Shown piece by piece: positions 1 to 57,362 of a stretch of DNA of 57,362 nt. Made by a program: the position numbers and the translations under genes. The notes beneath the pieces were generated by a model. The model had not been told where the DNA came from. It saw only the letters and a program-made list of their open reading frames with translations, and ran no database searches. This DNA is from Candidatus Competibacteraceae bacterium (GTDB lineage Bacteria > Pseudomonadota > Gammaproteobacteria > Competibacterales > Competibacteraceae), in assembly GCA_007695245.1 (NCBI GenBank), contig REEE01000188.1, positions 1 to 57,362 of the forward strand. Reading direction: 5' to 3'. How positions within the stretch are numbered: the first letter of the stretch is position 1; every line of letters starts with the position of its first letter.

Positions 1-2
1 GC

Positions 3-170
3 GACAACCCGGTTCAGGCGCAGTACGAACTCGCCCAGCAGCTCGGAATCCGCGGCACGCCCAGCCTGGTTCTGGAATCCGGGGAGATGATCCCCGGCTA
101 TGTGCCGCCCGCCCAACTGGCGGAGCTGCTGGCGGCGCGCAAGGACGCCAAACCGCCGACCCAGCCCTGA
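3..170 (+). CDS. dsbC: Thiol:disulfide interchange protein DsbC, C-terminal end (5' partial)
   Basis: Only the last 55 codons are inside the window; the start lies upstream. The reading frame contains the thioredoxin-fold cis-proline loop (GIRGTPSLVL) followed by a glycine/proline turn (IPGYVPP) and a terminal helix, which is the arrangement at the end of DsbC-family disulfide isomerases. DsbC is a periplasmic dimer that rearranges wrong disulfides; its CXXC site and dimerisation domain would lie in the missing part. A GC-rich 8-bp inverted repeat at 207-226 follows the stop codon but has no T-run. Confidence 0.8.
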   Translation, partial: DNPVQAQYELAQQLGIRGTPSLVLESGEMIPGYVPPAQLAELLAARKDAKPPTQP

Positions 171-680
171 GAAATCGGACAAACGCTCCCCTCAAGCGGT
201 TATCGCCCCCCGCCGCCCGGCGGGGGAGCGCCGCAATTGGGTCGGATTCTTGGGTGGGACGCACGGGATCGGGCCAAACTGAACCCGCCGGCAAAATTTG
301 GTAATCCCCCGGTCATTTTTTTCATTCCCGCAGATTCATGGCCCGGCCGCGACCGCCGCGATTCCATGACCCCGCCTCCAGCAAGATCCTTTCAGACCCC
401 TCTTTGATTCCATCAGGTTGTTTTTCAAACCTAATTTATAGGCTTTCGTCCTATTTCTCATATTTAAACCGATTGGCGCAAATTTTGTACATTCAACGAT
501 GAGGATTGGGTAAAAAGCCGCGTCTTGCCCAATTTTTTCGTGGATCAACTCGAACGCTCGCGGTGTTGGGCCTTCAAGCATCGCCCTCTCGGGTTTTGAG
601 GTTGCGATCAGCTGCAGGGCGGCGGATGGGATCCGGATCCCCGACTCACCTCCACACCTCTCAACCAGGTTTGATCCAAC
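171..680. other. 510-bp intergenic region upstream of the pilin operon
   Basis: No gene is supported here. The segment from about 405 to 500 is clearly AT-rich compared with its surroundings and is the likely promoter region of the minor pilin operon. It holds a sigma54-like element (listed separately). The part from 540 to 680 is GC-rich with no recognisable signal. Confidence 0.6.
474..488 (+). promoter_or_regulatory. Possible sigma54 (RpoN) promoter for the minor pilin operon
   Basis: The sequence TGGCGC-N6-TTGT has the GG dinucleotide at 475-476 and GT at 487-488 with ten bases between them, close to TGGCAC-N5-TTGC. The -12 element has GT where GC is normally required, which weakens the call. 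Many type IV pilin genes are RpoN-dependent, so the location is reasonable. It is about 190 bp before fimT. Confidence 0.25.
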
Positions 681-1208
681 ATGAAGAGTCAGAACGGTTT
701 CACCCTGATCGAATTGATGGTGACGCTGGCGGTCACCATGATCATCCTCACGGTAGGGGTGCCAAGCTTTACAACCATCCTACGCAATGCCGCTCTTACG
801 GCAACGGCGAATGACCTGGTGGGCGCTCTCAACCTGGCCCGGGCGGAAGCGGTCAAGCGCCGCGTGCCGACGCGGTTGTGCAAGAGCAATGACGGCGTCT
901 CCTGCGCCACCAGCGCCGATTGGGAAGCAGGCTGGCTGGTGTTCGCGGACGAGGACAACGATGGTGTCCCCGCCACCGCAGAAGTCATTCGGGTTTATCC
1001 GGCGCTCGCGAACGACTACACCCTGCGCGTGAACGGCAATTTTGGTCACTGGGTGGAGTTTCAGCCGACCGGCGCCACCCTCGGCAGCAGCGGCAACAGC
1101 GATACCTTCCGGCTGTGCCACGGTGCCGGTGTGGACTTTTCGCGGTCGGTCGATGTGGCGCCGAGCGGTCGCGTGCAAGCGGCCGGGCCAGCCACGGTCT
1201 GTCCTTGA
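681..1208 (+). CDS. fimT: GspH/FimT-family minor pseudopilin
   Basis: A 175-residue minor pilin. The N-terminus carries the class III (prepilin) leader: six residues ending in Gly before Phe (QNG/FTLIELMV), with Glu at mature position 5 and a hydrophobic helix to about residue 30. This is cleaved and methylated by PilD and inserted in the inner membrane before pilus assembly. The C-terminal part matches the GspH/FimT layout, with paired cysteines in the globular head. It is the first gene of fimT-pilV-pilW-pilX. No strong Shine-Dalgarno is visible, but the leader sequence fixes the start. It probably helps prime type IV pilus assembly. Confidence 0.85.
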   Translation: MKSQNGFTLIELMVTLAVTMIILTVGVPSFTTILRNAALTATANDLVGALNLARAEAVKRRVPTRLCKSNDGVSCATSADWEAGWLVFADEDNDGVPATAEVIRVYPALANDYTLRVNGNFGHWVEFQPTGATLGSSGNSDTFRLCHGAGVDFSRSVDVAPSGRVQAAGPATVCP

Positions 1209-1218
1209 GGATCCAGCG

Positions 1219-1701
1219 ATGAAGGCTTCCCGGAACAATCGCGGTTTTACCCTGCTGGAGGTGCTGGTCGCCGTGGTTGTGCTGTCGATCGGCCTGCTCG
1301 GCGCGGCGGCGCTCAACGCGACCAGCATTCGCTCCAACCATGGCAGTCTCCTGCACAGCCAGGCTTCGTTACTGGCGACGGAAATCGTCGAGCGGATGCG
1401 GTTGAACGCGGCACAGGCGCGGGCCGGAGCCTACGACTTCGCGCTGAATGATCCGTTGCCGACCACCGCGAGCAATTGCGAAGCCGTCGGCGCCAACTGC
1501 GACCCCAACCAGCTGGCCGATTTCGACCGCGCCCGCTGGGCCGCCCGAACGAGCGCTCTGCTGCCGAGCGGCGACGCGGCCATCGCGACCGACGCCACGG
1601 TCGATCCGGCGCGAGTGGTCGTGACCCTCCAGTGGGATGACAGTCGGGGACAGTCGGCGCCGGTGACCCAGGATTTTTTCTTCAACCTGCCCAGCCTGTG
1701 A
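1219..1701 (+). CDS. pilV: Type IV pilus modification/minor pilin PilV
   Basis: A 160-residue minor pilin with a prepilin leader ending NNRG before FTLLEVLVAVVVLSIGLLG, the usual PilV signature including the GLLG end of the helix. The start at 1219 was chosen because it places the leader correctly; a longer in-frame reading from 1042 would overlap most of fimT and bury the leader. It lies 10 bases after fimT and 7 bases before pilW, so it is in the same operon. PilV works with PilW and PilX in the tip complex that primes pilus assembly. Confident by motif and by neighbours. Confidence 0.88.
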   Translation: MKASRNNRGFTLLEVLVAVVVLSIGLLGAAALNATSIRSNHGSLLHSQASLLATEIVERMRLNAAQARAGAYDFALNDPLPTTASNCEAVGANCDPNQLADFDRARWAARTSALLPSGDAAIATDATVDPARVVVTLQWDDSRGQSAPVTQDFFFNLPSL

Positions 1702-1708
1702 CGCCACC

Positions 1709-2482
1709 GTGAAACGCTCCTGTTTATCGGCCGTCGCCCGTCGGACCATTCGCCTCGGTCAGGCGCGCGGTTTCTCCCTGATCGAAATCCTCTTGTCGCT
1801 CGTCCTGGGATTGATCGTGTTGGCCGGAATAATGCAAGTCTACCTGAGCAACCAGCAAACGACGCGCTACCTGCGGGGCATGGCCAACGTGCAGGAGAAC
1901 GGTCGTTTTGCCGTGGATCTGCTCGCCCGCAACCTGCGCATGGCGGGTTACGACGATCCCGATACGGCGCTCGATCCGGTTGCGGCGTTCGCCCCCACCG
2001 CCCCCGATACGTCCGGTTTGTTCGGTATCGACGGCGCGAGCGGCGCGCCCGACACCCTCATTACGCGCTTCGAGGGGGGCAACAATATTCGCGATTGCCT
2101 GGGCAACCTGGTGGCGGCATCGACGGCGGTGCAAAACACCTTCACCGTCGATGCCGCCACCGAGGAACTCGTCTGCGCCACGCGTCACAGCGGCAGCATG
2201 ACGATCACGACTCAGCCGCTGGCCACCGGCATCGAGAACCTGAGGGTATGGTACGGCGAGGACACCGACGGCGACCTCGTCGCCAACCGTTACGTCACCG
2301 CGTCCGGCGTGGGGAATTGGGCCAACGTGATCAGCCTGCGGATGGCGTTGCTGGTGAATTCCGAAATCGAAGTCCTGCCGCAAGCGGGCACGGCCTGCCT
2401 GGGTTGTATCACGTTCGCGCCGCCCGCCGACCGTCGCCTTCGCGGCGAGTTCACCACGACGGTGGGATTGAGGAATCTTTAA
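1709..2482 (+). CDS. pilW: Type IV pilus minor pilin PilW
   Basis: A 257-residue PilW-type minor pilin starting at a GTG. Its leader is longer than in the neighbours (about 20 residues, ending QARG before FSLIEILLSLVLGLIVLAG). The segment around residues 60-85 (NVQENGRFAVDLLARNLRMAGY) is the family signature that follows the hydrophobic helix. Cysteines late in the protein (CLGC) may form a disulfide. It lies in the operon after pilV. Its stop is followed by 57 bases that are AT-rich before pilX. The protein would sit in the inner membrane and then the pilus tip complex. Confidence 0.88.
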   Translation: MKRSCLSAVARRTIRLGQARGFSLIEILLSLVLGLIVLAGIMQVYLSNQQTTRYLRGMANVQENGRFAVDLLARNLRMAGYDDPDTALDPVAAFAPTAPDTSGLFGIDGASGAPDTLITRFEGGNNIRDCLGNLVAASTAVQNTFTVDAATEELVCATRHSGSMTITTQPLATGIENLRVWYGEDTDGDLVANRYVTASGVGNWANVISLRMALLVNSEIEVLPQAGTACLGCITFAPPADRRLRGEFTTTVGLRNL

Positions 2483-2509
2483 CATTCTGATTTTAAATCA
2501 TTCTATAGT
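2479..2509 (+). promoter_or_regulatory. Weak internal promoter candidate before pilX
   Basis: The AT-rich spacer between pilW and pilX holds TATAGT at 2504-2509 with TTAACA at 2479-2484, a 19-bp spacing that is longer than ideal. It could allow extra pilX transcription. The call rests on base composition and one hexamer pair only. Confidence 0.2.
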
Positions 2510-2539
2510 CTGACTTCGAACCTTCAGGAGCAGCAACTG

Positions 2540-3850
2540 ATGAATAAGACCCCAAAAGCGTTGCAAGTGATGCCCGCCTCTTCAGCCCGGCAACGTGGCG
2601 CGGCGCTGATCGTCGGGCTGGTGTTGCTGGTTCCGGTCACGCTCGTGGCGACGGCTGTCGCCGAACGCAACATCCTGGACAACAGGATGGCCGCCAGCCA
2701 GCGCGACGGCATGCGGGCGCTGTACATCGCCGAAAGCGGCGCCGAGCAGGCCATCGCCAACCTGATGGCGAACGGCACTTGGCAGGTATTTAACGACGTG
2801 CTGGCCGATAGCGACAATCTGGGTCTGAATCAGGTGTCGTTTGGCGGGGGCGCTTACACCGTCCTCCTGGTCGATAACGATGATGGCGACAATGACCCGA
2901 CGAAAGACTCGGACGGGCGGGTCATCTTGCGCGCGCTGGGCAATTTTGGGGCCGCCAACCGCGAAGTCGCGGTGGCCATCAGCCGCCAGGGACAGCCCTC
3001 GGAATACGCCATCCTCACCAATAAACACTTGAAAATCAACGGCAACATGATATTGACCGGCAGCAATTCCAACGTTCACAGCAACACCAGCGTCGAAATT
3101 CCGGGTAACCCGCAAATCGCCGGCGTGGTGTCGAGCTGCGGCTCGGTCACGGGCAATCACCCCAACGACAGAAAACAGCCGAACGCAGATTTGGTCGACA
3201 TTCCACACATCCATCCGCCCGATTTCCGAAACGACGCCAACTTCATTTTCACCCCGGACTGCCGGGTGCGTCTCCCCGATGGTTCGCTGGTGGCCGATCT
3301 ATCGAGCGGTGGCAAATGGCACGGCTGGGATTGCAGCAATAACGACAAATGGACCATGGGCGACAGCAGCCCCAGCGGTGGCCTGCAGAATGGCTTCATC
3401 TACGTCGAGGGCAATGCGGTGATTTCCGGCAGCCCGACCGCCGACTGGAGCCTGACGTTAGTCACCGAAGGCTACATCGAAGTGAGCGGCAATCCGAATT
3501 TCGAGGCGTTCGGCAACCATGCGACCGACCCGGACGCGACCTCGCTGCGGCCCGAGGTGCGGGATCTGCTGTTCGTTGCCGGCAACGACCTGAAGATCAA
3601 CGGCAATCCCTCCCAGAAGTTCCACGGCGTCATGGCCGCGCACATGGAGGTCTCGGTCAGCGGCAACCCGAATTATCAGGGTCGGATCATCGCCGAAAAC
3701 GGGACCGGCCAGCAGGTCACGACCGGCCAGGAGCCCAAGAACATCGTCGATCAGAACGAGTTCAGCGGCAATCCGAACCATATCAACAACCGGGTCTCGC
3801 CTTGGGATCCGGTCGGCATCCGCAGACTCGCCTGGCGCGAGAGTATCTAA
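2540..3850 (+). CDS. pilX: PilX-like minor pilin with a large repeat-bearing C-terminal domain
   Basis: A 436-residue protein. Residues 1-60 match the PilX N-terminal domain: basic leader, RQRGAALIVGLVLLVPVTLVA transmembrane helix, then AERNILDNRMAAS and an AESGAEQAI helix. It has a good ribosome site (AGGAG at 2526-2530). Family members are usually around 200 residues; here roughly residues 155-420 form an extension with repeated G-N-P/G-N motifs (INGN, IPGNPQ, VEGN, SGNPNF, INGNPS, SGNPNY, SGNPNH), a spacing and composition that suggest a beta-solenoid. The stretch from 210 to 280 is rich in His, Asp and Cys. It ends the pilin operon; neither pilY1 nor pilE follows. Confidence 0.8.
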   Translation: MNKTPKALQVMPASSARQRGAALIVGLVLLVPVTLVATAVAERNILDNRMAASQRDGMRALYIAESGAEQAIANLMANGTWQVFNDVLADSDNLGLNQVSFGGGAYTVLLVDNDDGDNDPTKDSDGRVILRALGNFGAANREVAVAISRQGQPSEYAILTNKHLKINGNMILTGSNSNVHSNTSVEIPGNPQIAGVVSSCGSVTGNHPNDRKQPNADLVDIPHIHPPDFRNDANFIFTPDCRVRLPDGSLVADLSSGGKWHGWDCSNNDKWTMGDSSPSGGLQNGFIYVEGNAVISGSPTADWSLTLVTEGYIEVSGNPNFEAFGNHATDPDATSLRPEVRDLLFVAGNDLKINGNPSQKFHGVMAAHMEVSVSGNPNYQGRIIAENGTGQQVTTGQEPKNIVDQNEFSGNPNHINNRVSPWDPVGIRRLAWRESI

Positions 3851-3861
3851 CCGGCTGCGAT

Positions 3862-3888
3862 CTGGAAAGTTTTTCCAGTTCCATTTTT
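3862..3888 (+). terminator. Weak rho-independent terminator after pilX
   Basis: A 7-bp perfect stem (CTGGAAA at 3862-3868 and TTTCCAG at 3872-3878) with a 3-base loop is followed by TTCCATTTTT. It lies 11 bases after the pilX stop. The stem is short and the T-run is interrupted. Confidence 0.4.
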
Positions 3889-3903
3889 CCATGATTACAA
3901 GGA

Positions 3904-3933
3904 GATTTTCGGATCAAGAAAAGTGGTATAAAT
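3904..3933 (+). promoter_or_regulatory. Promoter candidate for the GH31 gene (extended -10)
   Basis: TGGTATAAAT at 3924-3933 is an extended -10 (TG one base before TATAAA). The -35 position (GATTTT at 3904-3909) is poor, as is common for extended -10 promoters. It would give a leader of about 100 bases before the start at 4042. Confidence 0.35.
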
Positions 3934-4041
3934 CTCTGGCTGGCAATTCGAATGTCACGTCGAGATGCTCCGTCGCGCCGCCGAGTGGCTAGAGTCGAAC
4001 CACGAGGCTGGTCGAACCCCATAGCTCAGGACCGGTTGCTC

Positions 4042-6423
4042 ATGTTCTTCGGCCAGAAAATCCATCCGCTCAACTTTGATTCCGCCGACGCGCTGGCCAT
4101 GGCCGATGACGCCGTCGAACTGACCGGCCCTGGCGTCCGCTTGCGCATCGATTGCGCCGAGATGTTCGCGGGTTGCCTGCGCCTGCGGTTCGCGAACGCC
4201 GCCGTCGCCGACCCGCGTCAATATTCGGACGCGGTCCTGCCGGAATGGCGGACAGGGCAACCGGTGGTGCCCCGGCTGGAAGGGGACACGGCGGTGTTCG
4301 CCACGGCGACGGGACCGGTCGAACTGAGCGCATCCCGGCTGCGTCTGGAACTGGCCGGCTTCGTCCTGGAAACCGCCACCGGGGGCATCGGCGCATGCGG
4401 CGAAGCGCTGCAGCTCGATTTCGACCTGGCCGACGTGGATGGCTGTTACGGTTTCGGCGAACGCACCAAACGGCTCAACAAGCACGGCGACCGCGTCGAT
4501 TGCCTCACCGTGGACGTGGTGGCGGTGTTTCGCCACACCTACGCCCGCGACGACTACGATCCCACCTACGTCGCCATTCCGTTCGCGATTCTAAAATCCG
4601 GCGAGCGGTTTATCGGGCTGTTCTTCGACAACCCCGGCCGGGCCATCATGGACGCCGGCAAGAACCCACCCGGCCGGTTCGGCTATCAGTCCCTCGGCGG
4701 CAACACCGACCTCTATGCGCTCGCCGGCCCCGGCCTGCCGGAGGTGGTCCGACGCTACGCGATGTTGACCGGGCGGGGGCCGCTGCCGCCGCTGTGGGCG
4801 CTGGGCTACCATCAATGCCGCTGGAGCTACCGAAGCGAAGCGGAGCTCCGGGAACTGGTCGCTCGCTTCGCCGCCGCCGACGTACCGGTCAGCGCCCTGT
4901 GGTACGACATCGATTACATGGACGGCTTTCGGCTGTTCACCTGGGATCGCGCCGAATTTCCCGATCCCCCGGTTTTGAATCGCGATCTCCAGGCCGCCGG
5001 CATCCGCGCCGTGACCATTGTCGACCCCGGCGTGAAGCGCGAGCCGGGCTACGCAGTTTACGACGAGGGGCGGGAGCGCGCACTGTTCTGCCAGACCGCC
5101 AGCGGCCGCGAGTACGTGGGCAAGGTCTGGCCGGGCGACACGGTGTTTCCCGATTTCACCCTGGAGACCACCCGCGACTGGTGGGCCGGCCGGCTGGCGG
5201 AGTTTCTGCGCGACAGCGCGGTGGACGGGGTGTGGCTGGACATGAACGATCCCGCCACCGGCTACAGCCGCACCGAGGAGATGCGCTTCCAGCACGGCGC
5301 GATCCCCCACGACCGCTACCACAATCAGTACGGGCATTTCATGGCGCTGGCCAGCCGCGCGGCCTGCGACCGGCTCGACCCCGACGGGCGGCCGTTCCTG
5401 CTGACCCGCAGCGCCTGCGCCGGGACGCAGCGTTACAGCGCGGTGTGGACCGGCGACAACGCCAGCAACTGGAAGCACCTGCGCATGGCGCTGCCCTGTT
5501 CGCTGAACCTGGGCCTGTCCGGGGTGGCGTTCAACGGTCCGGACGTGGGCGGTTTCATGGAGGACGCCAACGCCGAGTTGCTGGTGCGCTGGCATCAGGC
5601 CTGTTGCCTGTTTCCCTTCTTCCGCAACCACTCCATCCGCCATTCCCGCTACCAGGAACCCTGGCAGTTCGGCCCCGAGCCGCTGGCGGCCATGCGCGGC
5701 GCGATTCGCACCCGCTACCGGCTGCTGCCTTATCTGTACCAGTGCTTCTTCGCCCACTGGCGGGACGGCGATCCGATCATCCGCCCGCTGCTCTATCATT
5801 ATTCCGGCCCGGAATACACCGATCTGGACGATCAATACCTGCTCGGCGACGCGCTGCTGGTCGCGCCGATCCTGCACGGCGAGGGTCAGGGACCGGAGAG
5901 CATTCGTCACGGCGTGAAGTATCAGGAACGGCCGGTGCGCCTGCCGCCGGGCGGGTGGTTCGACCTGAATCGCGGTGCGTGGGTCGAGGGCGACCGGGTG
6001 CTGGCCTACGCCGCCGCCCTGGACGAATTGCCGCTGTTCGTTCGCGACGGCGCGGTGTTACCGTACTACGCCGGCCCGCTCCGCAACAGCGTCATGGATC
6101 TCAGCGCGGTCGAACTGCATCTGTTCTGCCGCGACCGCCCCGCGCGCTCCGATTACGTGGTGGACGACCGGGAAACCCGGCGCTACCAGAGCGGTGCCTA
6201 CGGCGTCGCCCGCATCACGGCGGAAGTCGACGGCGAGCGGTTGCGGGTAGCCATCACCGAGACCGGCGCCTATCCGCCGGATACGGTGACCTTCACGCCA
6301 GTCCTGTACGGCAGTCCGGAAGTCCGGGAACTGGAACTGATGATCGACGGCCGCGCGACGACCCGACCGTTGCGGGCCGGGGAGCGGGAGTGGCTGTGCC
6401 GGACTTGGGCGGTGCGAAGATAA
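4042..6423 (+). CDS. Glycoside hydrolase family 31 alpha-glucosidase
   Basis: A 793-residue GH31 enzyme that should release glucose from the non-reducing ends of alpha-glucans or maltooligosaccharides. The order is N-terminal beta-sandwich, catalytic (beta/alpha)8 barrel with WYDIDYMDGFRLFTWD near residue 290, the nucleophile Asp400 in GVWLDMND, and the acid/base Asp472 in WTGDNAS, then C-terminal beta domains. No signal peptide is seen, so it is probably cytoplasmic and could work on glycogen breakdown products with the glycogen phosphorylase at 40.6-43.1 kb. The start at 4042 is preferred to an upstream in-frame ATG at 3952 because AGGA lies at 4027-4030 and homology-like sequence begins there. 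Exact linkage specificity cannot be read from the sequence. Confidence 0.88.
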   Translation: MFFGQKIHPLNFDSADALAMADDAVELTGPGVRLRIDCAEMFAGCLRLRFANAAVADPRQYSDAVLPEWRTGQPVVPRLEGDTAVFATATGPVELSASRLRLELAGFVLETATGGIGACGEALQLDFDLADVDGCYGFGERTKRLNKHGDRVDCLTVDVVAVFRHTYARDDYDPTYVAIPFAILKSGERFIGLFFDNPGRAIMDAGKNPPGRFGYQSLGGNTDLYALAGPGLPEVVRRYAMLTGRGPLPPLWALGYHQCRWSYRSEAELRELVARFAAADVPVSALWYDIDYMDGFRLFTWDRAEFPDPPVLNRDLQAAGIRAVTIVDPGVKREPGYAVYDEGRERALFCQTASGREYVGKVWPGDTVFPDFTLETTRDWWAGRLAEFLRDSAVDGVWLDMNDPATGYSRTEEMRFQHGAIPHDRYHNQYGHFMALASRAACDRLDPDGRPFLLTRSACAGTQRYSAVWTGDNASNWKHLRMALPCSLNLGLSGVAFNGPDVGGFMEDANAELLVRWHQACCLFPFFRNHSIRHSRYQEPWQFGPEPLAAMRGAIRTRYRLLPYLYQCFFAHWRDGDPIIRPLLYHYSGPEYTDLDDQYLLGDALLVAPILHGEGQGPESIRHGVKYQERPVRLPPGGWFDLNRGAWVEGDRVLAYAAALDELPLFVRDGAVLPYYAGPLRNSVMDLSAVELHLFCRDRPARSDYVVDDRETRRYQSGAYGVARITAEVDGERLRVAITETGAYPPDTVTFTPVLYGSPEVRELELMIDGRATTRPLRAGEREWLCRTWAVRR

Positions 6424-6474
6424 GGATCGGCTGAATCAACGCATTGGATCGAGCAAATTCACAGGATTGAAACC

Positions 6475-7188
6475 ATGGCAACCTTCACGATTACCGGAGA
6501 CGTCGACCCGTTTCTGCACGTTTCCCTGCGCCAGAGCGAATGGATTTACTGCGAATCCGACGCGATGGTGATGATGGAAGACACGCTCGATCTGACCGGG
6601 CGCATGACCGGCGGCCTGGGCAGCGCGCTCATGCGCCGCTTCGCCAACGGCGAATCATTTTTCCAGCAGCACATCGAGGCGAACCGGGGCGATGGGGACT
6701 GCCTGCTGTCACCGGTGTTGCCGGGCACGATGCAGGTGCTGGAGGTCGGCGCGACCAGCTATATGATCAGCGACGGCGCGTTCGTGGCCGCCGAAAGCGG
6801 CGTGAACCTACGGGTCCGCACCCAGAGCCTCGGCAACGCGCTGTTCGCCCGAACCGGCGGCTTCTTCGTCGGCGAGGCTACCGGTAAGGGTCAATTGGTG
6901 GTCTCCGGTTTCGGCTCCGGCTTCATCGTGGACGTGGCGCCGGGCAAGGACATGATCATCGATAACGCGCATGTGGTGGCCTGGGACAGCCGGTTGCGTT
7001 ACGAGATTTCCGTGCCCACCGCGCAGGGCGGCGGGCTGTTCAACCGGCTGGTCAGCAGCGTGACCAGCGGCGAGGGCCTCGTGCTGCGCTTCTCCGGACA
7101 GGGCAAAGCGGTCATCTGCTCGCGCAACCGCGACGCCTTCGTCGGTTGGATGCGCAGCGAAATCGGTGGTAGCCGCAAAAATCGGTGA
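6475..7188 (+). CDS. AIM24 / TIGR00266-family protein
   Basis: A 237-residue protein rich in beta strands and glycine, matching the AIM24 family (TIGR00266 type) by its layout: an N-terminal LRQSEWIYCESDAMVMM segment, a GGLGSALMRRFANGESFF segment near residue 45, FSG and GEG motifs, and an IDNAHVVAWD segment near residue 160. The mitochondrial homologue affects inner-membrane organisation; bacterial members have no settled function. It follows the GH31 gene by 51 bases and could be cotranscribed. No signal peptide or membrane helix is present. Confidence 0.75.
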   Translation: MATFTITGDVDPFLHVSLRQSEWIYCESDAMVMMEDTLDLTGRMTGGLGSALMRRFANGESFFQQHIEANRGDGDCLLSPVLPGTMQVLEVGATSYMISDGAFVAAESGVNLRVRTQSLGNALFARTGGFFVGEATGKGQLVVSGFGSGFIVDVAPGKDMIIDNAHVVAWDSRLRYEISVPTAQGGGLFNRLVSSVTSGEGLVLRFSGQGKAVICSRNRDAFVGWMRSEIGGSRKNR

Positions 7189-7517
7189 CTGACCACCGGG
7201 AAGAACGGTGCCTTGGTTCACGCACGCCAGGATGGATCCCGCACCCTGGAACGCCGACCGTGGTCCCCGCGGAATCCCTGCGATTTTCCCATCGTCGCCG
7301 CATGGCCACGCCGCCATGGCGCGTCGGAATGTTGGGTAAGCCATTGCCGGGTGCGGTGATTTCCATTAGCTTTACTCTTTGGATAAAGTGCCGGTGGTAG
7401 CACGGTCGGAAGACCGGCGTCGTTACTGCTATGCTTGACCGCAATCAGCGGTCCTGATTTCACGGTCGCGCCTCCCACGGAAAGGTTTGCGGCCCCGAAG
7501 CACGAGGAAGCATCCCG
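7189..7517. other. 329-bp intergenic region
   Basis: No gene is supported. Short inverted repeats are present (GACCGC-N5-GCGGTC near 7438-7454, and CGGTC-N4-GACCG near 7404-7417), with no clear terminator T-run or promoter. It separates the AIM24-like gene from the signalling cluster and probably contains that cluster's promoter. Confidence 0.4.
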
Positions 7518-7841
7518 ATGAAAGTCAATGTCAGCGTTGAGGCCACCGCTCAGGAAATGCGCGAGTTTCTGGGCCTGCCGAACGTGCAACCCCTGCAGGA
7601 CGAGATGCTGCAGACCCTCCGCGATAACATTCAGCGCGGCACGGTCAACTTTGACACCCTTGGATTGTTGAAGCCGATGTTTCCCACCCAGTTCCACTCC
7701 ATGGAAATGGTGCAGAAATTCTGGGAAGCCGTCGCCAAGGCCAGCACCTCGACCAACAAGGACATCGCCGACGCAAAATCCAGCAGTGCGTCGGAGCCGC
7801 GCGATAAGACCGCGCCGCGCGACGGCGCTGAAAAATCGTGA
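7518..7841 (+). CDS. Conserved small protein resembling DUF6489
   Basis: A 107-residue soluble protein. Residues 1-40 (MKVNVSVEATAQEMREFLGLP, then VQPLQDEMLQTL) resemble the opening of DUF6489 proteins, small conserved proteobacterial proteins of unknown role. The middle is amphipathic helix and the last 35 residues are low-complexity, Ser/Ala/Lys/Asp-rich. A ribosome site (GAGGAAG) precedes the start. It lies 40 bases before the response regulator and may belong to the same operon. In size and composition it is also compatible with a granule-associated protein, but nothing shows that directly. Confidence 0.55.
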   Translation: MKVNVSVEATAQEMREFLGLPNVQPLQDEMLQTLRDNIQRGTVNFDTLGLLKPMFPTQFHSMEMVQKFWEAVAKASTSTNKDIADAKSSSASEPRDKTAPRDGAEKS

Positions 7842-7881
7842 GGCGCCCGAACGAAAGCAGCCGATGATCGGGGGAGCGGAA

Positions 7882-8256
7882 ATGGCGAACAAGATTCTGG
7901 TGGTGGACGACGAGCCGAACATCGTCCTGTCCTTGGAATTTCTGATGAAGCAGGCGGGATTCCAGGTGCGGACCGCCGCCGACGGAGAAGCAGCGCTGGC
8001 CGCCATCGCGGCCGAAGCGCCCGATCTGATCCTGCTCGACGTGATGATGCCGCGCAAGAACGGCTATGAAGTCTGCCAGGCGGTTCGCGCCAACCCGGAC
8101 TGGAAGGCCGTACGCATCATTATGTTGACCGCCAAGGGTCGCGAGGTCGAGCGGGAGAAGGGGCTGGCGCTCGGGGCCGACGACTACATCACCAAGCCGT
8201 TCTCGACCCAGGAGGTGGTGGAACGGGTCCGCGAGTTGCTGGCGGAAGCGGACTGA
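7882..8256 (+). CDS. Single-domain response regulator (REC only)
   Basis: A 124-residue CheY-like receiver domain with no output domain. It has the acidic pair (VVDDEPN), the phosphoacceptor Asp53 in LILLDVMMP, Thr in MLTAKG and Lys in TKPFS. The start at 7882 is chosen because GGGGGAG lies six bases upstream; earlier in-frame starts add a basic, non-homologous tail. It stands 5 bases before the exonuclease fusion gene and in the same cluster as the symporter/histidine kinase hybrid at 10.8-13.5 kb, its most likely phosphodonor. With no DNA-binding domain, it would act by protein contact. Confidence 0.88.
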
Positions 8257-8261
8257 ATCCC

Positions 8262-10358
8262 ATGAGCTATCGGGTCAAGCTCTGGCTGCTGCTGCTGTTT
8301 CCAACCACCTTGACATTGGCGTTTCTGGGTTGGCTGGGCTGGCAGGTGCTCCAGGTGGTGCCCGATCCCATCCAACGCGACCAGACCCTGCTGTGGGTGG
8401 CGCTGGCGACGTTCGCCATTTTCGGCGGAATGGCCATCGCTTGGGCCATGCTCGATTGGTACTGCTTCATTCCGCTCGGGGCCCTGGCCCGCGGCGCGCG
8501 GATCATCACCCGCAGCAATCCCGGCTACCTGATCGAGTTGCCCAAGGACCACTGGCTGGGCACGTTCCCGGTGATGCTGCGGGAATTGGGCGAGGCTCTG
8601 TACAAAGCCCGCAGTGAGGTGGCCTTCGCCACCGCCATCGGCACCCGCGAGATCGAGGAGCAGAAGGCCCGGCTGGAAACCGTGCTGCGCGAGTTGTCCG
8701 AGGGGGTGCTGGTGTGCGATGGCGAAGCGCGCATCGTGCTCTACAACCCGGCGGCGGCCAAGCTGCTCCCCAACCGCGAGGCGCTGGGCTTGGGCCGTTC
8801 GCTGTACGATCTGTGGACCCGCGCCCCGGTCGAGAGCACCCTGCAACTGCTGCGCTACCGCCGGCAGACCAGCGGTGCCGGCAAACCGGACGGCGACGCC
8901 GAGTTCGTCTGCGCCACCGTGGACGACGAAACCATGTTTCACTGCCGGATGAGCCTGCTGCCGGATAGCGGCGACCGCAGCTCCACGTTTATCGTCACCT
9001 TCCGCGACGTGACCCAAAAGATCGACCGCTCGCTGCTCAAGACCCGGACCGAGGATTTGCGCCGCCCCTTGGCCAACCTGCGCTTGGCCGCCGAAAATAT
9101 CATGAATTTCGAAGATATGGATCAGGCGCAACGCAAGATTTTCCAGCGGATGATCGTCGAGGAGAGCGAACGGCTCAGCCAGCGCCTGCAAGATCTCACC
9201 TACGAACTGCGCAACCTGTACACCACCCGCTGGCCGATGAACGACGTGTACTCCGCCGACTTGATCGGCAGCGTCATCCATCATCTGGAGCCGCGCAGCG
9301 ATCTGCAGGTCAATCTGATCGGCATGCCGCTGTGGTTGAATGTGGACAATCACTCGATCATGTTGCTGCTCAAGTCCCTGATCGAGCATCTCTACGCTAT
9401 CAAGGTGAGCCATACCTTCGAAATCGAGTGCCTGCTGGGCAACCGGCGGGTTTACGTGGATATCATCTGGCCGGGCACGCCGGTGCCCACCGACCAGTTG
9501 GAGGGTTGGTTGAGCGAGCACGTCCAGGATCTGGTGGGCGCGACCACGGTGGGCGAAGTATTGCGGCGACACAACAGCGATCTATGGAGCCAGTCTCATC
9601 GCCGGAGCGGCTACGCCCTGCTGCGGTTGCCGTTGCCCCCGTCTCCGCGCCAGTGGAAGGAAGCGGCCGAGGTCTTGCCGGAGCGACCGGAATTCTACGA
9701 CTTCGCGCTGGCCGAGCATCGCGAGGAGTGGGGCGATTTACTCACTTATCCGCTGGCGGCCCTGTCCTACGTCGTGTTCGACACCGAGACCACCGGCCTG
9801 ACCCCGTCACGGGGTGACGAGATCATCCAGATCGCTGGGGTGCGCATCGTCAACCGCCGGGTGCTGGCCGGCGAGATTTTCGATCAGTTGGTCAACCCGG
9901 GCCGGCCGATTCCCAAGGCCTCGATTCGTTTCCACGGCATCACCGAGGACATGATCAAGGATAAGGCTGACCTTTCCATCGTGCTGCCGCAGTTCCGCGC
10001 CTTCATCGGCGACGACCGGACGGTGCTGGTGGCGCACAACGCCGCCTTCGACATGAAGTTCCTGAAGATGAAGGAACACAAGCTGGGGGTACGCTTCGAT
10101 AATCCGATCCTGGATACGCTGCTGCTGTCTGGCTTCTTGCACGATTACACCGACGATCACACCCTGGACGCCATCGCCGACCGGTTGGGCGTGGACGTGT
10201 ACGGCCGTCACACCGCGCTGGGCGACACGTTGGTCACCGCACACGTCTTCCTCAAGTTGCTGGACCTGCTGGAAGCCCAGGGGATCACTACTTTGGGCCA
10301 AGCCCTGGACGCATCGGCCCGGATGGTGGAAATTCGTAAGACGCAAGCGAATTTTTGA
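8262..10358 (+). CDS. Membrane pseudo-histidine-kinase fused to DnaQ-like 3'-5' exonuclease
   Basis: A 698-residue fusion. Residues 1-75 hold two membrane helices. A PAS-like domain follows (about 125-245, [18 protein letters not shown]). The next part resembles a histidine kinase dimerisation helix ([13 protein letters not shown], then [10 protein letters not shown]) but Glu264 sits where the phosphoacceptor His belongs, and the ATP-binding part lacks DxGxG and GxGLGL motifs, so it should not be a working kinase. Residues 500-690 are an intact DEDDh exonuclease: DTETTG (Asp507, Glu509), AHNAAFD (Asp597) and H650-x4-D655. Such proteins occur in proteobacteria beside symporter-type kinases. 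It starts 5 bases after the response regulator gene, which suggests translational coupling. Substrate and trigger are unknown. Confidence 0.85.
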
Positions 10359-10439
10359 AGCTGTAAAATAGCAACCCACTGAAAGATATGATCTTAATTT
10401 TTACACTTTAACCTTTCCCCTTTCCGCCTTCTCCAAGCC

Positions 10440-10763
10440 ATGCGCCAACAATCCAAGGACTCCATCGTCATCCTGTTCGTGTTTGGCTCGTTGGCGCTGA
10501 ACTACCCGTTCCTGGATCTCTTCGATCGCGCGTGGATGCCTTTCGGCATCCCGTTGCTGTACCTCTACCTGTACCTGCTCTGGCTGGCGATCATTGGGGT
10601 GCTGGTCGTCATCGTGAGGCATTCGCAGCTCCCCTCGATCGAACCGGATCAGGTCACCCACCCACCCGAGGAGAGCGCTCCTCCCCGCCCGGAGACCGAA
10701 GTCGCCGATCGAAAGGTCCCCGGCACAGCGGATCGGCCGGATCGGCCGGATCGGCCCGAATGA
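10440..10763 (+). CDS. Small two-helix membrane protein preceding the symporter-kinase
   Basis: A 107-residue protein with two hydrophobic segments (about residues 8-28 and 36-60) and a polar, proline-rich C-terminal tail. The tail ends in DRP-DRP-DRP encoded by a 9-bp unit repeated three times (10731-10757). Its stop overlaps the start of the next gene (ATGA at 10760-10763), so translation is probably coupled. Small membrane subunits beside sodium/solute symporter-type proteins are common, and by position this one may assist the adjacent hybrid. I do not recognise a named family. Confidence 0.7.
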   Translation: MRQQSKDSIVILFVFGSLALNYPFLDLFDRAWMPFGIPLLYLYLYLLWLAIIGVLVVIVRHSQLPSIEPDQVTHPPEESAPPRPETEVADRKVPGTADRPDRPDRPE

Positions 10764-13483
10764 TGAACTACGACGTCATCCTGGTCGGCGGTGCCCTGGC
10801 CTACCTGGGCGTGCTGTTCGGCATCGCCTACTACGGCGACCAGCGCGCCGACGCCGGCCGCTCGATCATCGCCAACCCCTATATCTACACGCTGTCGCTG
10901 GCGATTTATTGCACCGCCTGGACCTTTTTCGGCAGCGTCGGCCTGGCGGCGACCACCGGGGTCTATTTTCTGGCGGTCTACCTGGGTCCGACCCTGATGG
11001 CGATGCTGTTCTGGTTCGTGCTGCGACGCATCGTGCGCATTACCAAGGTTCATCGCATCACCTCCATCGCCGACTTCATCGCGTCCCGCTATGGCAAGAG
11101 CGGCCTGCTGGCCGGGCTGGTCACCGTGGTCGCCGTGATCGGGATCCTGCCCTACATCTCCATCCAGCTTAAGGCGATCGCCATCAGTTTCAACCTGCTG
11201 CGCCACTACCCGGAAGTGCGGATGGCGGCCGCCTCGGCGCAACAGCCCGTGTGGGCCGACACGACGTTTTACGTCGCGCTGGTGCTGATCGTCTTCGCCA
11301 TTCTGTTCGGCACCCGGCACATCGACAACACCGAGCGCCATGAAGGCATGGTGGCGGCGGTCGCGTTCGAATCGCTGTTCAAGCTGGTGGCCTCGGTAAT
11401 GGTCGGGATCGCAGTCACTTTTATGATCTTCGGCGGTCCCGGCGAGCTGTTCCAGCAGGCGGCGGCCGATCCGGAACTGGCGGCGCTGTTGCACTTCGAG
11501 GTGGTGCCGGGCGGCTACGGCGGTTGGCTGTCGCTGCTGTTCCTGTCGATGATGGCGTTTATGTTCCTGCCCCGGCAGTTCCAGGTCATGGTGGTGGAGA
11601 ACGTCAATGAAGCCCATATTCGCAAAGCGATCTGGCTGTTCCCGCTGTATCTGTTCCTGATCAATCTGTTTGTGCTGCCGGTCGCCTTGGGCGGGCGGTT
11701 GATCTTCAGCGATAGCGACGTGGACGCCGACATGTTTGTGTTGGCGCTGCCGATGATCGAACAGATGCCGACCCTGGCGATGCTGGCGTTTCTGGGGGGA
11801 TTTTCGGCCGCCACCAGCATGATTCTGTTTGAAACCATCACCTTGTCCACCATGGTGTGCAACGACCTGGTGATGCCGCTCCTGCTGCGCGCCAAATCGC
11901 GCTGGCTGGCCGGTCGCGCCGACTTGTCCGGGTTGCTGCTCGGCATCCGCCGGGCGGGGATCGTGGTCATCATCCTGCTCGGCTACCTGTACTTCCGGTT
12001 CATCGGTGAAACCTACGCGCTGGTGGCCAGCGGCCTGATTTCCTTCGCCGCCGCCGCCCAGTTCGCCCCGCCGATCCTGATCGGCCTGTACTGGAAACGG
12101 GCGAACCGGCGGGGTGCATTGATCGGACTCAGCGGCGGTTTTCTGATCTGGCTCTATACCCTGCTGTTGCCGGCCATGGCTCGATCCGGCTGGATCGATA
12201 TCAGCTTTGTCGAGATGGGGCCGTGGGGCATCGAATGGCTCAAGCCTTATGCCCTGTTCGGGCTCGAAGACATGAACATCTACATGCACTCGGTCTTCTG
12301 GAGCATGTTGGCCAACGTCGGCGGATTGGTATTCGGTTCGATCCTGAATCGTCCGGACCCGCTCGAACAGGTGCAGGGCAGCCAGTTCGTCAACGTCATG
12401 GAGCGCGAGCGCCACGACGGCGACTCCCTGTTGTGGCGGGGTGTGGTGGAAACCTCCCAGTTGTACGATCTGCTGGCCCGGTTCCTGGGTCCCCAACGCG
12501 CCAGCGAAGTCTTCGACCGCTACGGCCAGGAGCATGGCGGTTATCCGCTGCAAGCCGATCCCCGGCTGATCCATCACACCGAACGCTTGCTGGCGGGCGC
12601 GATCGGCGCGGCTTCGGCGCGGGTGATGATTTCCTCGATCATGATGGGCGAAGTGCTCAGCATCGAGGAGGTCATGACCATTCTCGATGAGAGCTCGCAA
12701 GTCATCGAGTACAGCCGCCGCCTGGAACAGAAATCCCGGGAGCTGGAAGCGGCTTCCGCGGGGCTCCGCGAGGCCAACGATCGCTTGCGGCAACTCGACC
12801 GGTTGAAAGACGAGTTCATCTCCACCGTCACCCACGAACTGCGCACGCCGCTGACGTCGATCCGCGCCTTCTCGGAAATCCTGTTGGCCAACCCCGACAT
12901 GGACGTGGAACAGCGCAGCAAATTTCTGGGGATCATCGTCAAGGAAAGCGAGCGTTTGACCCGCCTGATCAACCAGGTGCTGGACATGGCCAAGATCGAT
13001 TCCGGTCGGATCGACTGGCGCATTGAAACCATCGACCTGCGGGCGTTGATCCAGGACGCCATCAACGCGACCAGTCAATTGTTTTGCGACAAAGCGGTCG
13101 CCTTGCACGAAGATCTGGGCGAGCGTCCGGCCACCATCGTCGGCGATCGCGACCGGTTGATCCAAGTGATCATCAATCTGCTGTCGAACGCCGTCAAGTT
13201 CTGTCCCGACCAGGGCGGTGAAGTGACCATCCAACTGCGGCCGCTCGCGAACCACTGGCGCGTTGCGGTCATCGATAACGGTCCGGGCATCGCTCATGAC
13301 CAGCACAAGCTGATTTTTGAAAAATTCCATCAGGTGGTCGATACGCATTCGGGCAAACCACAAGGCACCGGCCTGGGATTACCGATCAGCCAGAAGATCA
13401 TCGAACATCATGAAGGGCGGATCTGGGTCGAGAGCGCACTGGGGCAGGGCGCTACCTTCCTCGTGGAATTGCCGGGGAAATGA
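10760..13483 (+). CDS. Sodium/solute symporter-type hybrid sensor histidine kinase
   Basis: A 907-residue hybrid. Residues 1 to about 510 form a sodium:solute symporter (SSS) domain with around 13 membrane helices; a cytoplasmic linker with a coiled coil (about 650-685, LEQKSRELEAASAGLREAN) leads to a complete kinase core: phosphoacceptor His692 in HELRTPLTSI, N-box (IINLLSNAVKF), G1 (DNGPGI), F-box and G2 (GTGLGL). This architecture resembles the CbrA and CrbS families, which link nutrient sensing or transport to two-component signalling. The start overlaps the preceding gene by ATGA. The likely partner is the REC-only regulator at 7882-8256. The transported or sensed solute is unknown. Confidence 0.9.
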   Translation: MMNYDVILVGGALAYLGVLFGIAYYGDQRADAGRSIIANPYIYTLSLAIYCTAWTFFGSVGLAATTGVYFLAVYLGPTLMAMLFWFVLRRIVRITKVHRITSIADFIASRYGKSGLLAGLVTVVAVIGILPYISIQLKAIAISFNLLRHYPEVRMAAASAQQPVWADTTFYVALVLIVFAILFGTRHIDNTERHEGMVAAVAFESLFKLVASVMVGIAVTFMIFGGPGELFQQAAADPELAALLHFEVVPGGYGGWLSLLFLSMMAFMFLPRQFQVMVVENVNEAHIRKAIWLFPLYLFLINLFVLPVALGGRLIFSDSDVDADMFVLALPMIEQMPTLAMLAFLGGFSAATSMILFETITLSTMVCNDLVMPLLLRAKSRWLAGRADLSGLLLGIRRAGIVVIILLGYLYFRFIGETYALVASGLISFAAAAQFAPPILIGLYWKRANRRGALIGLSGGFLIWLYTLLLPAMARSGWIDISFVEMGPWGIEWLKPYALFGLEDMNIYMHSVFWSMLANVGGLVFGSILNRPDPLEQVQGSQFVNVMERERHDGDSLLWRGVVETSQLYDLLARFLGPQRASEVFDRYGQEHGGYPLQADPRLIHHTERLLAGAIGAASARVMISSIMMGEVLSIEEVMTILDESSQVIEYSRRLEQKSRELEAASAGLREANDRLRQLDRLKDEFISTVTHELRTPLTSIRAFSEILLANPDMDVEQRSKFLGIIVKESERLTRLINQVLDMAKIDSGRIDWRIETIDLRALIQDAINATSQLFCDKAVALHEDLGERPATIVGDRDRLIQVIINLLSNAVKFCPDQGGEVTIQLRPLANHWRVAVIDNGPGIAHDQHKLIFEKFHQVVDTHSGKPQGTGLGLPISQKIIEHHEGRIWVESALGQGATFLVELPGK

Positions 13484-13538
13484 CCCTTCGCGCCGCTGGT
13501 CTTCCCTCTCCCGGGAGAAGCCAGGAGGCCAGGGGAAC

Positions 13539-13895
13539 TCAATGCGGCTCGTGGGAGCCCGAGGTGATGCCGTCGCTGTCGCGTCCCACCGTCCCGAGGT
13601 TTTCCGTCCGCGACTCGCAGTTCGAACAGCCGACATGGGCTTCGCGGCGCGGGCCTCGGACGCAGTGACTGAGATGGAGCAGCTTGACGCCCAGTTGATA
13701 GCGCCCGCTCTCGCTGCGCTCGACGAAGCGATGTTCGATCAGGGACGCCAGAATGCGGAAGGTGGTCGAGGGGTGCAGGCCCGTAGCGTCGGACAGCGCT
13801 TTCAGGCTGACCGGCTCGTCGTGAGCGGCGATGGAATCCAGCAAGCGGGATACCCGGGTGATGACTTGAATCGAGGAGGTTGCTTTAGCGGTCAT
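13539..13895 (-). pseudogene. IclR-family regulator, truncated to the DNA-binding domain
   Basis: The first 75 residues are a typical IclR N-terminal winged helix-turn-helix (ITRVSRLLDSIAAHDEPVSL, SDATGLHPSTTFRILASL, then a RYQLGVKLLHL wing). IclR proteins are about 250 residues; here the effector domain is gone. After residue 78 only degraded similarity remains (a TENL and RDSDGI stretch like the normal ligand-domain start), then a stop at residue 119. The start at 13895 has AGGA at good spacing. Small indels or a deletion have removed about 130 residues. The remaining wHTH could still bind DNA; two operator-like repeats lie just upstream at 13950-13981. Confidence 0.7.
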
Positions 13896-13949
13896 GCTGG
13901 ATCCTAACCCATGCGAAGCGATGCGGGCGCGACGGCGCCGACCTGATTT

Positions 13950-13981
13950 ATTGCACTGCACAATATATTGCATCGCACAAT
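13950..13981. promoter_or_regulatory. Tandem 15-bp operator-like repeats (TTGC-N3-GCA) between IclR remnant and thyA
   Basis: Two nearly identical 15-mers, ATTGCACTGCACAAT (13950-13964) and ATTGCATCGCACAAT (13967-13981), differ at two central positions and lie 17 bp apart. Each has a TTGC-N3-GCA core. They sit between divergently oriented genes, 55 bp before the IclR start and 50 bp before thyA. The same core occurs as a perfect inverted repeat before the phasin-like gene at 15067. Confidence 0.55.
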
Positions 13982-14030
13982 CAATTACCAATCTTTATGC
14001 GGCGAGCGACGCCTTGAAGGGCAACGAGCG

Positions 14031-14825
14031 ATGAAAGCGTACCTGGAACTGCTGCGGCAAGTACTCGATACCGGGGTCCGCAAAGCGGATCGGACCGGCG
14101 TCGGCACGTTGAGCCGGTTCGGCGCGCAGCTACGGTTCGATCTGCGCGCCGGGTTTCCGCTGGTGACCACCAAGCAACTGCACCTGCGATCGATCATCCA
14201 CGAGTTGCTGTGGTTTCTGCGCGGTGACACTCACCTGAGTTATCTGCACCAGCACGGCGTGACGATCTGGGATGAATGGGCTGATGGCGATGGTGATCTG
14301 GGACCCATCTACGGCAAGCAGTGGACCGCCTGGGAAGCCAGGGACGGGCGCCGCATCAACCAACTCGCCAACGCGGTGGATCTGCTGCGGCGCGATCCGG
14401 ATTCACGGCGGATCGTGGTGTCGGCCTGGAATGTGGGGGAACTGGAGCAGATGCGCTTGTTACCCTGCCACCTGCTGTTTCAGTTCTACGTCGCGGAGGG
14501 CGAACTATCCTGCCAGTTGTACCAGCGTAGCGCCGACCTGTTTCTGGGGGTACCGTTCAACATCGCCAGTTACGCTTTATTGACCCACATCATCGCCCAG
14601 CAGAGCGACCTCCAGGTCGGCGAATTCATCTGGACCGGCGGCGACTGTCACCTCTACCTGAACCATCTGGAACAGGCCAATCTGCAACTGAGTCGCGAAC
14701 CCGGTCCGCCGCCGCGGCTGTGCATCCGCCGCCGGCCAGCGACACTCGCTGAGTACCGCTACGAGGACTTCGAGATCATCGGTTACCAGGCGCACCCGGC
14801 CATCAAGGCACCGGTGGCGGTTTGA
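14031..14825 (+). CDS. thyA: Thymidylate synthase ThyA
   Basis: A 264-residue thymidylate synthase, the usual bacterial length. It methylates dUMP to dTMP using methylene-tetrahydrofolate. The catalytic Cys146 lies in [12 protein letters not shown]; the N-terminal RTGVGT phosphate loop, the [11 protein letters not shown] segment, the RRIVVSAWN segment and the folate/dUMP part (GDCHLYLNH) are all present, and the C-terminus ends IKAPVAV. The start at 14031 gives the standard MKAYLELL opening. No folA or lgt neighbour is present; thyA stands alone between an IclR remnant and the phasin-like gene. Confidence 0.97.
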
Positions 14826-15026
14826 ACGGACCCCTCTTCACGACGCGCATCGATTTTCAGCATGGAAATTGCATAAAATTATGGTGCTTTGGGTGGAACG
14901 GGAACACCTGAAGGGATGGCTAGTCCATCATTGAGGCGAACCCGTTCGCGCAGCCGTCAGTTCTCGCGCCCATAGGCGCTCCAAGTGGATCAAAAATCAT
15001 ATCCGCTTGACGGCTGGAATGATTTA

Positions 15027-15041
15027 TGTTGCGATGCAACA
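15027..15041. promoter_or_regulatory. Perfect inverted repeat TGTTGC-GAT-GCAACA before the phasin-like gene
   Basis: A 6-bp perfect inverted repeat with a 3-bp spacer, 25 bp before the start at 15067. The arrangement resembles the TGC-N3-GCA-type sites bound by PhaR-family regulators of PHA granule genes. The same TTGC-N3-GCA core occurs twice at 13950-13981. Confidence 0.5.
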
Positions 15042-15066
15042 CTCAAGAATGTGAGGTTTTTAATCA

Positions 15067-15441
15067 ATGAATATTTACAGGGTCGTCGAGCGAAATCAGG
15101 CGGCAAACCTTTTGGCCTTGCAGTGTCTGCTGCGCGTCGGTGGGCTGCTGGGAATCGGGGCGCTCAGTTCGGTGCGCAAGTCGCTGGATACTTACCTGAT
15201 TTGTCTGCGACACGGTACGGACTATGCGAAAAACGTTCGAGTCGGCGATCCACCCGAGCAGTGGGTCGCCGGTTATGCGGACGGCATGGCCGAGTACGTC
15301 GAAAAATCCTGGCAGGATTTCCGCAACAACCTGCAAATCCTGCTGCTGACCCAGGATGAGGCGTTGATCTGGATCACCAAGATCGACAAGGCGTTGGCGG
15401 CGGACGACTCCGAACCGCCCGGCGGCCAAGCCGCTCGTTGA
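15067..15441 (+). CDS. Small helical protein, possibly phasin-like
   Basis: A 124-residue protein that appears entirely helical, with hydrophobic N-terminal segment (ANLLALQCLLRVGGLLGIGAL) and an amphipathic centre (WVAGYADGMAEYVEKSWQDFRNN). The size, the aromatic/acidic helix and the operator-like inverted repeat directly upstream are compatible with a PHA-granule phasin, but there is no decisive motif. A GAGG ribosome site lies about 10 bases before the start. If not a phasin it is a conserved hypothetical protein. Confidence 0.45.
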   Translation: MNIYRVVERNQAANLLALQCLLRVGGLLGIGALSSVRKSLDTYLICLRHGTDYAKNVRVGDPPEQWVAGYADGMAEYVEKSWQDFRNNLQILLLTQDEALIWITKIDKALAADDSEPPGGQAAR

Positions 15442-15512
15442 TCGGACCCAGTTAAAAGCACCGCGCCAGTTTGCTAAACTGAAAAGCATTCCGGCCACAG
15501 GTTTGCCCCGCC

Positions 15513-16376
15513 ATGACGCCCAAATCCCTGGTACGCAGTGTCCATACCCTGTTTTCCCTGCCGGACGTGGTCATCCAGATCAATTCGCTGATCGACGACC
15601 CCGCAACCCGAATCAGCGATCTGGCCGAGGCGGTGCTTTGCGATCCGGGCCTGGCGGCGCGACTGCTGCGGCTGGTCAATAGCACCTACTATAATCCGCC
15701 CTACCGGGTGGGAACGGTGTCGCAGGCGATTATCCTGTTGGGCCAACACGAATTGCGCAACCTGGTCTTGACGACCGTAGCCGTCAATCTATTCAAAGGT
15801 CTACCGCCGGAACAGGTCAACATGGAGCGGTTTTGGCTGCACAGCATCATGTGTGGCGTCGCGGCGCGCGGGCTGGCCCGTCATTGTCGTCTTCGCGACA
15901 GCGAGCGGTTGTTCATCGCCGGACTCCTGTACGGTACGGGCAAGCTGGTCTTCTACAGCCAACGTCCGGATCTCTATCGGGAAGTGCTCCAACAGGCGGG
16001 TAATGACGAGCGAGCCTGCATCGCCGCCGAGCGTCGGGTTTTTGGTTTCACGTATGCCGAACTCGGGGCTGAGTTGCTCAAGACTTGGCGACTTCCCGAA
16101 AATCTTTACATGGCGGTCGCCTATCATCTCGAACCCGCCAAGGCGCTGGACTACCGGTTGGAAGCCATGATTCTCCATGTCGCCGTCCGGATCGTCGGTG
16201 ATCTGCAAACCGACGCTGGCGACCCACCGTCCGTTCATGTTCCCGAGCAGTTCGGGCCTTTAGCCGATTTGCTCGGTCTTCCGCTGGAATCCGTGGCCTC
16301 ATTGGCTGCGGAGATCAATCCTCAAGCCATGGAAATTTTTGGGATTATTCGAACAGGTTTGACGCCGGCCCGTTGA
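15513..16376 (+). CDS. HDOD-domain protein
   Basis: A 287-residue protein with an HDOD fold: SLPDVVIQINSLIDDP near residue 16, CDPGLAARLLRLVNS near 45, then SQAIILLGQHELRNLVL and HSIMCGVAARGLA, with a glycine-rich GLLYGTGKLVFY in place of the usual GLLHDIGK. HDOD domains lack most HD metal ligands and serve signalling rather than hydrolysis; they occur in proteins tied to motility, cyclic-di-GMP and stress. It is transcribed alone, convergent with larE. No partner domain is fused to it. Confidence 0.85.
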   Translation: MTPKSLVRSVHTLFSLPDVVIQINSLIDDPATRISDLAEAVLCDPGLAARLLRLVNSTYYNPPYRVGTVSQAIILLGQHELRNLVLTTVAVNLFKGLPPEQVNMERFWLHSIMCGVAARGLARHCRLRDSERLFIAGLLYGTGKLVFYSQRPDLYREVLQQAGNDERACIAAERRVFGFTYAELGAELLKTWRLPENLYMAVAYHLEPAKALDYRLEAMILHVAVRIVGDLQTDAGDPPSVHVPEQFGPLADLLGLPLESVASLAAEINPQAMEIFGIIRTGLTPAR

Positions 16377-16465
16377 AGCGATCAACCGTGCCGCCGTCTG
16401 ATTCGATATCCGGATCGCATCCCTGCCCCTGTTCGTGCTGCCCTCGCAACCGCTCTCACCTTAAA

Positions 16466-17353
16466 TTATCCGGCAGCAGGCTCGGATGGGGTGAACGCCG
16501 GGTCTGGCGGTATGCGATCGGCCGGGAGACTGGCGACGCGCACCACCGCCCGCCCTGGGGCATAAGGTTCGGTATCAAGGACCACCCGAGCGATCCGCGG
16601 ATTGGCGGAGCGCACGACCCGTTCGACGGTCGCCAACACCGCAGGATCGATCAAACACCGTTCGGCGCTTCCGACCTCGATCAGGAGCTGATCCTCCCGG
16701 ACCCGACACCGAACGACGCCAATGCCGGTCGACGCGCGAATCGCGCTCTCCGCCCGATCCACCACCCGCAATAGATCCGCCGTGACCGGGGTGCCGGTGT
16801 AGAGCCGGCTGGCGAGACAGGGGGACGCCGGCAAGTCGGCGAACGGTAGATCGAGCGTCCGGGCGATGCGCCGGATCTCGCGCTTGCCGATGCCTGCTTC
16901 CACGAAGGGATGCACGACGCCGGCCTCGGCCGCCGCCTGGAGACCCGGACGGTATTCACCCAAGTCATCGCGATTGGTTCCGCTGAGAATCGTCCCTTGT
17001 TCCCAACCGAGTTCCCGCCGCAAGTTCGCCAAGGCGCGGTACAGATGCGACTTGCAGTGGAAACAGCGGTCGACCGGATTGGCTCGATACTGGGGGTCGT
17101 TGTATTCGCCCGCATCGAGAACGTGCAGTGTCCATCCTTCCCGGGTCGCCCGATCCCGCACCCGGTGGGTGGCCGCCTCCGGGACCGCCGGCCCGATGGC
17201 ATGCACGATGATAGTGCGATCCGCGGCCCAGCGGTGCGCGAGAGTCGCCAGCAACAAGCTGTCGATGCCCCCACTGCACGCGATCAGCGCAGGGGAGAGG
17301 TCGTGGAGGATGGCCCGAACCCGGGCAACGTCTTCTTCAAGATGGGCAACCAT
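16466..17353 (-). CDS. larE: LarE-like ATP-dependent sacrificial sulfur transferase
   Basis: A 295-residue PP-loop protein: SGGIDSLLLA (residues 27-36) binds ATP, followed by a cysteine motif CFHCKSHLY and a later ASPCLASR cysteine, matching the LarE layout. LarE adenylates the pyridine dinucleotide carboxylate intermediate and gives up a cysteine sulfur (or uses a 4Fe-4S cluster in three-Cys forms) to make the nickel-pincer cofactor of lactate racemase. At least three cysteines are placed as in the three-Cys type. No larA, larB or larC is in the window, so its partner pathway is not visible. It is convergent with the HDOD gene. Confidence 0.85.
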   Translation of the reverse strand: MVAHLEEDVARVRAILHDLSPALIACSGGIDSLLLATLAHRWAADRTIIVHAIGPAVPEAATHRVRDRATREGWTLHVLDAGEYNDPQYRANPVDRCFHCKSHLYRALANLRRELGWEQGTILSGTNRDDLGEYRPGLQAAAEAGVVHPFVEAGIGKREIRRIARTLDLPFADLPASPCLASRLYTGTPVTADLLRVVDRAESAIRASTGIGVVRCRVREDQLLIEVGSAERCLIDPAVLATVERVVRSANPRIARVVLDTEPYAPGRAVVRVASLPADRIPPDPAFTPSEPAAG

Positions 17354-17669
17354 GTCTCGGCCTGAGGGTGAGCGGTTTAAAGAATTGATTTTACCAAGCT
17401 CGGTTGGCGATAGAAGTCATTGTTCCTACAGATTGTAGTCGCCGAACAAACCCATTCAAAGGGTGTACGACCTTCTCATTCATTCAGAAAAGCAGAAGGT
17501 TAACCGGCCCATCGAGCTTGGATAAACACTGACTGGTGCGGCATCAGGGTTTTTCCCTCGTGAAATTCAGGGGTTCCCTAATACGGTTACTCTTCCTGGC
17601 GGCGTAAATTGGCATGGACTATCAATCACAGCACACCAGGTAGGGAGCAGAACAATAAACGCCAACAAC
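17354..17669. other. 316-bp intergenic region beside the accessory graveyard
   Basis: No gene or clear signal is supported. It is less GC-rich than the flanking genes. It marks the left edge of the region of broken genes that runs to the tmRNA gene. Confidence 0.4.
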
Positions 17670-17787
17670 TTGAGCATCGGCAAACGACTGGGCTTCGGCT
17701 TCGGGATCATGGCATCAATCGCGCTGCTGCTCGGCCTCTTGGCAATGTCAGGTATTTATACACTGGCAGGAGATGTTCGCCCTGGAC
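17670..17787 (+). pseudogene. Methyl-accepting chemotaxis protein, 5' fragment
   Basis: A short reading frame begins LSIGKRLGFGFGIM and continues with a transmembrane helix (ASIALLLGLLAMSGIYTLAGD), which is the normal N-terminus of a chemoreceptor. Similarity stops at about 17787, where the sequence joins the remnant of an hsdR gene on the other strand; receptor, HAMP and signalling domains are missing. It is a truncated remnant and probably not functional. Confidence 0.55.
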
Positions 17788-17989
17788 GTGGTGCGACCTG
17801 GCGACTCTGCACGCACGCGCGCGCTCTCAGACCTGAATGCGCTAGCCGCCCCGCGCGGCCAGCGCCTCGGCAGGCCGTCAGGTACTGGTAGCTGAGGTTG
17901 ACCAGCACCTGTAGGACCGGGATCTGGGAGAGGTATTTTTCGTCGAAGCGGAAGGTTTGCTCGGCGTCGTATTGGTCTGGATTCGTCAT
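17756..17989 (-). pseudogene. Type I restriction HsdR-like 5' fragment (copy 1, frameshifted)
   Basis: The first 45 residues (FRFDEKYLSQIPVLQVLVNL, YQYLT) match the N-terminus of a class of HsdR subunits. A one-base insertion (an extra G after the YLT codons, near 17877) shifts the frame; in the restored frame the sequence continues PAEALAARGG, the expected family continuation, and then hits a stop. The rest of the large motor/nuclease subunit is absent. A ribosome site (GGGAG) precedes the start. A second copy of the same 5' segment lies at 18917-19021. Confidence 0.6.
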
Positions 17990-18182
17990 GCGCTACACTC
18001 CCGCCCAAAAGTTTCTCGCCGGTTACAAGTGCCCAAGAGGCTCTTTCGCGCAGTGGCCCGGATAGCTTGCGAGGTCATTTTTTCGTTGCCTGTTCTGCCT
18101 GTTTGTCCTACAATTCCTGGTGAGGATTGGGCTTTTCCCGGTCGGCATGAGGGTCTTGGACTTGTTCCGAGGCCCTTTTGCT

Positions 18183-18920
18183 TTATGGGAACACCTTAAA
18201 GTTCAATCTGTTGTCATCCAACGCCTGCAAGGCCCGGTTGGGTTGGCCGGGCCGCAAGTGACGTAGGGCCAAAGGCCGCGCTACCAGATCGGCCAGTTGC
18301 AGCCCGGTCGAGTTGCTGCGCTTGTCGACAAACAGGTGCGCGAACTGCATCTGCTGGAAGTCGACCCGCCGATAGCCCCATCCGCCACCGTTGTCGCAGA
18401 TGCGCCTGAACTCCAGCTCCAGGTCAGCATCCTCCTGCCGACCCCGGCTTTCGAACAGCACATGCACGCGTTTGCCCGTCTCGCCTCGCACACGCAGCAT
18501 CTCAAGCGCCCGCTCGAGGCAGAACAGCAGCGCCACCTCGTAGGGGTTGTAGGGCGTGGTGTAGCGCGCTTTGAGCGCATGCTTGTCGATCACCGAGGCA
18601 ATCACCTGCATGGGCGCGGCCGAGATCAGCGCGGTTAGTTCGGCCATGAAGCGTTCGCGCAGCTCGCGGTCGGTACGCAGCAGCGCGAATGGGCCTTTCT
18701 CCTTGCGGATATCGTGCTCGTGCAGGATTACCTGATCGTGCCCCCAGTAGGCCATCTTCAGCCGCTGCATCGCGGGAACGATCTGTTCGACATAGTCCTG
18801 CTTGCGCACGACGCAGAACACCAGTGCGAATACCGGAAACTGCTCATCAATCGACACCAGCCCATGGTCGCCACTCTCGTCGGCGAAAATCAGGTAATCA
18901 CTGTGGATGACCGCGCTCAT
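18183..18920 (-). CDS. DUF3800-domain protein
   Basis: A 245-residue protein with the DUF3800 signature: YLIFADESGDHG at residues 9-20, an internal VILHEHDIRK segment, a DKHALKARY segment and the closing LQLADLVARPLA. DUF3800 proteins are predicted to have an RNase H-like fold with acidic residues and often sit in defence and mobile islands; their biochemical role is not established. The gene looks intact and full-length, although every neighbour here is broken. Its ATG overlaps the stop of the HsdR fragment (ATGA at 18917-18920), so it may be translated by coupling from that 34-residue peptide. Confidence 0.8.
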   Translation of the reverse strand: MSAVIHSDYLIFADESGDHGLVSIDEQFPVFALVFCVVRKQDYVEQIVPAMQRLKMAYWGHDQVILHEHDIRKEKGPFALLRTDRELRERFMAELTALISAAPMQVIASVIDKHALKARYTTPYNPYEVALLFCLERALEMLRVRGETGKRVHVLFESRGRQEDADLELEFRRICDNGGGWGYRRVDFQQMQFAHLFVDKRSNSTGLQLADLVARPLALRHLRPGQPNRALQALDDNRLNFKVFP

Positions 18921-19021
18921 GCCGCCTCAGGCACCGTCAGGTAGCGGTAGCCCGGATTAACCAGCATCCGCGGGGCCGGAATCTGGGAGAAGTATTTTTC
19001 GTCGAATTGGAAACGATCCAT
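18917..19021 (-). pseudogene. HsdR-like 5' fragment (copy 2), 34 codons
   Basis: A tiny frame of 34 codons (FQFDEKYFSQIPAPRMLVNP, then GYRYLTVPEAA) matches the N-terminus of the same HsdR class as copy 1. It begins 3 bases after the stop of the Fic fragment and ends by ATGA overlap with the DUF3800 start. Nothing of the helicase or nuclease survives. It may act now only as a leader peptide for DUF3800. Confidence 0.55.
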
Positions 19022-19024
19022 TCC

Positions 19025-19386
19025 CTATTCCTCGTCGCCCTGCAGCTCGATCAGGCGGGATGCCGCTTCAAGGCCGAGCCGCAGGGACCAACGCAGGGCC
19101 TCGGCAAAGAAATCACCCAAGGGCCGCAGATCGCCCGCATCGGCAAAGGCGATCACCTCCAGATAGCGGCGCCGGTCGCGGCTCTTGACCACCAGGGGCA
19201 GCAGACCCACCTTGAGCAGGACATAGTTCACCAACAGTCGCACCACCCGCCCATTGCCATCGTCGAAGGGGTGAATGCGAATAAAGTCGTGGTGCAATCT
19301 GGCGAGCAGCGCTGGCAGGGCGGGCAAGGCGCGAGTTGGGGCAGATCTCCCGGAAGGCTGTCGATCCAGTGGTTTGCCATGCTCAT
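19025..19386 (-). pseudogene. Fic-family AMP transferase, truncated and probably frameshifted
   Basis: The C-terminal half of a Fic domain is present with the full catalytic motif (HPFDDGNGRVVR, preceded by HHDFIRI) and the helices after it. The N-terminal part is missing. A second frame from 19380 (ANHWIDSLPGDLPQLA) reads like the segment just before, so a frameshift near 19335 is likely; without it the only start is a TTG at 19327. A Fic gene directly before hsdR is a known arrangement in type I restriction loci. An inhibitory helix motif is not seen in what remains. Confidence 0.65.
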
Positions 19387-19565
19387 GCTGGAATTTCCTC
19401 CATCGTTTCGTGATTCAACCGCCACTGGCCAGCGAGCAGCTTCTGCATCAGGCCGCGCTTCTGCCGCGCAAGACAGCACCAAAACCCCCTTGCCCGAAAG
19501 GCACCGTCCAGAACGCAGTGCGGGCGACGAAACAGGCGATGCTGAGAGCCCAGCGCGTTCGGGCA

Positions 19566-19598
19566 AGAAAAAACCCCAACCGAGAACGGTTGGGGTTT
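19566..19598 (-). terminator. Rho-independent terminator of tmRNA
   Basis: A perfect 11-bp inverted repeat (AAACCCCAACC at 19571-19581 and GGTTGGGGTTT at 19588-19598) with a 6-base loop is followed on the minus strand by a T-run. It lies just beyond the mature 3' end of ssrA. Confidence 0.9.
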
Positions 19599-19605
19599 GG
19601 GTGTT

Positions 19606-19972
19606 TGGTGGAGGCGGGGGGGATCGAACCCCCGTCCGCAAATCCTCTGCCTTTGGCCCTACATGTTTAGCCGAGTCTTTGATTTAACCGTTCGCAACCC
19701 GACCGGCAGGGCGACGAACAGCGGTTCCGGTTAGGGTTTTAGCGCCTCGCTCCCGGACAGGGTCGGCGCGAGCTTGCGTTAGTCGACCCCCGAGCGTCCC
19801 GAAGGACCCGGACCTCACAAGCAAGTTCCGGTCGGAGGCTAGCCGGGATTAAGCGGCTAGAGCGTAGTTGTCGTCGTTGGCAACTATATTTTGCAGCCTG
19901 ATTAACGAGATGAGCTGCATCCTCGACATGCGCCTCAGGTTTTGCAATCCACGTCGAAACCAGATCGCCCCC
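19606..19972 (-). ncRNA. ssrA: Transfer-messenger RNA (tmRNA)
   Basis: The gene is 367 bases. The 5' end GGGGGCG pairs with CGCCTCC before the encoded CCA (7-bp acceptor stem, one G-U), and the T-arm GGTTCGATCCCC is at the 3' end. The resume codon follows the conserved AAATATAGTTGC run, and the tag reads ANDDNYALAA then TAA (19849-19881). tmRNA with SmpB rescues stalled ribosomes and tags the product for proteolysis. smpB lies 50 bases upstream on the same strand. The 3' end of ssrA is a well-known integration site, and the broken accessory genes lie exactly on that side. Confidence 0.96.
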
Positions 19973-20021
19973 TTCTTGACTAGAAAGATGAGATAACCCG
20001 GCGGGCGGAAAGTTCCCAGAC

Positions 20022-20492
20022 CTACCGCTCGCGCATCAGTCGCTGCTTGTCGCGTTCCCAGTCGCGGTCCTTTTCCACCGCCCGCTTGTCGTATTCCTTC
20101 TTGCCGCGCGCCAGACCGATGTCCAGCTTGACCCGATTGCGCTTCCAGTACAGCGCCAGCGGCATCAGCGTGTAGCCCTTGCGCTCGACCGAGCCGATCA
20201 GCCGACCGATCTCTTCGGCGTGCAACAACAGCTTGCGCGTGCGGGTCGGATCGGCCTGCACGTGGGTGGACGCCGAGGTCAGCGGCGCGATATGACAACC
20301 GAACAGGAAAGCTTCACCGTCGCGCAGCAACACGTAACTTTCCTTGAGTTGCGCCCGACCGGCCCGCAGGCTCTTGACCTCCCAGCCCTGCAACGCCAAG
20401 CCCGCTTCGTAGTGCTCCTCGATGAAATATTCGTGATACGCCTTCTTGTTGCCGGCGATCTGCACTTGGTTTGAATTCGATTTTTTGCTCAT
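20022..20492 (-). CDS. smpB: SsrA-binding protein SmpB
   Basis: A 156-residue SmpB with the standard order: [29 protein letters not shown], the FLFGCHIAP segment, [31 protein letters not shown], and a basic C-terminal tail that enters the mRNA channel of the stalled ribosome. It binds tmRNA and delivers it to the A site. It is directly upstream of ssrA on the same strand and divergent from ratA, the usual arrangement in this class. Confidence 0.97.
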
Positions 20493-20654
20493 AACGGTTC
20501 AGTATAGCCGTATCAGCGCCGGGTCCGATACGCGATGCTTGAAGGTGCGGGCGGATGCAACCCAACCGACCTGGCGAGAATCTGGCCAAAACTTGCTCTA
20601 ACCTTATCGTAAACCCTCCTCAACCAACCGACCCAGTCGCACGGAGATCGAGTC

Positions 20655-21089
20655 GTGGCGACCATTCAGAAGAGCGCCCTGGTCCTGTATTCGGCGGCCG
20701 AGATGTACGCCTTGGTCAACGATGTCGAGTCCTACCCGCAGTTTTTACCGTGGTGCCGTTCCGCCCGCGTGGCCGTTTGCGGCGAGGACGAGCTGCGGGC
20801 GACCATCGAAATGGCCAAGGGCGGCGTGCATAAATCCTTTACCACCCACAATCGCATGCAACCGGACCGGATGATCGATATTCGCCTGCTGGAAGGCCCG
20901 TTCAAAAGCCTGGAGGGGCACTGGCGCTTCGATCCCCTGCGCGCCGACGCCTGCAAGGTGTCGCTGAACATGGACTTTGAGTTCTCCATTCTGCTGCGCA
21001 AGGCGATCGAGCCGGTGTTCAAGCAAATCGCCAACTCGCTGGTGGATGCCTTCTGCCAGCGCGCGGTAGATCTGTATGGCCGACGCTGA
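20655..21089 (+). CDS. ratA: RatA / COQ10-like START-domain protein
   Basis: A 144-residue protein of the polyketide cyclase/START fold, matching RatA (YfjG): SALVLYSAAEMYALVNDVESYPQFLPWC at residues 7-34 is characteristic. Known roles in the family are binding of ubiquinone-like lipids and, reported for E. coli, interference with 70S ribosome assembly. The start is GTG at 20655 with GGAG upstream. The 3' end overlaps ratB by 14 bases, so the two are translationally linked. Confidence 0.92.
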   Translation: MATIQKSALVLYSAAEMYALVNDVESYPQFLPWCRSARVAVCGEDELRATIEMAKGGVHKSFTTHNRMQPDRMIDIRLLEGPFKSLEGHWRFDPLRADACKVSLNMDFEFSILLRKAIEPVFKQIANSLVDAFCQRAVDLYGRR

Positions 21090-21414
21090 TCCCGCCACGA
21101 TTCGGGTCGAGGTGGCCTACGCTCGCCCCGACGAGCAGTGGATCGTGCCGGTCGAGATCCCGGCGGGCGCGACCCTGGAACAGGCCATCCGGCTGGCGAA
21201 GATCCCGGAGCGGTTTCCGGAAATTCACCTGGAGACCGCCAAGGTCGGGGTGTTCGGCAAACTGAGCAAACTGTCGGCGATCGCGCGCGCCGGCGACCGA
21301 GTGGAAATCTATCGGCCGCTGCTCGCCGATCCCAAGGCGGTGCGCAGACAGCGCGCCGCCGAGGGCAAGCGCACGCGCAAGGGCGGCGGCGAGCTGGAAA
21401 CGGAGGCAGGCTAA
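21076..21414 (+). CDS. ratB: RnfH/RatB-family ubiquitin-fold protein
   Basis: A 112-residue beta-grasp protein of the RnfH (YfjF, UPF0125) family: VEVAYARPDEQWIVPVEIPAGATLEQAI, VGVFGKLSKLSA and DRVEIYRPLLADPKAVRRQRA are the family segments. The C-terminal tail is basic. Its function is unsettled (linked by position to RatA, or to Rnf complexes). It overlaps ratA and ends 1 base before the bamE stop on the other strand. Confidence 0.92.
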   Translation: MADADPATIRVEVAYARPDEQWIVPVEIPAGATLEQAIRLAKIPERFPEIHLETAKVGVFGKLSKLSAIARAGDRVEIYRPLLADPKAVRRQRAAEGKRTRKGGGELETEAG

Positions 21415-21415
21415 T

Positions 21416-21745
21416 TCACTGATCCACCGCGCCTTCGATCCGCTCGAGGGTGTCGCCACGAAAATGCAGGATCAGGTGCCGCTGCTCGACGGTCCGGCCG
21501 CGCTTGCTGAACTGGTAGTAATAGTCCCACCGGTCCTGGTGAAACGGGTCGGCGATCAGCGGAGCGCCCAGCAGTTGCTGAACCTGTTGCCGGGTCATGC
21601 CGGGGCGCAACTGTCCGGCCACAACCGGGTCAACATAATTGCCCTGACGGACCGGGACGGTGTAGAAACTGGGGAGTACCGATTCGCAACCGGCGCTCAG
21701 GACGAGCAGCAGGACGCCGGCGGCGCGTAAGGAATGGTGAAGCAT
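21416..21745 (-). CDS. bamE: Outer membrane assembly lipoprotein BamE
   Basis: A 109-residue lipoprotein. The signal peptide ends in the lipobox LSAGC (residues 17-21), so it is lipidated and sent to the outer membrane. The SmpA/OmlA domain follows, with the signature LRPGMTRQQVQQLLGAPLI and a DRWDYYYQF strand. BamE stabilises the BamA-BamD complex that inserts outer membrane proteins. The start at 21745 is set by the signal peptide; a longer frame adds a non-homologous 48 residues. It is divergent from fur, as in many relatives. Confidence 0.95.
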   Translation of the reverse strand: MLHHSLRAAGVLLLVLSAGCESVLPSFYTVPVRQGNYVDPVVAGQLRPGMTRQQVQQLLGAPLIADPFHQDRWDYYYQFSKRGRTVEQRHLILHFRGDTLERIEGAVDQ

Positions 21746-21833
21746 GGAAGCGAGGTCCGGGTTGCTGGAACGTGTATGATGATAACGTACATCGGCAAGC
21801 CGTGGATAAGTGCAATTCTGGAGTGGAGGCTTC

Positions 21834-22304
21834 GTGGGCTCGAAAGAACTGAAACAGGCGGGCCTGAAGGTCACGCTACCGCGCATCAAAATCCTCGAGC
21901 TGTTGCAAGGTCAGGAGCACGCGCATCTGACCGCCGAGGATATCTACCGGACCCTCATCGAGGCCGGCGAGGAAATTGGTCTGGCGACCGTTTATCGGGT
22001 GCTCACCCAGTTTGAGTCGGTCGGACTGGTCCAGCGCCATCATTTTGAGAGTGGTCAGTCGGTCTTCGAACTCAATCATGGCCAACATCACGACCATATT
22101 CTCTGTGTGGAGTGCGGGCGGATCGAGGAGTTCTGCGACGACGAGATCGAGCGGCGGCAGCAACGCGTGGCGCGGCGACTCGGTTTCGAGTTGGCCGAGC
22201 ATTCCCTGGTCCTGTACGGCCATTGCACCCGTCCCGGGTGCGGGCACGCCCAGCCCTCAGCGGACGCGGGAAAGAAAGAAGCAGCAAAAGCATATTCGCT
22301 CTAA
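21834..22304 (+). CDS. fur: Ferric uptake regulator Fur
   Basis: A 156-residue Fur repressor. The N-terminal winged helix begins KELKQAGLKVTLPRIKILELL; the metal sites include the HHDHILCVECG segment, and the C-terminus has HCTRPGCGH. In response to Fe(II) it represses iron uptake genes. A GTG at 21834 is preferred as start because GGAGTGGAGG lies just before it and the homology starts there; an upstream GTG at 21810 is possible. The last four bases overlap the end of recN on the opposite strand. Confidence 0.95.
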   Translation: MGSKELKQAGLKVTLPRIKILELLQGQEHAHLTAEDIYRTLIEAGEEIGLATVYRVLTQFESVGLVQRHHFESGQSVFELNHGQHHDHILCVECGRIEEFCDDEIERRQQRVARRLGFELAEHSLVLYGHCTRPGCGHAQPSADAGKKEAAKAYSL

Positions 22305-23986
22305 TCCGCGCCCACGGACCCGAGGACCGCTCTTTCCACCATCTCCCGCGCATGGGCCACGGTCTGCGCGGTGAGTTCCAAGCCGCCCAGCATCCGAGCG
22401 ATTTCCGTCACTCGTTCCTCGGCGGCCAAAGGCCACACTTGGGTGTGGGTGTTGCCGCCTCCGGTCTGCTTTTCTACCTTGAGTTGTTGGTGGGCCTGCG
22501 CCGCCACCTGGGGCAAATGCGTCACGCACAACACTTGCCGGCGCTCGCCCAGCGTCCGCAGTTGCCGGCCCACCACTTCCGCCACGCCGCCGCCGATGCC
22601 GCTGTCCACTTCGTCGAAAATCAGGGTCGGAATGCGGGCGGCGCGGGCGGTGATGACCTGAATGGCCAGGCTGATGCGCGACAGTTCACCGCCGGAAGCC
22701 ACCTTGGCCAGAGGCCGCAACGGTTGCCCCGGATTGGCGCTGACCTGAAATTCCACCGCTTCCAGACCGCTCGGCGTCGGCTTGTCCAACCGTTCCAGGT
22801 GAATCGTAAAGCGTCCCCCCGGCATACCCAGCTCCACCAGCGCCTGGGACACCCGCTCGCCCAGTTCCCGCGCCGCCGCCGCGCGCCGTTCGCCGAGTTG
22901 TTCCGCGCCCTGCTGGTAGGCCATCCGGGCTTTCTTCACCGCCTGCTGTAAGGCATCCAGCCGGGTTTCGCTGTGTTCCAGCGCATCCAGTTCGGTCTCG
23001 AACCGCGCGCGCAACGCCGGCAGCTCCCCGGCGTCCAGGCGATGCTTGCGCGCCAGTTGGTGGGCGGCGGTCAGGCGCTGTTCGATCTGCGCCAGATGGG
23101 CGGGATCGAGGTCGAGCGCCTGCACGTAGCCGCGCAATTCCGCGCACGCTTCCTGAACCTGAATCAACGCGGCGTTCAACAACTCGCCGACCGGGATCAG
23201 CCGGGCGTCCAGCCGGCTCAGCCCATCCAGGGTTTGCAGGCCGTGGCCGAGCCGATCGGCGATCGGGCGCTCCTCGCCTTCGCTCAGTTCGTCGAGCAAC
23301 CGTTGGCCGGTGTCCAGCAACTGACTGGCGTTCGCCAGGCGCCGCTGTTCGGACTCCAGTTCCGCGATTTCGCCCTCGGCCAGATTCAGCGCCGCCAGCT
23401 CCCGCAGGTGATAGCGCAGAATGTCCAGCCGGGCATCGCGCTCGCTGCTGGCCTGCCGCAGGTCGCGCAGCTCCTGCCGCAGCCGGCTCCAGGCGCGGTA
23501 CCGTTCCGCCAATTCGTTAACCAGCGCCGTGTTGCCGGCGTAATCGTCCAGCAGTTGCCGCTGGGCCTCGCGGCGCACCAGCGACTGATGCTCGTGCTGG
23601 CCGTGGATATCCACCAGGCGCTCGCCCAGTTCCCGCAGCGCCTGCGCGGGCTGGGGAACGCCGTTGATGTAGTTGCGCGAGCGACCGTTGCGGGCCACGA
23701 CCCGCCGCAACTGGCAGTCCCGGTCGCCGTCCAGATCGCGCTCGGCCAGCCAGGCGCGCGCCGCCGGCAGCGCGTCGAGATCGAAAGCCGCGCTGAGGTC
23801 GGCCCGTTCCGCCCCGTGGCGGATCACGCCGCTGTCGGCGCGGTCGCCCAACAGCAGGCCGATGGCGTCCACCAGGATGGATTTGCCGGCACCGGTCTCG
23901 CCGGTGACCGCGGTCATCCCCGCCGCCAGCTCCAACTCCAAATCTTCGACGATCGCGAAATCGCGGATGCGTAATTGGGTCAGCAT
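22301..23986 (-). CDS. recN: DNA repair protein RecN
   Basis: A 561-residue SMC-like ATPase for double-strand break repair. It starts MLTQLRIRDFAIVEDLELEL, with Walker A GETGAGKSI, a long coiled-coil centre, a signature motif in ASGGELSRI and Walker B LIFDEVDSGIGG near the end, then the TH(L)PQVAA segment. Its usual length is about 555. It is convergent with fur by a 4-base overlap, and nadK lies upstream in the same direction, the usual neighbour. Confidence 0.97.
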   Translation of the reverse strand: MLTQLRIRDFAIVEDLELELAAGMTAVTGETGAGKSILVDAIGLLLGDRADSGVIRHGAERADLSAAFDLDALPAARAWLAERDLDGDRDCQLRRVVARNGRSRNYINGVPQPAQALRELGERLVDIHGQHEHQSLVRREAQRQLLDDYAGNTALVNELAERYRAWSRLRQELRDLRQASSERDARLDILRYHLRELAALNLAEGEIAELESEQRRLANASQLLDTGQRLLDELSEGEERPIADRLGHGLQTLDGLSRLDARLIPVGELLNAALIQVQEACAELRGYVQALDLDPAHLAQIEQRLTAAHQLARKHRLDAGELPALRARFETELDALEHSETRLDALQQAVKKARMAYQQGAEQLGERRAAAARELGERVSQALVELGMPGGRFTIHLERLDKPTPSGLEAVEFQVSANPGQPLRPLAKVASGGELSRISLAIQVITARAARIPTLIFDEVDSGIGGGVAEVVGRQLRTLGERRQVLCVTHLPQVAAQAHQQLKVEKQTGGGNTHTQVWPLAAEERVTEIARMLGGLELTAQTVAHAREMVERAVLGSVGAD

Positions 23987-24070
23987 GACGGCGGATCGGG
24001 TTCTCGAACGGAGCGGGGGCGGCGCGCGGGTCGACGGACTCTTGTCAGCATGACGGCGGACCTCGGCTCC

Positions 24071-24970
24071 TCAGGCGAACGGCGAGGCGTCCGGATTCAG
24101 GCCCCAGCTCAACTTGGCCCGCAGCAGCTTGAAATAATCGTGGTTGAGCGGATGGAGCAGCCGCGCCTTGCGGTCTTTTTTGCGGATCACGACGTGATCG
24201 CCCGGTTCGAGCGCCAGGCTGATCTGGCCGTCGCAGGTGACCTGGGTCTGGGTGAGATTGGCGACGTTCAACACGACCTCGATCACGCTGTCGGCTTTGA
24301 CCACGATCGGCCGGTGGGTCAGGGTGTGCGGACAAATCGGCACCAGCACCACCGCCTCCAACCCCGGATGGATGATCGGGCCGCCGCCGGCCAGCGCGTA
24401 GGCGGTGGAGCCGGTCGGAGTGGAGATGATCAATCCGTCGGCGCGATAGGTGTTGAGGAAGCGGCCGTCGAGGAAGGTATCCACCTCGATCATGCGGGCC
24501 ACCTCGCACTTGTGAACCACCACGTCGTTGAGCGCGTCGGCCTCGCCGGTTATCCGGTCCCCATGCATGACCTGGGCGTGCAACAGCGAGCGGCGCGCCT
24601 CGCGGAACTGGCCGTCCAACACCGCATCCAGGCTCTGCGGGAGCTCGCTGGGCGAGACGTCGGCCAGAAAGCCGAGCCGACCCAGATTGACGCCCAGAAT
24701 CGGTACTTCGTAATCCACCAGCGAGCGCGCGGCGTTGAGCATGGTGCCGTCGCCGCCCATGACGATGGCCAGATCGCACTGTTCGCCGATCCGGTCCCGA
24801 CCGGCGATCTCCAGACCGCTGTCTGGCATCAGTCGAGCCGAGCTGTCGTCGAGCAAGACCCGCAATCGACGCCGGAGCAGATGGGCGGCGATTTGCTTTA
24901 GGGTGTCGGCGACGTTCGGATCGCCGAATTTGCCGATGAGACCGATGGTGTGAAAAACCGGAGTGGGCAT
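24071..24970 (-). CDS. nadK: NAD kinase
   Basis: A 299-residue NAD kinase making NADP from NAD and ATP. The GGDGTML motif lies in the first third, followed by NLGRLGFLADV and the HKCEVARM, TPTGSTAYALAGGGPIIHP substrate-binding segment and a final DGQ motif. The start at 24970 gives the typical opening FHTIGLIGKFGDPN; in-frame ATGs at 24994 and 25048 are also possible and no ribosome site is decisive. It is divergent from hrcA and upstream of recN, a common arrangement in this class. Confidence 0.95.
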   Translation of the reverse strand: MPTPVFHTIGLIGKFGDPNVADTLKQIAAHLLRRRLRVLLDDSSARLMPDSGLEIAGRDRIGEQCDLAIVMGGDGTMLNAARSLVDYEVPILGVNLGRLGFLADVSPSELPQSLDAVLDGQFREARRSLLHAQVMHGDRITGEADALNDVVVHKCEVARMIEVDTFLDGRFLNTYRADGLIISTPTGSTAYALAGGGPIIHPGLEAVVLVPICPHTLTHRPIVVKADSVIEVVLNVANLTQTQVTCDGQISLALEPGDHVVIRKKDRKARLLHPLNHDYFKLLRAKLSWGLNPDASPFA

Positions 24971-25199
24971 CGTTCCGTACTTGGGTGTTTCCATCCGGAT
25001 GAATGGAGGACAACAACTTATCATTATAGGGGAAAGCGCGCCAAGCACCGGACCACTCGAGCGGAATGACCGGAAGCTTGACGAATTTTAAAATACTCCC
25101 CGTTGTCCGCATTCGTCCACTCCGACCGTCTAGCCCGCGTCCAAGGCCAGCGCTGCCGAATCCGGCTTGACACCGTGGGGAGGGAATTGTTACGGTGCC

Positions 25200-25226
25200 T
25201 TAGCACTCCAATACTGAGAGTGCTAA
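25200..25226 (+). promoter_or_regulatory. CIRCE element controlling hrcA
   Basis: A perfect consensus CIRCE: TTAGCACTC (25200-25208), nine bases, GAGTGCTAA (25218-25226). It is the operator of HrcA and lies 17 bases before the hrcA start, so hrcA is self-regulated and derepressed on heat stress. A TTGACA hexamer at 25167-25172 may be the -35 of the promoter it covers. Confidence 0.95.
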
Positions 25227-25243
25227 ACAGGGGGATCATCGCG

Positions 25244-26314
25244 ATGCCTGGTACCGAATCCACGCTGGCGGGCCATCCCGCCCTCAACGAGCGCACCCAG
25301 CATCTGTTACGGGCGCTGGTCGAGCGCCATATCCGCGACGGCCAACCGGTCGGTTCGCGGACTTTGGCTCGCGACGCCGGATTGGATCTGAGTCCGGCCA
25401 CGGTCCGCAACGTCATGGCGGATTTGGAAGATCTGGGCTATCTGCGCGCGCCGCACACCTCGGCCGGGCGGGTGCCAACCGCCCGGGGTTACCGGTTCTT
25501 CATCGATGAACTGCTGCATCTGCGGCCGCTGGACCATCAATCGATTGAAACCCTGCGCCAACGCATCGATCGACCGGTGAATAATCCCGCCGAACTGGCC
25601 CGATCGGTTTCGGATCTGCTGTCCGGCATCACGCAACTGGCGGGCGTGGTCATGCTGCCGCGCCGTAACGTGACGACCCTGCGCCAGGTCGAATTTCTGC
25701 CCCTGTCCGAAAACCGGGTCCTGGTGATCCTGGTGCTGAACGGGCAGGAGGTACAGAATCGCATCATCCAGACCCAGCGTTCCTACAGCGCCGCCGAGTT
25801 ACAGCAGGCCGCGCGGTATCTGAACGCACAATTCACCGGTAAGGATATCCAGCAGGTCCGGGAGTCTCTGCTGCGGGATTTGCGCGAGACTCGCGACAGT
25901 CTCGACCGCTTGATGCAGACCGTGGTCGAGATGGCCGAGCAAACCTTCGAGACCGAGCCGGAGAGCGAAGATTACGTATTGGCCGGTCAGACCCACCTGA
26001 TGCAGTACGCTGATCTGTCCGATCTCGACAAACTGCGGCAACTGTTTGAAGCGTTCCATCACAAGCGTGATTTGCTGCATCTGTTCGATCAGAGCCTGCG
26101 CGCCGATGGCGTGCAGATTTTCATCGGCGAGGAGTCCGGCTTCGAGGTGCTGGAGGATTGCAGCGTGGTGACCGCGCCTTACAGCGTGGCGGGGCAGGTG
26201 TTGGGCGTGCTCGGGGTGATCGGCCCGACCCGGATGGCCTATGATCGAGTGATTCCGGTGGTGGATGTGACCGCCCGGTTGCTGGCGGCGGCGCTGATCG
26301 CCCAGCGGGTCTGA
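25244..26314 (+). CDS. hrcA: Heat-inducible transcription repressor HrcA
   Basis: A 356-residue HrcA. The N-terminal winged helix includes ERHIRDGQPVGSRTLARDAGL and SPATVRNVMADLEDLGYLRAPHTSAGRVPT; the C-terminal part contains the GAF-like domain (FIGEESGF, VVTAPYSVAGQVLGVLGVIGPTRMAY). It represses chaperone genes by binding CIRCE and needs GroEL to stay active. The start at 25244 is chosen because the CIRCE element lies immediately upstream; an earlier in-frame start would put the operator inside the gene. It leads hrcA-grpE-dnaK-dnaJ. Confidence 0.96.
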   Translation: MPGTESTLAGHPALNERTQHLLRALVERHIRDGQPVGSRTLARDAGLDLSPATVRNVMADLEDLGYLRAPHTSAGRVPTARGYRFFIDELLHLRPLDHQSIETLRQRIDRPVNNPAELARSVSDLLSGITQLAGVVMLPRRNVTTLRQVEFLPLSENRVLVILVLNGQEVQNRIIQTQRSYSAAELQQAARYLNAQFTGKDIQQVRESLLRDLRETRDSLDRLMQTVVEMAEQTFETEPESEDYVLAGQTHLMQYADLSDLDKLRQLFEAFHHKRDLLHLFDQSLRADGVQIFIGEESGFEVLEDCSVVTAPYSVAGQVLGVLGVIGPTRMAYDRVIPVVDVTARLLAAALIAQRV

Positions 26315-26413
26315 GCGCGCCCTTGAATTCCCGCCATGCAACCCCAGTTCTCCGCTACCAGGCGCGGTCGCGGCCGCCCGACCGATTTCATCTAAGTGAC
26401 GGAGAATCCATTC

Positions 26414-27031
26414 ATGACCCCCACCGAACCGGCCCTGAACCCCAGCGCGCGCCCGGAAGTTTCCGAAACAACCCCCCCGACCACCGAACCCGCGTCCTCC
26501 ACGCCAACCGTCGGGACGGAAACCGAGATTTCGGTCAACCCCGAGGAATTCGAAACACTGCAGCGGGATTTGGACCAGGCGCTGGCCAAGGCCGACGAAC
26601 ACTGGAAGTTGTATCTGAGCGCCCACGCCGAAATGGAAAACCTGCGCAAGCGCGTCGAGCGCGAGGTCCAGAACGCGCACAAGTTCGCTCTGGAGCGGTT
26701 TTTTGGGGAGCTGCTGCCGGTGCGCGACAGCCTGGAACTGGGGCTGGAAGCGGCGACCGACGACGTCGACGTGGCCAAGTTACGGGAAGGCATCGATCTG
26801 ACGCTCAAACAACTGGCGGCGGCGATGGAAAAATTTGGTGCCTGCGAAGTCGATCCGCTGGGCGCCCGATTCGATCCCGACTGCCACGAAGCCATGGCCG
26901 TGGTGCCGACCGACCAGGCCGAACCCAATACCGTGGTGCAGGTCCTGCAAAAGGGTTATCTGCTCAACGACCGGTTGATCCGGCCCGCCAAGGTGTTGGT
27001 CGCCAAGGCTCCAGCCCCGCCAGTCAGTTAA
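26414..27031 (+). CDS. grpE: Nucleotide exchange factor GrpE
   Basis: A 205-residue GrpE, nucleotide exchange factor of DnaK. A low-complexity Pro/Thr-rich N-terminus (about 40 residues) is followed by a long coiled coil (EEFETLQRDLDQALAKADEH), the signature AEMENLRKRVERE, and the beta domain closing HEAMAVVPTDQAEPNTVVQVLQ, QKGYLLNDRLIRPAKVLV. The ATG at 26414 is preferred over an upstream GTG at 26396 because GGAG lies nine bases before it. It follows hrcA by 99 bases. Confidence 0.95.
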   Translation: MTPTEPALNPSARPEVSETTPPTTEPASSTPTVGTETEISVNPEEFETLQRDLDQALAKADEHWKLYLSAHAEMENLRKRVEREVQNAHKFALERFFGELLPVRDSLELGLEAATDDVDVAKLREGIDLTLKQLAAAMEKFGACEVDPLGARFDPDCHEAMAVVPTDQAEPNTVVQVLQKGYLLNDRLIRPAKVLVAKAPAPPVS

Positions 27032-27051
27032 ATCGAAAATCCGCCCGACCG

Positions 27052-27079
27052 TTGAAAATCCACCCCATCGTCCCCAAAT
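27052..27079 (+). promoter_or_regulatory. Sigma32 (RpoH) promoter candidate for dnaK
   Basis: TTGAAA at 27052-27057 and CCCCAAAT at 27072-27079, 14 bases apart, fit the heat-shock consensus CTTGAAA / CCCCATNT. It lies about 105 bases before dnaK. Confidence 0.6.
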
Positions 27080-27123
27080 TCAATGGCGAGACAGAAGTCA
27101 CTAACCACCGAATTCCCTGATTC

Positions 27124-27143
27124 GCCCGCCGGCATGGGCGGGC
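27124..27143 (+). other. 7-bp perfect hairpin in the dnaK leader
   Basis: GCCCGCC at 27124-27130 and GGCGGGC at 27137-27143 form a perfect GC stem around a 6-base loop, with no T-run. It lies 40 bases before the dnaK start in the presumed 5' untranslated leader and could affect mRNA stability or act as an RNA structure. Confidence 0.45.
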
Positions 27144-27183
27144 ACGGATTGAAACCCTGAAGATCTTCATAGAGAGTGCGACC

Positions 27184-29118
27184 ATGAGCAACATTATCGG
27201 CATCGACCTGGGCACCACCAACTCCTGCGTGGCGATCATGGAGGGCGGCAAGCCTCGGGTGATTGAAAACAGCGAAGGCGACCGGACCACGCCCTCGGTC
27301 GTTGCCTTCCTGGAAGACGGTGAAATCACCGTCGGCCAGCCGGCCAAGCGCCAGGCGGTCACCAATCCGCACAACACCCTGTTCGCGGTCAAGCGGCTGA
27401 TCGGCCGCCGCTTCGACGAGAAGGAGGTGCAGAAGGACATCGACCTGGTGCCCTACAAGATCGTCAAGAATGACAACGGCGACGCCTGGGTCGAGGCGCG
27501 CGGCAAGAAGATGGCCCCGCCGGAAATCTCCGCCCGGGTGCTGATGAAGATGAAAAAGACCGCCGAGGACTATCTCGGCCACCCAATCACCGAGGCGGTG
27601 ATCACGGTGCCGGCCTACTTCAACGACAGCCAACGTCAGGCGACCAAGGACGCCGGGCGGATCGCCGGTCTGGAAGTCAAGCGCATCATCAACGAACCGA
27701 CGGCGGCGGCGCTGGCCTTCGGCATGGACAAGTCCAGCACCAAGGACCGCAAGATCGCGGTCTACGACCTGGGCGGCGGCACGTTCGACATCTCGATCAT
27801 CGAGATCGCCGAAGTGGACGGCGAGAAGCAGTTCGAGGTGCTCTCCACCAACGGCGATACCTTCCTGGGCGGCGAGGACTTCGACAAGCGGGTCATCGAC
27901 TATCTGATCGAGCAGTTCCAGAAGCAGAGCGGCATCAATCTGGCCAACGATCCTCTGGCGCTGCAACGGTTGAAGGAAGCCGCCGAAAAGGCCAAGATCG
28001 AGCTGTCGTCCAGCCAGCAAAGCGATATCAATCTGCCCTACATCACAGCCGACGCCAGCGGACCGAAGCATCTGAACCTGAAGCTGACCCGCGCCAAGCT
28101 GGAGTCGCTGGTCGAGGAGTTGATCGACAAAACCATCGGACCCTGCCGCACCGCGCTGAAGGATGCCGGGCTGGGCGTCGGTCAGATCGACGACGTGTTG
28201 CTGGTCGGCGGCCAGAGTCGCATGCCCAAGGTGCAGGAAAAGGTGCGCGAGTTCTTCGGCAAGGAGCCGCGCAAGGACGTCAACCCCGATGAAGCCGTGG
28301 CGGTGGGCGCGGCGATTCAGGGCGGCGTGCTGGGCGGCTCGGTCAAAGACGTGCTGCTGCTCGATGTGACTCCGCTGAGCCTGGGCATCGAGACCCTGGG
28401 TGGGGTGATGACCAAACTGATCGAGAAGAACACCACGATTCCGACCAAGGCGACCCAGGTGTTCTCGACCGCCGACGACAATCAAACCGCGGTGACGGTG
28501 CATGTGTTGCAGGGCGAGCGCGAGGTCGCTCAGGCCAACAAGTCGCTGGGCAAATTCGACTTGCAGGATATTCCGCCCGCGCCGCGCGGTGTGCCGCAGA
28601 TCGAAGTCATGTTCGATATCGACGCCAACGGCATCCTGCATGTCTCGGCCAAGGATAAGGCGACCGGCAAGGAGAACCGGATCGCGATCAAGGCGTCCTC
28701 CGGGTTGTCCGAGGAGGAGATCAAGCGGATGGTGGGCGACGCCGAGGCGCACGCCGACGAAGACCGCAAGTTCCACGAACTGGTCAACATCCGCAATCAG
28801 GCCGAAAACCTGATTCACGCCTCCGAGAAGACCCTGCGGGAGTTGGGTGACAAAGTCGAGGGCGGCGAGCGCTCGGCGATCGAAGGGGCGATCAGCGATC
28901 TGCGCTCCACGGTCAAGACCGACAACAAGAGCGCGATCGAAGCCAAGATTCAAACGCTGAGCGAGTTGTCCGGCAAACTGGCCGAGCGGATTTACAGCCA
29001 GAGCGGCGGTCCGGACGGGGGTCCCGGCGGCCCGCAGGGCGGAGCTGGCGGCGGCGGCGGTCAAAAACCGGCCGACGACGGGGTGGTGGACGCCGAATTC
29101 GAGGAGGTCAAGAAGTAA
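27184..29118 (+). CDS. dnaK: Molecular chaperone DnaK (Hsp70)
   Basis: A 644-residue Hsp70. The N-terminus reads [17 protein letters not shown]; further ATPase motifs are [32 protein letters not shown] and [12 protein letters not shown]. The substrate-binding domain starts [14 protein letters not shown], and the C-terminus carries a Gly-rich linker and the end motif DAEFEEVKK. It works with DnaJ and GrpE in protein folding and heat stress. A sigma32-like promoter and a hairpin lie in the 152-base gap before it, so it can be transcribed apart from hrcA-grpE. Confidence 0.99.
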
Positions 29119-29142
29119 CCGCCACGCGTGCGGTAAACTATG

Positions 29143-29180
29143 AATCCGGGAGCGCGATCCGCGTTCCCGGATTTTTGATT
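29143..29180 (+). terminator. Rho-independent terminator between dnaK and dnaJ
   Basis: AATCCGGGAGCGCG (29143-29156) pairs with CGCGTTCCCGGATT (29160-29173), 14 bp with one G-U, loop of 3, followed by TTTTTGATTTT. It should reduce read-through from dnaK into dnaJ. Confidence 0.85.
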
Positions 29181-29226
29181 TTGGACGAACCCCACTGGGC
29201 GGCCCGCCGCGACGCAAGACCGAATC

Positions 29227-30378
29227 ATGGCCAAACGCGACTATTACGAAGTTCTCAACTTAGCCCGCAATGCCAGCGAGGCCGAGATCAAGCAGGCTTA
29301 CCGGCGGCTGGCGATGAAGCACCATCCCGACCGCAATCCGGGCGATCAGGTGTCCGAGGAGCATTTCAAGGAGGCCAAGGAGGCCTATGAGGTATTGAGC
29401 GATCCGCGCAAGCGCACGGCTTACGACCAGTTCGGTCACGCCGGAGTGGATGGTTCGGCGGGCGGTGGTTTTGGTGGGGGCTTTGGCGGTCCCGGCGGCG
29501 GTCCGGCCGATCTGAACGATTTATTCGGCGGAGTGTTTCGCGATATTTTCGGCGGTGGGCGCGGCGGGGGCGGCAGCCAGGCTTATCGAGGCTCCGATCT
29601 GCGCTATATCCTGGATTTGACGCTGGAGGAGGCGGTCTTCGGCGCGACCTCCAAGATTCGGGTGCCGACCCTGGTGATCTGCGCCACCTGCGGCGGCAGC
29701 GGTGCCAAACCGGGCACCAAGCCGATCACCTGCCCGACCTGTCGCGGCGTCGGCCAGGTGCGAATGCAGCAGGGCTTTTTCTCAATCCAGCAGACCTGCC
29801 CGCGCTGCCAGGGGCGGGGCACGATCATTCCCGAGCCGTGCGAGACCTGCGGGGGCGTCGGCCGGGTCGAGGAGCAGAAAACGCTATCGGTCAAGGTCCC
29901 GGCAGGGGTGGACAACGGCGACCGCATCCGCCTGTCCGGGGAAGGCGAAGCCGGAGAGAGCGGGGGACCGCCGGGCGATTTGTACGTGCAGATCCGGGTC
30001 AAGCCGCATCCGATCTTCACCCGCGAGGATAACGATTTGTACTGCGAGGTGCCGATCGGTTTCGCCACCGCGGCGCTGGGCGGCGATTTGGAGGTGCCGA
30101 CCCTGGATGGCCGGGTCAGTTTGAAGATTCCGGCCGAGACCCAGACCGGGAAGGTGTTCCGGGTTCGGGGGAAGGGCGTCAAACCGGTGCGCGGCGGCGC
30201 CACCGGCGATCTGTTGTGTCGGGTGTCGGTCGAGACCCCGGTCAACCTGACCCGAGAGCAGAAAGAGTTGTTGCAAAAATTCGCCGAGACCATGGAGGCG
30301 GGCGGCAAACAACACGCTCCGCAGGAGGGAAGCTGGCTGGATGGGGTCAAGAAGTTTTTCGAGGATATGAAGTTCTGA
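29227..30378 (+). CDS. dnaJ: Co-chaperone DnaJ
   Basis: A 383-residue DnaJ. The J domain opens [20 protein letters not shown] and has the HPD motif in KHHPDRNPG; a Gly/Phe-rich linker spans about residues 78-115, four CxxCxGxG zinc-binding repeats lie between about 150 and 215 ([32 protein letters not shown]), and the C-terminal substrate domains follow. It stimulates DnaK ATPase and passes substrates to it. It follows dnaK past a terminator, so it may have lower or separate expression. Confidence 0.98.
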
Positions 30379-30449
30379 AACCAGGACTTTCGCTCTCCGT
30401 CCTTCCCGCGCCAGCGGTTTACCGGAAGGAAAATTTGCATCCCGAGCCG

Positions 30450-31196
30450 TCAACGTTCGCTCTCCCGCGCGGGGGGTGGGAGAGTTGGGGAAGTCTCCCG
30501 CTTGACCCGGTACAGTTCCCGGGTCTTCAGCGCCCGGCCCCGCAACTGCTCGGCCAGCGCGGCGCGGATCAGCCGCTTCACTTCCCCGAGCACGGCCGGA
30601 TCGGTCAGCGTTCCATCGCGCAGCGCCAGTAGACCCCGGCCGGAAATCGGCACGCCGGCCGCCGCGCGGTCGGCCGCCAACGGTCCGCGATCCAGCACGT
30701 AGCAATACCGTTCTTCGGCCACGATGGGCGCGCCGCTGACCGACTCCCGATCCAGGGTCAAACCGTACCCCAGATCCTCCAACAAGCGCTTCTCGAACCG
30801 CCGCAGCGGCGGCTCCTCGCCCGGAGCCGTGGCCAGTGCCGCCAAAAGTTCCCGATAAACGGCGAACAACCCCGGCTGCGGGTCCAGACGCGGCAGCAGG
30901 CGCACGAGCAACTCATTGACGTAAAGCCCGCTCAAGACCCGGTGCGGCGGCAGGGAAACCGGCCGTCCCGCGTCCTCGGCTCCGGTCAGGGTCGCCAGCT
31001 CGCCCGCGCCCGTCCAGGACAGCAACAGCGGCGCGAAGGGTTGCAACAGTCCCTTCAACCGCGACCGGGGAGAACTCGCGCCGCGCGCGACCAGCCCCAG
31101 TCGCCCGTGCTCCTGGGTGAACGCCTCCAGCAGCAGACTGCTGTCGCGATACGGACGGCGATGGAGGAGAAAAGCGGGTTGCAGCAGGACGCGCAT
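30450..31196 (-). CDS. recO: DNA repair protein RecO
   Basis: A 248-residue RecO, which helps load RecA with RecR. The N-terminal OB fold begins RVLLQPAFLLHRRPYRDSSLLLEAFTQ with VARGASSPRSRLKGLLQPF; the C-terminal helical part has YVNELLVRLLPR and FEKRLLEDLGYGL. The start at 31196 is chosen because an upstream in-frame reading runs back through era. The last residues (SPTLPPPARESER) are encoded by a CTCTCCC/GGGAGAG palindrome (30460-30484), so the C-terminus looks like a repeat that became coding. It closes the rnc-era-recO group. Confidence 0.93.
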   Translation of the reverse strand: MRVLLQPAFLLHRRPYRDSSLLLEAFTQEHGRLGLVARGASSPRSRLKGLLQPFAPLLLSWTGAGELATLTGAEDAGRPVSLPPHRVLSGLYVNELLVRLLPRLDPQPGLFAVYRELLAALATAPGEEPPLRRFEKRLLEDLGYGLTLDRESVSGAPIVAEERYCYVLDRGPLAADRAAAGVPISGRGLLALRDGTLTDPAVLGEVKRLIRAALAEQLRGRALKTRELYRVKRETSPTLPPPARESER

Positions 31197-31227
31197 GGCG
31201 CGATGAGAGCGGGATAACCGCAGTCGG

Positions 31228-32133
31228 TCAAAAAGAGGAGGGGTCGGCGTAGCCCAAGCCGCGCAGCGCCCGCTCGTCGTCCGACCAGCCCTCGCGCACC
31301 TTGACCCAGGTTTCCAGGTACACCCGGCGGTCGAGCAGGCGCTCCAGATCCTCGCGAGCCTGGCGGCCGACCTCGCGCAGCGTCGCCCCACCGCCACCGA
31401 TGACAATGCCTTTCTGGGACTCGCGCTCGACCCAGATGACCGCGTGGATGCGCACCAACCGTCCGTCCTCGACGAACTGCTCGATCTCCACGGTCAGGGC
31501 ATACGGCAATTCCTCGCGCAGCAACCGGGTCAGCTTCTCACGGACCAGCTCGGCGGCCAGGAAGCGCTCGCTGAGCGTGGTGATCTGATCTTCCGGAAAC
31601 AGCCGATCGCCGAACGGCAGCAGGCGGGTGATGACCTGTTCCAGCGCCGCCACATTATCGCCTTTCAGCGCCGCCATCGGGACGACCTCCGCGAAGCTCC
31701 GCCGGCCGGCCATCTCCTGGAGAAACGGCAGCAATCGGGACTTGTCGGCGATACGATCCACCTTGTTGACCGCCAGCACCACCGGTCCGGCGAAATCGGC
31801 CAACCGAGCCAGGACATCCTGGTCTTCCTCGGTCCAGCGCAACGCTTCGATCAGGAACACCACCACATCGACGTAGCCCAGCACGCTGGCCGCCGCCCGG
31901 TTCAGGTAGCGATTGAGCGCCCGTCGGCCCTGCCGGTGCAGCCCCGGCGTGTCCACGTAGACGATCTGCGCCTCCGGCAGGGTTTGAATCCCCAGGATGA
32001 CATGGCGGGTGGTCTGCGGCTTGGGCGCGGTGATGCTGAGCTTCTGGCCGATCAGACGATTCAGCAGGGTCGACTTGCCGACGTTGGGTCGGCCCAGCAG
32101 GGCGGCATGGCCGACGCGGGTGGGGACGGTCAT
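31228..32133 (-). CDS. era: GTPase Era
   Basis: A 301-residue Era. GTPase motifs are G1 GRPNVGKST, G3 DTPGLH and G4 NKVD (in LAVNKVDRI); the C-terminal KH domain includes IHAVIWVERESQKGIVIGGGGATLREVG and the ending VKVREGWSDDERAL. It binds the 3' end of 16S rRNA in 30S maturation. Its start overlaps the end of rnc (ATGA), an operon conserved in proteobacteria. Confidence 0.98.
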   Translation of the reverse strand: MTVPTRVGHAALLGRPNVGKSTLLNRLIGQKLSITAPKPQTTRHVILGIQTLPEAQIVYVDTPGLHRQGRRALNRYLNRAAASVLGYVDVVVFLIEALRWTEEDQDVLARLADFAGPVVLAVNKVDRIADKSRLLPFLQEMAGRRSFAEVVPMAALKGDNVAALEQVITRLLPFGDRLFPEDQITTLSERFLAAELVREKLTRLLREELPYALTVEIEQFVEDGRLVRIHAVIWVERESQKGIVIGGGGATLREVGRQAREDLERLLDRRVYLETWVKVREGWSDDERALRGLGYADPSSF

Positions 32134-32801
32134 GACGCGATTTTCTCCAGTAGTTGGCGGGCGGCTTCCTGTTCGGCTCTACGGCGACTGCTGCCCGCCG
32201 CGACCGCGCGCGCTTCGGCGACCGCGCACTCCACGGTAAAACTTTGGGCGTGCGGCTCGCCGTGAATTTCCAGCACGTTATAGGTCGGCAGGGGATGTTG
32301 GCGGGCTTGCAGATACTCCTGCAAGCGGGTTTTAGGATCTTTGAGTTCGCCGGCGCTGGCCAAGCCCGCCAAGCTCTCCTGGTACAGGTTCAGGATCAGA
32401 TCGCGGCAGGCGGTCAGGCCGCCATCCAGATAAACCGCGCCGATGATCGCTTCCAAGGCGTCCGACAGAATCGATTCGCGCCGAGACCCGCCGCTCTTGA
32501 GTTCGCCCTGACCCAACCGCAGGCTCTCCCCCAGCTTCAGTTCACGGGCCAGTCTGGCCAGGGTCTCGCCCTTGACCAGGCTAGACCGCAGCCGGCTCAA
32601 CTCGCCCTCGCTGGCTTGAGGATAGCGCTGGTACAAAACCTCGGCCACCACCAGATTCAGTAGCGCGTCGCCCAAAAACTCCAGCCGCTCGTTATTGTGG
32701 GCCGAGGCGCTGCGGTGAGTGAGCGCCTCCTCCAGCCGCTCCGGCCGCTGGAAGGTATAACCCAAAGCGGCGCACAAGCGGGTCACCGCCGCCGCGTTCA
32801 C
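32130..32801 (-). CDS. rnc: Ribonuclease III
   Basis: A 223-residue RNase III that processes rRNA precursors and structured mRNA. The signature NERLEFLGDALLNLVVAEVLY holds catalytic Glu and Asp residues; further acidic sites lie in SDALEAIIGAVYLDGG; a C-terminal dsRNA-binding domain runs from about residue 152 (DPKTRLQEYLQ) to the end. It overlaps DUF4845 upstream and era downstream by four bases each. Confidence 0.98.
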   Translation of the reverse strand: MNAAAVTRLCAALGYTFQRPERLEEALTHRSASAHNNERLEFLGDALLNLVVAEVLYQRYPQASEGELSRLRSSLVKGETLARLARELKLGESLRLGQGELKSGGSRRESILSDALEAIIGAVYLDGGLTACRDLILNLYQESLAGLASAGELKDPKTRLQEYLQARQHPLPTYNVLEIHGEPHAQSFTVECAVAEARAVAAGSSRRRAEQEAARQLLEKIAS

Positions 32802-33193
32802 GGACTGAGCGGGATGGTTTCGTCGACCCTCAACACGACATGCAGGCCGTAGAACAACTCCCGTTCGTCTTCGTACACCAGGTCGAGCACCCGACCGCCG
32901 CGATCCTGGCGAATCCTGAGGTCCCGCGCTCTGACATTCTCGACGTAACCGACGTCGAAGCGGCGCTGGATGGCGTTATGGATATCGGTGACGCTCATTT
33001 GCGTCACTTGCGGTTCCTTGCGGATGCTTTCGATGGTCGATTTGACTGTGTAGTACTGCACGTACATCGGAATCACCTTCATGGCGATCAGGGCCATGAA
33101 GGCGAGCACGATGATCAGCAGCAACATCCCGATCACCGTCATGCCACGCTGCCGTCCGCTCCTTCCGGATCGGGTCGATTGTTTTGCGCCCAT
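32798..33193 (-). CDS. DUF4845 membrane protein
   Basis: A 131-residue protein with a basic N-terminus, one membrane helix (about 17-43, GMTVIGMLLLIIVLAFMAL) and a pilin-like extracytoplasmic part typical of DUF4845. The conserved position between lepB and rnc in gammaproteobacteria supports the call. Function is unknown. The start at 33193 is chosen to put the membrane anchor at the N-terminus; a longer in-frame reading adds a non-homologous segment. Its stop overlaps the rnc start. Confidence 0.85.
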   Translation of the reverse strand: MGAKQSTRSGRSGRQRGMTVIGMLLLIIVLAFMALIAMKVIPMYVQYYTVKSTIESIRKEPQVTQMSVTDIHNAIQRRFDVGYVENVRARDLRIRQDRGGRVLDLVYEDERELFYGLHVVLRVDETIPLSP

Positions 33194-33216
33194 CACTCGT
33201 GTCCTCCGCTTGCAGG

Positions 33217-34032
33217 TTATTGAATGCGGCTCCCAATCCGGCCGCACTGGCCCCTGAACGTCACGCAATCCCAATTCATCCAGATGAAAAAAGCCCTGCC
33301 GATCAAATTTTCCTCGGGCATCGTCCCCCAGATTCGACTGTCGCTGCTGTTGTCGCGATTGTCGCCCATGACGAAATACTGTCCGGCCGGCACCTGATAG
33401 GCCCAACCGACCGTCCCATCCGGCTCGCGGCGCAACTGGAGGTCGGACCAGAGTCCCGCCGCTCCCCACCGCCCGTTGGCCAAGACCTGAATGCGGTGTT
33501 GAGTGCGCTGTTCGTCGTCGGACAACCCCTCCTCAAACTGCCGGTAGCCCGGTTCGGCGGGATCGTCGGGCAACCGCGACCGGGGCGCCGGCCGGCCGTT
33601 GATGAACAACTGCTTGTCGCGATATTCCAGGCGGTCGCCGGGCAGGCCGATCACCCGCTTGATGTAGGCGACAGCCGGCTCGGGCGGATAGCGGAACACC
33701 ACCACATCGCCCCGTTCCGGCAGGTTGCCACCGACGATTTGGGTGTTGGACACCGGCAACCGCAAGCCGTAGGTAAACTTGTTGACCAGAATGAAATCGC
33801 CCTTGAGCAGGGTCGGCAGCATGGACTCCGAAGGAATTCGGAACGGCTCGATGACAAAGGAGCGCAGCACCAGCACCGCCAGAATCACCGGAAAAAATGA
33901 TTTCGACAGGTCCACGTACCAGGGAAGAGCAGCCGCGCCGCGCCGTGGCGCCAGAACCAGGAGATCCAACAGCCAAATTCCGCCGGTCACCACGGTCAGC
34001 ACCACCAGCACGGCGGCAAAATCGATATTCAT
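33217..34032 (-). CDS. lepB: Signal peptidase I
   Basis: A 271-residue leader peptidase. Two membrane helices at about 5-27 and 45-62 come first, then catalytic Ser70 in PSESMLPTL and the general-base Lys125 in AYIKRVIGLPGD, and later GDNRDNSSDSRIWG. It cleaves signal peptides of exported proteins at the periplasmic side of the inner membrane. It lies between lepA and DUF4845, as is usual. Confidence 0.98.
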   Translation of the reverse strand: MNIDFAAVLVVLTVVTGGIWLLDLLVLAPRRGAAALPWYVDLSKSFFPVILAVLVLRSFVIEPFRIPSESMLPTLLKGDFILVNKFTYGLRLPVSNTQIVGGNLPERGDVVVFRYPPEPAVAYIKRVIGLPGDRLEYRDKQLFINGRPAPRSRLPDDPAEPGYRQFEEGLSDDEQRTQHRIQVLANGRWGAAGLWSDLQLRREPDGTVGWAYQVPAGQYFVMGDNRDNSSDSRIWGTMPEENLIGRAFFIWMNWDCVTFRGQCGRIGSRIQ

Positions 34033-34082
34033 GGGTTATAAAATCCCGGGGCCAGCGAGACGGCGGGTCTTGACCGAGCGTC

Positions 34083-35879
34083 TCATGAGTTTTTGTCCGA
34101 CTGCAACACCGCCAGGAAAGCCTCCTGCGGGATTTCCACCTTGCCGACCTGTTTCATGCGTTTTTTGCCGGCCTTCTGCTTTTCCAACAGCTTGCGCTTG
34201 CGCGACACGTCGCCGCCGTAGCACTTGGCCAGCACGTTCTTGCGCAGGGCCTTGACCGTGGTGCGGGCGATGATTTGACTGCCGATGGCGGCCTGAATCG
34301 CCACCTCGAACATCTGTTGGTGAATCCGTTCCTTGAGCTTGACCGTCAGTTCGCGGCCCCGGTACTGGGCCTGCTCGCGATGGACGATGACCGACATCGC
34401 GTCCAGGCGTTCGCCGTTGATCAGCACGTCCAGCCTGACCAGCGGCGCGGCCTGGAAACGTTCGAAGCTGTATTCGAACGAGGCGAAGCCGCGGCTGAGC
34501 GATTTCAATCGGTCGAAGAAATCCAGCACCACTTCGCTCAGGGGCAATTCGAAGCTGAGTTGCACCTGACCGCCGGCGTAATGCAAATCCCGCTGCACCC
34601 CGCGTTTCTCGATACACAGCGTGATGATCGCGCCCAGATAATCCTGCGGCGTCAGAATGTGCGCCACGATGATCGGCTCGCGGACCTCGGCGATTTCGTT
34701 GGCCGGCGGGAGCTTGGCCGGGTTGTCGATCTTCAGGACTTCATTCCGGGTGGTCAAGACTTCGTAAATGACGGTCGGCGCGGTCGTCACCAGGTCGAGG
34801 CGATACTCCCGCTCCAACCGCTCCTGCACGATCTCCATGTGCAACAGGCCGAGAAAGCCGCAGCGGAACCCGAAGCCCATGGCCTGGGAGGTTTCCGGTT
34901 CGAAGTACAGCGAGGCGTCGTTGAGCCGGAGCTTCTGCAGGGCCTCACGCAGATTGCCGAAGTTATCCGAGTCCACCGGGAATAGCCCGGCGAAGACCCG
35001 CGGCTGGACTTTCTGGAAGCCCGGCAACGGTCCCGTCGCCGGCCGGTCCGCCCCGGTGAGCGTATCGCCCACCGGGGCGCCGTCGATATCCTTGATCCCG
35101 GCGATGACATAACCGACTTCACCCGCGTTCAGCGCGGGGCGCTCGCCGCGCTTGGGGGTAAAGATGCCGACCGACTCGACCTGAAAAACCCGACCGGTGG
35201 ACATCACCTGGATTTTCTGCTTGGGCGTGATCCGGCCGTCCACCACCCGTACCAGCGAAATCACACCGACGAAATTGTCGAACCAGGAATCGATGATCAG
35301 CGCCTTGAGCGGCGCGTCCGGTCGGCCTTTTGGCGCGGGAATCTGCGCGACGATGGCCTCCAGCAGTTCATCGACGCCCAGACCGGTCTTGGCGCTGACG
35401 TGCAGGGCCTGGCTGGCATCCAGGCCGATGATGTCGCCGATCTCGCGCGCCACCCGCGCCGGGTCGGCCGCGGGCAGGTCGATCTTATTCAGCACCGGCA
35501 CCACTTCCAGACCCTGCTCGATGGCCGTGTAACAGTTGGCGACGCTCTGCGCTTCGACGCCCTGCGCGGCGTCCACGACCAGCAGCGCGCCCTCGCAGGC
35601 GGCCAGCGAGCGGGAGACCTCGTAGGAGAAATCCACATGACCGGGGGTGTCGATGATGTTGAACTGGTAGGTGCGCCCGTCGCGGGCCGGATAGCACAGC
35701 GCCACGCTCTGCGCTTTGATCGTGATGCCGCGCTCCCGCTCCAGATCCATTGAATCGAGCACTTGTTCGGCCATTTCCCGCGCGCTCAGCCCGCCGCAGA
35801 TTTGAATGAACCGGTCGGCGAGCGTGGATTTGCCGTGATCGATGTGGGCGATGATTGAAAAATTACGAATATGATCCAT
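34083..35879 (-). CDS. lepA: Elongation factor 4 (LepA)
   Basis: A 598-residue translational GTPase. G1 is AHIDHGKST, the switch I region [17 protein letters not shown]3 DTPGHVDF and G4 NKIDLP; the C-terminal domain unique to LepA ([20 protein letters not shown]) is present. It acts on ribosomes in initiation or stalled states. The start at 35879 ([16 protein letters not shown]) fits the family; ATGs at 35888 and 35963 are in frame. It lies upstream of lepB and downstream of the rpoE-rse group. Confidence 0.97.
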
Positions 35880-36015
35880 GAATTCCATGACGACTGGGTC
35901 GCCGGTCAGACTGACTCCGCCACCGGACCCCCGCGGCGAACATGGGGAAACACCCGCGACCACCGGGGACGCAGGCGCTGGCCAAGCCTGTTTTTCAGGC
36001 GGGGGGATTATAGCG

Positions 36016-36501
36016 TCATTCAGGACGAGGCAAGCAGGTTTCCGGAGGTGGTTGCCTCATGGTCGCATCCGCCCGCCGCAACACCACCGGTTGAAACCGG
36101 TTATCGGACTGGAACCGTCGAGACAGAACGCGCACCGCCAGAAAGCCCAACCCCAACCCCACGAGGCCCAGCGCCACCACCGGCTCTTCGCCGGCGCCGG
36201 CGAACACGGTCTGTCCCAGTACGGCGCCCGCCAGCAGCAGGACCAGCGGCAACAGATAGACCAGCAGCGCGCCCCGCAGCAATGCGCCTTCCGCCAGGCC
36301 GACCATCACTTCATCGCCGGGTTGCAACCCCATGTCCGAGATCGCCCGCACCCGGCTGCGTCGACCGGGCCAGAGTTTCGCCAGCGCCGCCGTACCACAA
36401 CCCCCGCTCGCCTGACATGCACCACAAGCCGAACGGCGCTGGGTTTCCAGCCAGACATAACCTTCCTCAACCGCCGCCACGGTGGCGCGTTCTTCGATCA
36501 T
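36016..36501 (-). CDS. rseC: SoxR-reducing system / sigmaE modulator RseC (MucC)
   Basis: A 161-residue RseC/MucC protein. An N-terminal cysteine cluster ([11 protein letters not shown] around residues 26-36) is followed by two membrane helices (about 78-100 and 108-125). It fine-tunes sigmaE activity and is related to RsxC-linked SoxR reduction. It overlaps rseB by ATGA, as in the standard rpoE-rseABC operon. Confidence 0.93.
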
Positions 36502-37499
36502 GGCCGCTCGGCCTCGGGGTCACGGTGGATCGAAGTCGCGATATGTTGCACGGTCGCGGCCGGCACCTCGCCGACCACCAGAACCTGGTAACCCTCGACC
36601 ACGGTCCCAAAGGCGCTCATCGAACCGAGTTGAGAACCGCCTTGCAGCAGCGGCGCGCCATCCAACTGCTCCAGAAACACGGAAATGGTCGCCAGACCGT
36701 CGGCGAACACCAGATGTTCGGTGGAATGATGCCCCGGACTTTTCGTGAAGCGGTTGTGCAACACCTTCTTGAAGCCTTTAGGCAACTCAACAATACGCCA
36801 GGCAGAGTGGGTCACGGGTTCGCCGACGGGGGGGCGAGGATCCTGCCGATCGGTCTTCGGCGATGCGTCGCGCCGCGGAAGCGGGGAGGCAAAAACGGAC
36901 TTATCGATATCCGGCTTGATCTGCACGTCGGTGAACATCAACTGCTCGATCGGATAGCCTTTGCCGTCCAACAACGCCGAGCGCAGTACGATGCCGTGGC
37001 GCTGATCCAGCCAGATTCGATAACCGTACCGCCAGGCGTCCCGCGGCTTGATGGCGATCACCCGCGCCGCCAATCCAGCGATGCGGTCTTCGCCCAATAG
37101 CTTGAATTCGTAGTGACCCTCCAGCCGGCCGAGATCGCGGGGAACGGACAGAGGAAACGGCGAGCGTTGGAAATCAGCGCCCGGGAAGGCTTCGCGTTGG
37201 CCCGGTGCCAGGCGAGTCACGCTATTGCTGGTCACCACGATTTCCTGGTGCGGACCGTTCAGGGAGATGAGAAGCTGGCGCTCGCCATTCGCATCGCAAC
37301 TGTGAATGATTCGCATGGCTTCTAGATGCGGTCCCTGAACAAAGATGAAGGTCCCTTCATAATTCAGGGTCTGGGTGGCCTGAATCATCTTTTCCAGCCA
37401 GTGTCTGGCGTCTTCGGCGTCCGGTTGCGCCCAACCGGCGGCGGACAGGCACCCCGCGACCAGCGTCAGAGCGACGCAGCGTAATAGCTTCCGCTTCAT
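36498..37499 (-). CDS. rseB: SigmaE regulatory protein RseB (MucB)
   Basis: A 333-residue periplasmic protein. The signal peptide spans about residues 1-24 (LLRCVALTLVAGCLSAAGWA). The N-terminal LolA-like lipoprotein-binding domain has YEGTFIFVQG and MRIIHS; the C-terminal domain ends near TSIHRD. RseB binds RseA in the periplasm, protects it from DegS cleavage, and releases it when it senses off-pathway lipopolysaccharide. The start at 37499 is set by the signal peptide. It lies 7 bases after rseA. Confidence 0.94.
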   Translation of the reverse strand: MKRKLLRCVALTLVAGCLSAAGWAQPDAEDARHWLEKMIQATQTLNYEGTFIFVQGPHLEAMRIIHSCDANGERQLLISLNGPHQEIVVTSNSVTRLAPGQREAFPGADFQRSPFPLSVPRDLGRLEGHYEFKLLGEDRIAGLAARVIAIKPRDAWRYGYRIWLDQRHGIVLRSALLDGKGYPIEQLMFTDVQIKPDIDKSVFASPLPRRDASPKTDRQDPRPPVGEPVTHSAWRIVELPKGFKKVLHNRFTKSPGHHSTEHLVFADGLATISVFLEQLDGAPLLQGGSQLGSMSAFGTVVEGYQVLVVGEVPAATVQHIATSIHRDPEAERP

Positions 37500-37506
37500 T
37501 CGGAAT

Positions 37507-38115
37507 TCAGCGGTTGCCCTGATAGCCAACCATGCGCACGTAGGGCAACATGCCATGCATGCTGTTCATGGACGCATAGCCATTGTGATTGACCAGGTAA
37601 GGGCTCAATCGAGCTTCGACCGGCTGGTTGGAATCATCGATCTGGGGGTTCAGCGCCACGACTCGCGCGGTCGCTGGCAGTGCGGCGGGAACGGCGGGCG
37701 CAGCGGCGAGGTGGGCCTCTGGAGGAGACGCGGGGTCGATCTGGCCCTGCTTGAGTCCGAGCAGGGCGACGAGCACCACGGAGGCGGCCAAACCAAAGCC
37801 GGTGACCGGTTTGTACCAGGCGGGCAGCGGCTTGGCGGTCGGTCTCGGCAGGGGGTCGGCTTCGACCGCCCGGCGGATGCGCGCGGCGAAATCCAGGTCA
37901 AGCGCATCCGGCAAGTGGCTCTGCATGACATCACTGATCAGATGGTAGCGCTCCCAACAGTCCTGCAACTCGTGGTCCCGACTCAGTCGGCGCAGGGCCA
38001 AATCCATTTCTGGAAGCCCCAGTTCATCGTCGACCATCGCCGAAAGTTGACTCGCCGCGACAGGTTCTTCGTCAGCGACGCGCGCCGACAGTTGTTCAGC
38101 CGTCTTATCAGCCAT
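37507..38115 (-). CDS. rseA: Anti-sigmaE factor RseA (MucA)
   Basis: A 202-residue single-pass membrane protein. The N-terminal cytoplasmic anti-sigma domain (residues 22-90, QLSAMVDDELGLPEMDLALRR and RYHLISDVM) binds RpoE; one membrane helix lies near 108-122 (GFGLAASVVLVALLGL); the periplasmic part contacts RseB and is cut by DegS. It is the gene after rpoE, 15 bases apart. Confidence 0.94.
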   Translation of the reverse strand: MADKTAEQLSARVADEEPVAASQLSAMVDDELGLPEMDLALRRLSRDHELQDCWERYHLISDVMQSHLPDALDLDFAARIRRAVEADPLPRPTAKPLPAWYKPVTGFGLAASVVLVALLGLKQGQIDPASPPEAHLAAAPAVPAALPATARVVALNPQIDDSNQPVEARLSPYLVNHNGYASMNSMHGMLPYVRMVGYQGNR

Positions 38116-38130
38116 GACTCTATCCCGAAA

Positions 38131-38706
38131 CTAGCTCAGTAGTGGACGCAATTTGGCGTCGATCGATTCCCGAGCCCGGAAGATCCGGGAACGCACCGTA
38201 CCGATCGGACACCCCATGGTTTGGGCAATTTCTTCATAGCTCATGCCTTCGAGCTCCCGGAGTGTGATCGCCGTACGAAGGTCCTCCGGTAAATCTTCAA
38301 TCGCCTTGAACACCGTGGCTTCGATTTCATCCTTGAGCAACAGTCGCTCGGGCGTCTCATACTCTTTCAGCATGGACTGACCCTCGTATTGTTCGGCTTC
38401 CTGAGCATCGATATCGGAACCCGGCGGTCGCCGGCCTTGGGCGACCAGATAATTCTTGGCCGTGTTGATGGCGATTCGATACAGCCAAGTATAAAACGCG
38501 CTGTCTCCCCGAAAGCCCGGCAATGCCCGGTAAGCCTTGAGAAACGCTTCCTGGGAAACATCCAGAGCCTCGCTGGGATCATGCACGTAGCGGGAAATCA
38601 GCTTGATGATCTTGTACTGGTACTTCCGCACCAGCAGATCAAACGCGCTTTTGTCGCCTTTTTGCACCCTGAGGACCAGATCGCGGTCCAGATGAACCTC
38701 GCCCAT
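38131..38706 (-). CDS. rpoE: RNA polymerase sigmaE factor (RpoE/AlgU)
   Basis: A 191-residue ECF sigma factor. Region 2 reads DKSAFDLLVRKYQYKIIKLI with FRGDSAFYTWLYRIAINTAKNYL; region 4 is ELEGMSYEEIAQTMGCPIGTVRSRIFRARESI. It drives the envelope-stress regulon. The start at 38706 (GEVHLDRDLVLRVQKGD) fits the family; an upstream ATG at 38751 is less likely. A sigmaE-like promoter is just upstream (38757-38782). It is followed by rseA, rseB and rseC. Confidence 0.97.
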   Translation of the reverse strand: MGEVHLDRDLVLRVQKGDKSAFDLLVRKYQYKIIKLISRYVHDPSEALDVSQEAFLKAYRALPGFRGDSAFYTWLYRIAINTAKNYLVAQGRRPPGSDIDAQEAEQYEGQSMLKEYETPERLLLKDEIEATVFKAIEDLPEDLRTAITLRELEGMSYEEIAQTMGCPIGTVRSRIFRARESIDAKLRPLLS

Positions 38707-38756
38707 CCGGGCAGACCCCTTTCGACTCAATGGCAATCTCCATGCGAACATGACGG

Positions 38757-38782
38757 TAGACCAACGCCCGTTTCGTTAGTTC
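38757..38782 (-). promoter_or_regulatory. Autoregulatory sigmaE promoter candidate before rpoE
   Basis: On the minus strand GAACTA (38777-38782) and TCTA (38757-38760) are 16 bases apart, close to GAACTT-N16-TCTGA of RpoE/AlgU promoters. It lies about 50 bases before the rpoE start, consistent with self-activation. Confidence 0.5.
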
Positions 38783-38913
38783 GCATCGTTGCCAGGATGT
38801 GGTTTATAGTGTGAAAAGATGTGGCGGGAAGACCTCGCGGCGCTGGCCGCGATCTCCGCGACAGCGTTTTCCTCGCCGCAACGATACCTTATTCACCGAG
38901 CCACTCACAAGCC

Positions 38914-40557
38914 ATGGCCCATCCCACCCACGGTACCGACATCTTGATTATCGGCTGCGGCGCCGCCGGCCTCAGCCTGGCGCTGCGGCTGGCCGAGACC
39001 GCCCGCGTCGTCGCGCTCGCCAAGGGTCCGTTGCACGAGGGCAGCACGTATTACGCTCAGGGGGGCATCTCGGCGGTCCTGGATGTCGGAGACTCCATCG
39101 AGTCGCACGTCCAGGACACCCTGATTGCCGGAGCGGGTCTATGCCACCCCGACGCGGTCCGCTTCACGGTCGAGCACGGCCGGGAAATCATCGAGTGGCT
39201 CAGCGCTCAGGGCGTCCCCTTCACCCGGGAACCCAACGCCGAAGGCAACGTGGATTATCACCTGCACCGCGAGGGGGGACACAGCCACCGCCGCATCGCC
39301 CACGCCGCCGACGCCACCGGCCGCGCCATCCAGACCACGTTGGAGGAACGAGCCCGCCAACATCCCCACATCACCCTGCACGATCGCTACAGCGCGGTGG
39401 ACCTGATCACCAGCCGCAAGCTGGGGTTGGGCGACAACCGTTGCCTGGGAGCCTACGTCCTGAATCGGGAGACCGGCCAGGTCGAGGTCATCGCCGCCCG
39501 GTTCGTGGTGCTGGCCACCGGCGGCGCCAGCCGGGTCTACCTGTATTCCAGCAATCCGGACGGCTCCACCGGCGACGGCATCGCCATGGCCTGGCGGGCG
39601 GGCTGCCGGGTGGCCAACATGGAGTTCATGCAGTTCCACCCGACCTGTCTGTATCACTCCAAAGCCAAGTCGTTCCTGATCTCCGAAGCGGTGCGCGGCG
39701 AGGGCGGCGTGCTGCTGCTGCCGGATGGCAGTCGCTTCATGCAGGACTTCGATCCTCGGCTGGAACTGGCGCCCCGCGATGTCGTCGCCCGCGCCATCGA
39801 CCACGAGATGAAGCGGTTGGGCGCCGAGTGCGTCTACCTCGACATCAGCCACCAGCCGGCGGATTTCATCCGCGGGCATTTTCCCAACATCCACGCCAAG
39901 TGCCAGGAATACGGGTTCGACATGACCCGGGAACCGCTGCCGGTGGTGCCGGCGGCCCATTACACCTGCGGCGGCGTCATGACCGATCTGGCCGGCCGCA
40001 CCGACTTGGAAGGGCTGTACGCGATCGGCGAGGTCGCCTTCACCGGCCTGCACGGCGCCAACCGCATGGCCAGCAACTCGCTGCTGGAATGCCTGGTCTT
40101 CGCCGCCGCCGCCAGCGCCGACCTCCGTGGCCGCCTGCGCCAGATTCCGGAACCCTCCCCGCTGCCGCCGTGGGACGAAAGCCGGGTCACCGATTCGGAT
40201 GAGGAAGTGGTGGTCACCCACAACTGGCTGGAGCTGCGCCGGTTCATGTGGGACTACGTGGGCATCGTCCGCACCGACAAGCGCTTGCAGCGGGCCCAGC
40301 ATCGGGTGGACCTGCTGTTGCGGGAGATCGCTGAATATTACGGCCACTTCCGGGTCAGCGCGGACCTGATCGAACTGCGCAACCTGGCGCTCGTCGCCGA
40401 TCTGATCATCCGCTCGGGGCTGGAGCGCAAGGAAAGCCGGGGGCTCCATTACACCTTGGATTACCCGACGGCCAATGAGTCGGCTCCACCGCGCGACACC
40501 ATTCTGGTCCCGGCCCACTTCGCCGGTAAGGAATGGGGTCCGCGGTGGGGCGATTGA
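38914..40557 (+). CDS. nadB: L-aspartate oxidase NadB
   Basis: A 547-residue flavoprotein catalysing the first step of NAD synthesis (aspartate to iminoaspartate). FAD-binding starts [18 protein letters not shown]; other marks are [45 protein letters not shown] and [10 protein letters not shown], then [19 protein letters not shown]. The start at 38914 is preferred because it gives the standard short N-terminus. nadB divergent from rpoE is a conserved gammaproteobacterial arrangement. No nadA or nadC is in the window. Confidence 0.96.
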
Positions 40558-40564
40558 GCGCGTC

Positions 40565-40593
40565 GAATAAAAAATCCCCCCATGCGGGGGGAT
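40565..40593 (-). terminator. Rho-independent terminator of glgP (minus strand)
   Basis: ATCCCCCC (40574-40581) and GGGGGGAT (40586-40593) form an 8-bp perfect stem with a 4-base loop, followed on the minus strand by TTTTTTATT. It lies 27 bases past the glgP stop and can also slow transcription from nadB on the plus strand. Confidence 0.85.
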
Positions 40594-40619
40594 GAGGTTT
40601 CGGGAAAATCAGACGGCGA

Positions 40620-43130
40620 TCACGCCAGCGGCATCTCCGGCAACGGCTTCAGCTTCCAGATTTCGGCGTTGTACTCCAGCATGGTGCGGTCGGTGGAGAA
40701 CTTGCCGCTGGTGGCGGTGTTGAGAATGCTCATCCGCGCCCAGCGTTCCTGATCCTGATAGGCTTCCGCGGCCAGTTTTTGCGCGTCGATGAACCCGCGC
40801 AGGTCCGCGATGGTCAACCACGGATCGTGCGGGCTGGTCAGCGAGTGCAAGATGGGATCGAAGATGCCCTGTTCGAACTGGTTGAAGTGGGCGCTTTCCA
40901 GTAGGTGCATCACTCGGACGATGTCGGAATCGCCGTGGATGATCTCCACCGGATTGTAGTTCTGTCGCCGCTCCTCGACTTCCTGGGCATCCAACCCAAA
41001 CAGGAAAAAGTTCTCGTCGCCGCATTCCTCGCGGATTTCGATGTTGGCACCGTCCAGAGTGCCGATCGTGACCGCGCCGTTCATCATGAACTTCATGTTG
41101 CCGGTGCCGGAAGCCTCCTTGCCGGCGGTCGAAATCTGCTCGGACAGGTCGGTGCCGGGGCAGATGATTTCCATCGCGGTCACCCGATAGTTCGGCAGGA
41201 ACGCCAGCTTCAGCTTGTCGCCAACCTGAGGATCCTTATTGATGACGTCGGCGACGTTGTTGGTCAGCTTGATGATCAGCTTGGCCATGTAATAGCCCGG
41301 CGCTGACTTGCCACCCAGCAGCACGCAACGCGGCGTCCAGTCGGCGGCATCGCCGCGCTTGATCCGGTCGTACAGGTGGATGACGTGCAGGATGTTGAGC
41401 AACTGGCGCTTGTACTCGTGCATGCGCTTGACCTGCACGTCGAACATGGCCTGGGTGTTGAAGGTCACCCCACAATCGGCCTCGACCAGGCTGGCCAGCC
41501 GGACCTTGTTGTCGTGCTTGACCTGCCGCCAGCGCGCCCGGAATTTGGCGTCGTCCGCGTAGGGGACCAGCTTGCGCAATTCGTCCAGTTGGGTGACCCA
41601 GCCCGGCCCGATGGTGTCGGTGAGCAACGCGTTCAAGCCGGGGTTGCAACTGGCCATCCAGCGCCGCTGCGTGACCCCGTTGGTCTTGTTGTTGAACTTC
41701 TCCGGCCACAGCTCGTAGAAATCGCGGAACAGCCCCCGAACGAGCAGATCCGAATGCAGTTGGGCGACGCCGTTGACCGAGTAGCTGCCGACGATGGCCA
41801 GATAGGCCATGCGCACCTGCTGCTCGTAGCCTTCCTCGATCAGCGACATGTTGCGCTGGCGATCGATATCGCCGGGCCAGCGGCGCGCGACCTCGGCCAG
41901 GAACCGGGCGTTGATCTCATAAATGATATCCAGAACCCGTGGCAGCAATTGCCGGAACAACCGCACCGACCACCGCTCCAGCGCTTCCGGCAGCAGGGTG
42001 TGGTTGGTGTAGGCCATGACCTGGGTGGTGATCGCCCAAGCCTTATCCCAGTTCATGTCGTGCTCGTCCATCAGCAGGCGCATCATTTCCGCCACCGCGA
42101 TGCTGGGATGCGTGTCGTTGAGCTGGAAGCAGTTTTTTTCGGCGAATTGGCTGAAGTCCTCGCCGTTGACCCGCGTCCATTGCCGGATCACGTCCTGCAA
42201 GCTGGCCGAGGCCAGGAAATACTGCTGGCGCAACCGCAGTTCCTTGCCGCTTTCGGTGGCGTCGTTGGGGTAGAGGACCATGGTGATGTTTTCCGCCATG
42301 TTCTTGGAACCCACGGCCTCGGTGTAGCTACCGGAGTTGAAGTCCTCGAAATCGAATTCGTCGGTGGCGGCGGCCGACCACAGTCGCAGGGTGTTGACCG
42401 TGCCGTTGCGGTAGCCGGGGATCGGCACGTCGTAAGGCACGGCCAGCACGTCGTGGGTGTCCAGCCAGTGCCAGCCCATCTCGCCGTCGGCTTTCAGATA
42501 GCCCTCGGTGCGGCCGCCGAATTTGATCCGCTGCGTGTACTCGGGCCGTTCCAGTTCCCACAGGTTGCCGCTGCGCAGCCAGTGGTCCGGTTCCTCGATC
42601 TGATGGCCGTTTTCGATCCGCTGCCGGAACATGCCGTAGGCGTAACGGATGCCGTAGCCCACGACCGGCAGGCGCAGGGTGGCGCAACTGTCCATGAAGC
42701 AGGCGGCCAGCCGGCCCAAGCCACCGTTGCCCAGTCCGGCGTCATTTTCGCACTCGGCCAACTCTTCCAGGGTCAGGCCCATGTCGTACAGGGCCTTGCT
42801 GACCGGTTCGGTGACGCCCAGATTGAGCATGGCGTTGCTCAGGGCCCGCCCCATCAGAAACTCCATGGACAGATAGTAGGCCCGCCGGACGCCGCTGTCC
42901 GCCTCGTAGGCATAACGGGTGTTCTTCCAACGCTCCCACAATCGATCGCGCAAGGTCAGCACCAAGGCTTCGTACATGTAGTAGGCGTACCGGGTGTGCC
43001 GGTCGCGGCCCAGGGTGTGGCTGAAATAACGCCGGAAGTCAGCGGCGATGCTCTTGGTGTCCATGCCCAGGGGAGGCAACTCGGTCAGCCAGGTCGCCGG
43101 CGTGCTTCTTTCCAGGAGTTTGATCGTCAT
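40620..43130 (-). CDS. glgP: Glycogen phosphorylase
   Basis: An 836-residue GT35 phosphorylase that releases glucose-1-phosphate from glycogen. Motifs: RRAYYLSMEFLMGRALSNAM, NDAGLGNGGLGRLAACF, YGIRYAYGMFRQ, NDTHPSIAVAEMMR, and the pyridoxal-phosphate lysine Lys680 in GTGNMKFMMNGA. The N-terminus is short and there is no sign of the allosteric phosphorylation region. It stands as a single gene with its own terminator and an unusual 17-bp hairpin in its leader (43162-43199). No glgA, glgB or glgC is in the window. Confidence 0.97.
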   Translation of the reverse strand: MTIKLLERSTPATWLTELPPLGMDTKSIAADFRRYFSHTLGRDRHTRYAYYMYEALVLTLRDRLWERWKNTRYAYEADSGVRRAYYLSMEFLMGRALSNAMLNLGVTEPVSKALYDMGLTLEELAECENDAGLGNGGLGRLAACFMDSCATLRLPVVGYGIRYAYGMFRQRIENGHQIEEPDHWLRSGNLWELERPEYTQRIKFGGRTEGYLKADGEMGWHWLDTHDVLAVPYDVPIPGYRNGTVNTLRLWSAAATDEFDFEDFNSGSYTEAVGSKNMAENITMVLYPNDATESGKELRLRQQYFLASASLQDVIRQWTRVNGEDFSQFAEKNCFQLNDTHPSIAVAEMMRLLMDEHDMNWDKAWAITTQVMAYTNHTLLPEALERWSVRLFRQLLPRVLDIIYEINARFLAEVARRWPGDIDRQRNMSLIEEGYEQQVRMAYLAIVGSYSVNGVAQLHSDLLVRGLFRDFYELWPEKFNNKTNGVTQRRWMASCNPGLNALLTDTIGPGWVTQLDELRKLVPYADDAKFRARWRQVKHDNKVRLASLVEADCGVTFNTQAMFDVQVKRMHEYKRQLLNILHVIHLYDRIKRGDAADWTPRCVLLGGKSAPGYYMAKLIIKLTNNVADVINKDPQVGDKLKLAFLPNYRVTAMEIICPGTDLSEQISTAGKEASGTGNMKFMMNGAVTIGTLDGANIEIREECGDENFFLFGLDAQEVEERRQNYNPVEIIHGDSDIVRVMHLLESAHFNQFEQGIFDPILHSLTSPHDPWLTIADLRGFIDAQKLAAEAYQDQERWARMSILNTATSGKFSTDRTMLEYNAEIWKLKPLPEMPLA

Positions 43131-43161
43131 ACGATGGAGTCCGCTCTATGTGCTGGGAAAA

Positions 43162-43199
43162 TCGCTCCCATCCGGCCCGACCGGGCCGGATGGGAGCGA
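43162..43199 (-). other. 17-bp perfect hairpin in the glgP leader
   Basis: The sequence from 43162 to 43178 and its exact complement from 43183 to 43199 form a 17-bp stem with loop GACC. On the minus strand it is followed by ATTTTCCC, a weak T-run, and lies 32 bases before the glgP start. It may act as an attenuator, mRNA stabiliser or terminator for an upstream minus-strand transcript. Confidence 0.7.
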
Positions 43200-43379
43200 A
43201 GATGAGGTTATCGGAATTTTTAACCGCAAACCTGAAGTGATGATCTTTGGTTCACTGTTTGCCGTAGATATCACAAACAACGATAGTCCGGCGATTCCCA
43301 TTTGCAAGTCATTCGATTGGATTCCGGTCCCCCGCGCGGACGGCGGAGGCGCGCCTGGGGCGCTGGACGGCGTTCGAGG

Positions 43380-43703
43380 TCAGGATGGGTCGAGGCGACA
43401 GGCGGCCTGTTCGCGGGTGTAAAAATGGCCCAGATGGATGAAGCCGGCGATCAGACTGGCTTTGACGGCGGTGATCCGTCCCCGGGGACCGCGGGCCAGG
43501 ACCAGATGATCGGGCAGGCCGTCCAGGGCATGAAAGGGGGCCGGCCGACCGTCGGCCCAGCGCGAACAGTAAACCGCTCCGGTTTCCTGATCGAGGAACC
43601 CGGGAATAAACCCAACATGCCGGTTTTCCATACTGACGCCGCCGGTACCCGCGAACGCCCGGTTATCGGCCTCCAAAGTCTGCAATGAAAGCGTCTGTGC
43701 CAT
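43380..43703 (-). CDS. Conserved hypothetical protein, 107 aa
   Basis: A small soluble protein with no recognised family. It appears beta-rich, with segments VGFIPGFLDQETGAVYCSRWADG and HALDGLPDHLVLARGPRGRI. It has its own promoter (43816-43843) and a long AT-rich leader with inverted repeats, unlike neighbours. It is divergent from the glycosyltransferase-like gene. Codon use resembles neighbouring genes. Function unknown. Confidence 0.6.
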   Translation of the reverse strand: MAQTLSLQTLEADNRAFAGTGGVSMENRHVGFIPGFLDQETGAVYCSRWADGRPAPFHALDGLPDHLVLARGPRGRITAVKASLIAGFIHLGHFYTREQAACRLDPS

Positions 43704-43758
43704 AATCGACGACCTCGCGCTTTGGTCATGAAGTCAGCCCCGAGTGGCTCCGCGCAAG

Positions 43759-43779
43759 AGTTGTATCTAAAAAACAACT
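43759..43779. promoter_or_regulatory. Inverted repeat AGTTGT-N9-ACAACT (operator candidate)
   Basis: A perfect 6-bp inverted repeat with 9-bp spacer lies in the leader of the 107-aa gene. Half-site copies recur nearby: GTTGT at 43802-43806 and ACAACT at 43840-43845, the latter overlapping the -35 box. The arrangement suggests a dimeric regulator binding at two places around the promoter. Confidence 0.4.
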
Positions 43780-43815
43780 CGTTGCACGAAAAAAACAGCT
43801 TGTTGTATTTTCTAG

Positions 43816-43843
43816 TCTATAAAATTTCAAATCCAGTAGACAA
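43816..43843 (-). promoter_or_regulatory. Sigma70-like promoter for the 107-aa gene
   Basis: On the minus strand TTGTCT (43838-43843) and TATAGA (43816-43821) are separated by 16 bases in an AT-rich island. It would start transcription near 43809, with a leader of about 105 bases to the start codon at 43703. Confidence 0.5.
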
Positions 43844-43935
43844 CTAAAAATTATCATCGATGCCATCCAGCGCCCGACGGCTCGCGGCGGCACCCTCCGC
43901 GCGGCGAGGTCTGAAGCGGCCTGAAGAGGAATGAA

Positions 43936-45060
43936 ATGTCCGATATACCGCATCTTTACGTGGCCTTATCCGGCCACGGCTTCGGCCATCTGGCGCAGGT
44001 CGCGCCGGTCTTGAACGCATTATGCCGCCGGCGGCCGGCGGTTCGCCTGACCGTACAGAGCGGGTTGCCAGAAGCGGTGTTGCGGGAACGCATCGACGGC
44101 GACTTTGCGGTGATCGTCGGCACGGCTGATTTCGGGATGCTGATGGTGGATGCCCTGGAGGCGAAAGTCGCGGAGAGCCTGGCGGCTTATCGGGCGTTTC
44201 ACGCGGAGTGGGAGACGCGGCTCGTCTGGCAGGAGCGCCTGTTGCGGGAGGCTGCGCCCGATGGCGTGTTGGCCGATATCCCCTATCTCACGCTGGCCGC
44301 CGCGGCCCGGTTGGAGATTCCGGCGCTGGCGCTGTGTTCGTTGAACTGGGCGGACATTCTTCAGGGCTATGGCGCGGACGAACCGGATTTGGCGGCGTTG
44401 CGCGCCCCCATGCTGGCCGCCTACAACAGCGCCGCGGCGTTCCTGCAACCGGCGCCGTCCATGCCGATGCCGGACTTGGGCAATGCCGTATCGATCGGAC
44501 CCATCGCCGCGCTGGGCCGGAATCGCCGCGCCGATATCAACCGCCGACTGGGATTGCGAGAAGACACGACGTTGGCGCTGATGGGGTTGGGTGGAGTGGC
44601 GATGCGCCCGCCGCTGGAAAATTGGCCGGCAGTGCCTGGAATCTGCTGGTTGACGCCGCCCGACTGGGCGGTGGCCCGGTCGGACCTGGTCGATTGGGCG
44701 ACGCTGAGCGACTGTTCGATGGTGGACTTGATCCGCTCCTGCGACGTGCTGTTGACCAAGCCGGGCTATGGCGCCTTCACCGAGGCGGCCTGCAACGGCA
44801 CGCGAGTGCTCTACGTCGAGCGCGACGACTGGCCGGAGGAACCATGGCTCAGCCATTGGCTGATGGCGCACGGCAACGGGGTCAAGATCGGTCGCCGGCG
44901 ACTGACGAGCGGTGAGGTGGCGGAACCGCTGCGCGCGTTGCTGGCGCAACCGGCCAAACCACCCGTGGCTCCAACCGGCGCGGCCGAGGCCGCCATGTGG
45001 TTGGAGCGGATGTTGGGCTACGGTTCGGCGTCCGGTCAGCCTCCGGACTCCCGTCGTTAA
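43936..45060 (+). CDS. MurG-like glycosyltransferase-fold protein
   Basis: A 374-residue protein with a GT-B type layout. The N-terminal Rossmann part begins HLYVALSGHGFGHLAQVAPVL with the Gly-rich loop GHGFGH; the C-terminal domain has a DVLLTKPGYGAFTEA segment, like the nucleotide-sugar site of MurG/GT1 enzymes (typically a Gly/Glu motif), and LYVERDDWPEEPWLSHWL. Acceptor and sugar are unknown. AGAGGA precedes the start. It is convergent with the sirtuin gene by a 4-base overlap. Confidence 0.65.
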   Translation: MSDIPHLYVALSGHGFGHLAQVAPVLNALCRRRPAVRLTVQSGLPEAVLRERIDGDFAVIVGTADFGMLMVDALEAKVAESLAAYRAFHAEWETRLVWQERLLREAAPDGVLADIPYLTLAAAARLEIPALALCSLNWADILQGYGADEPDLAALRAPMLAAYNSAAAFLQPAPSMPMPDLGNAVSIGPIAALGRNRRADINRRLGLREDTTLALMGLGGVAMRPPLENWPAVPGICWLTPPDWAVARSDLVDWATLSDCSMVDLIRSCDVLLTKPGYGAFTEAACNGTRVLYVERDDWPEEPWLSHWLMAHGNGVKIGRRRLTSGEVAEPLRALLAQPAKPPVAPTGAAEAAMWLERMLGYGSASGQPPDSRR

Positions 45061-45833
45061 TTCAACCGCTGGTGGAACGCCTGGCGGATGGCGCGCAGGC
45101 TGGCCGCCGCGCCGGCGGCCAGCTTGTACTCCACGAACCGGGTGACGTTCGTATCGGCGGGGTTGATCTCCACGGTGGGGATACCCATTTGGCTGGCCTG
45201 CGCCACCGGGCCGGCGATGTAGGGAAACACGCTGGTGGTGCCGATGCTGAACACCAGGTCGAAGCCCTGATCCAGCTCCCGGTACAGATGCTGGATGGCA
45301 TGAGACGGCAGCACCTCGCCGAACAGCACCACCCGCGGCCGCACCAGGGCGTGGCAGCGCGGGCAGGCGGGCGGCAGGTTCAAGTCGCTATAATCCGGTA
45401 CCGTGGCTCCGTAATCGCAGCGGGTACAGTGGATATCGTGGATGTCGCCGTGCATTTCGATCAGGTTGCGGCTGCCGGCGTCGCGGTGGAACCCATCGAT
45501 GTTCTGGGTCAGGACGCAGACTTCGAAGTGATCCTGCCATTCAGCGATGATGGCGTGAGCATCGTTGAAACGGGCGCCCCGGCAGGCATGCTCGATCTGA
45601 TGCAAGTATTTCCAGGTGATGGCCGGATTGGCTTCCAGCATCGAGCCCGACAGAGCGGTTTCGATGGAGAAACTATCCTCGGTCGTCTGGTCGTTGTACA
45701 AGCCGCCGATCCCGCGATAGGTCGGCAGGCCGGAGTCGGCGGAAATGCCCGCGCCGGTCACGAACAGCACCCGGCGGGCGCGACGCAGTTCCTCGGCGAT
45801 ACGGGCGACGATGGCGGGATTAGGATCATTCAT
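45057..45833 (-). CDS. SIR2-family NAD-dependent protein deacylase
   Basis: A 258-residue sirtuin. NAD-binding motifs are GAGISADSGLPTYRG and TQNIDGFHRDAGS; catalytic His lies in EMHGDI; zinc cysteines are CTRC and CPRC; then LVRPRVVLFGE and GTTSVFPYIAG. It removes acyl groups from lysines, coupling to NAD. The first half reads PTYRGIGGLYND rather than PTFRGxxGxW, a minor variation. It is divergent from the GT4 gene. Confidence 0.92.
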   Translation of the reverse strand: MNDPNPAIVARIAEELRRARRVLFVTGAGISADSGLPTYRGIGGLYNDQTTEDSFSIETALSGSMLEANPAITWKYLHQIEHACRGARFNDAHAIIAEWQDHFEVCVLTQNIDGFHRDAGSRNLIEMHGDIHDIHCTRCDYGATVPDYSDLNLPPACPRCHALVRPRVVLFGEVLPSHAIQHLYRELDQGFDLVFSIGTTSVFPYIAGPVAQASQMGIPTVEINPADTNVTRFVEYKLAAGAAASLRAIRQAFHQRLN

Positions 45834-45867
45834 GGCGCGGCCTCGCTGGGACGATTAGGGAGTTCGA

Positions 45868-47094
45868 ATGAGAATTCTAATGCTTTCGGACGTGTATTTT
45901 CCGCGCGTGAACGGCGTATCCACTTCGATTCAGACTTTTCGACATGAATTTCGGCGCTTGGGTCACCACATTCAGGTGGTCGCCCCCGATTACGGGCAGG
46001 CGACCCCCGATGAGGACGGCATCAGCCGGGTAGGGTCGCGCCGGGTGTTGTTCGATCCGGAGGATCGGATGATGCGCCCCCGAGCCCTGTCCCGGCGGTT
46101 GGCGGCGTTGAACGGACGGGATTTTGACCTGGTGCATATCCAGACGCCCTTCGTCGCCCACTATGCGGGGCTGCGGCTGGCGCGGTGCTGGGGTGTGCCC
46201 TGCGTCGAGACCTATCACACCTTTTTCGAGGAATACCTGTTCCATTACCTGCCGGTGCTGCCGAAAAACGCCTGGCGCGCGGTCGCCCGACTGCTTTCGC
46301 GCCGCCAGTGCAATCACCTGGATGGATTGGTGGTGCCTTCGCAAGCGATGCGCCAGATCCTGGTCGGGTACGGCGTGCGAACGCCGATGCGGGTGATCCC
46401 GACCGGGATGCCCGGCGAAGCTTTCCAGGAGGGCGATGGTGCCGCGTTTCGCGCCCGCCTCGGTATCGCCGCCGGCCAGCCGACCCTGGTGTTCGTGGGC
46501 CGGGTGGCGTTCGAGAAAAACATCGAATTTCTGCTGCGCGTGGTCCGGGAAATACAACAGACCACCCATCCCGATGTCGTGCTGATCATCGCCGGCGAGG
46601 GTCCAGCGGAGGGACGGTTGCGCCGATTGAGCGCCAAGCTCGGGCTGGACGCCCATCTGCGTTTCACCGGCTATTTGAACCGGGGAAGCGAACTGAACAG
46701 CGGCTATCAAGCCGGCGACGCCTTCATCTTCGCCTCGCGCACCGAAACCCAGGGACTGGTCTTGCTCGAGGCGATGAGTCTGGGGGTGCCAGTGGTGTCC
46801 ACGGCGGTGATGGGCACGTGCGATATCCTGGCGGCGGGACGGGGTGCGCTGGTGGCCGAAGAGGACGTGGCGCGGTTCGCCGCTCAGGTCCGCCGGGTGC
46901 TGGATGACCCCGAACTGCGCCAACGGTTGGGCGCGGAGGGGCGGGCTTACGCGCGGCAATGGACGGCGGAAGGCCCGACCCAAAAACTCCTGGCCTTCTA
47001 CGAGGAGCTGCAATCCGGCCGACCTTCGCCGCCTTCCTCCATCGCCGAAGGACCCTGCCATCACGCCACCGGTAACAGTTCGGAAAAATCGTGA
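45868..47094 (+). CDS. Glycosyltransferase family 4 protein
   Basis: A 408-residue GT4 enzyme of GT-B fold. It starts RILMLSDVYFPRVNGVSTSI, the opening seen in diacylglycerol or phosphatidylinositol glycosyltransferases; the C-terminal domain has FVGRVAFEKNIEFLL and the retaining-enzyme motif RTETQGLVLLEAMSLGVPVV (E-x7-E). It may make a glycolipid. AGGGAG stands five bases before the start. Its 3' end overlaps the nucleotidase gene on the other strand by 34 bases. Confidence 0.85.
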   Translation: MRILMLSDVYFPRVNGVSTSIQTFRHEFRRLGHHIQVVAPDYGQATPDEDGISRVGSRRVLFDPEDRMMRPRALSRRLAALNGRDFDLVHIQTPFVAHYAGLRLARCWGVPCVETYHTFFEEYLFHYLPVLPKNAWRAVARLLSRRQCNHLDGLVVPSQAMRQILVGYGVRTPMRVIPTGMPGEAFQEGDGAAFRARLGIAAGQPTLVFVGRVAFEKNIEFLLRVVREIQQTTHPDVVLIIAGEGPAEGRLRRLSAKLGLDAHLRFTGYLNRGSELNSGYQAGDAFIFASRTETQGLVLLEAMSLGVPVVSTAVMGTCDILAAGRGALVAEEDVARFAAQVRRVLDDPELRQRLGAEGRAYARQWTAEGPTQKLLAFYEELQSGRPSPPSSIAEGPCHHATGNSSEKS

Positions 47095-47726
47095 ATGGCC
47101 GGAAACTCGCCCGGCGGTCGGGGCGGATGAGTGGAATCCGGCCGTGCCGCCCACACCGGATAGCCGACGCCATAGGCCCGCGCCGCGTGCAGAATCCCCG
47201 GATGATCGTCCACCAGCAGGGTCGTCGCCGGTTCGAACGGCTCCCGCTCCTGGAGACGCGGCCAGAATTCCGGCTGCTCCTTCACCAGCCCCAGTTCGTG
47301 CGCGCTGATGATGGCGTCGAAATGACCGGACAGTCGGGTTTTTTCCATTTTCAGGGCCAGACTGTGCGGATGGGCGTTGGTCACCATCACCACTCGCTTG
47401 CCGGCGGCGCGCACGGCGTCCAAAAACTCCAGAACGTGGGGATGCACGGCGATCAGGTGGGCGATTTCCCGCTTGAGGGTCACGATGTCCAGCGCCAGTT
47501 CCCGGCTCCAGTAATCCAGGCAGTACCAGGCCAGCGTGCCCTCCACCACCCGGGTGCGAGCCGTCACCTCGACGCGGGCTCGGGCGAGCGACAGGCCGTG
47601 GCGCTCGGCGTAACGCGCCGGGACCAGTTCCCGCCAGAAGTGGTTGTCGAACCGTAAATCCAGCAGCGTACCGTCCATATCGAGCAGCACGGTGTGAATT
47701 CGGGACCAGGGTAATCGCGCGGTCAT
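47061..47726 (-). CDS. yrfG: GMP/IMP nucleotidase (YrfG type, HAD family)
   Basis: A 221-residue HAD hydrolase. Motif I DMDGTLLDL, motif II VMVTNAHP, motif III lysine in LVKEQPEFW and motif IV LLVDDHPGIL are intact. The aromatic cap (FDNHFWRELVPARYAERHGL) matches the YrfG group that dephosphorylates GMP and IMP. The start at 47726 is preferred over an upstream in-frame start at 47795. It is divergent from cysQ, a known neighbour in some gammaproteobacteria. Confidence 0.85.
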   Translation of the reverse strand: MTARLPWSRIHTVLLDMDGTLLDLRFDNHFWRELVPARYAERHGLSLARARVEVTARTRVVEGTLAWYCLDYWSRELALDIVTLKREIAHLIAVHPHVLEFLDAVRAAGKRVVMVTNAHPHSLALKMEKTRLSGHFDAIISAHELGLVKEQPEFWPRLQEREPFEPATTLLVDDHPGILHAARAYGVGYPVWAARPDSTHPPRPPGEFPAIHDFSELLPVA

Positions 47727-47831
47727 GGTCGAGCGCTCCGCCGGCAACCGGCTTGGGCCGGGATTGTGTAGAATGATCGGGAGATCGCGACGCATTCGCT
47801 CACGCCACCCGATCCGCGAGGTCCCCGCGTC

Positions 47832-48692
47832 ATGTCCGTCGTCCCCCCCCTTGATCTAGCCGCCCTGGTCGATCCGGTTCAGGCGATCGCCCGGGAGGCG
47901 GGACGGCGCATTCTGGACATCTACGCCGGTGCCTTCAGCGTCGCCGAAAAAGCCGATCAGAGTCCGGTCACCGAAGCTGATCTCGCCGCGCATGGCTGTA
48001 TTCTACGCGGTCTGACGGCATTGACTCCCGGCATTCCGATTCTGTCCGAGGAAGCGCCGGATTTCAGCTTCGCCGAACGCAGCCGCTGGGAATGGCTGTG
48101 GCTGGTGGACCCGCTGGACGGCACCCGCGAATTCATCAAGCGCAGCGATCAGTTCACGGTCAATATCGCCCTGATCCACCGCCACGAGGCCGTACTCGGG
48201 CTGATTCTGCCACCGGTTTACGGCGCGTGCTATTACGCCTGGCGCGGCGGCGGCGCCTGGCGACAACCGGACGGCCAGGCGGCCCAGCGCATCCGCGCGG
48301 CGCGGGTCTGCCACTATCCGGTGCGGGTCATCAGCAGTCAAAGTTCCTACCGCACGCGCCGCTTGCAGGATTATCTGGGCCTGATCGGCCCGCACCGGCA
48401 TATCGCCTTGGGCGGCGCCCTGAAATCCTGCCGGATCGCCGAAGGTGCCGCCGATCTTTATCCACGCTTCGGTCCGACCGGCGAATGGGACACCGCCGCC
48501 GCCCAGATCATCGTGGAGGAAGCTGACGGCTATCTGACCGACCTGCAATTTCGGCCGCTGCGCTACAACGCCCGGCCGATTCTGATCAACCCGGATTTCC
48601 TGGCGTTCGGCGACGCCACCCGCGACTGGTCGCTCTATCTGCCGCATCTCTCGCACCCGCGCGGGCGGTCGTTGTTCCTGCCCAGCCATTAA
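47832..48692 (+). CDS. cysQ: 3'(2'),5'-bisphosphate nucleotidase CysQ
   Basis: A 286-residue inositol-monophosphatase-fold enzyme. Metal-binding motifs are ILSEEAPDF and DPLDGTREFIKRSDQFTVNIALI, and a final GEWDTAAAQIIVEEADG. It hydrolyses 3'-phosphoadenosine 5'-phosphate made in sulfate assimilation. It lies 20 bases before zapE and may be cotranscribed with it. Confidence 0.93.
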   Translation: MSVVPPLDLAALVDPVQAIAREAGRRILDIYAGAFSVAEKADQSPVTEADLAAHGCILRGLTALTPGIPILSEEAPDFSFAERSRWEWLWLVDPLDGTREFIKRSDQFTVNIALIHRHEAVLGLILPPVYGACYYAWRGGGAWRQPDGQAAQRIRAARVCHYPVRVISSQSSYRTRRLQDYLGLIGPHRHIALGGALKSCRIAEGAADLYPRFGPTGEWDTAAAQIIVEEADGYLTDLQFRPLRYNARPILINPDFLAFGDATRDWSLYLPHLSHPRGRSLFLPSH

Positions 48693-48712
48693 ACTCGCCT
48701 TCGAGCCCCGCC

Positions 48713-49825
48713 ATGCCCTACGAACGCTACCGCCAAGATTTGCAACGGGAAGGCTTCCGGCACGATCCCGCCCAGGAACGCGCCATCCTGCATTTACAAC
48801 AGATTTACGATCAACTCATGGCCCAGCCGGAGCCGGTCGGCACCCGGAAATCGTCGGGGCTGCTGGCGCGGCTGGCGCGCCGCGACCCGCCGCCCGCCGG
48901 TCCGCCGCCCGTGCGCGGGCTGTATCTGTGGGGCGAGGTCGGGCGCGGCAAGACCTATCTGGTGGATACCTTCGTCGATGCCCTGCCGCTGGAACGCAAG
49001 CTGCGCATTCATTTCCACAGCTTCATGCGCACGGTGCATCAGGAGTTGAGAGCCCTGCAAAGCCAGCAGGAACCGCTGCGGGTCGTGGCCGGCCGCTTCG
49101 CCGACCAGGCGCGGGTGATCTGTCTGGACGAGTTTTTCGTCGCCGACATCACCGACGCCATGCTGTTGTACGGCCTCCTGAAAGAACTGTTCGCCCGCGG
49201 CGTGACCCTGGTCACCACGTCCAATGTTCCACCGGACGAGCTGTACAAGAACGGCTTGCAGCGCGCCCGCTTCCTGCCGGCCATCGAGTTGCTCAAACAA
49301 CATCTGGACATCATGAATCTGGACGGAGAGGTGGATTACCGGTTGCGCTATCTGGAGAAGGCGGAGATCTATCACTCGCCGCTGGACGACCGGGCCGAAC
49401 AGATTCTCAACGAAGTCTTCGACAACCTCGCGCCCGAACCGGGCCATCGCGGCGGCGACGTGGAATTCGAGGGTCGCTTCATTCCCACCCGGCGCGAGGC
49501 CGACGGTATCGTCTGGTTCAATTTCCGGGCGATCTGCGACGGGCCGCGCGGCACCGCCGATTACATCGAAATCGCTCGCTGCTATCACACCGTGCTGATT
49601 TCCAACGTGCCGGTGATGGACTGGCAGATGGAAAACCAGGCGCGACGCTTCGTCAATCTGGTGGATGAGTTCTACGACCGCAGCGTCAAGCTGATCCTGT
49701 CCGCCGCCGTTCCGCCAATGGAGTTGTACCAGGGCGAGAAACTGAAGTTCGAGTTTCAGCGCACCGTCAGCCGCCTTCAGGAAATGCAATCGCACGAGTA
49801 TTTGGAACGGCCGCACGTGCCGTAG
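48713..49825 (+). CDS. zapE: Cell division ATPase ZapE (AFG1-like)
   Basis: A 370-residue AAA-type ATPase. Walker A is in LWGEVGRGKTYLVDTF, Walker B in VICLDEFFVADITDAM, with an arginine-rich later region (FNFRAICDGPRG). ZapE binds the FtsZ ring and affects its stability in stress. The protein has the full family length. It follows cysQ and ends 38 bases before the dehydrogenase gene on the other strand. Confidence 0.93.
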   Translation: MPYERYRQDLQREGFRHDPAQERAILHLQQIYDQLMAQPEPVGTRKSSGLLARLARRDPPPAGPPPVRGLYLWGEVGRGKTYLVDTFVDALPLERKLRIHFHSFMRTVHQELRALQSQQEPLRVVAGRFADQARVICLDEFFVADITDAMLLYGLLKELFARGVTLVTTSNVPPDELYKNGLQRARFLPAIELLKQHLDIMNLDGEVDYRLRYLEKAEIYHSPLDDRAEQILNEVFDNLAPEPGHRGGDVEFEGRFIPTRREADGIVWFNFRAICDGPRGTADYIEIARCYHTVLISNVPVMDWQMENQARRFVNLVDEFYDRSVKLILSAAVPPMELYQGEKLKFEFQRTVSRLQEMQSHEYLERPHVP

Positions 49826-49862
49826 GCGTCATGGCCTCGACTCTTGTTAGCGCCTTGAGACT

Positions 49863-50816
49863 TCACACCACCCGCACCGGCGCGCCGTCCAGCCAGGACT
49901 GGATGTTCTCCGCCAGTTGCCCGACCAGTCGCTGGCGGGATTCGCGGCTGCCCCAAGCGCAATGGGGGGTGACGATCAGATGGGGAATGTCCGACGCCAG
50001 CAGCGGATTGCCGGCGACCGGCGGCTCCAGGCTCAGCACGTCCACCCCCGCTCCGCCGAGCGCGCCCCGGCGGAGCGCGTCGGCCAGCAGCGCCTCATCC
50101 ACCAGCCCGCCGCGAGCGGTGTTGATCAGAATGGCGTCGCGGCGCATCAGCGCCAGTTCCCAGGCGCCGATCAGGCCCCGGGTTTCCGGGGTCAGGGGGC
50201 AATGCAGGCTGAGCACGTCCACTTGGGGCAGCAGGACCGGCAACGGTACGCGATCCTCCGTGGCGTCCACCGTACCGGGACGCTCGGCGACCAGCACCCG
50301 CATGCCGAACGCTTCGGCGATCCGCGCCACGCCTTGGCCCAGTTTGCCGTAACCGATGATGCCCAGCGTCTTGCCGGCCAGTTCGCGAATGGGGAAGTCC
50401 AGCACACAGAACTGGCTGGCCTGTTGCCAGCGCCCGGCGCGCACCGCCTGTTGATAGTCCGGCCAGCGGGTGTAGAGCGCCAGCAGCAGGGCGAAGACGT
50501 GCTGGACCACCGCCGCCGTACCGTAGCCCCGACAGTTGCAGACGGTGATCCCTTGCGCCGCGGCCGCCGGCAGATCCACGTTGTTGACGCCGGTGGCGGC
50601 GACCCCGATCAGCTTCAGGCGTGGTGCCTGGCGAAGCGTGGCGGCATCCAGCGCCACCTTGTTGCTGATCACCACGTCGGCGTCTTCGATCCGCGCGGCG
50701 ACCTCGGCGGACGCGGTCGAGGGGTAATAACGCCAGTTCGGCAGCACGCGGTCGAGACCGCTGAAGTCGAGATCGTTACAGTCCAGTGAGTCGCGATCGA
50801 GAAAGACACCGAGCAT
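49863..50816 (-). CDS. D-2-hydroxyacid dehydrogenase (HprA/glycerate dehydrogenase type)
   Basis: A 317-residue NAD-dependent dehydrogenase. The Rossmann loop is in GKTLGIIGYGKLGQGVARIA; catalytic residues lie in LINTARGGLVDE (Arg), the SLEPP segment (Glu) and the TPHCAWGSRESR segment (His). The profile is nearest to hydroxypyruvate/glycerate dehydrogenases (GYGTAAVVQHVFALLLAL is characteristic). The start at 50816 has GGAGG 10 bases upstream. It may reduce hydroxypyruvate or glyoxylate. Confidence 0.9.
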   Translation of the reverse strand: MLGVFLDRDSLDCNDLDFSGLDRVLPNWRYYPSTASAEVAARIEDADVVISNKVALDAATLRQAPRLKLIGVAATGVNNVDLPAAAAQGITVCNCRGYGTAAVVQHVFALLLALYTRWPDYQQAVRAGRWQQASQFCVLDFPIRELAGKTLGIIGYGKLGQGVARIAEAFGMRVLVAERPGTVDATEDRVPLPVLLPQVDVLSLHCPLTPETRGLIGAWELALMRRDAILINTARGGLVDEALLADALRRGALGGAGVDVLSLEPPVAGNPLLASDIPHLIVTPHCAWGSRESRQRLVGQLAENIQSWLDGAPVRVV

Positions 50817-50841
50817 GGCGAGAGAACCTCCAACATCGGAA

Positions 50842-51291
50842 TTAACCACCGGGCGGCACCTGGAGCCAAAAAGTCACCGGGCCATCATTGATCAACTCGA
50901 CCCGCATGTGCGCGCCAAAACGACCGGTGGCGACGCGCGGGTGCTGTTGCCGGGCGCGCGCCGCCAAATAGTCAAAAAATCGTTCGCCCGCGGCCGGCGG
51001 CGCGGCCGGGGTAAAACTGGGGCGCATTCCCTTGCGGGTATCGGCCGCCAAGGTAAATTGCGGGACCAGCAACAACCCGCCGTCGCTATCGCGAACGCTT
51101 AGATTCATCTTGCCCTCGGCGTCGGCGAACACCCGATAGCCCAGCAATCGTTCCAGCAACCGGTCGGCCTGCGCCTCGGCATCGCCGCGCTCCACGCCGA
51201 CCAGCACCAACAGACCGGGGCCGATCTCGCCCACCGTATCCCCGCCGACCTCGACCCGCGCCATGCTGACCCGTTGCAGCAAACCGATCAT
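50842..51291 (-). CDS. dtd: D-aminoacyl-tRNA deacylase Dtd
   Basis: A 149-residue Dtd that hydrolyses D-aminoacyl-tRNA. Family segments: [45 protein letters not shown] and the cross-subunit motif [10 protein letters not shown]. The active-site motif usually reads SQFTLAADT; here it is PQFTLAADT (Ser replaced by Pro), noted as unusual. It overlaps the peptidase gene start by four bases. Confidence 0.93.
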
Positions 51292-52238
51292 CCCAACCGA
51301 TCCGCAAAACTCTGCGTCGCGGTGACCAGCGCATCCATGATGCCCGGCTCGCTGGCGGCGTGGCCGGCGACGCCGATGAGCCGCAAGTCCGCTTCCGGCC
51401 AGACCCGGTGCAGCGCCCAGGCGTTATCCACCGGGCAGACCACGTCGTAGCGACCGTGGACGATGACCCCGGGAATGTCGCGCAGCCGATGTGCGTCGCG
51501 CAGTAATTGGTCGGGTTCCATGAAACAATGATTGACGAAATAGTGGCATTCGATGCGCGCCAGACTCAAAGCCCGGCGGGCTTCGCCAAAATGCTCGATG
51601 AGCTGGGGATTGCTCTCCAGCGTCAGGGTGGAACCCTCCCACACCGACCACGCCTTGGCCGCCCGCAACCGTTCCAGTTCGTTGGCGCCGGTCAAGCGCC
51701 GATGGTAAGCGTGGAGCAGGTCGTTCCGTTCCGCCGCCGGGATCGGGGCGAGGAAGTGCTCCCACAGATCGGGAAACAACCGGCTGGCACCGTCCTGATA
51801 GAACCAATGAATATCCCGGTCCCGGCACAAAAAAACGCCGCGCAGAATCAAGCCCAGCACCCGCTCGGGATGGGTCTCGGCGTAGGCCAGCGCCAGAGTC
51901 GAACCCCAGGAACCGCCGAACACCACCCAGCGCTCGATCCCCAGTTGGACCCGCAGCGTCTCGATGTCCGCCACCAGATGCCAGGTGGTGTTGTCGGTTA
52001 GTTCAGCGTGCGGGGTGGACTGACCGCAACCCCGCTGGTCGAATAACACGATGCGATAGCGCAGGGGATCGAAGAACCGTCGATGCAGCGGCTCGCAACC
52101 GGCGCCGGGACCGCCGTGCAGGAACAGGACCGGCAGACCATCGGGAGTGCCGCACTCCTCGACGTGCAGCGTATGCAATGGGTCCACGGCCAAATGCTGG
52201 GTCGCGTAGGGCCGGATATCGGGAAAGAGAGCGCGCAT
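51288..52238 (-). CDS. pip: Proline iminopeptidase
   Basis: A 316-residue alpha/beta hydrolase of the S33 family that releases N-terminal proline. The oxyanion HGGPGAG motif, [12 protein letters not shown], the nucleophile Ser in [10 protein letters not shown], Asp in RYDVVCP and His in AGHAASEP are all present. GGAG lies 6 bases before the start at 52238. It overlaps dtd by ATGA, so the two are translationally linked. Confidence 0.95.
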
Positions 52239-52310
52239 TAAAGACTCCAAGGTTCGGAGACGGATGATGGAGAGTGTATCAAACCGCCTTTCGCCTTTCG
52301 CCTTTCGCCG

Positions 52311-53063
52311 TCACAGGATGTAATCCACCACGGCGTCCAGATCGTCGAAGACCCGACCGCCCTGGGGTTCGACCTTGGTCTCGTCGCCGCAGCGATATTT
52401 ACCGGTTCTTACCAGCGCGCCCTGCAAGCCCGCGGCCAGCGCGCCGCAGATATCCATTTCAGCGTCGTCTCCGACCATGACCACGTCTTGCGGTGGCAGG
52501 TCGAGACTGTGGACCGCCGCATGGAAGAAGTCGGCGGCTGGCTTGCCCAGCACCACCGCTTCCAGTTCGGCGGCATATTCCAGGGCGGCCATAAAGGGAC
52601 CGACATCCAGGCTCAGATCATCGTCTTCGCGAAAATAGCGGTTGGAACCCATCGCCAGCAGCGGTAGACCCTCCAGCAGCAGCCGAAAGCAGCGGTTGAG
52701 CGCCTCATAGCCGAACGCCGAGCCGGCGTCGCCCAGCAGCACCGCGCCGGGCGTCGGTCCGGTCAGATCGGCGAATTCGCTCTGGATGTGGGGGTGAACC
52801 AGCAGATGCGGCGTCAGATGCCGGCTGATGAGATACTGGCGGGCCGCGACCACCGGCGTAAACAGATGCTGGATCGACACCTCCAGGCCCATGTGCGCCA
52901 GCCGCTGGATGATCGCCGCGCGGGTCGCACGGGTGCTGTTGGTGACATAGCGGACCGGGATGCCGGCCGCGCGCAGGCTCAGCAAAGCTTCGCGAGCGCC
53001 AGGCAAGGGAAAGTCGCCGACGTATAACACGCCTTCCAGATCGAGTAGAACACCTTGAATCAT
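52311..53063 (-). CDS. HAD-IIA hydrolase, TIGR01458 (LHPP-like phosphatase)
   Basis: A 250-residue HAD IIA phosphatase. Motif I reads LLDLEGVLYVG (Asp nucleophile with Glu as the second acid, as in the LHPP-like group), motif II VTNSTR, motif III lysine in VVLGKPAADFF and motif IV MVGDDAEMDI. Family members act on phospholysine or pyrophosphate; substrate here is unknown. A 7-bp repeat tract (about 52281-52304) lies between it and pip. Confidence 0.85.
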   Translation of the reverse strand: MIQGVLLDLEGVLYVGDFPLPGAREALLSLRAAGIPVRYVTNSTRATRAAIIQRLAHMGLEVSIQHLFTPVVAARQYLISRHLTPHLLVHPHIQSEFADLTGPTPGAVLLGDAGSAFGYEALNRCFRLLLEGLPLLAMGSNRYFREDDDLSLDVGPFMAALEYAAELEAVVLGKPAADFFHAAVHSLDLPPQDVVMVGDDAEMDICGALAAGLQGALVRTGKYRCGDETKVEPQGGRVFDDLDAVVDYIL

Positions 53064-53237
53064 GCTTTCCCACCGGGCCGGACTCAGGATCGCGCCGCAG
53101 CGCGGGCCATCACCGGCGCGCGCGGCGGCGGATGGCTACCAATAGGAGTGAGTATAGAAGGCGCTTTGACAAAATCAGGGCGCGATGACCGCTATGGGCT
53201 AAAGCGACGAACGCGCTGGACGGGCCGGGCGTGCGAG

Positions 53238-54344
53238 TCACGCGGTCGCGCCCAGCGCCAGCGCCCGTTCCCGGCGAGCGATGCGTTCGGCGGCGATGGC
53301 TTCTGGATCGTAACCCGCGGTGAATTCCGGCCAGCCGGCGGCATGGTTGCCAATCAGATCGACCAGCGCTTCGATGTGGGCTGGAGCCTCGTTCAAGGCC
53401 GGCAGGTAACGGTACCGGGCACCGCCGGCGTCCAGAAAGACCTCGCGGTTTTCAAGCGCGATTTCCTCCAGGGTTTCCAGGCAGTCGGCGGCGAAGCCAG
53501 GGCAGACCACATCCACGCTTCGCACCCCGGCGCGCGCCCAGTCGGCCAACAAGACGCTGGTGTAGGGTTTTAGCCATTCGGCGCGGCCGAAACGGGACTG
53601 AAACGCCACCGCCCACCGGTCGGCGGGCAGGCCCAGGCGCTCGGCGACCAATCGGGCGGTTTTGTGACACTCACAATGATAGGGATCGCCGGCCAGCAGG
53701 TTACGCTCGGGCAGACCGTGGAAGGAAAAGAGCAGCCGCTCGCCGGGGTGGTCGGCGCGGGCCGCGTGGATGCTGGCCGCCAGCGCGTCCAGGTAGCCGG
53801 GATCGTCGTGATAGTGGGTGATCAGCCGCAGTTCCGGCAACCAGCGCCAGCGTCGCAGCTCGGCGGCGACCGCGTCGAAGGTCGAGGCGGTCGTGGTGGC
53901 CGAGTATTGCGGGTAGAGCGGCAAAACCAGCAGGCGGCGGACGCCGGCGGCCCGCAGTTCGGCGAGGGCGGAAGGAATGGAGGGGTTGCCGTAGCGCATC
54001 CCGACCGCCACCCGCACCGGACCGGGAACGCGCTCCGCCAGGGTCGCCGCCACCGCCGCCGCCTGCCGGCGGCTGATGGCCAGCAGCGGCGAGCCTTCGG
54101 GCGTCCAGATGACTTGGTATTTACGCGCCGACTGGGCGGGCCGAACCCGGAGAATGATCCCGTGCAGGATCAGCCACCACAGCAGGCGGGGGATTTCCAC
54201 CACCCGTGGATCCCAGAGGAATTCGGCCAGATAACGGCGCACCGCGGCGGGCGTGGGCGCGTCCGGGGTACCGAGATTGGTCAGGAGTACGCCGACGCCG
54301 TCGGGTTGGTCGTGGCTGAAAGCCGGGGGAGCGCTGAGTTTCAT
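53238..54344 (-). CDS. hemH: Ferrochelatase HemH
   Basis: A 368-residue ferrochelatase inserting Fe(II) into protoporphyrin IX. The opening GVLLTNLGTPDAPTPAAVRRYLAEFL, the strand GMRYGNPSI, LYPQYSATTT, catalytic His in LLFSFHGLPERN, and a CECHKTA cysteine cluster are characteristic. The C-terminal extension is longer than in Bacillus, as usual in proteobacteria. It is the last of the core genes before the accessory tail. Confidence 0.97.
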   Translation of the reverse strand: MKLSAPPAFSHDQPDGVGVLLTNLGTPDAPTPAAVRRYLAEFLWDPRVVEIPRLLWWLILHGIILRVRPAQSARKYQVIWTPEGSPLLAISRRQAAAVAATLAERVPGPVRVAVGMRYGNPSIPSALAELRAAGVRRLLVLPLYPQYSATTTASTFDAVAAELRRWRWLPELRLITHYHDDPGYLDALAASIHAARADHPGERLLFSFHGLPERNLLAGDPYHCECHKTARLVAERLGLPADRWAVAFQSRFGRAEWLKPYTSVLLADWARAGVRSVDVVCPGFAADCLETLEEIALENREVFLDAGGARYRYLPALNEAPAHIEALVDLIGNHAAGWPEFTAGYDPEAIAAERIARRERALALGATA

Positions 54345-54426
54345 GGGAGGTTCGATTCCATAAATATTTAGACTTCACCGATGTTGGCGGGCATGGCTGA
54401 CGTTTCTCCGTTGGATAATGATTGCT

Positions 54427-55605
54427 TCAAGACTCGTTAGGCACTTTCGCGCCAGGTGGATGATCGGGATTCGGTTCGTCGGCATCGCGAATCAGCGTCA
54501 GGTTGCGGGGATTGGCGAGTTCGTAGCGCTGGCCCACGGGAAAAAGATCGCCATCCAGGCTGATCGGAATCCGGTCGCGGAAAGCTTGAATCACCGTATC
54601 GAACATCGATTGTTCGAATTTGACGCTGACACGGCGCGAGCGGTTGTCGAGTAGCAATTGCAGGGTAGCGCGGCCGTCGAACTGCTCGGGTTCGCGATCC
54701 AGGCGGATGACCCAGCCGGTCAGCGCACAATCCAGGCGCGGTTCGTTGCGCCGAAACTCGCGGGCGGCTTCTTCCAGCAAGCGGCCCGTTTCCCGGCTGA
54801 AGAAACGCCGAAGATTGGGGCGACCGGCTGGCCGGACCCGCGCCCAACCAAGTTCGAGCCGGATGCCGTGGCATTGCTGCGCCAACCGCGCCACGGCTTC
54901 GCAGAGGTTGGCGCTGATTCCCTGGGACACTCGGGTTTCAAAGGCGGCGAAGTCGTCGCTGGCGGCGGCGTCGTTCGCGGCCTGTTCCAGAGCATCCAGC
55001 GCCTCGGCCAGCCGATAGGTGACTTGGCGGGCGAAGGGTTCATCCTCCAGCAGGGATTGCTGGGTATGTCTACGCAGGATCGGAGCCACGGGCGAGAGCA
55101 GGGTGATGACGTAGCTGCCGACTTCGGACGGGCCGAGCCGGACCGCTTCCAGATACTGCACGGCTTCAGTCACTTTTCCGGCGTGATAGAACGGCCGGGG
55201 CTGGACCGCCGCGCAAGCCGCTGCCAGCAGCAGGTTTTCGGCTTCCTGATGCAGCAGAACGCCCTCCTGAAGCGCAATCGTGCCGTCGGCGGCGTGGGGA
55301 GCCGCCACGCGCAGCACGTCGGCGCCGGCGGCGAGCAAGTCGCGATAGATCAGCAGTTCGGAGCGGTCCTCGACTTGCGCCAGGGTGCGCAACGCTTCGG
55401 CCATGCGCTCGGGGTAATCGGCCACGTCTTCCCGGCTCGGCAGCAGAATTTCCCAGGTCCGGTGGGCGGCGTCCTGTTGGGTGTGGACGGTCGCCTTGTT
55501 GCCGATCCGGCCGGCTTCAGTCCACTGCTGGCCGGCCAGGTAGGCGCGGACATCCAGGTGGGAGAGGTGCCGGAAGAGCGCCGGATCGCGGATTTGCACG
55601 TTCAT
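54427..55605 (-). CDS. Unrecognised 392-aa protein coupled to DUF4365 gene
   Basis: I do not recognise a family. The protein is soluble and mixed alpha/beta, with a helix-rich centre (EGVLLHQEAENLLLAAACAAV, then ALDALEQAANDAAASDDFAAF) and a C-terminal beta-rich part (ATLQLLLDNRSRRVSVKFEQ). No Walker, HNH or zinc motif is evident. It follows the DUF4365 gene with a four-base ATGA overlap (55602-55605), so both are made together. With a nuclease-like upstream partner in an accessory neighbourhood, it could be a regulator, an immunity partner or a sensor of a defence module. Function unknown. Confidence 0.6.
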   Translation of the reverse strand: MNVQIRDPALFRHLSHLDVRAYLAGQQWTEAGRIGNKATVHTQQDAAHRTWEILLPSREDVADYPERMAEALRTLAQVEDRSELLIYRDLLAAGADVLRVAAPHAADGTIALQEGVLLHQEAENLLLAAACAAVQPRPFYHAGKVTEAVQYLEAVRLGPSEVGSYVITLLSPVAPILRRHTQQSLLEDEPFARQVTYRLAEALDALEQAANDAAASDDFAAFETRVSQGISANLCEAVARLAQQCHGIRLELGWARVRPAGRPNLRRFFSRETGRLLEEAAREFRRNEPRLDCALTGWVIRLDREPEQFDGRATLQLLLDNRSRRVSVKFEQSMFDTVIQAFRDRIPISLDGDLFPVGQRYELANPRNLTLIRDADEPNPDHPPGAKVPNES

Positions 55606-56084
55606 AACGCTTCCCCTCGTTCCGTTCGCGTCATCAGGGTGTGGATCGCTTCACTGTCGAATCGCTGCTGGCGCGGCAGGTGGACGGTCACGGTGGTGGT
55701 GTTTTCGGTATCGGATTGGCCCGCCAGCGACAGCCAGTAACCGCAGTGGCGCAGGCAAAGTTGGTCTTCGGAATGATGGAGCCAGTCCTCCGGCTGTTCG
55801 GGCATCAGGACGACGATCAACAGGCGGGGAACGATGACCTCGGCCCGCAGATCGTTGTAGTTTTTGACAGGCAGCGGGAAAGCCAAGTGGTGTTCCTGAA
55901 GCAGTTCGCGCGAACTGGCCTTGGCCTGAAATTCGATGCGGGGGCGCCGCCCGGCCTGCCCGATCAACATGCCGTCCACGCTGTCGTCATCCACCACTGG
56001 TTCGCAAACTTGGTAACCGGCGCGAGCCGCAACGGCGCTGATGTACGCCAGCGAGAAACGGGCTTTGCGTTGGTTGAGTTCCAT
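55602..56084 (-). CDS. DUF4365-like nuclease-fold protein
   Basis: A 160-residue protein. The segment FSLAYISAVAARAGYQVCEPVVDDDSVDGMLIG followed by IEFQAKAS has the DUF4365 pattern: Asp37 and Glu51-x-Gln53-x-Lys55, which fits a PD-(D/E)xK nuclease-like core. DUF4365 proteins occur in accessory and defence loci; activity is not established. It is upstream of, and overlaps, the 392-aa gene (ATGA at 55602). The pair stands between hemH and the toxin-antitoxin/IscB remnants. Confidence 0.65.
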   Translation of the reverse strand: MELNQRKARFSLAYISAVAARAGYQVCEPVVDDDSVDGMLIGQAGRRPRIEFQAKASSRELLQEHHLAFPLPVKNYNDLRAEVIVPRLLIVVLMPEQPEDWLHHSEDQLCLRHCGYWLSLAGQSDTENTTTVTVHLPRQQRFDSEAIHTLMTRTERGEAL

Positions 56085-56153
56085 GCGTTCTCCTATGCCG
56101 GTTATGACGCTGGCCCTGCTGGGGCATCAAGGCTGTAGAGCGCCACGATCCGG

Positions 56154-56291
56154 CTAATCCCGCCCTTCGATCACGCGCACGACCTCCAGCTTTTGCAGGT
56201 CAGCGAGCATTTCCTGAATGGGATGGCTGAGAGTGAAGATAACGGTGGCGGCTCCAGGTCTGCTGCTGAAATAATCGGTTTTCGATATAAT
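56154..56291 (-). pseudogene. Remnant reading frame (about 45 codons) of unknown gene
   Basis: A short frame with no standard start (the first sense codons after an in-frame stop read PIISKTDYF) ends VVRVIEGRD and includes FTLSHPIQEMLADLQKLE. It looks like the C-terminus of a small antitoxin-like protein, but I cannot name a family. It overlaps the scrambled end of the HigA remnant in another frame. Confidence 0.25.
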
Positions 56292-56601
56292 GGGTTGGCC
56301 GGTTCAACGCCCGCTTGCGCGAAAGCACTTCATACACCCGTTGTGGCGGACCGATATACGGTTTCAAATCAGCCACCGTCAGGCCCTGCTGCTCCATTCT
56401 AAATTTGATCGCCTCAATCGGGTCGGGCGGCAGTACCGGATGATGTTGCGCCTCATACACTTGCACCAGCGTGGCCAGCACATCCAGGCGGTCGCCTTCA
56501 GGGGTGCCAGGCATCGGATCATCAACCATCAGCAAGGCGATCTCTTCAAGCGCCGCCTCGTAATCAGCCTCGGTACGGATTGGACGAATATCCATTGTCA
56601 T
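56200..56601 (-). pseudogene. HigA-family antitoxin, C-terminus altered
   Basis: Residues 1-100 match HigA antitoxins with an XRE helix-turn-helix at the end (MDIRPIRTEADYEAALEEIA, GTPEGDRLDVLATLVQVYE, IEAIKFRMEQQGLTVADLKP). After SRKRAL, at about 56301, the family continuation (a helix and final DNA-binding part) is replaced by unrelated residues; the junction is the likely breakpoint or a frameshift. No HigB toxin gene is next to it. Its start overlaps the IscB fragment in another frame. Confidence 0.6.
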
Positions 56602-56854
56602 CAGATTTTCCGCGAGAGACCCCCACGGTTTCGGTCTCTCTGGCCAGCGCGATCCCGGTCATTTGACTCCCCGGATCGAGTTTGATCTTGAGCGGCTGTA
56701 AGACGGAATCGCACACTTCACGATCCACCAGTCGAATGGCAAACGGCATCCGCCGATGCACGCGGGCGCGACCTCTCGCCAGTAACTTCCTGGCACGCTT
56801 TTCACTACACGGCATCAGGGTTTTTTTGTGTCGATCCAATACAAAAACAGGCAT
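56564..56854 (-). pseudogene. iscB: IscB (OMEGA RNA-guided nuclease ancestor), 5' fragment
   Basis: The first 76 residues are a clear IscB N-terminus: PLMP-type start (FVLDRHKKTLMPCSEKRARK), an RGRARVHRRMPFAIRLVDR arginine-rich segment (bridge-like RRXRR domain) and the first RuvC motif KLDPGSQMTGIAL with its catalytic Asp. The rest, including the bridge helix, HNH domain and later RuvC motifs, is missing; after ETETVG the frame runs into unrelated sequence and stops. It cannot be an active nuclease. An omega RNA region remains upstream. Confidence 0.8.
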
Positions 56855-56859
56855 TTTGC

Positions 56860-57135
56860 ATTCTCCACAATGAGCTTACGCGCCTGGTGACAGAGCCTGA
56901 CGGCTCGCTCCCCTCGACAAGGTTGCGTACCGGCATCGCGTCCCGATCCGTTTCGTGCTGACCCCTGAGCGTGTCTGCAACCGGGACTTCGAGTGGCCGG
57001 GATTGAGGAAGCGTCCCGGCGTCGGTCTTGAACCTCTACGCAACGGAGCCCGATGTTCTGGGCTGAGTCTGGTCAACCTGGACTTGTGGTTTTAGCCACC
57101 ACAAGCCTCGCCCTTCAGGGCGGGGTAGTTGACGA
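56860..57135 (-). ncRNA. Omega RNA / HEARO RNA upstream of the IscB fragment
   Basis: The 275 bases before the IscB start hold a folded RNA-like region. Two hairpins are explicit: CCTCGCCC/GGGCGGGG (57106-57113 with 57118-57125) and CTTGTGGT/ACCACAAG (57083-57090 with 57098-57105), enclosed by a GTCAAC/GTTGAC stem (57072-57077 with 57128-57133), giving a three-way junction. Location directly 5' of iscB is the known position of the omega (HEARO) RNA. The exact ends and guide are not determinable here. Confidence 0.75.
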
Positions 57136-57144
57136 ACACAATCC

Positions 57145-57303
57145 TCAAGCAGCCTTTCTGAAAGACGCTACAGCAACGCCAATTCCATCTTGATAAGCCT
57201 GTTCGGCTTGTTTGAGCGCCAGTGATGTTACTTCTTCGCTATGATAAATTTCTCCACACACCTCGCAAATTTCAGCAGGAACCTTCTGAATAACGATAGT
57301 CAT
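57145..57303 (-). pseudogene. YgiT-type zinc-finger (MqsA-like) protein, N-terminally shortened
   Basis: A 52-residue frame (TIVIQKVPAEICEVCGEIYH) retains the second CxxC and the C-terminal helix of YgiT-type zinc-finger antitoxin-like proteins. The first CxxC is not intact: the frame upstream reads TNCPGLSGYPG with only one Cys before a stop codon. The gene is too short for the usual form (about 70-80 residues). It may be a remnant of a toxin-antitoxin pair. Confidence 0.5.
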
Positions 57304-57362
57304 TCCTGGGTATCCACTTAAGCCGGGACAGTTAGTAATTTCAATGGGTTAAATTTTGCCGG

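What the first reader, a model, noticed from the sequence alone, without database searches (positions are those of the whole stretch)
54427..56084. Two-gene unit: DUF4365 nuclease-like protein with an unrecognised 392-aa partner
The two genes overlap by ATGA, so they are made together. One has a PD-(D/E)xK-like motif (Asp37, Glu51, Gln53, Lys55); the other matches nothing I can name. They stand in an accessory tail with toxin-antitoxin and IscB remnants, a setting typical of defence modules. The nuclease motif and coupling are seen; the defence role is inference.
Basis: partly seen in the sequence, partly recalled or inferred. Interest (0 to 1): 0.6.

Follow-up and report, generated by a model that had tools for sequence, protein, structure and literature searches.

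The report
Two-gene DREN nuclease defence candidate (PDC-M02)
This is an intact copy of a two-gene unit already listed as a candidate anti-phage system (PDC-M02): a small DNA/RNA-cutting enzyme of the kind used by Argonaute (SPARDA) defence, made together with an adaptor protein that ends in a nucleic-acid-binding fold and whose recognition half is exchanged between bacteria; no test of it was found.

Summary
Two minus-strand genes overlap by ATGA, both are under purifying selection (dN/dS about 0.10), and the pair recurs in at least eight phyla. It is not unrecognised: PADLOC-DB lists the proteins as candidate system PDC-M02 (A 194 bits, B 436 bits). No held paper names PDC-M02.

New here:
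(1) M02A is a stand-alone DREN (DUF4365) nuclease. Its nine best PDB fold matches are all SPARDA DREN-APAZ chains. D37, Q53 and K55 are invariant and match SPARDA's mutated D41/Q60/K62. Glu51 is not conserved.
(2) M02B is modular: an N-terminal domain (1-93), an alpha/beta centre and a C-terminal OB-fold. All 22 intact M02A genes found in an M02A-seeded survey are followed by a gene with the N-domain. The rest varies: the centre is missing in cyanobacteria, and in two Chloroflexota it is replaced by the front halves of PDC-S02 (normally ahead of an Mrr nuclease) and PDC-S11.
(3) Neighbours are defence-rich: 240 PADLOC models hit against 12 in controls. Two temperate phages carry the pair.

Most likely M02B recognises foreign nucleic acid and activates M02A through the N-domain, like a split Mrr-type nuclease. 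Recognition, docking and phage protection are inferred.

The parts
55602..56084 (-). M02A: 160-aa stand-alone DREN/DUF4365 nuclease; catalytic set D37 (55974-55976), Q53 (55926-55928), K55 (55920-55922)
   Evidence: PF14280 69 bits; PDC-M02A 194 bits; AF2 pLDDT 86; nine best Foldseek PDB hits are SPARDA DREN-APAZ chains, best E 3e-5; D37/Q53/K55 invariant; D41/Q60/K62 of NbaSPARDA (PMC12205087)
54427..55605 (-). M02B: 392-aa adaptor/sensor partner, overlaps M02A by ATGA
   Evidence: PDC-M02B 436 bits; no Pfam/NCBIfam/PDB sequence match; AF2 pLDDT 84.6
55327..55605 (-). M02B N-terminal domain (residues 1-93), the constant module that accompanies every intact M02A; order a-a-b-b-b-a-a; proposed docking domain
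   Evidence: present downstream of 22/22 intact M02A; retained in mini, S11-, S02- and M63B-type partners; secondary structure
54745..55323 (-). M02B central alpha/beta region (about residues 95-287), missing in cyanobacterial partners and replaced in two Chloroflexota
54493..54738 (-). M02B C-terminal OB-fold (residues about 290-371, order b-b-b-a-b-b), proposed nucleic-acid-binding module
   Evidence: nearly all top Foldseek PDB hits are OB domains (probability mostly 0.95-1.00, E about 0.01-0.05); relative L013 weakly hits PF01336 over residues 310-362, E 0.0086
53238..54344 (-). ferrochelatase hemH: core gene downstream of the pair; marks the insertion site, not part of the unit
   Evidence: PF00762 391 bits; in related genomes the gene upstream of hemH is often a divergent 2-hydroxyacid-dehydrogenase-like ORF instead of M02

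Best explanation
The pair is a two-subunit, modular anti-invader nuclease. M02A is a single-domain DREN (DUF4365) nuclease, expected to be inactive alone. M02B binds it through its N-terminal domain and recognises foreign or abnormal nucleic acid through its C-terminal OB-fold and central domain. Recognition brings M02A copies together on the target, or on M02B oligomers, and switches on Mg-dependent D/Q-x-K cleavage. The division of labour is like a split Mrr-type enzyme: recognition in one polypeptide, cutting in the other. Shown here: the DREN fold and catalytic set, translational coupling, the constant N-domain, exchangeable recognition halves, an OB-type fold in the model, and a defence-rich setting. 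Inferred: physical docking, the ligand, the activation step, and whether the outcome is local cleavage or cell-suicidal collateral cleavage.
For: M02A model matches SPARDA DREN-APAZ best. D37/Q53/K55 are invariant and match D41/Q60/K62, whose mutation abolishes or impairs SPARDA nuclease activity; isolated DREN is monomeric and inactive and is switched on by tetramerisation (PMC12205087). The M02B C-terminus models as an OB-fold. All 22 intact M02A are followed by an N-domain gene. Module exchange: full, centre-less mini (cyanobacteria), N + front half of PDC-S11 (273 bits), N + front half of PDC-S02 (170 bits), N + PDC-M63B-like (51 bits); full-length PDC-S02 proteins carry an Mrr_cat nuclease at exactly the part that the fusion lacks. 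Defence-rich neighbours, including type I specificity subunits in 5 of 150 neighbours and an AbiJ-type gene overlapping M02A. Carried by Leptospira phage LE1 and at the edge of an M. abscessus prophage. In the M02A-seeded survey the nuclease gene decays first: broken A with intact B at L120, L128, L129 and L132 against intact A with broken B at L127, as expected if A is the harmful part.
Against: No experiment on any PDC-M02 member was found. The complex was not modelled, so docking is inferred. OB-fold matches have E 0.01-0.05 and rest on the model. OB domains also bind proteins. Only two clear graft fusions were seen, both from Chloroflexota assemblies. The survey took loci with recognisable M02A, so the 22/22 figure applies to this subfamily and not to all DUF4365 proteins.
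Confidence: 0.6

Rival explanations
1. Toxin-antitoxin pair: M02A is a toxic nuclease held inactive by M02B; release on infection or plasmid loss kills or stalls the cell.
For: Overlapping two-gene operon; often on plasmids, next to ParA or TA genes; nuclease gene decays before its partner.
Against: M02B is a 392-aa multi-domain protein whose recognition half is exchanged with the front half of an Mrr-type enzyme, which suits a sensor better than an inhibitor; SPARDA DREN alone is already inactive, so no neutraliser is needed; orphan M02B genes persist.
Confidence: 0.15
2. Type IV-like, modification-dependent restriction only: M02B reads modified bases and M02A cuts just the invading DNA, without collateral damage.
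For: PDC-S02 front half (the non-nuclease half of Mrr_cat proteins) grafted onto the N-domain; DUF262 genes and type I RM genes nearby.
Against: The window's own M02B has an OB-fold and no known modified-base reader; nothing tested shows sensitivity to modification.
Confidence: 0.15
3. Housekeeping or mobile-element function (DNA repair, plasmid maintenance) with no role in defence.
For: OB-folds and PD-(D/E)xK nucleases also occur in repair; mini pairs sit next to ParA on cyanobacterial plasmids.
Against: Patchy distribution (8 of 59 relatives, 10 of 398 phylum genomes), different sites in close relatives, defence-rich neighbourhood.
Confidence: 0.1

Closest known systems
PDC-M02 (PADLOC-DB 2.0.0 phage defence candidate, proteins M02A/M02B)
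   Same: Both proteins match full length (194 and 436 bits), adjacent and in the same operon.
   Different: Nothing in membership; the catalogue entry as searched gives no fold, active site or architecture and no held paper names it.
SPARDA (short Argonaute + DREN-APAZ)
   Same: M02A has the same DREN/DUF4365 fold and catalytic D, Q, K in the same strands.
   Different: DREN is a separate protein here; no Argonaute or APAZ: M02B matches no Argonaute/APAZ model among its best PADLOC hits and ends in an OB-fold.
PDC-S02 (front domain + Mrr_cat restriction-type nuclease)
   Same: Its front half is found grafted onto the M02B N-domain in L006, so one logic of recognition plus nuclease.
   Different: In M02 the nuclease is a different protein (DREN) encoded in trans.
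DUF6575 proteins (one DUF6575 system gave phage defence in E. coli, PMC9519451)
   Same: Foldseek BFVD match of the M02B model to a DUF6575-named viral protein, E 1.8e-7.
   Different: No Pfam DUF6575 match in any of 26 M02B sequences; relation not established.

Membership tests
PDC-M02 (PADLOC candidate system) | M02A protein present | tested here: met
   PDLC04297 194 bits over residues 1-159
PDC-M02 (PADLOC candidate system) | M02B protein present and adjacent | tested here: met
   PDLC04298 436 bits over residues 1-375; ATGA overlap
PDC-M02 (PADLOC candidate system) | Protects cells against phage | not testable with these tools
   No published test found
DREN / DUF4365 nuclease | PF14280 profile match | tested here: met
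   69 bits, cut-off 24.3
DREN / DUF4365 nuclease | PD-(D/E)xK-type fold as in SPARDA DREN | tested here: met
   nine best Foldseek PDB hits all SPARDA DREN-APAZ chains, E 3e-5 to 1.6e-3, probability 1.00
DREN / DUF4365 nuclease | Catalytic D (beta2), Q-x-K (beta3) | tested here: met
   D37 in strand 36-41, Q53 and K55 in strand 49-58, invariant in 21 sequences
SPARDA | Short Argonaute (MID-PIWI) and APAZ domain | tested here: not met
   best PADLOC matches of M02B are all PDC-M02B models; model shows an OB-fold, no Argonaute among the top 50 fold hits
OB-fold protein (M02B C-terminus) | b-b-b-a-b-b barrel matching known OB domains | tested here: met
   model order at residues 290-371; top 50 PDB hits are nearly all OB-fold proteins, E 0.01-0.05
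HicA / dsRBD-like (M02B N-domain) | Profile similarity to HicA | tested here: inconclusive
   hhalign probability 12.8%, 24 columns, though higher than controls below 1%
DUF6575 | PF20215 profile match | tested here: not met
   none of 26 M02B sequences match; only a structural lead

The most novel reading that the evidence does not exclude
PDC-M02 is a plug-in defence platform: one constant module (DREN nuclease plus the M02B N-domain) is combined with interchangeable recognition domains (OB-fold, PDC-S02 front domain, PDC-S11 front domain, M63B-like), so that DREN nucleases are switched on by protein sensors of foreign nucleic acid as well as by Argonaute guides.
Probability: 0.4. Interest if true: 0.7.

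Novelty: new member of a known kind. Interest (0 to 1): 0.48.

Why it matters
In the papers found here, DREN nucleases are characterised as Argonaute-controlled effectors with collateral nuclease activity useful for diagnostics. A widespread family in which the same nuclease is paired with an exchangeable, Argonaute-free sensor would show a second way to trigger it, give testable sensor domains, and turn an anonymous PADLOC entry into a mechanism that one mutant (D37A) can test.

Tried and rejected
Glu51 as a catalytic residue: rejected, variable in the family. APAZ/Argonaute partner (SPARDA membership): no such match for M02B. HicA/dsRBD identity of the N-domain: topology suggestive, profile comparison inconclusive. 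DUF6575 identity: only a structural lead. Viral-contig search with the M02B alignment failed for lack of conserved stretches, and the single-sequence search found nothing. Phage search with the window's M02B found nothing, but a cyanobacterial M02A query found phage copies. A stand-alone 101-aa Nodularia phage protein resembling part of M02B could not be located by tblastn. PADLOC counts are of redundant models and gene calls were simple ORF picks, so the enrichment is indicative, not a test statistic.

Full report
OBSERVATION. They lie upstream of hemH (53238-54344, ferrochelatase, 391 bits), close to the contig end, next to an IscB N-terminal fragment (RRXRR) and a HigA-like ORF that has no significant Pfam match (HigA is my reading of its sequence). 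The pair is intact: against the nearest relative (L001, Ca. Competibacter phosphatis; 92% and 90% identical) dN/dS is about 0.10 for A and 0.09 for B. The ATGA overlap is conserved in 20 of 24 relatives checked.

ALREADY CATALOGUED. The 160-aa protein is DUF4365. Neither NCBIfam nor the PDB, searched with the single sequences, helps. PADLOC-DB does: the two proteins are PDC-M02A (194 bits) and PDC-M02B (436 bits), a two-gene 'phage defence candidate'. The literature library holds no paper naming PDC-M02 and ten naming DUF4365, the defence ones concerning Argonaute systems.

M02A IS A FREE-STANDING DREN NUCLEASE. In 21 homologues Asp37, Gln53 and Lys55 are invariant; Glu51 is not. A model built from 11 sequences has pLDDT 86. 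Its nine best PDB matches are all SPARDA DREN-APAZ chains (best E 3.1e-5, TMq 0.61, probability 1.00), followed mainly by EcoRV at weaker scores. In NbaSPARDA the catalytic residues are D41 (beta2), Q60 and K62 (beta3); D41A and Q60A abolish activity and K62A impairs it; DREN alone is monomeric and inactive and is switched on by tetramerisation (PMC12205087). In the M02A model D37 lies in the second strand and Q53/K55 in the third, the same set.

M02B IS MODULAR. The model (pLDDT 84.6) has an N-terminal a-a-b-b-b-a-a domain (1-93), an alpha/beta centre and a C-terminal b-b-b-a-b-b barrel (290-371). The top PDB hits are OB-folds (tRNA-synthetase anticodon domains, SSB, RPA, Stn1; probability mostly 0.95-1.00 but E only 0.01-0.05). 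A relative weakly hits the OB Pfam family over the same part. Homologues show which parts matter. In Nostoc and other cyanobacteria the partner is about 180 aa: N-domain joined directly to the OB-fold. In Chloroflexota L005 the N-domain is joined to positions 4-183 of PDC-S11 (273 bits) and in L006 to positions 3-159 of PDC-S02 (170 bits). Full-length PDC-S02 proteins carry Mrr_cat, and PDC-S11 proteins DUF4268, in precisely the half that the fusions lack. A cyanobacterial partner (L124) continues as PDC-M63B-like (51 bits). In a survey seeded with M02A, all 22 intact M02A frames are followed by a gene with the N-domain (one partner is truncated). The constant pair is therefore nuclease plus N-domain; the recognition half is exchanged. 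I infer that the N-domain docks M02A and the rest senses.

DEFENCE SETTING. Relatives occur in Pseudomonadota, Cyanobacteriota, Chloroflexota, Spirochaetota, Bacillota, Bdellovibrionota, Desulfobacterota (L007, by organism name) and Actinomycetota (phage host). Among 150 neighbouring ORFs, 240 PADLOC models are hit at E <= 1e-10, with type I specificity subunits in five; 150 control ORFs, mostly from the same genomes, hit 12 models. Models are redundant, so this is indicative. In L056 an AbiJ/Abi_C gene overlaps M02A by four bases, and in L058 a type I specificity-subunit gene does so. An Entomospira plasmid carries the pair beside DUF262, HicA and Abi genes. Temperate phages carry it too: Leptospira LE1 and genes 1-2 at the edge of an M. 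abscessus prophage. The family is patchy (8/59 relatives, 10/398 phylum genomes). In many related genomes the gene upstream of hemH is a divergent 2-hydroxyacid-dehydrogenase-like ORF (my reading of its sequence) rather than M02; this includes G024, which holds the nearest copy of the pair on another contig. The pair therefore seems to move between sites.

DECAY PATTERN. M02B often outlives M02A: an IS6-type transposase ORF replaces most of M02A in a Pigmentibacter plasmid, an M02A remnant stands before intact M02B in L065 and none was found for L059 or L064, and the M02A-seeded survey has broken A with intact B at four loci against one of the reverse. This fits a nuclease that is costly once unregulated.

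MECHANISM. I think the pair works as a split, sensor-driven nuclease: M02B recognises foreign nucleic acid and gathers M02A, activating it. Shown: fold, active site, coupling, constant N-domain, exchange of recognition halves, defence setting. Inferred: docking, ligand, outcome. Rivals are a toxin-antitoxin pair, a purely modification-dependent restriction enzyme, and a maintenance function.

NOVELTY. The window's copy is an ordinary member of a catalogued but, as far as the held library shows, unstudied candidate. What seems new is the identification of M02A as an Argonaute-free DREN nuclease and the exchangeable architecture of M02B.

Noticed in passing
L005:6480-7475 and L006:2370-3194: M02B N-domain fused to the front halves of PDC-S11 and PDC-S02; the fusions lack exactly the DUF4268 and Mrr_cat halves of those families.
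   Followed up: yes
L002, L003, L004, L031, L070, L118-L123: Cyanobacterial mini-partner of about 180 aa: N-domain joined directly to the OB-fold, often on plasmids near ParA and integrase genes.
   Followed up: partly
BFVD A0A482MK90, Nodularia phage vB_NspS-kac65v162: A stand-alone 101-aa phage protein resembles part of M02B (rmsd 1.7 over 83 columns, E 3.5e-4); could be a decoy or inhibitor of the system, but the record was not found by tblastn.
   Followed up: partly
L141:398-2160 (M. abscessus prophage prophi102-2) and L140:5989-7667 (Leptospira phage LE1): M02 pairs carried by temperate phages; in prophi102-2 they are genes 1-2 at the prophage edge, in the same stretch as WXG/polymorphic-toxin genes.
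   Followed up: partly
L056:5127-6485 and L058:9631-10998: Genes overlapping M02A by four bases: an AbiJ_NTD3/Abi_C protein and a type I specificity subunit, so M02 can form larger defence operons.
   Followed up: partly
L054:7947-8447: C-terminal fragment of an M02B very like the window's, joined to a PIN-toxin-like remnant in a related genome: decayed copy.
   Followed up: no
window 56200-56601 and 56564-56854: HigA-like antitoxin ORF whose C-terminal part looks out of frame (reading of the sequence; no significant Pfam match), and an IscB N-terminal fragment (RRXRR, 84 bits): decayed accessory tail.
   Followed up: partly
Competibacteraceae genomes: HicA-type toxin genes are very abundant in this family (up to 25 matches in one genome).
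   Followed up: no
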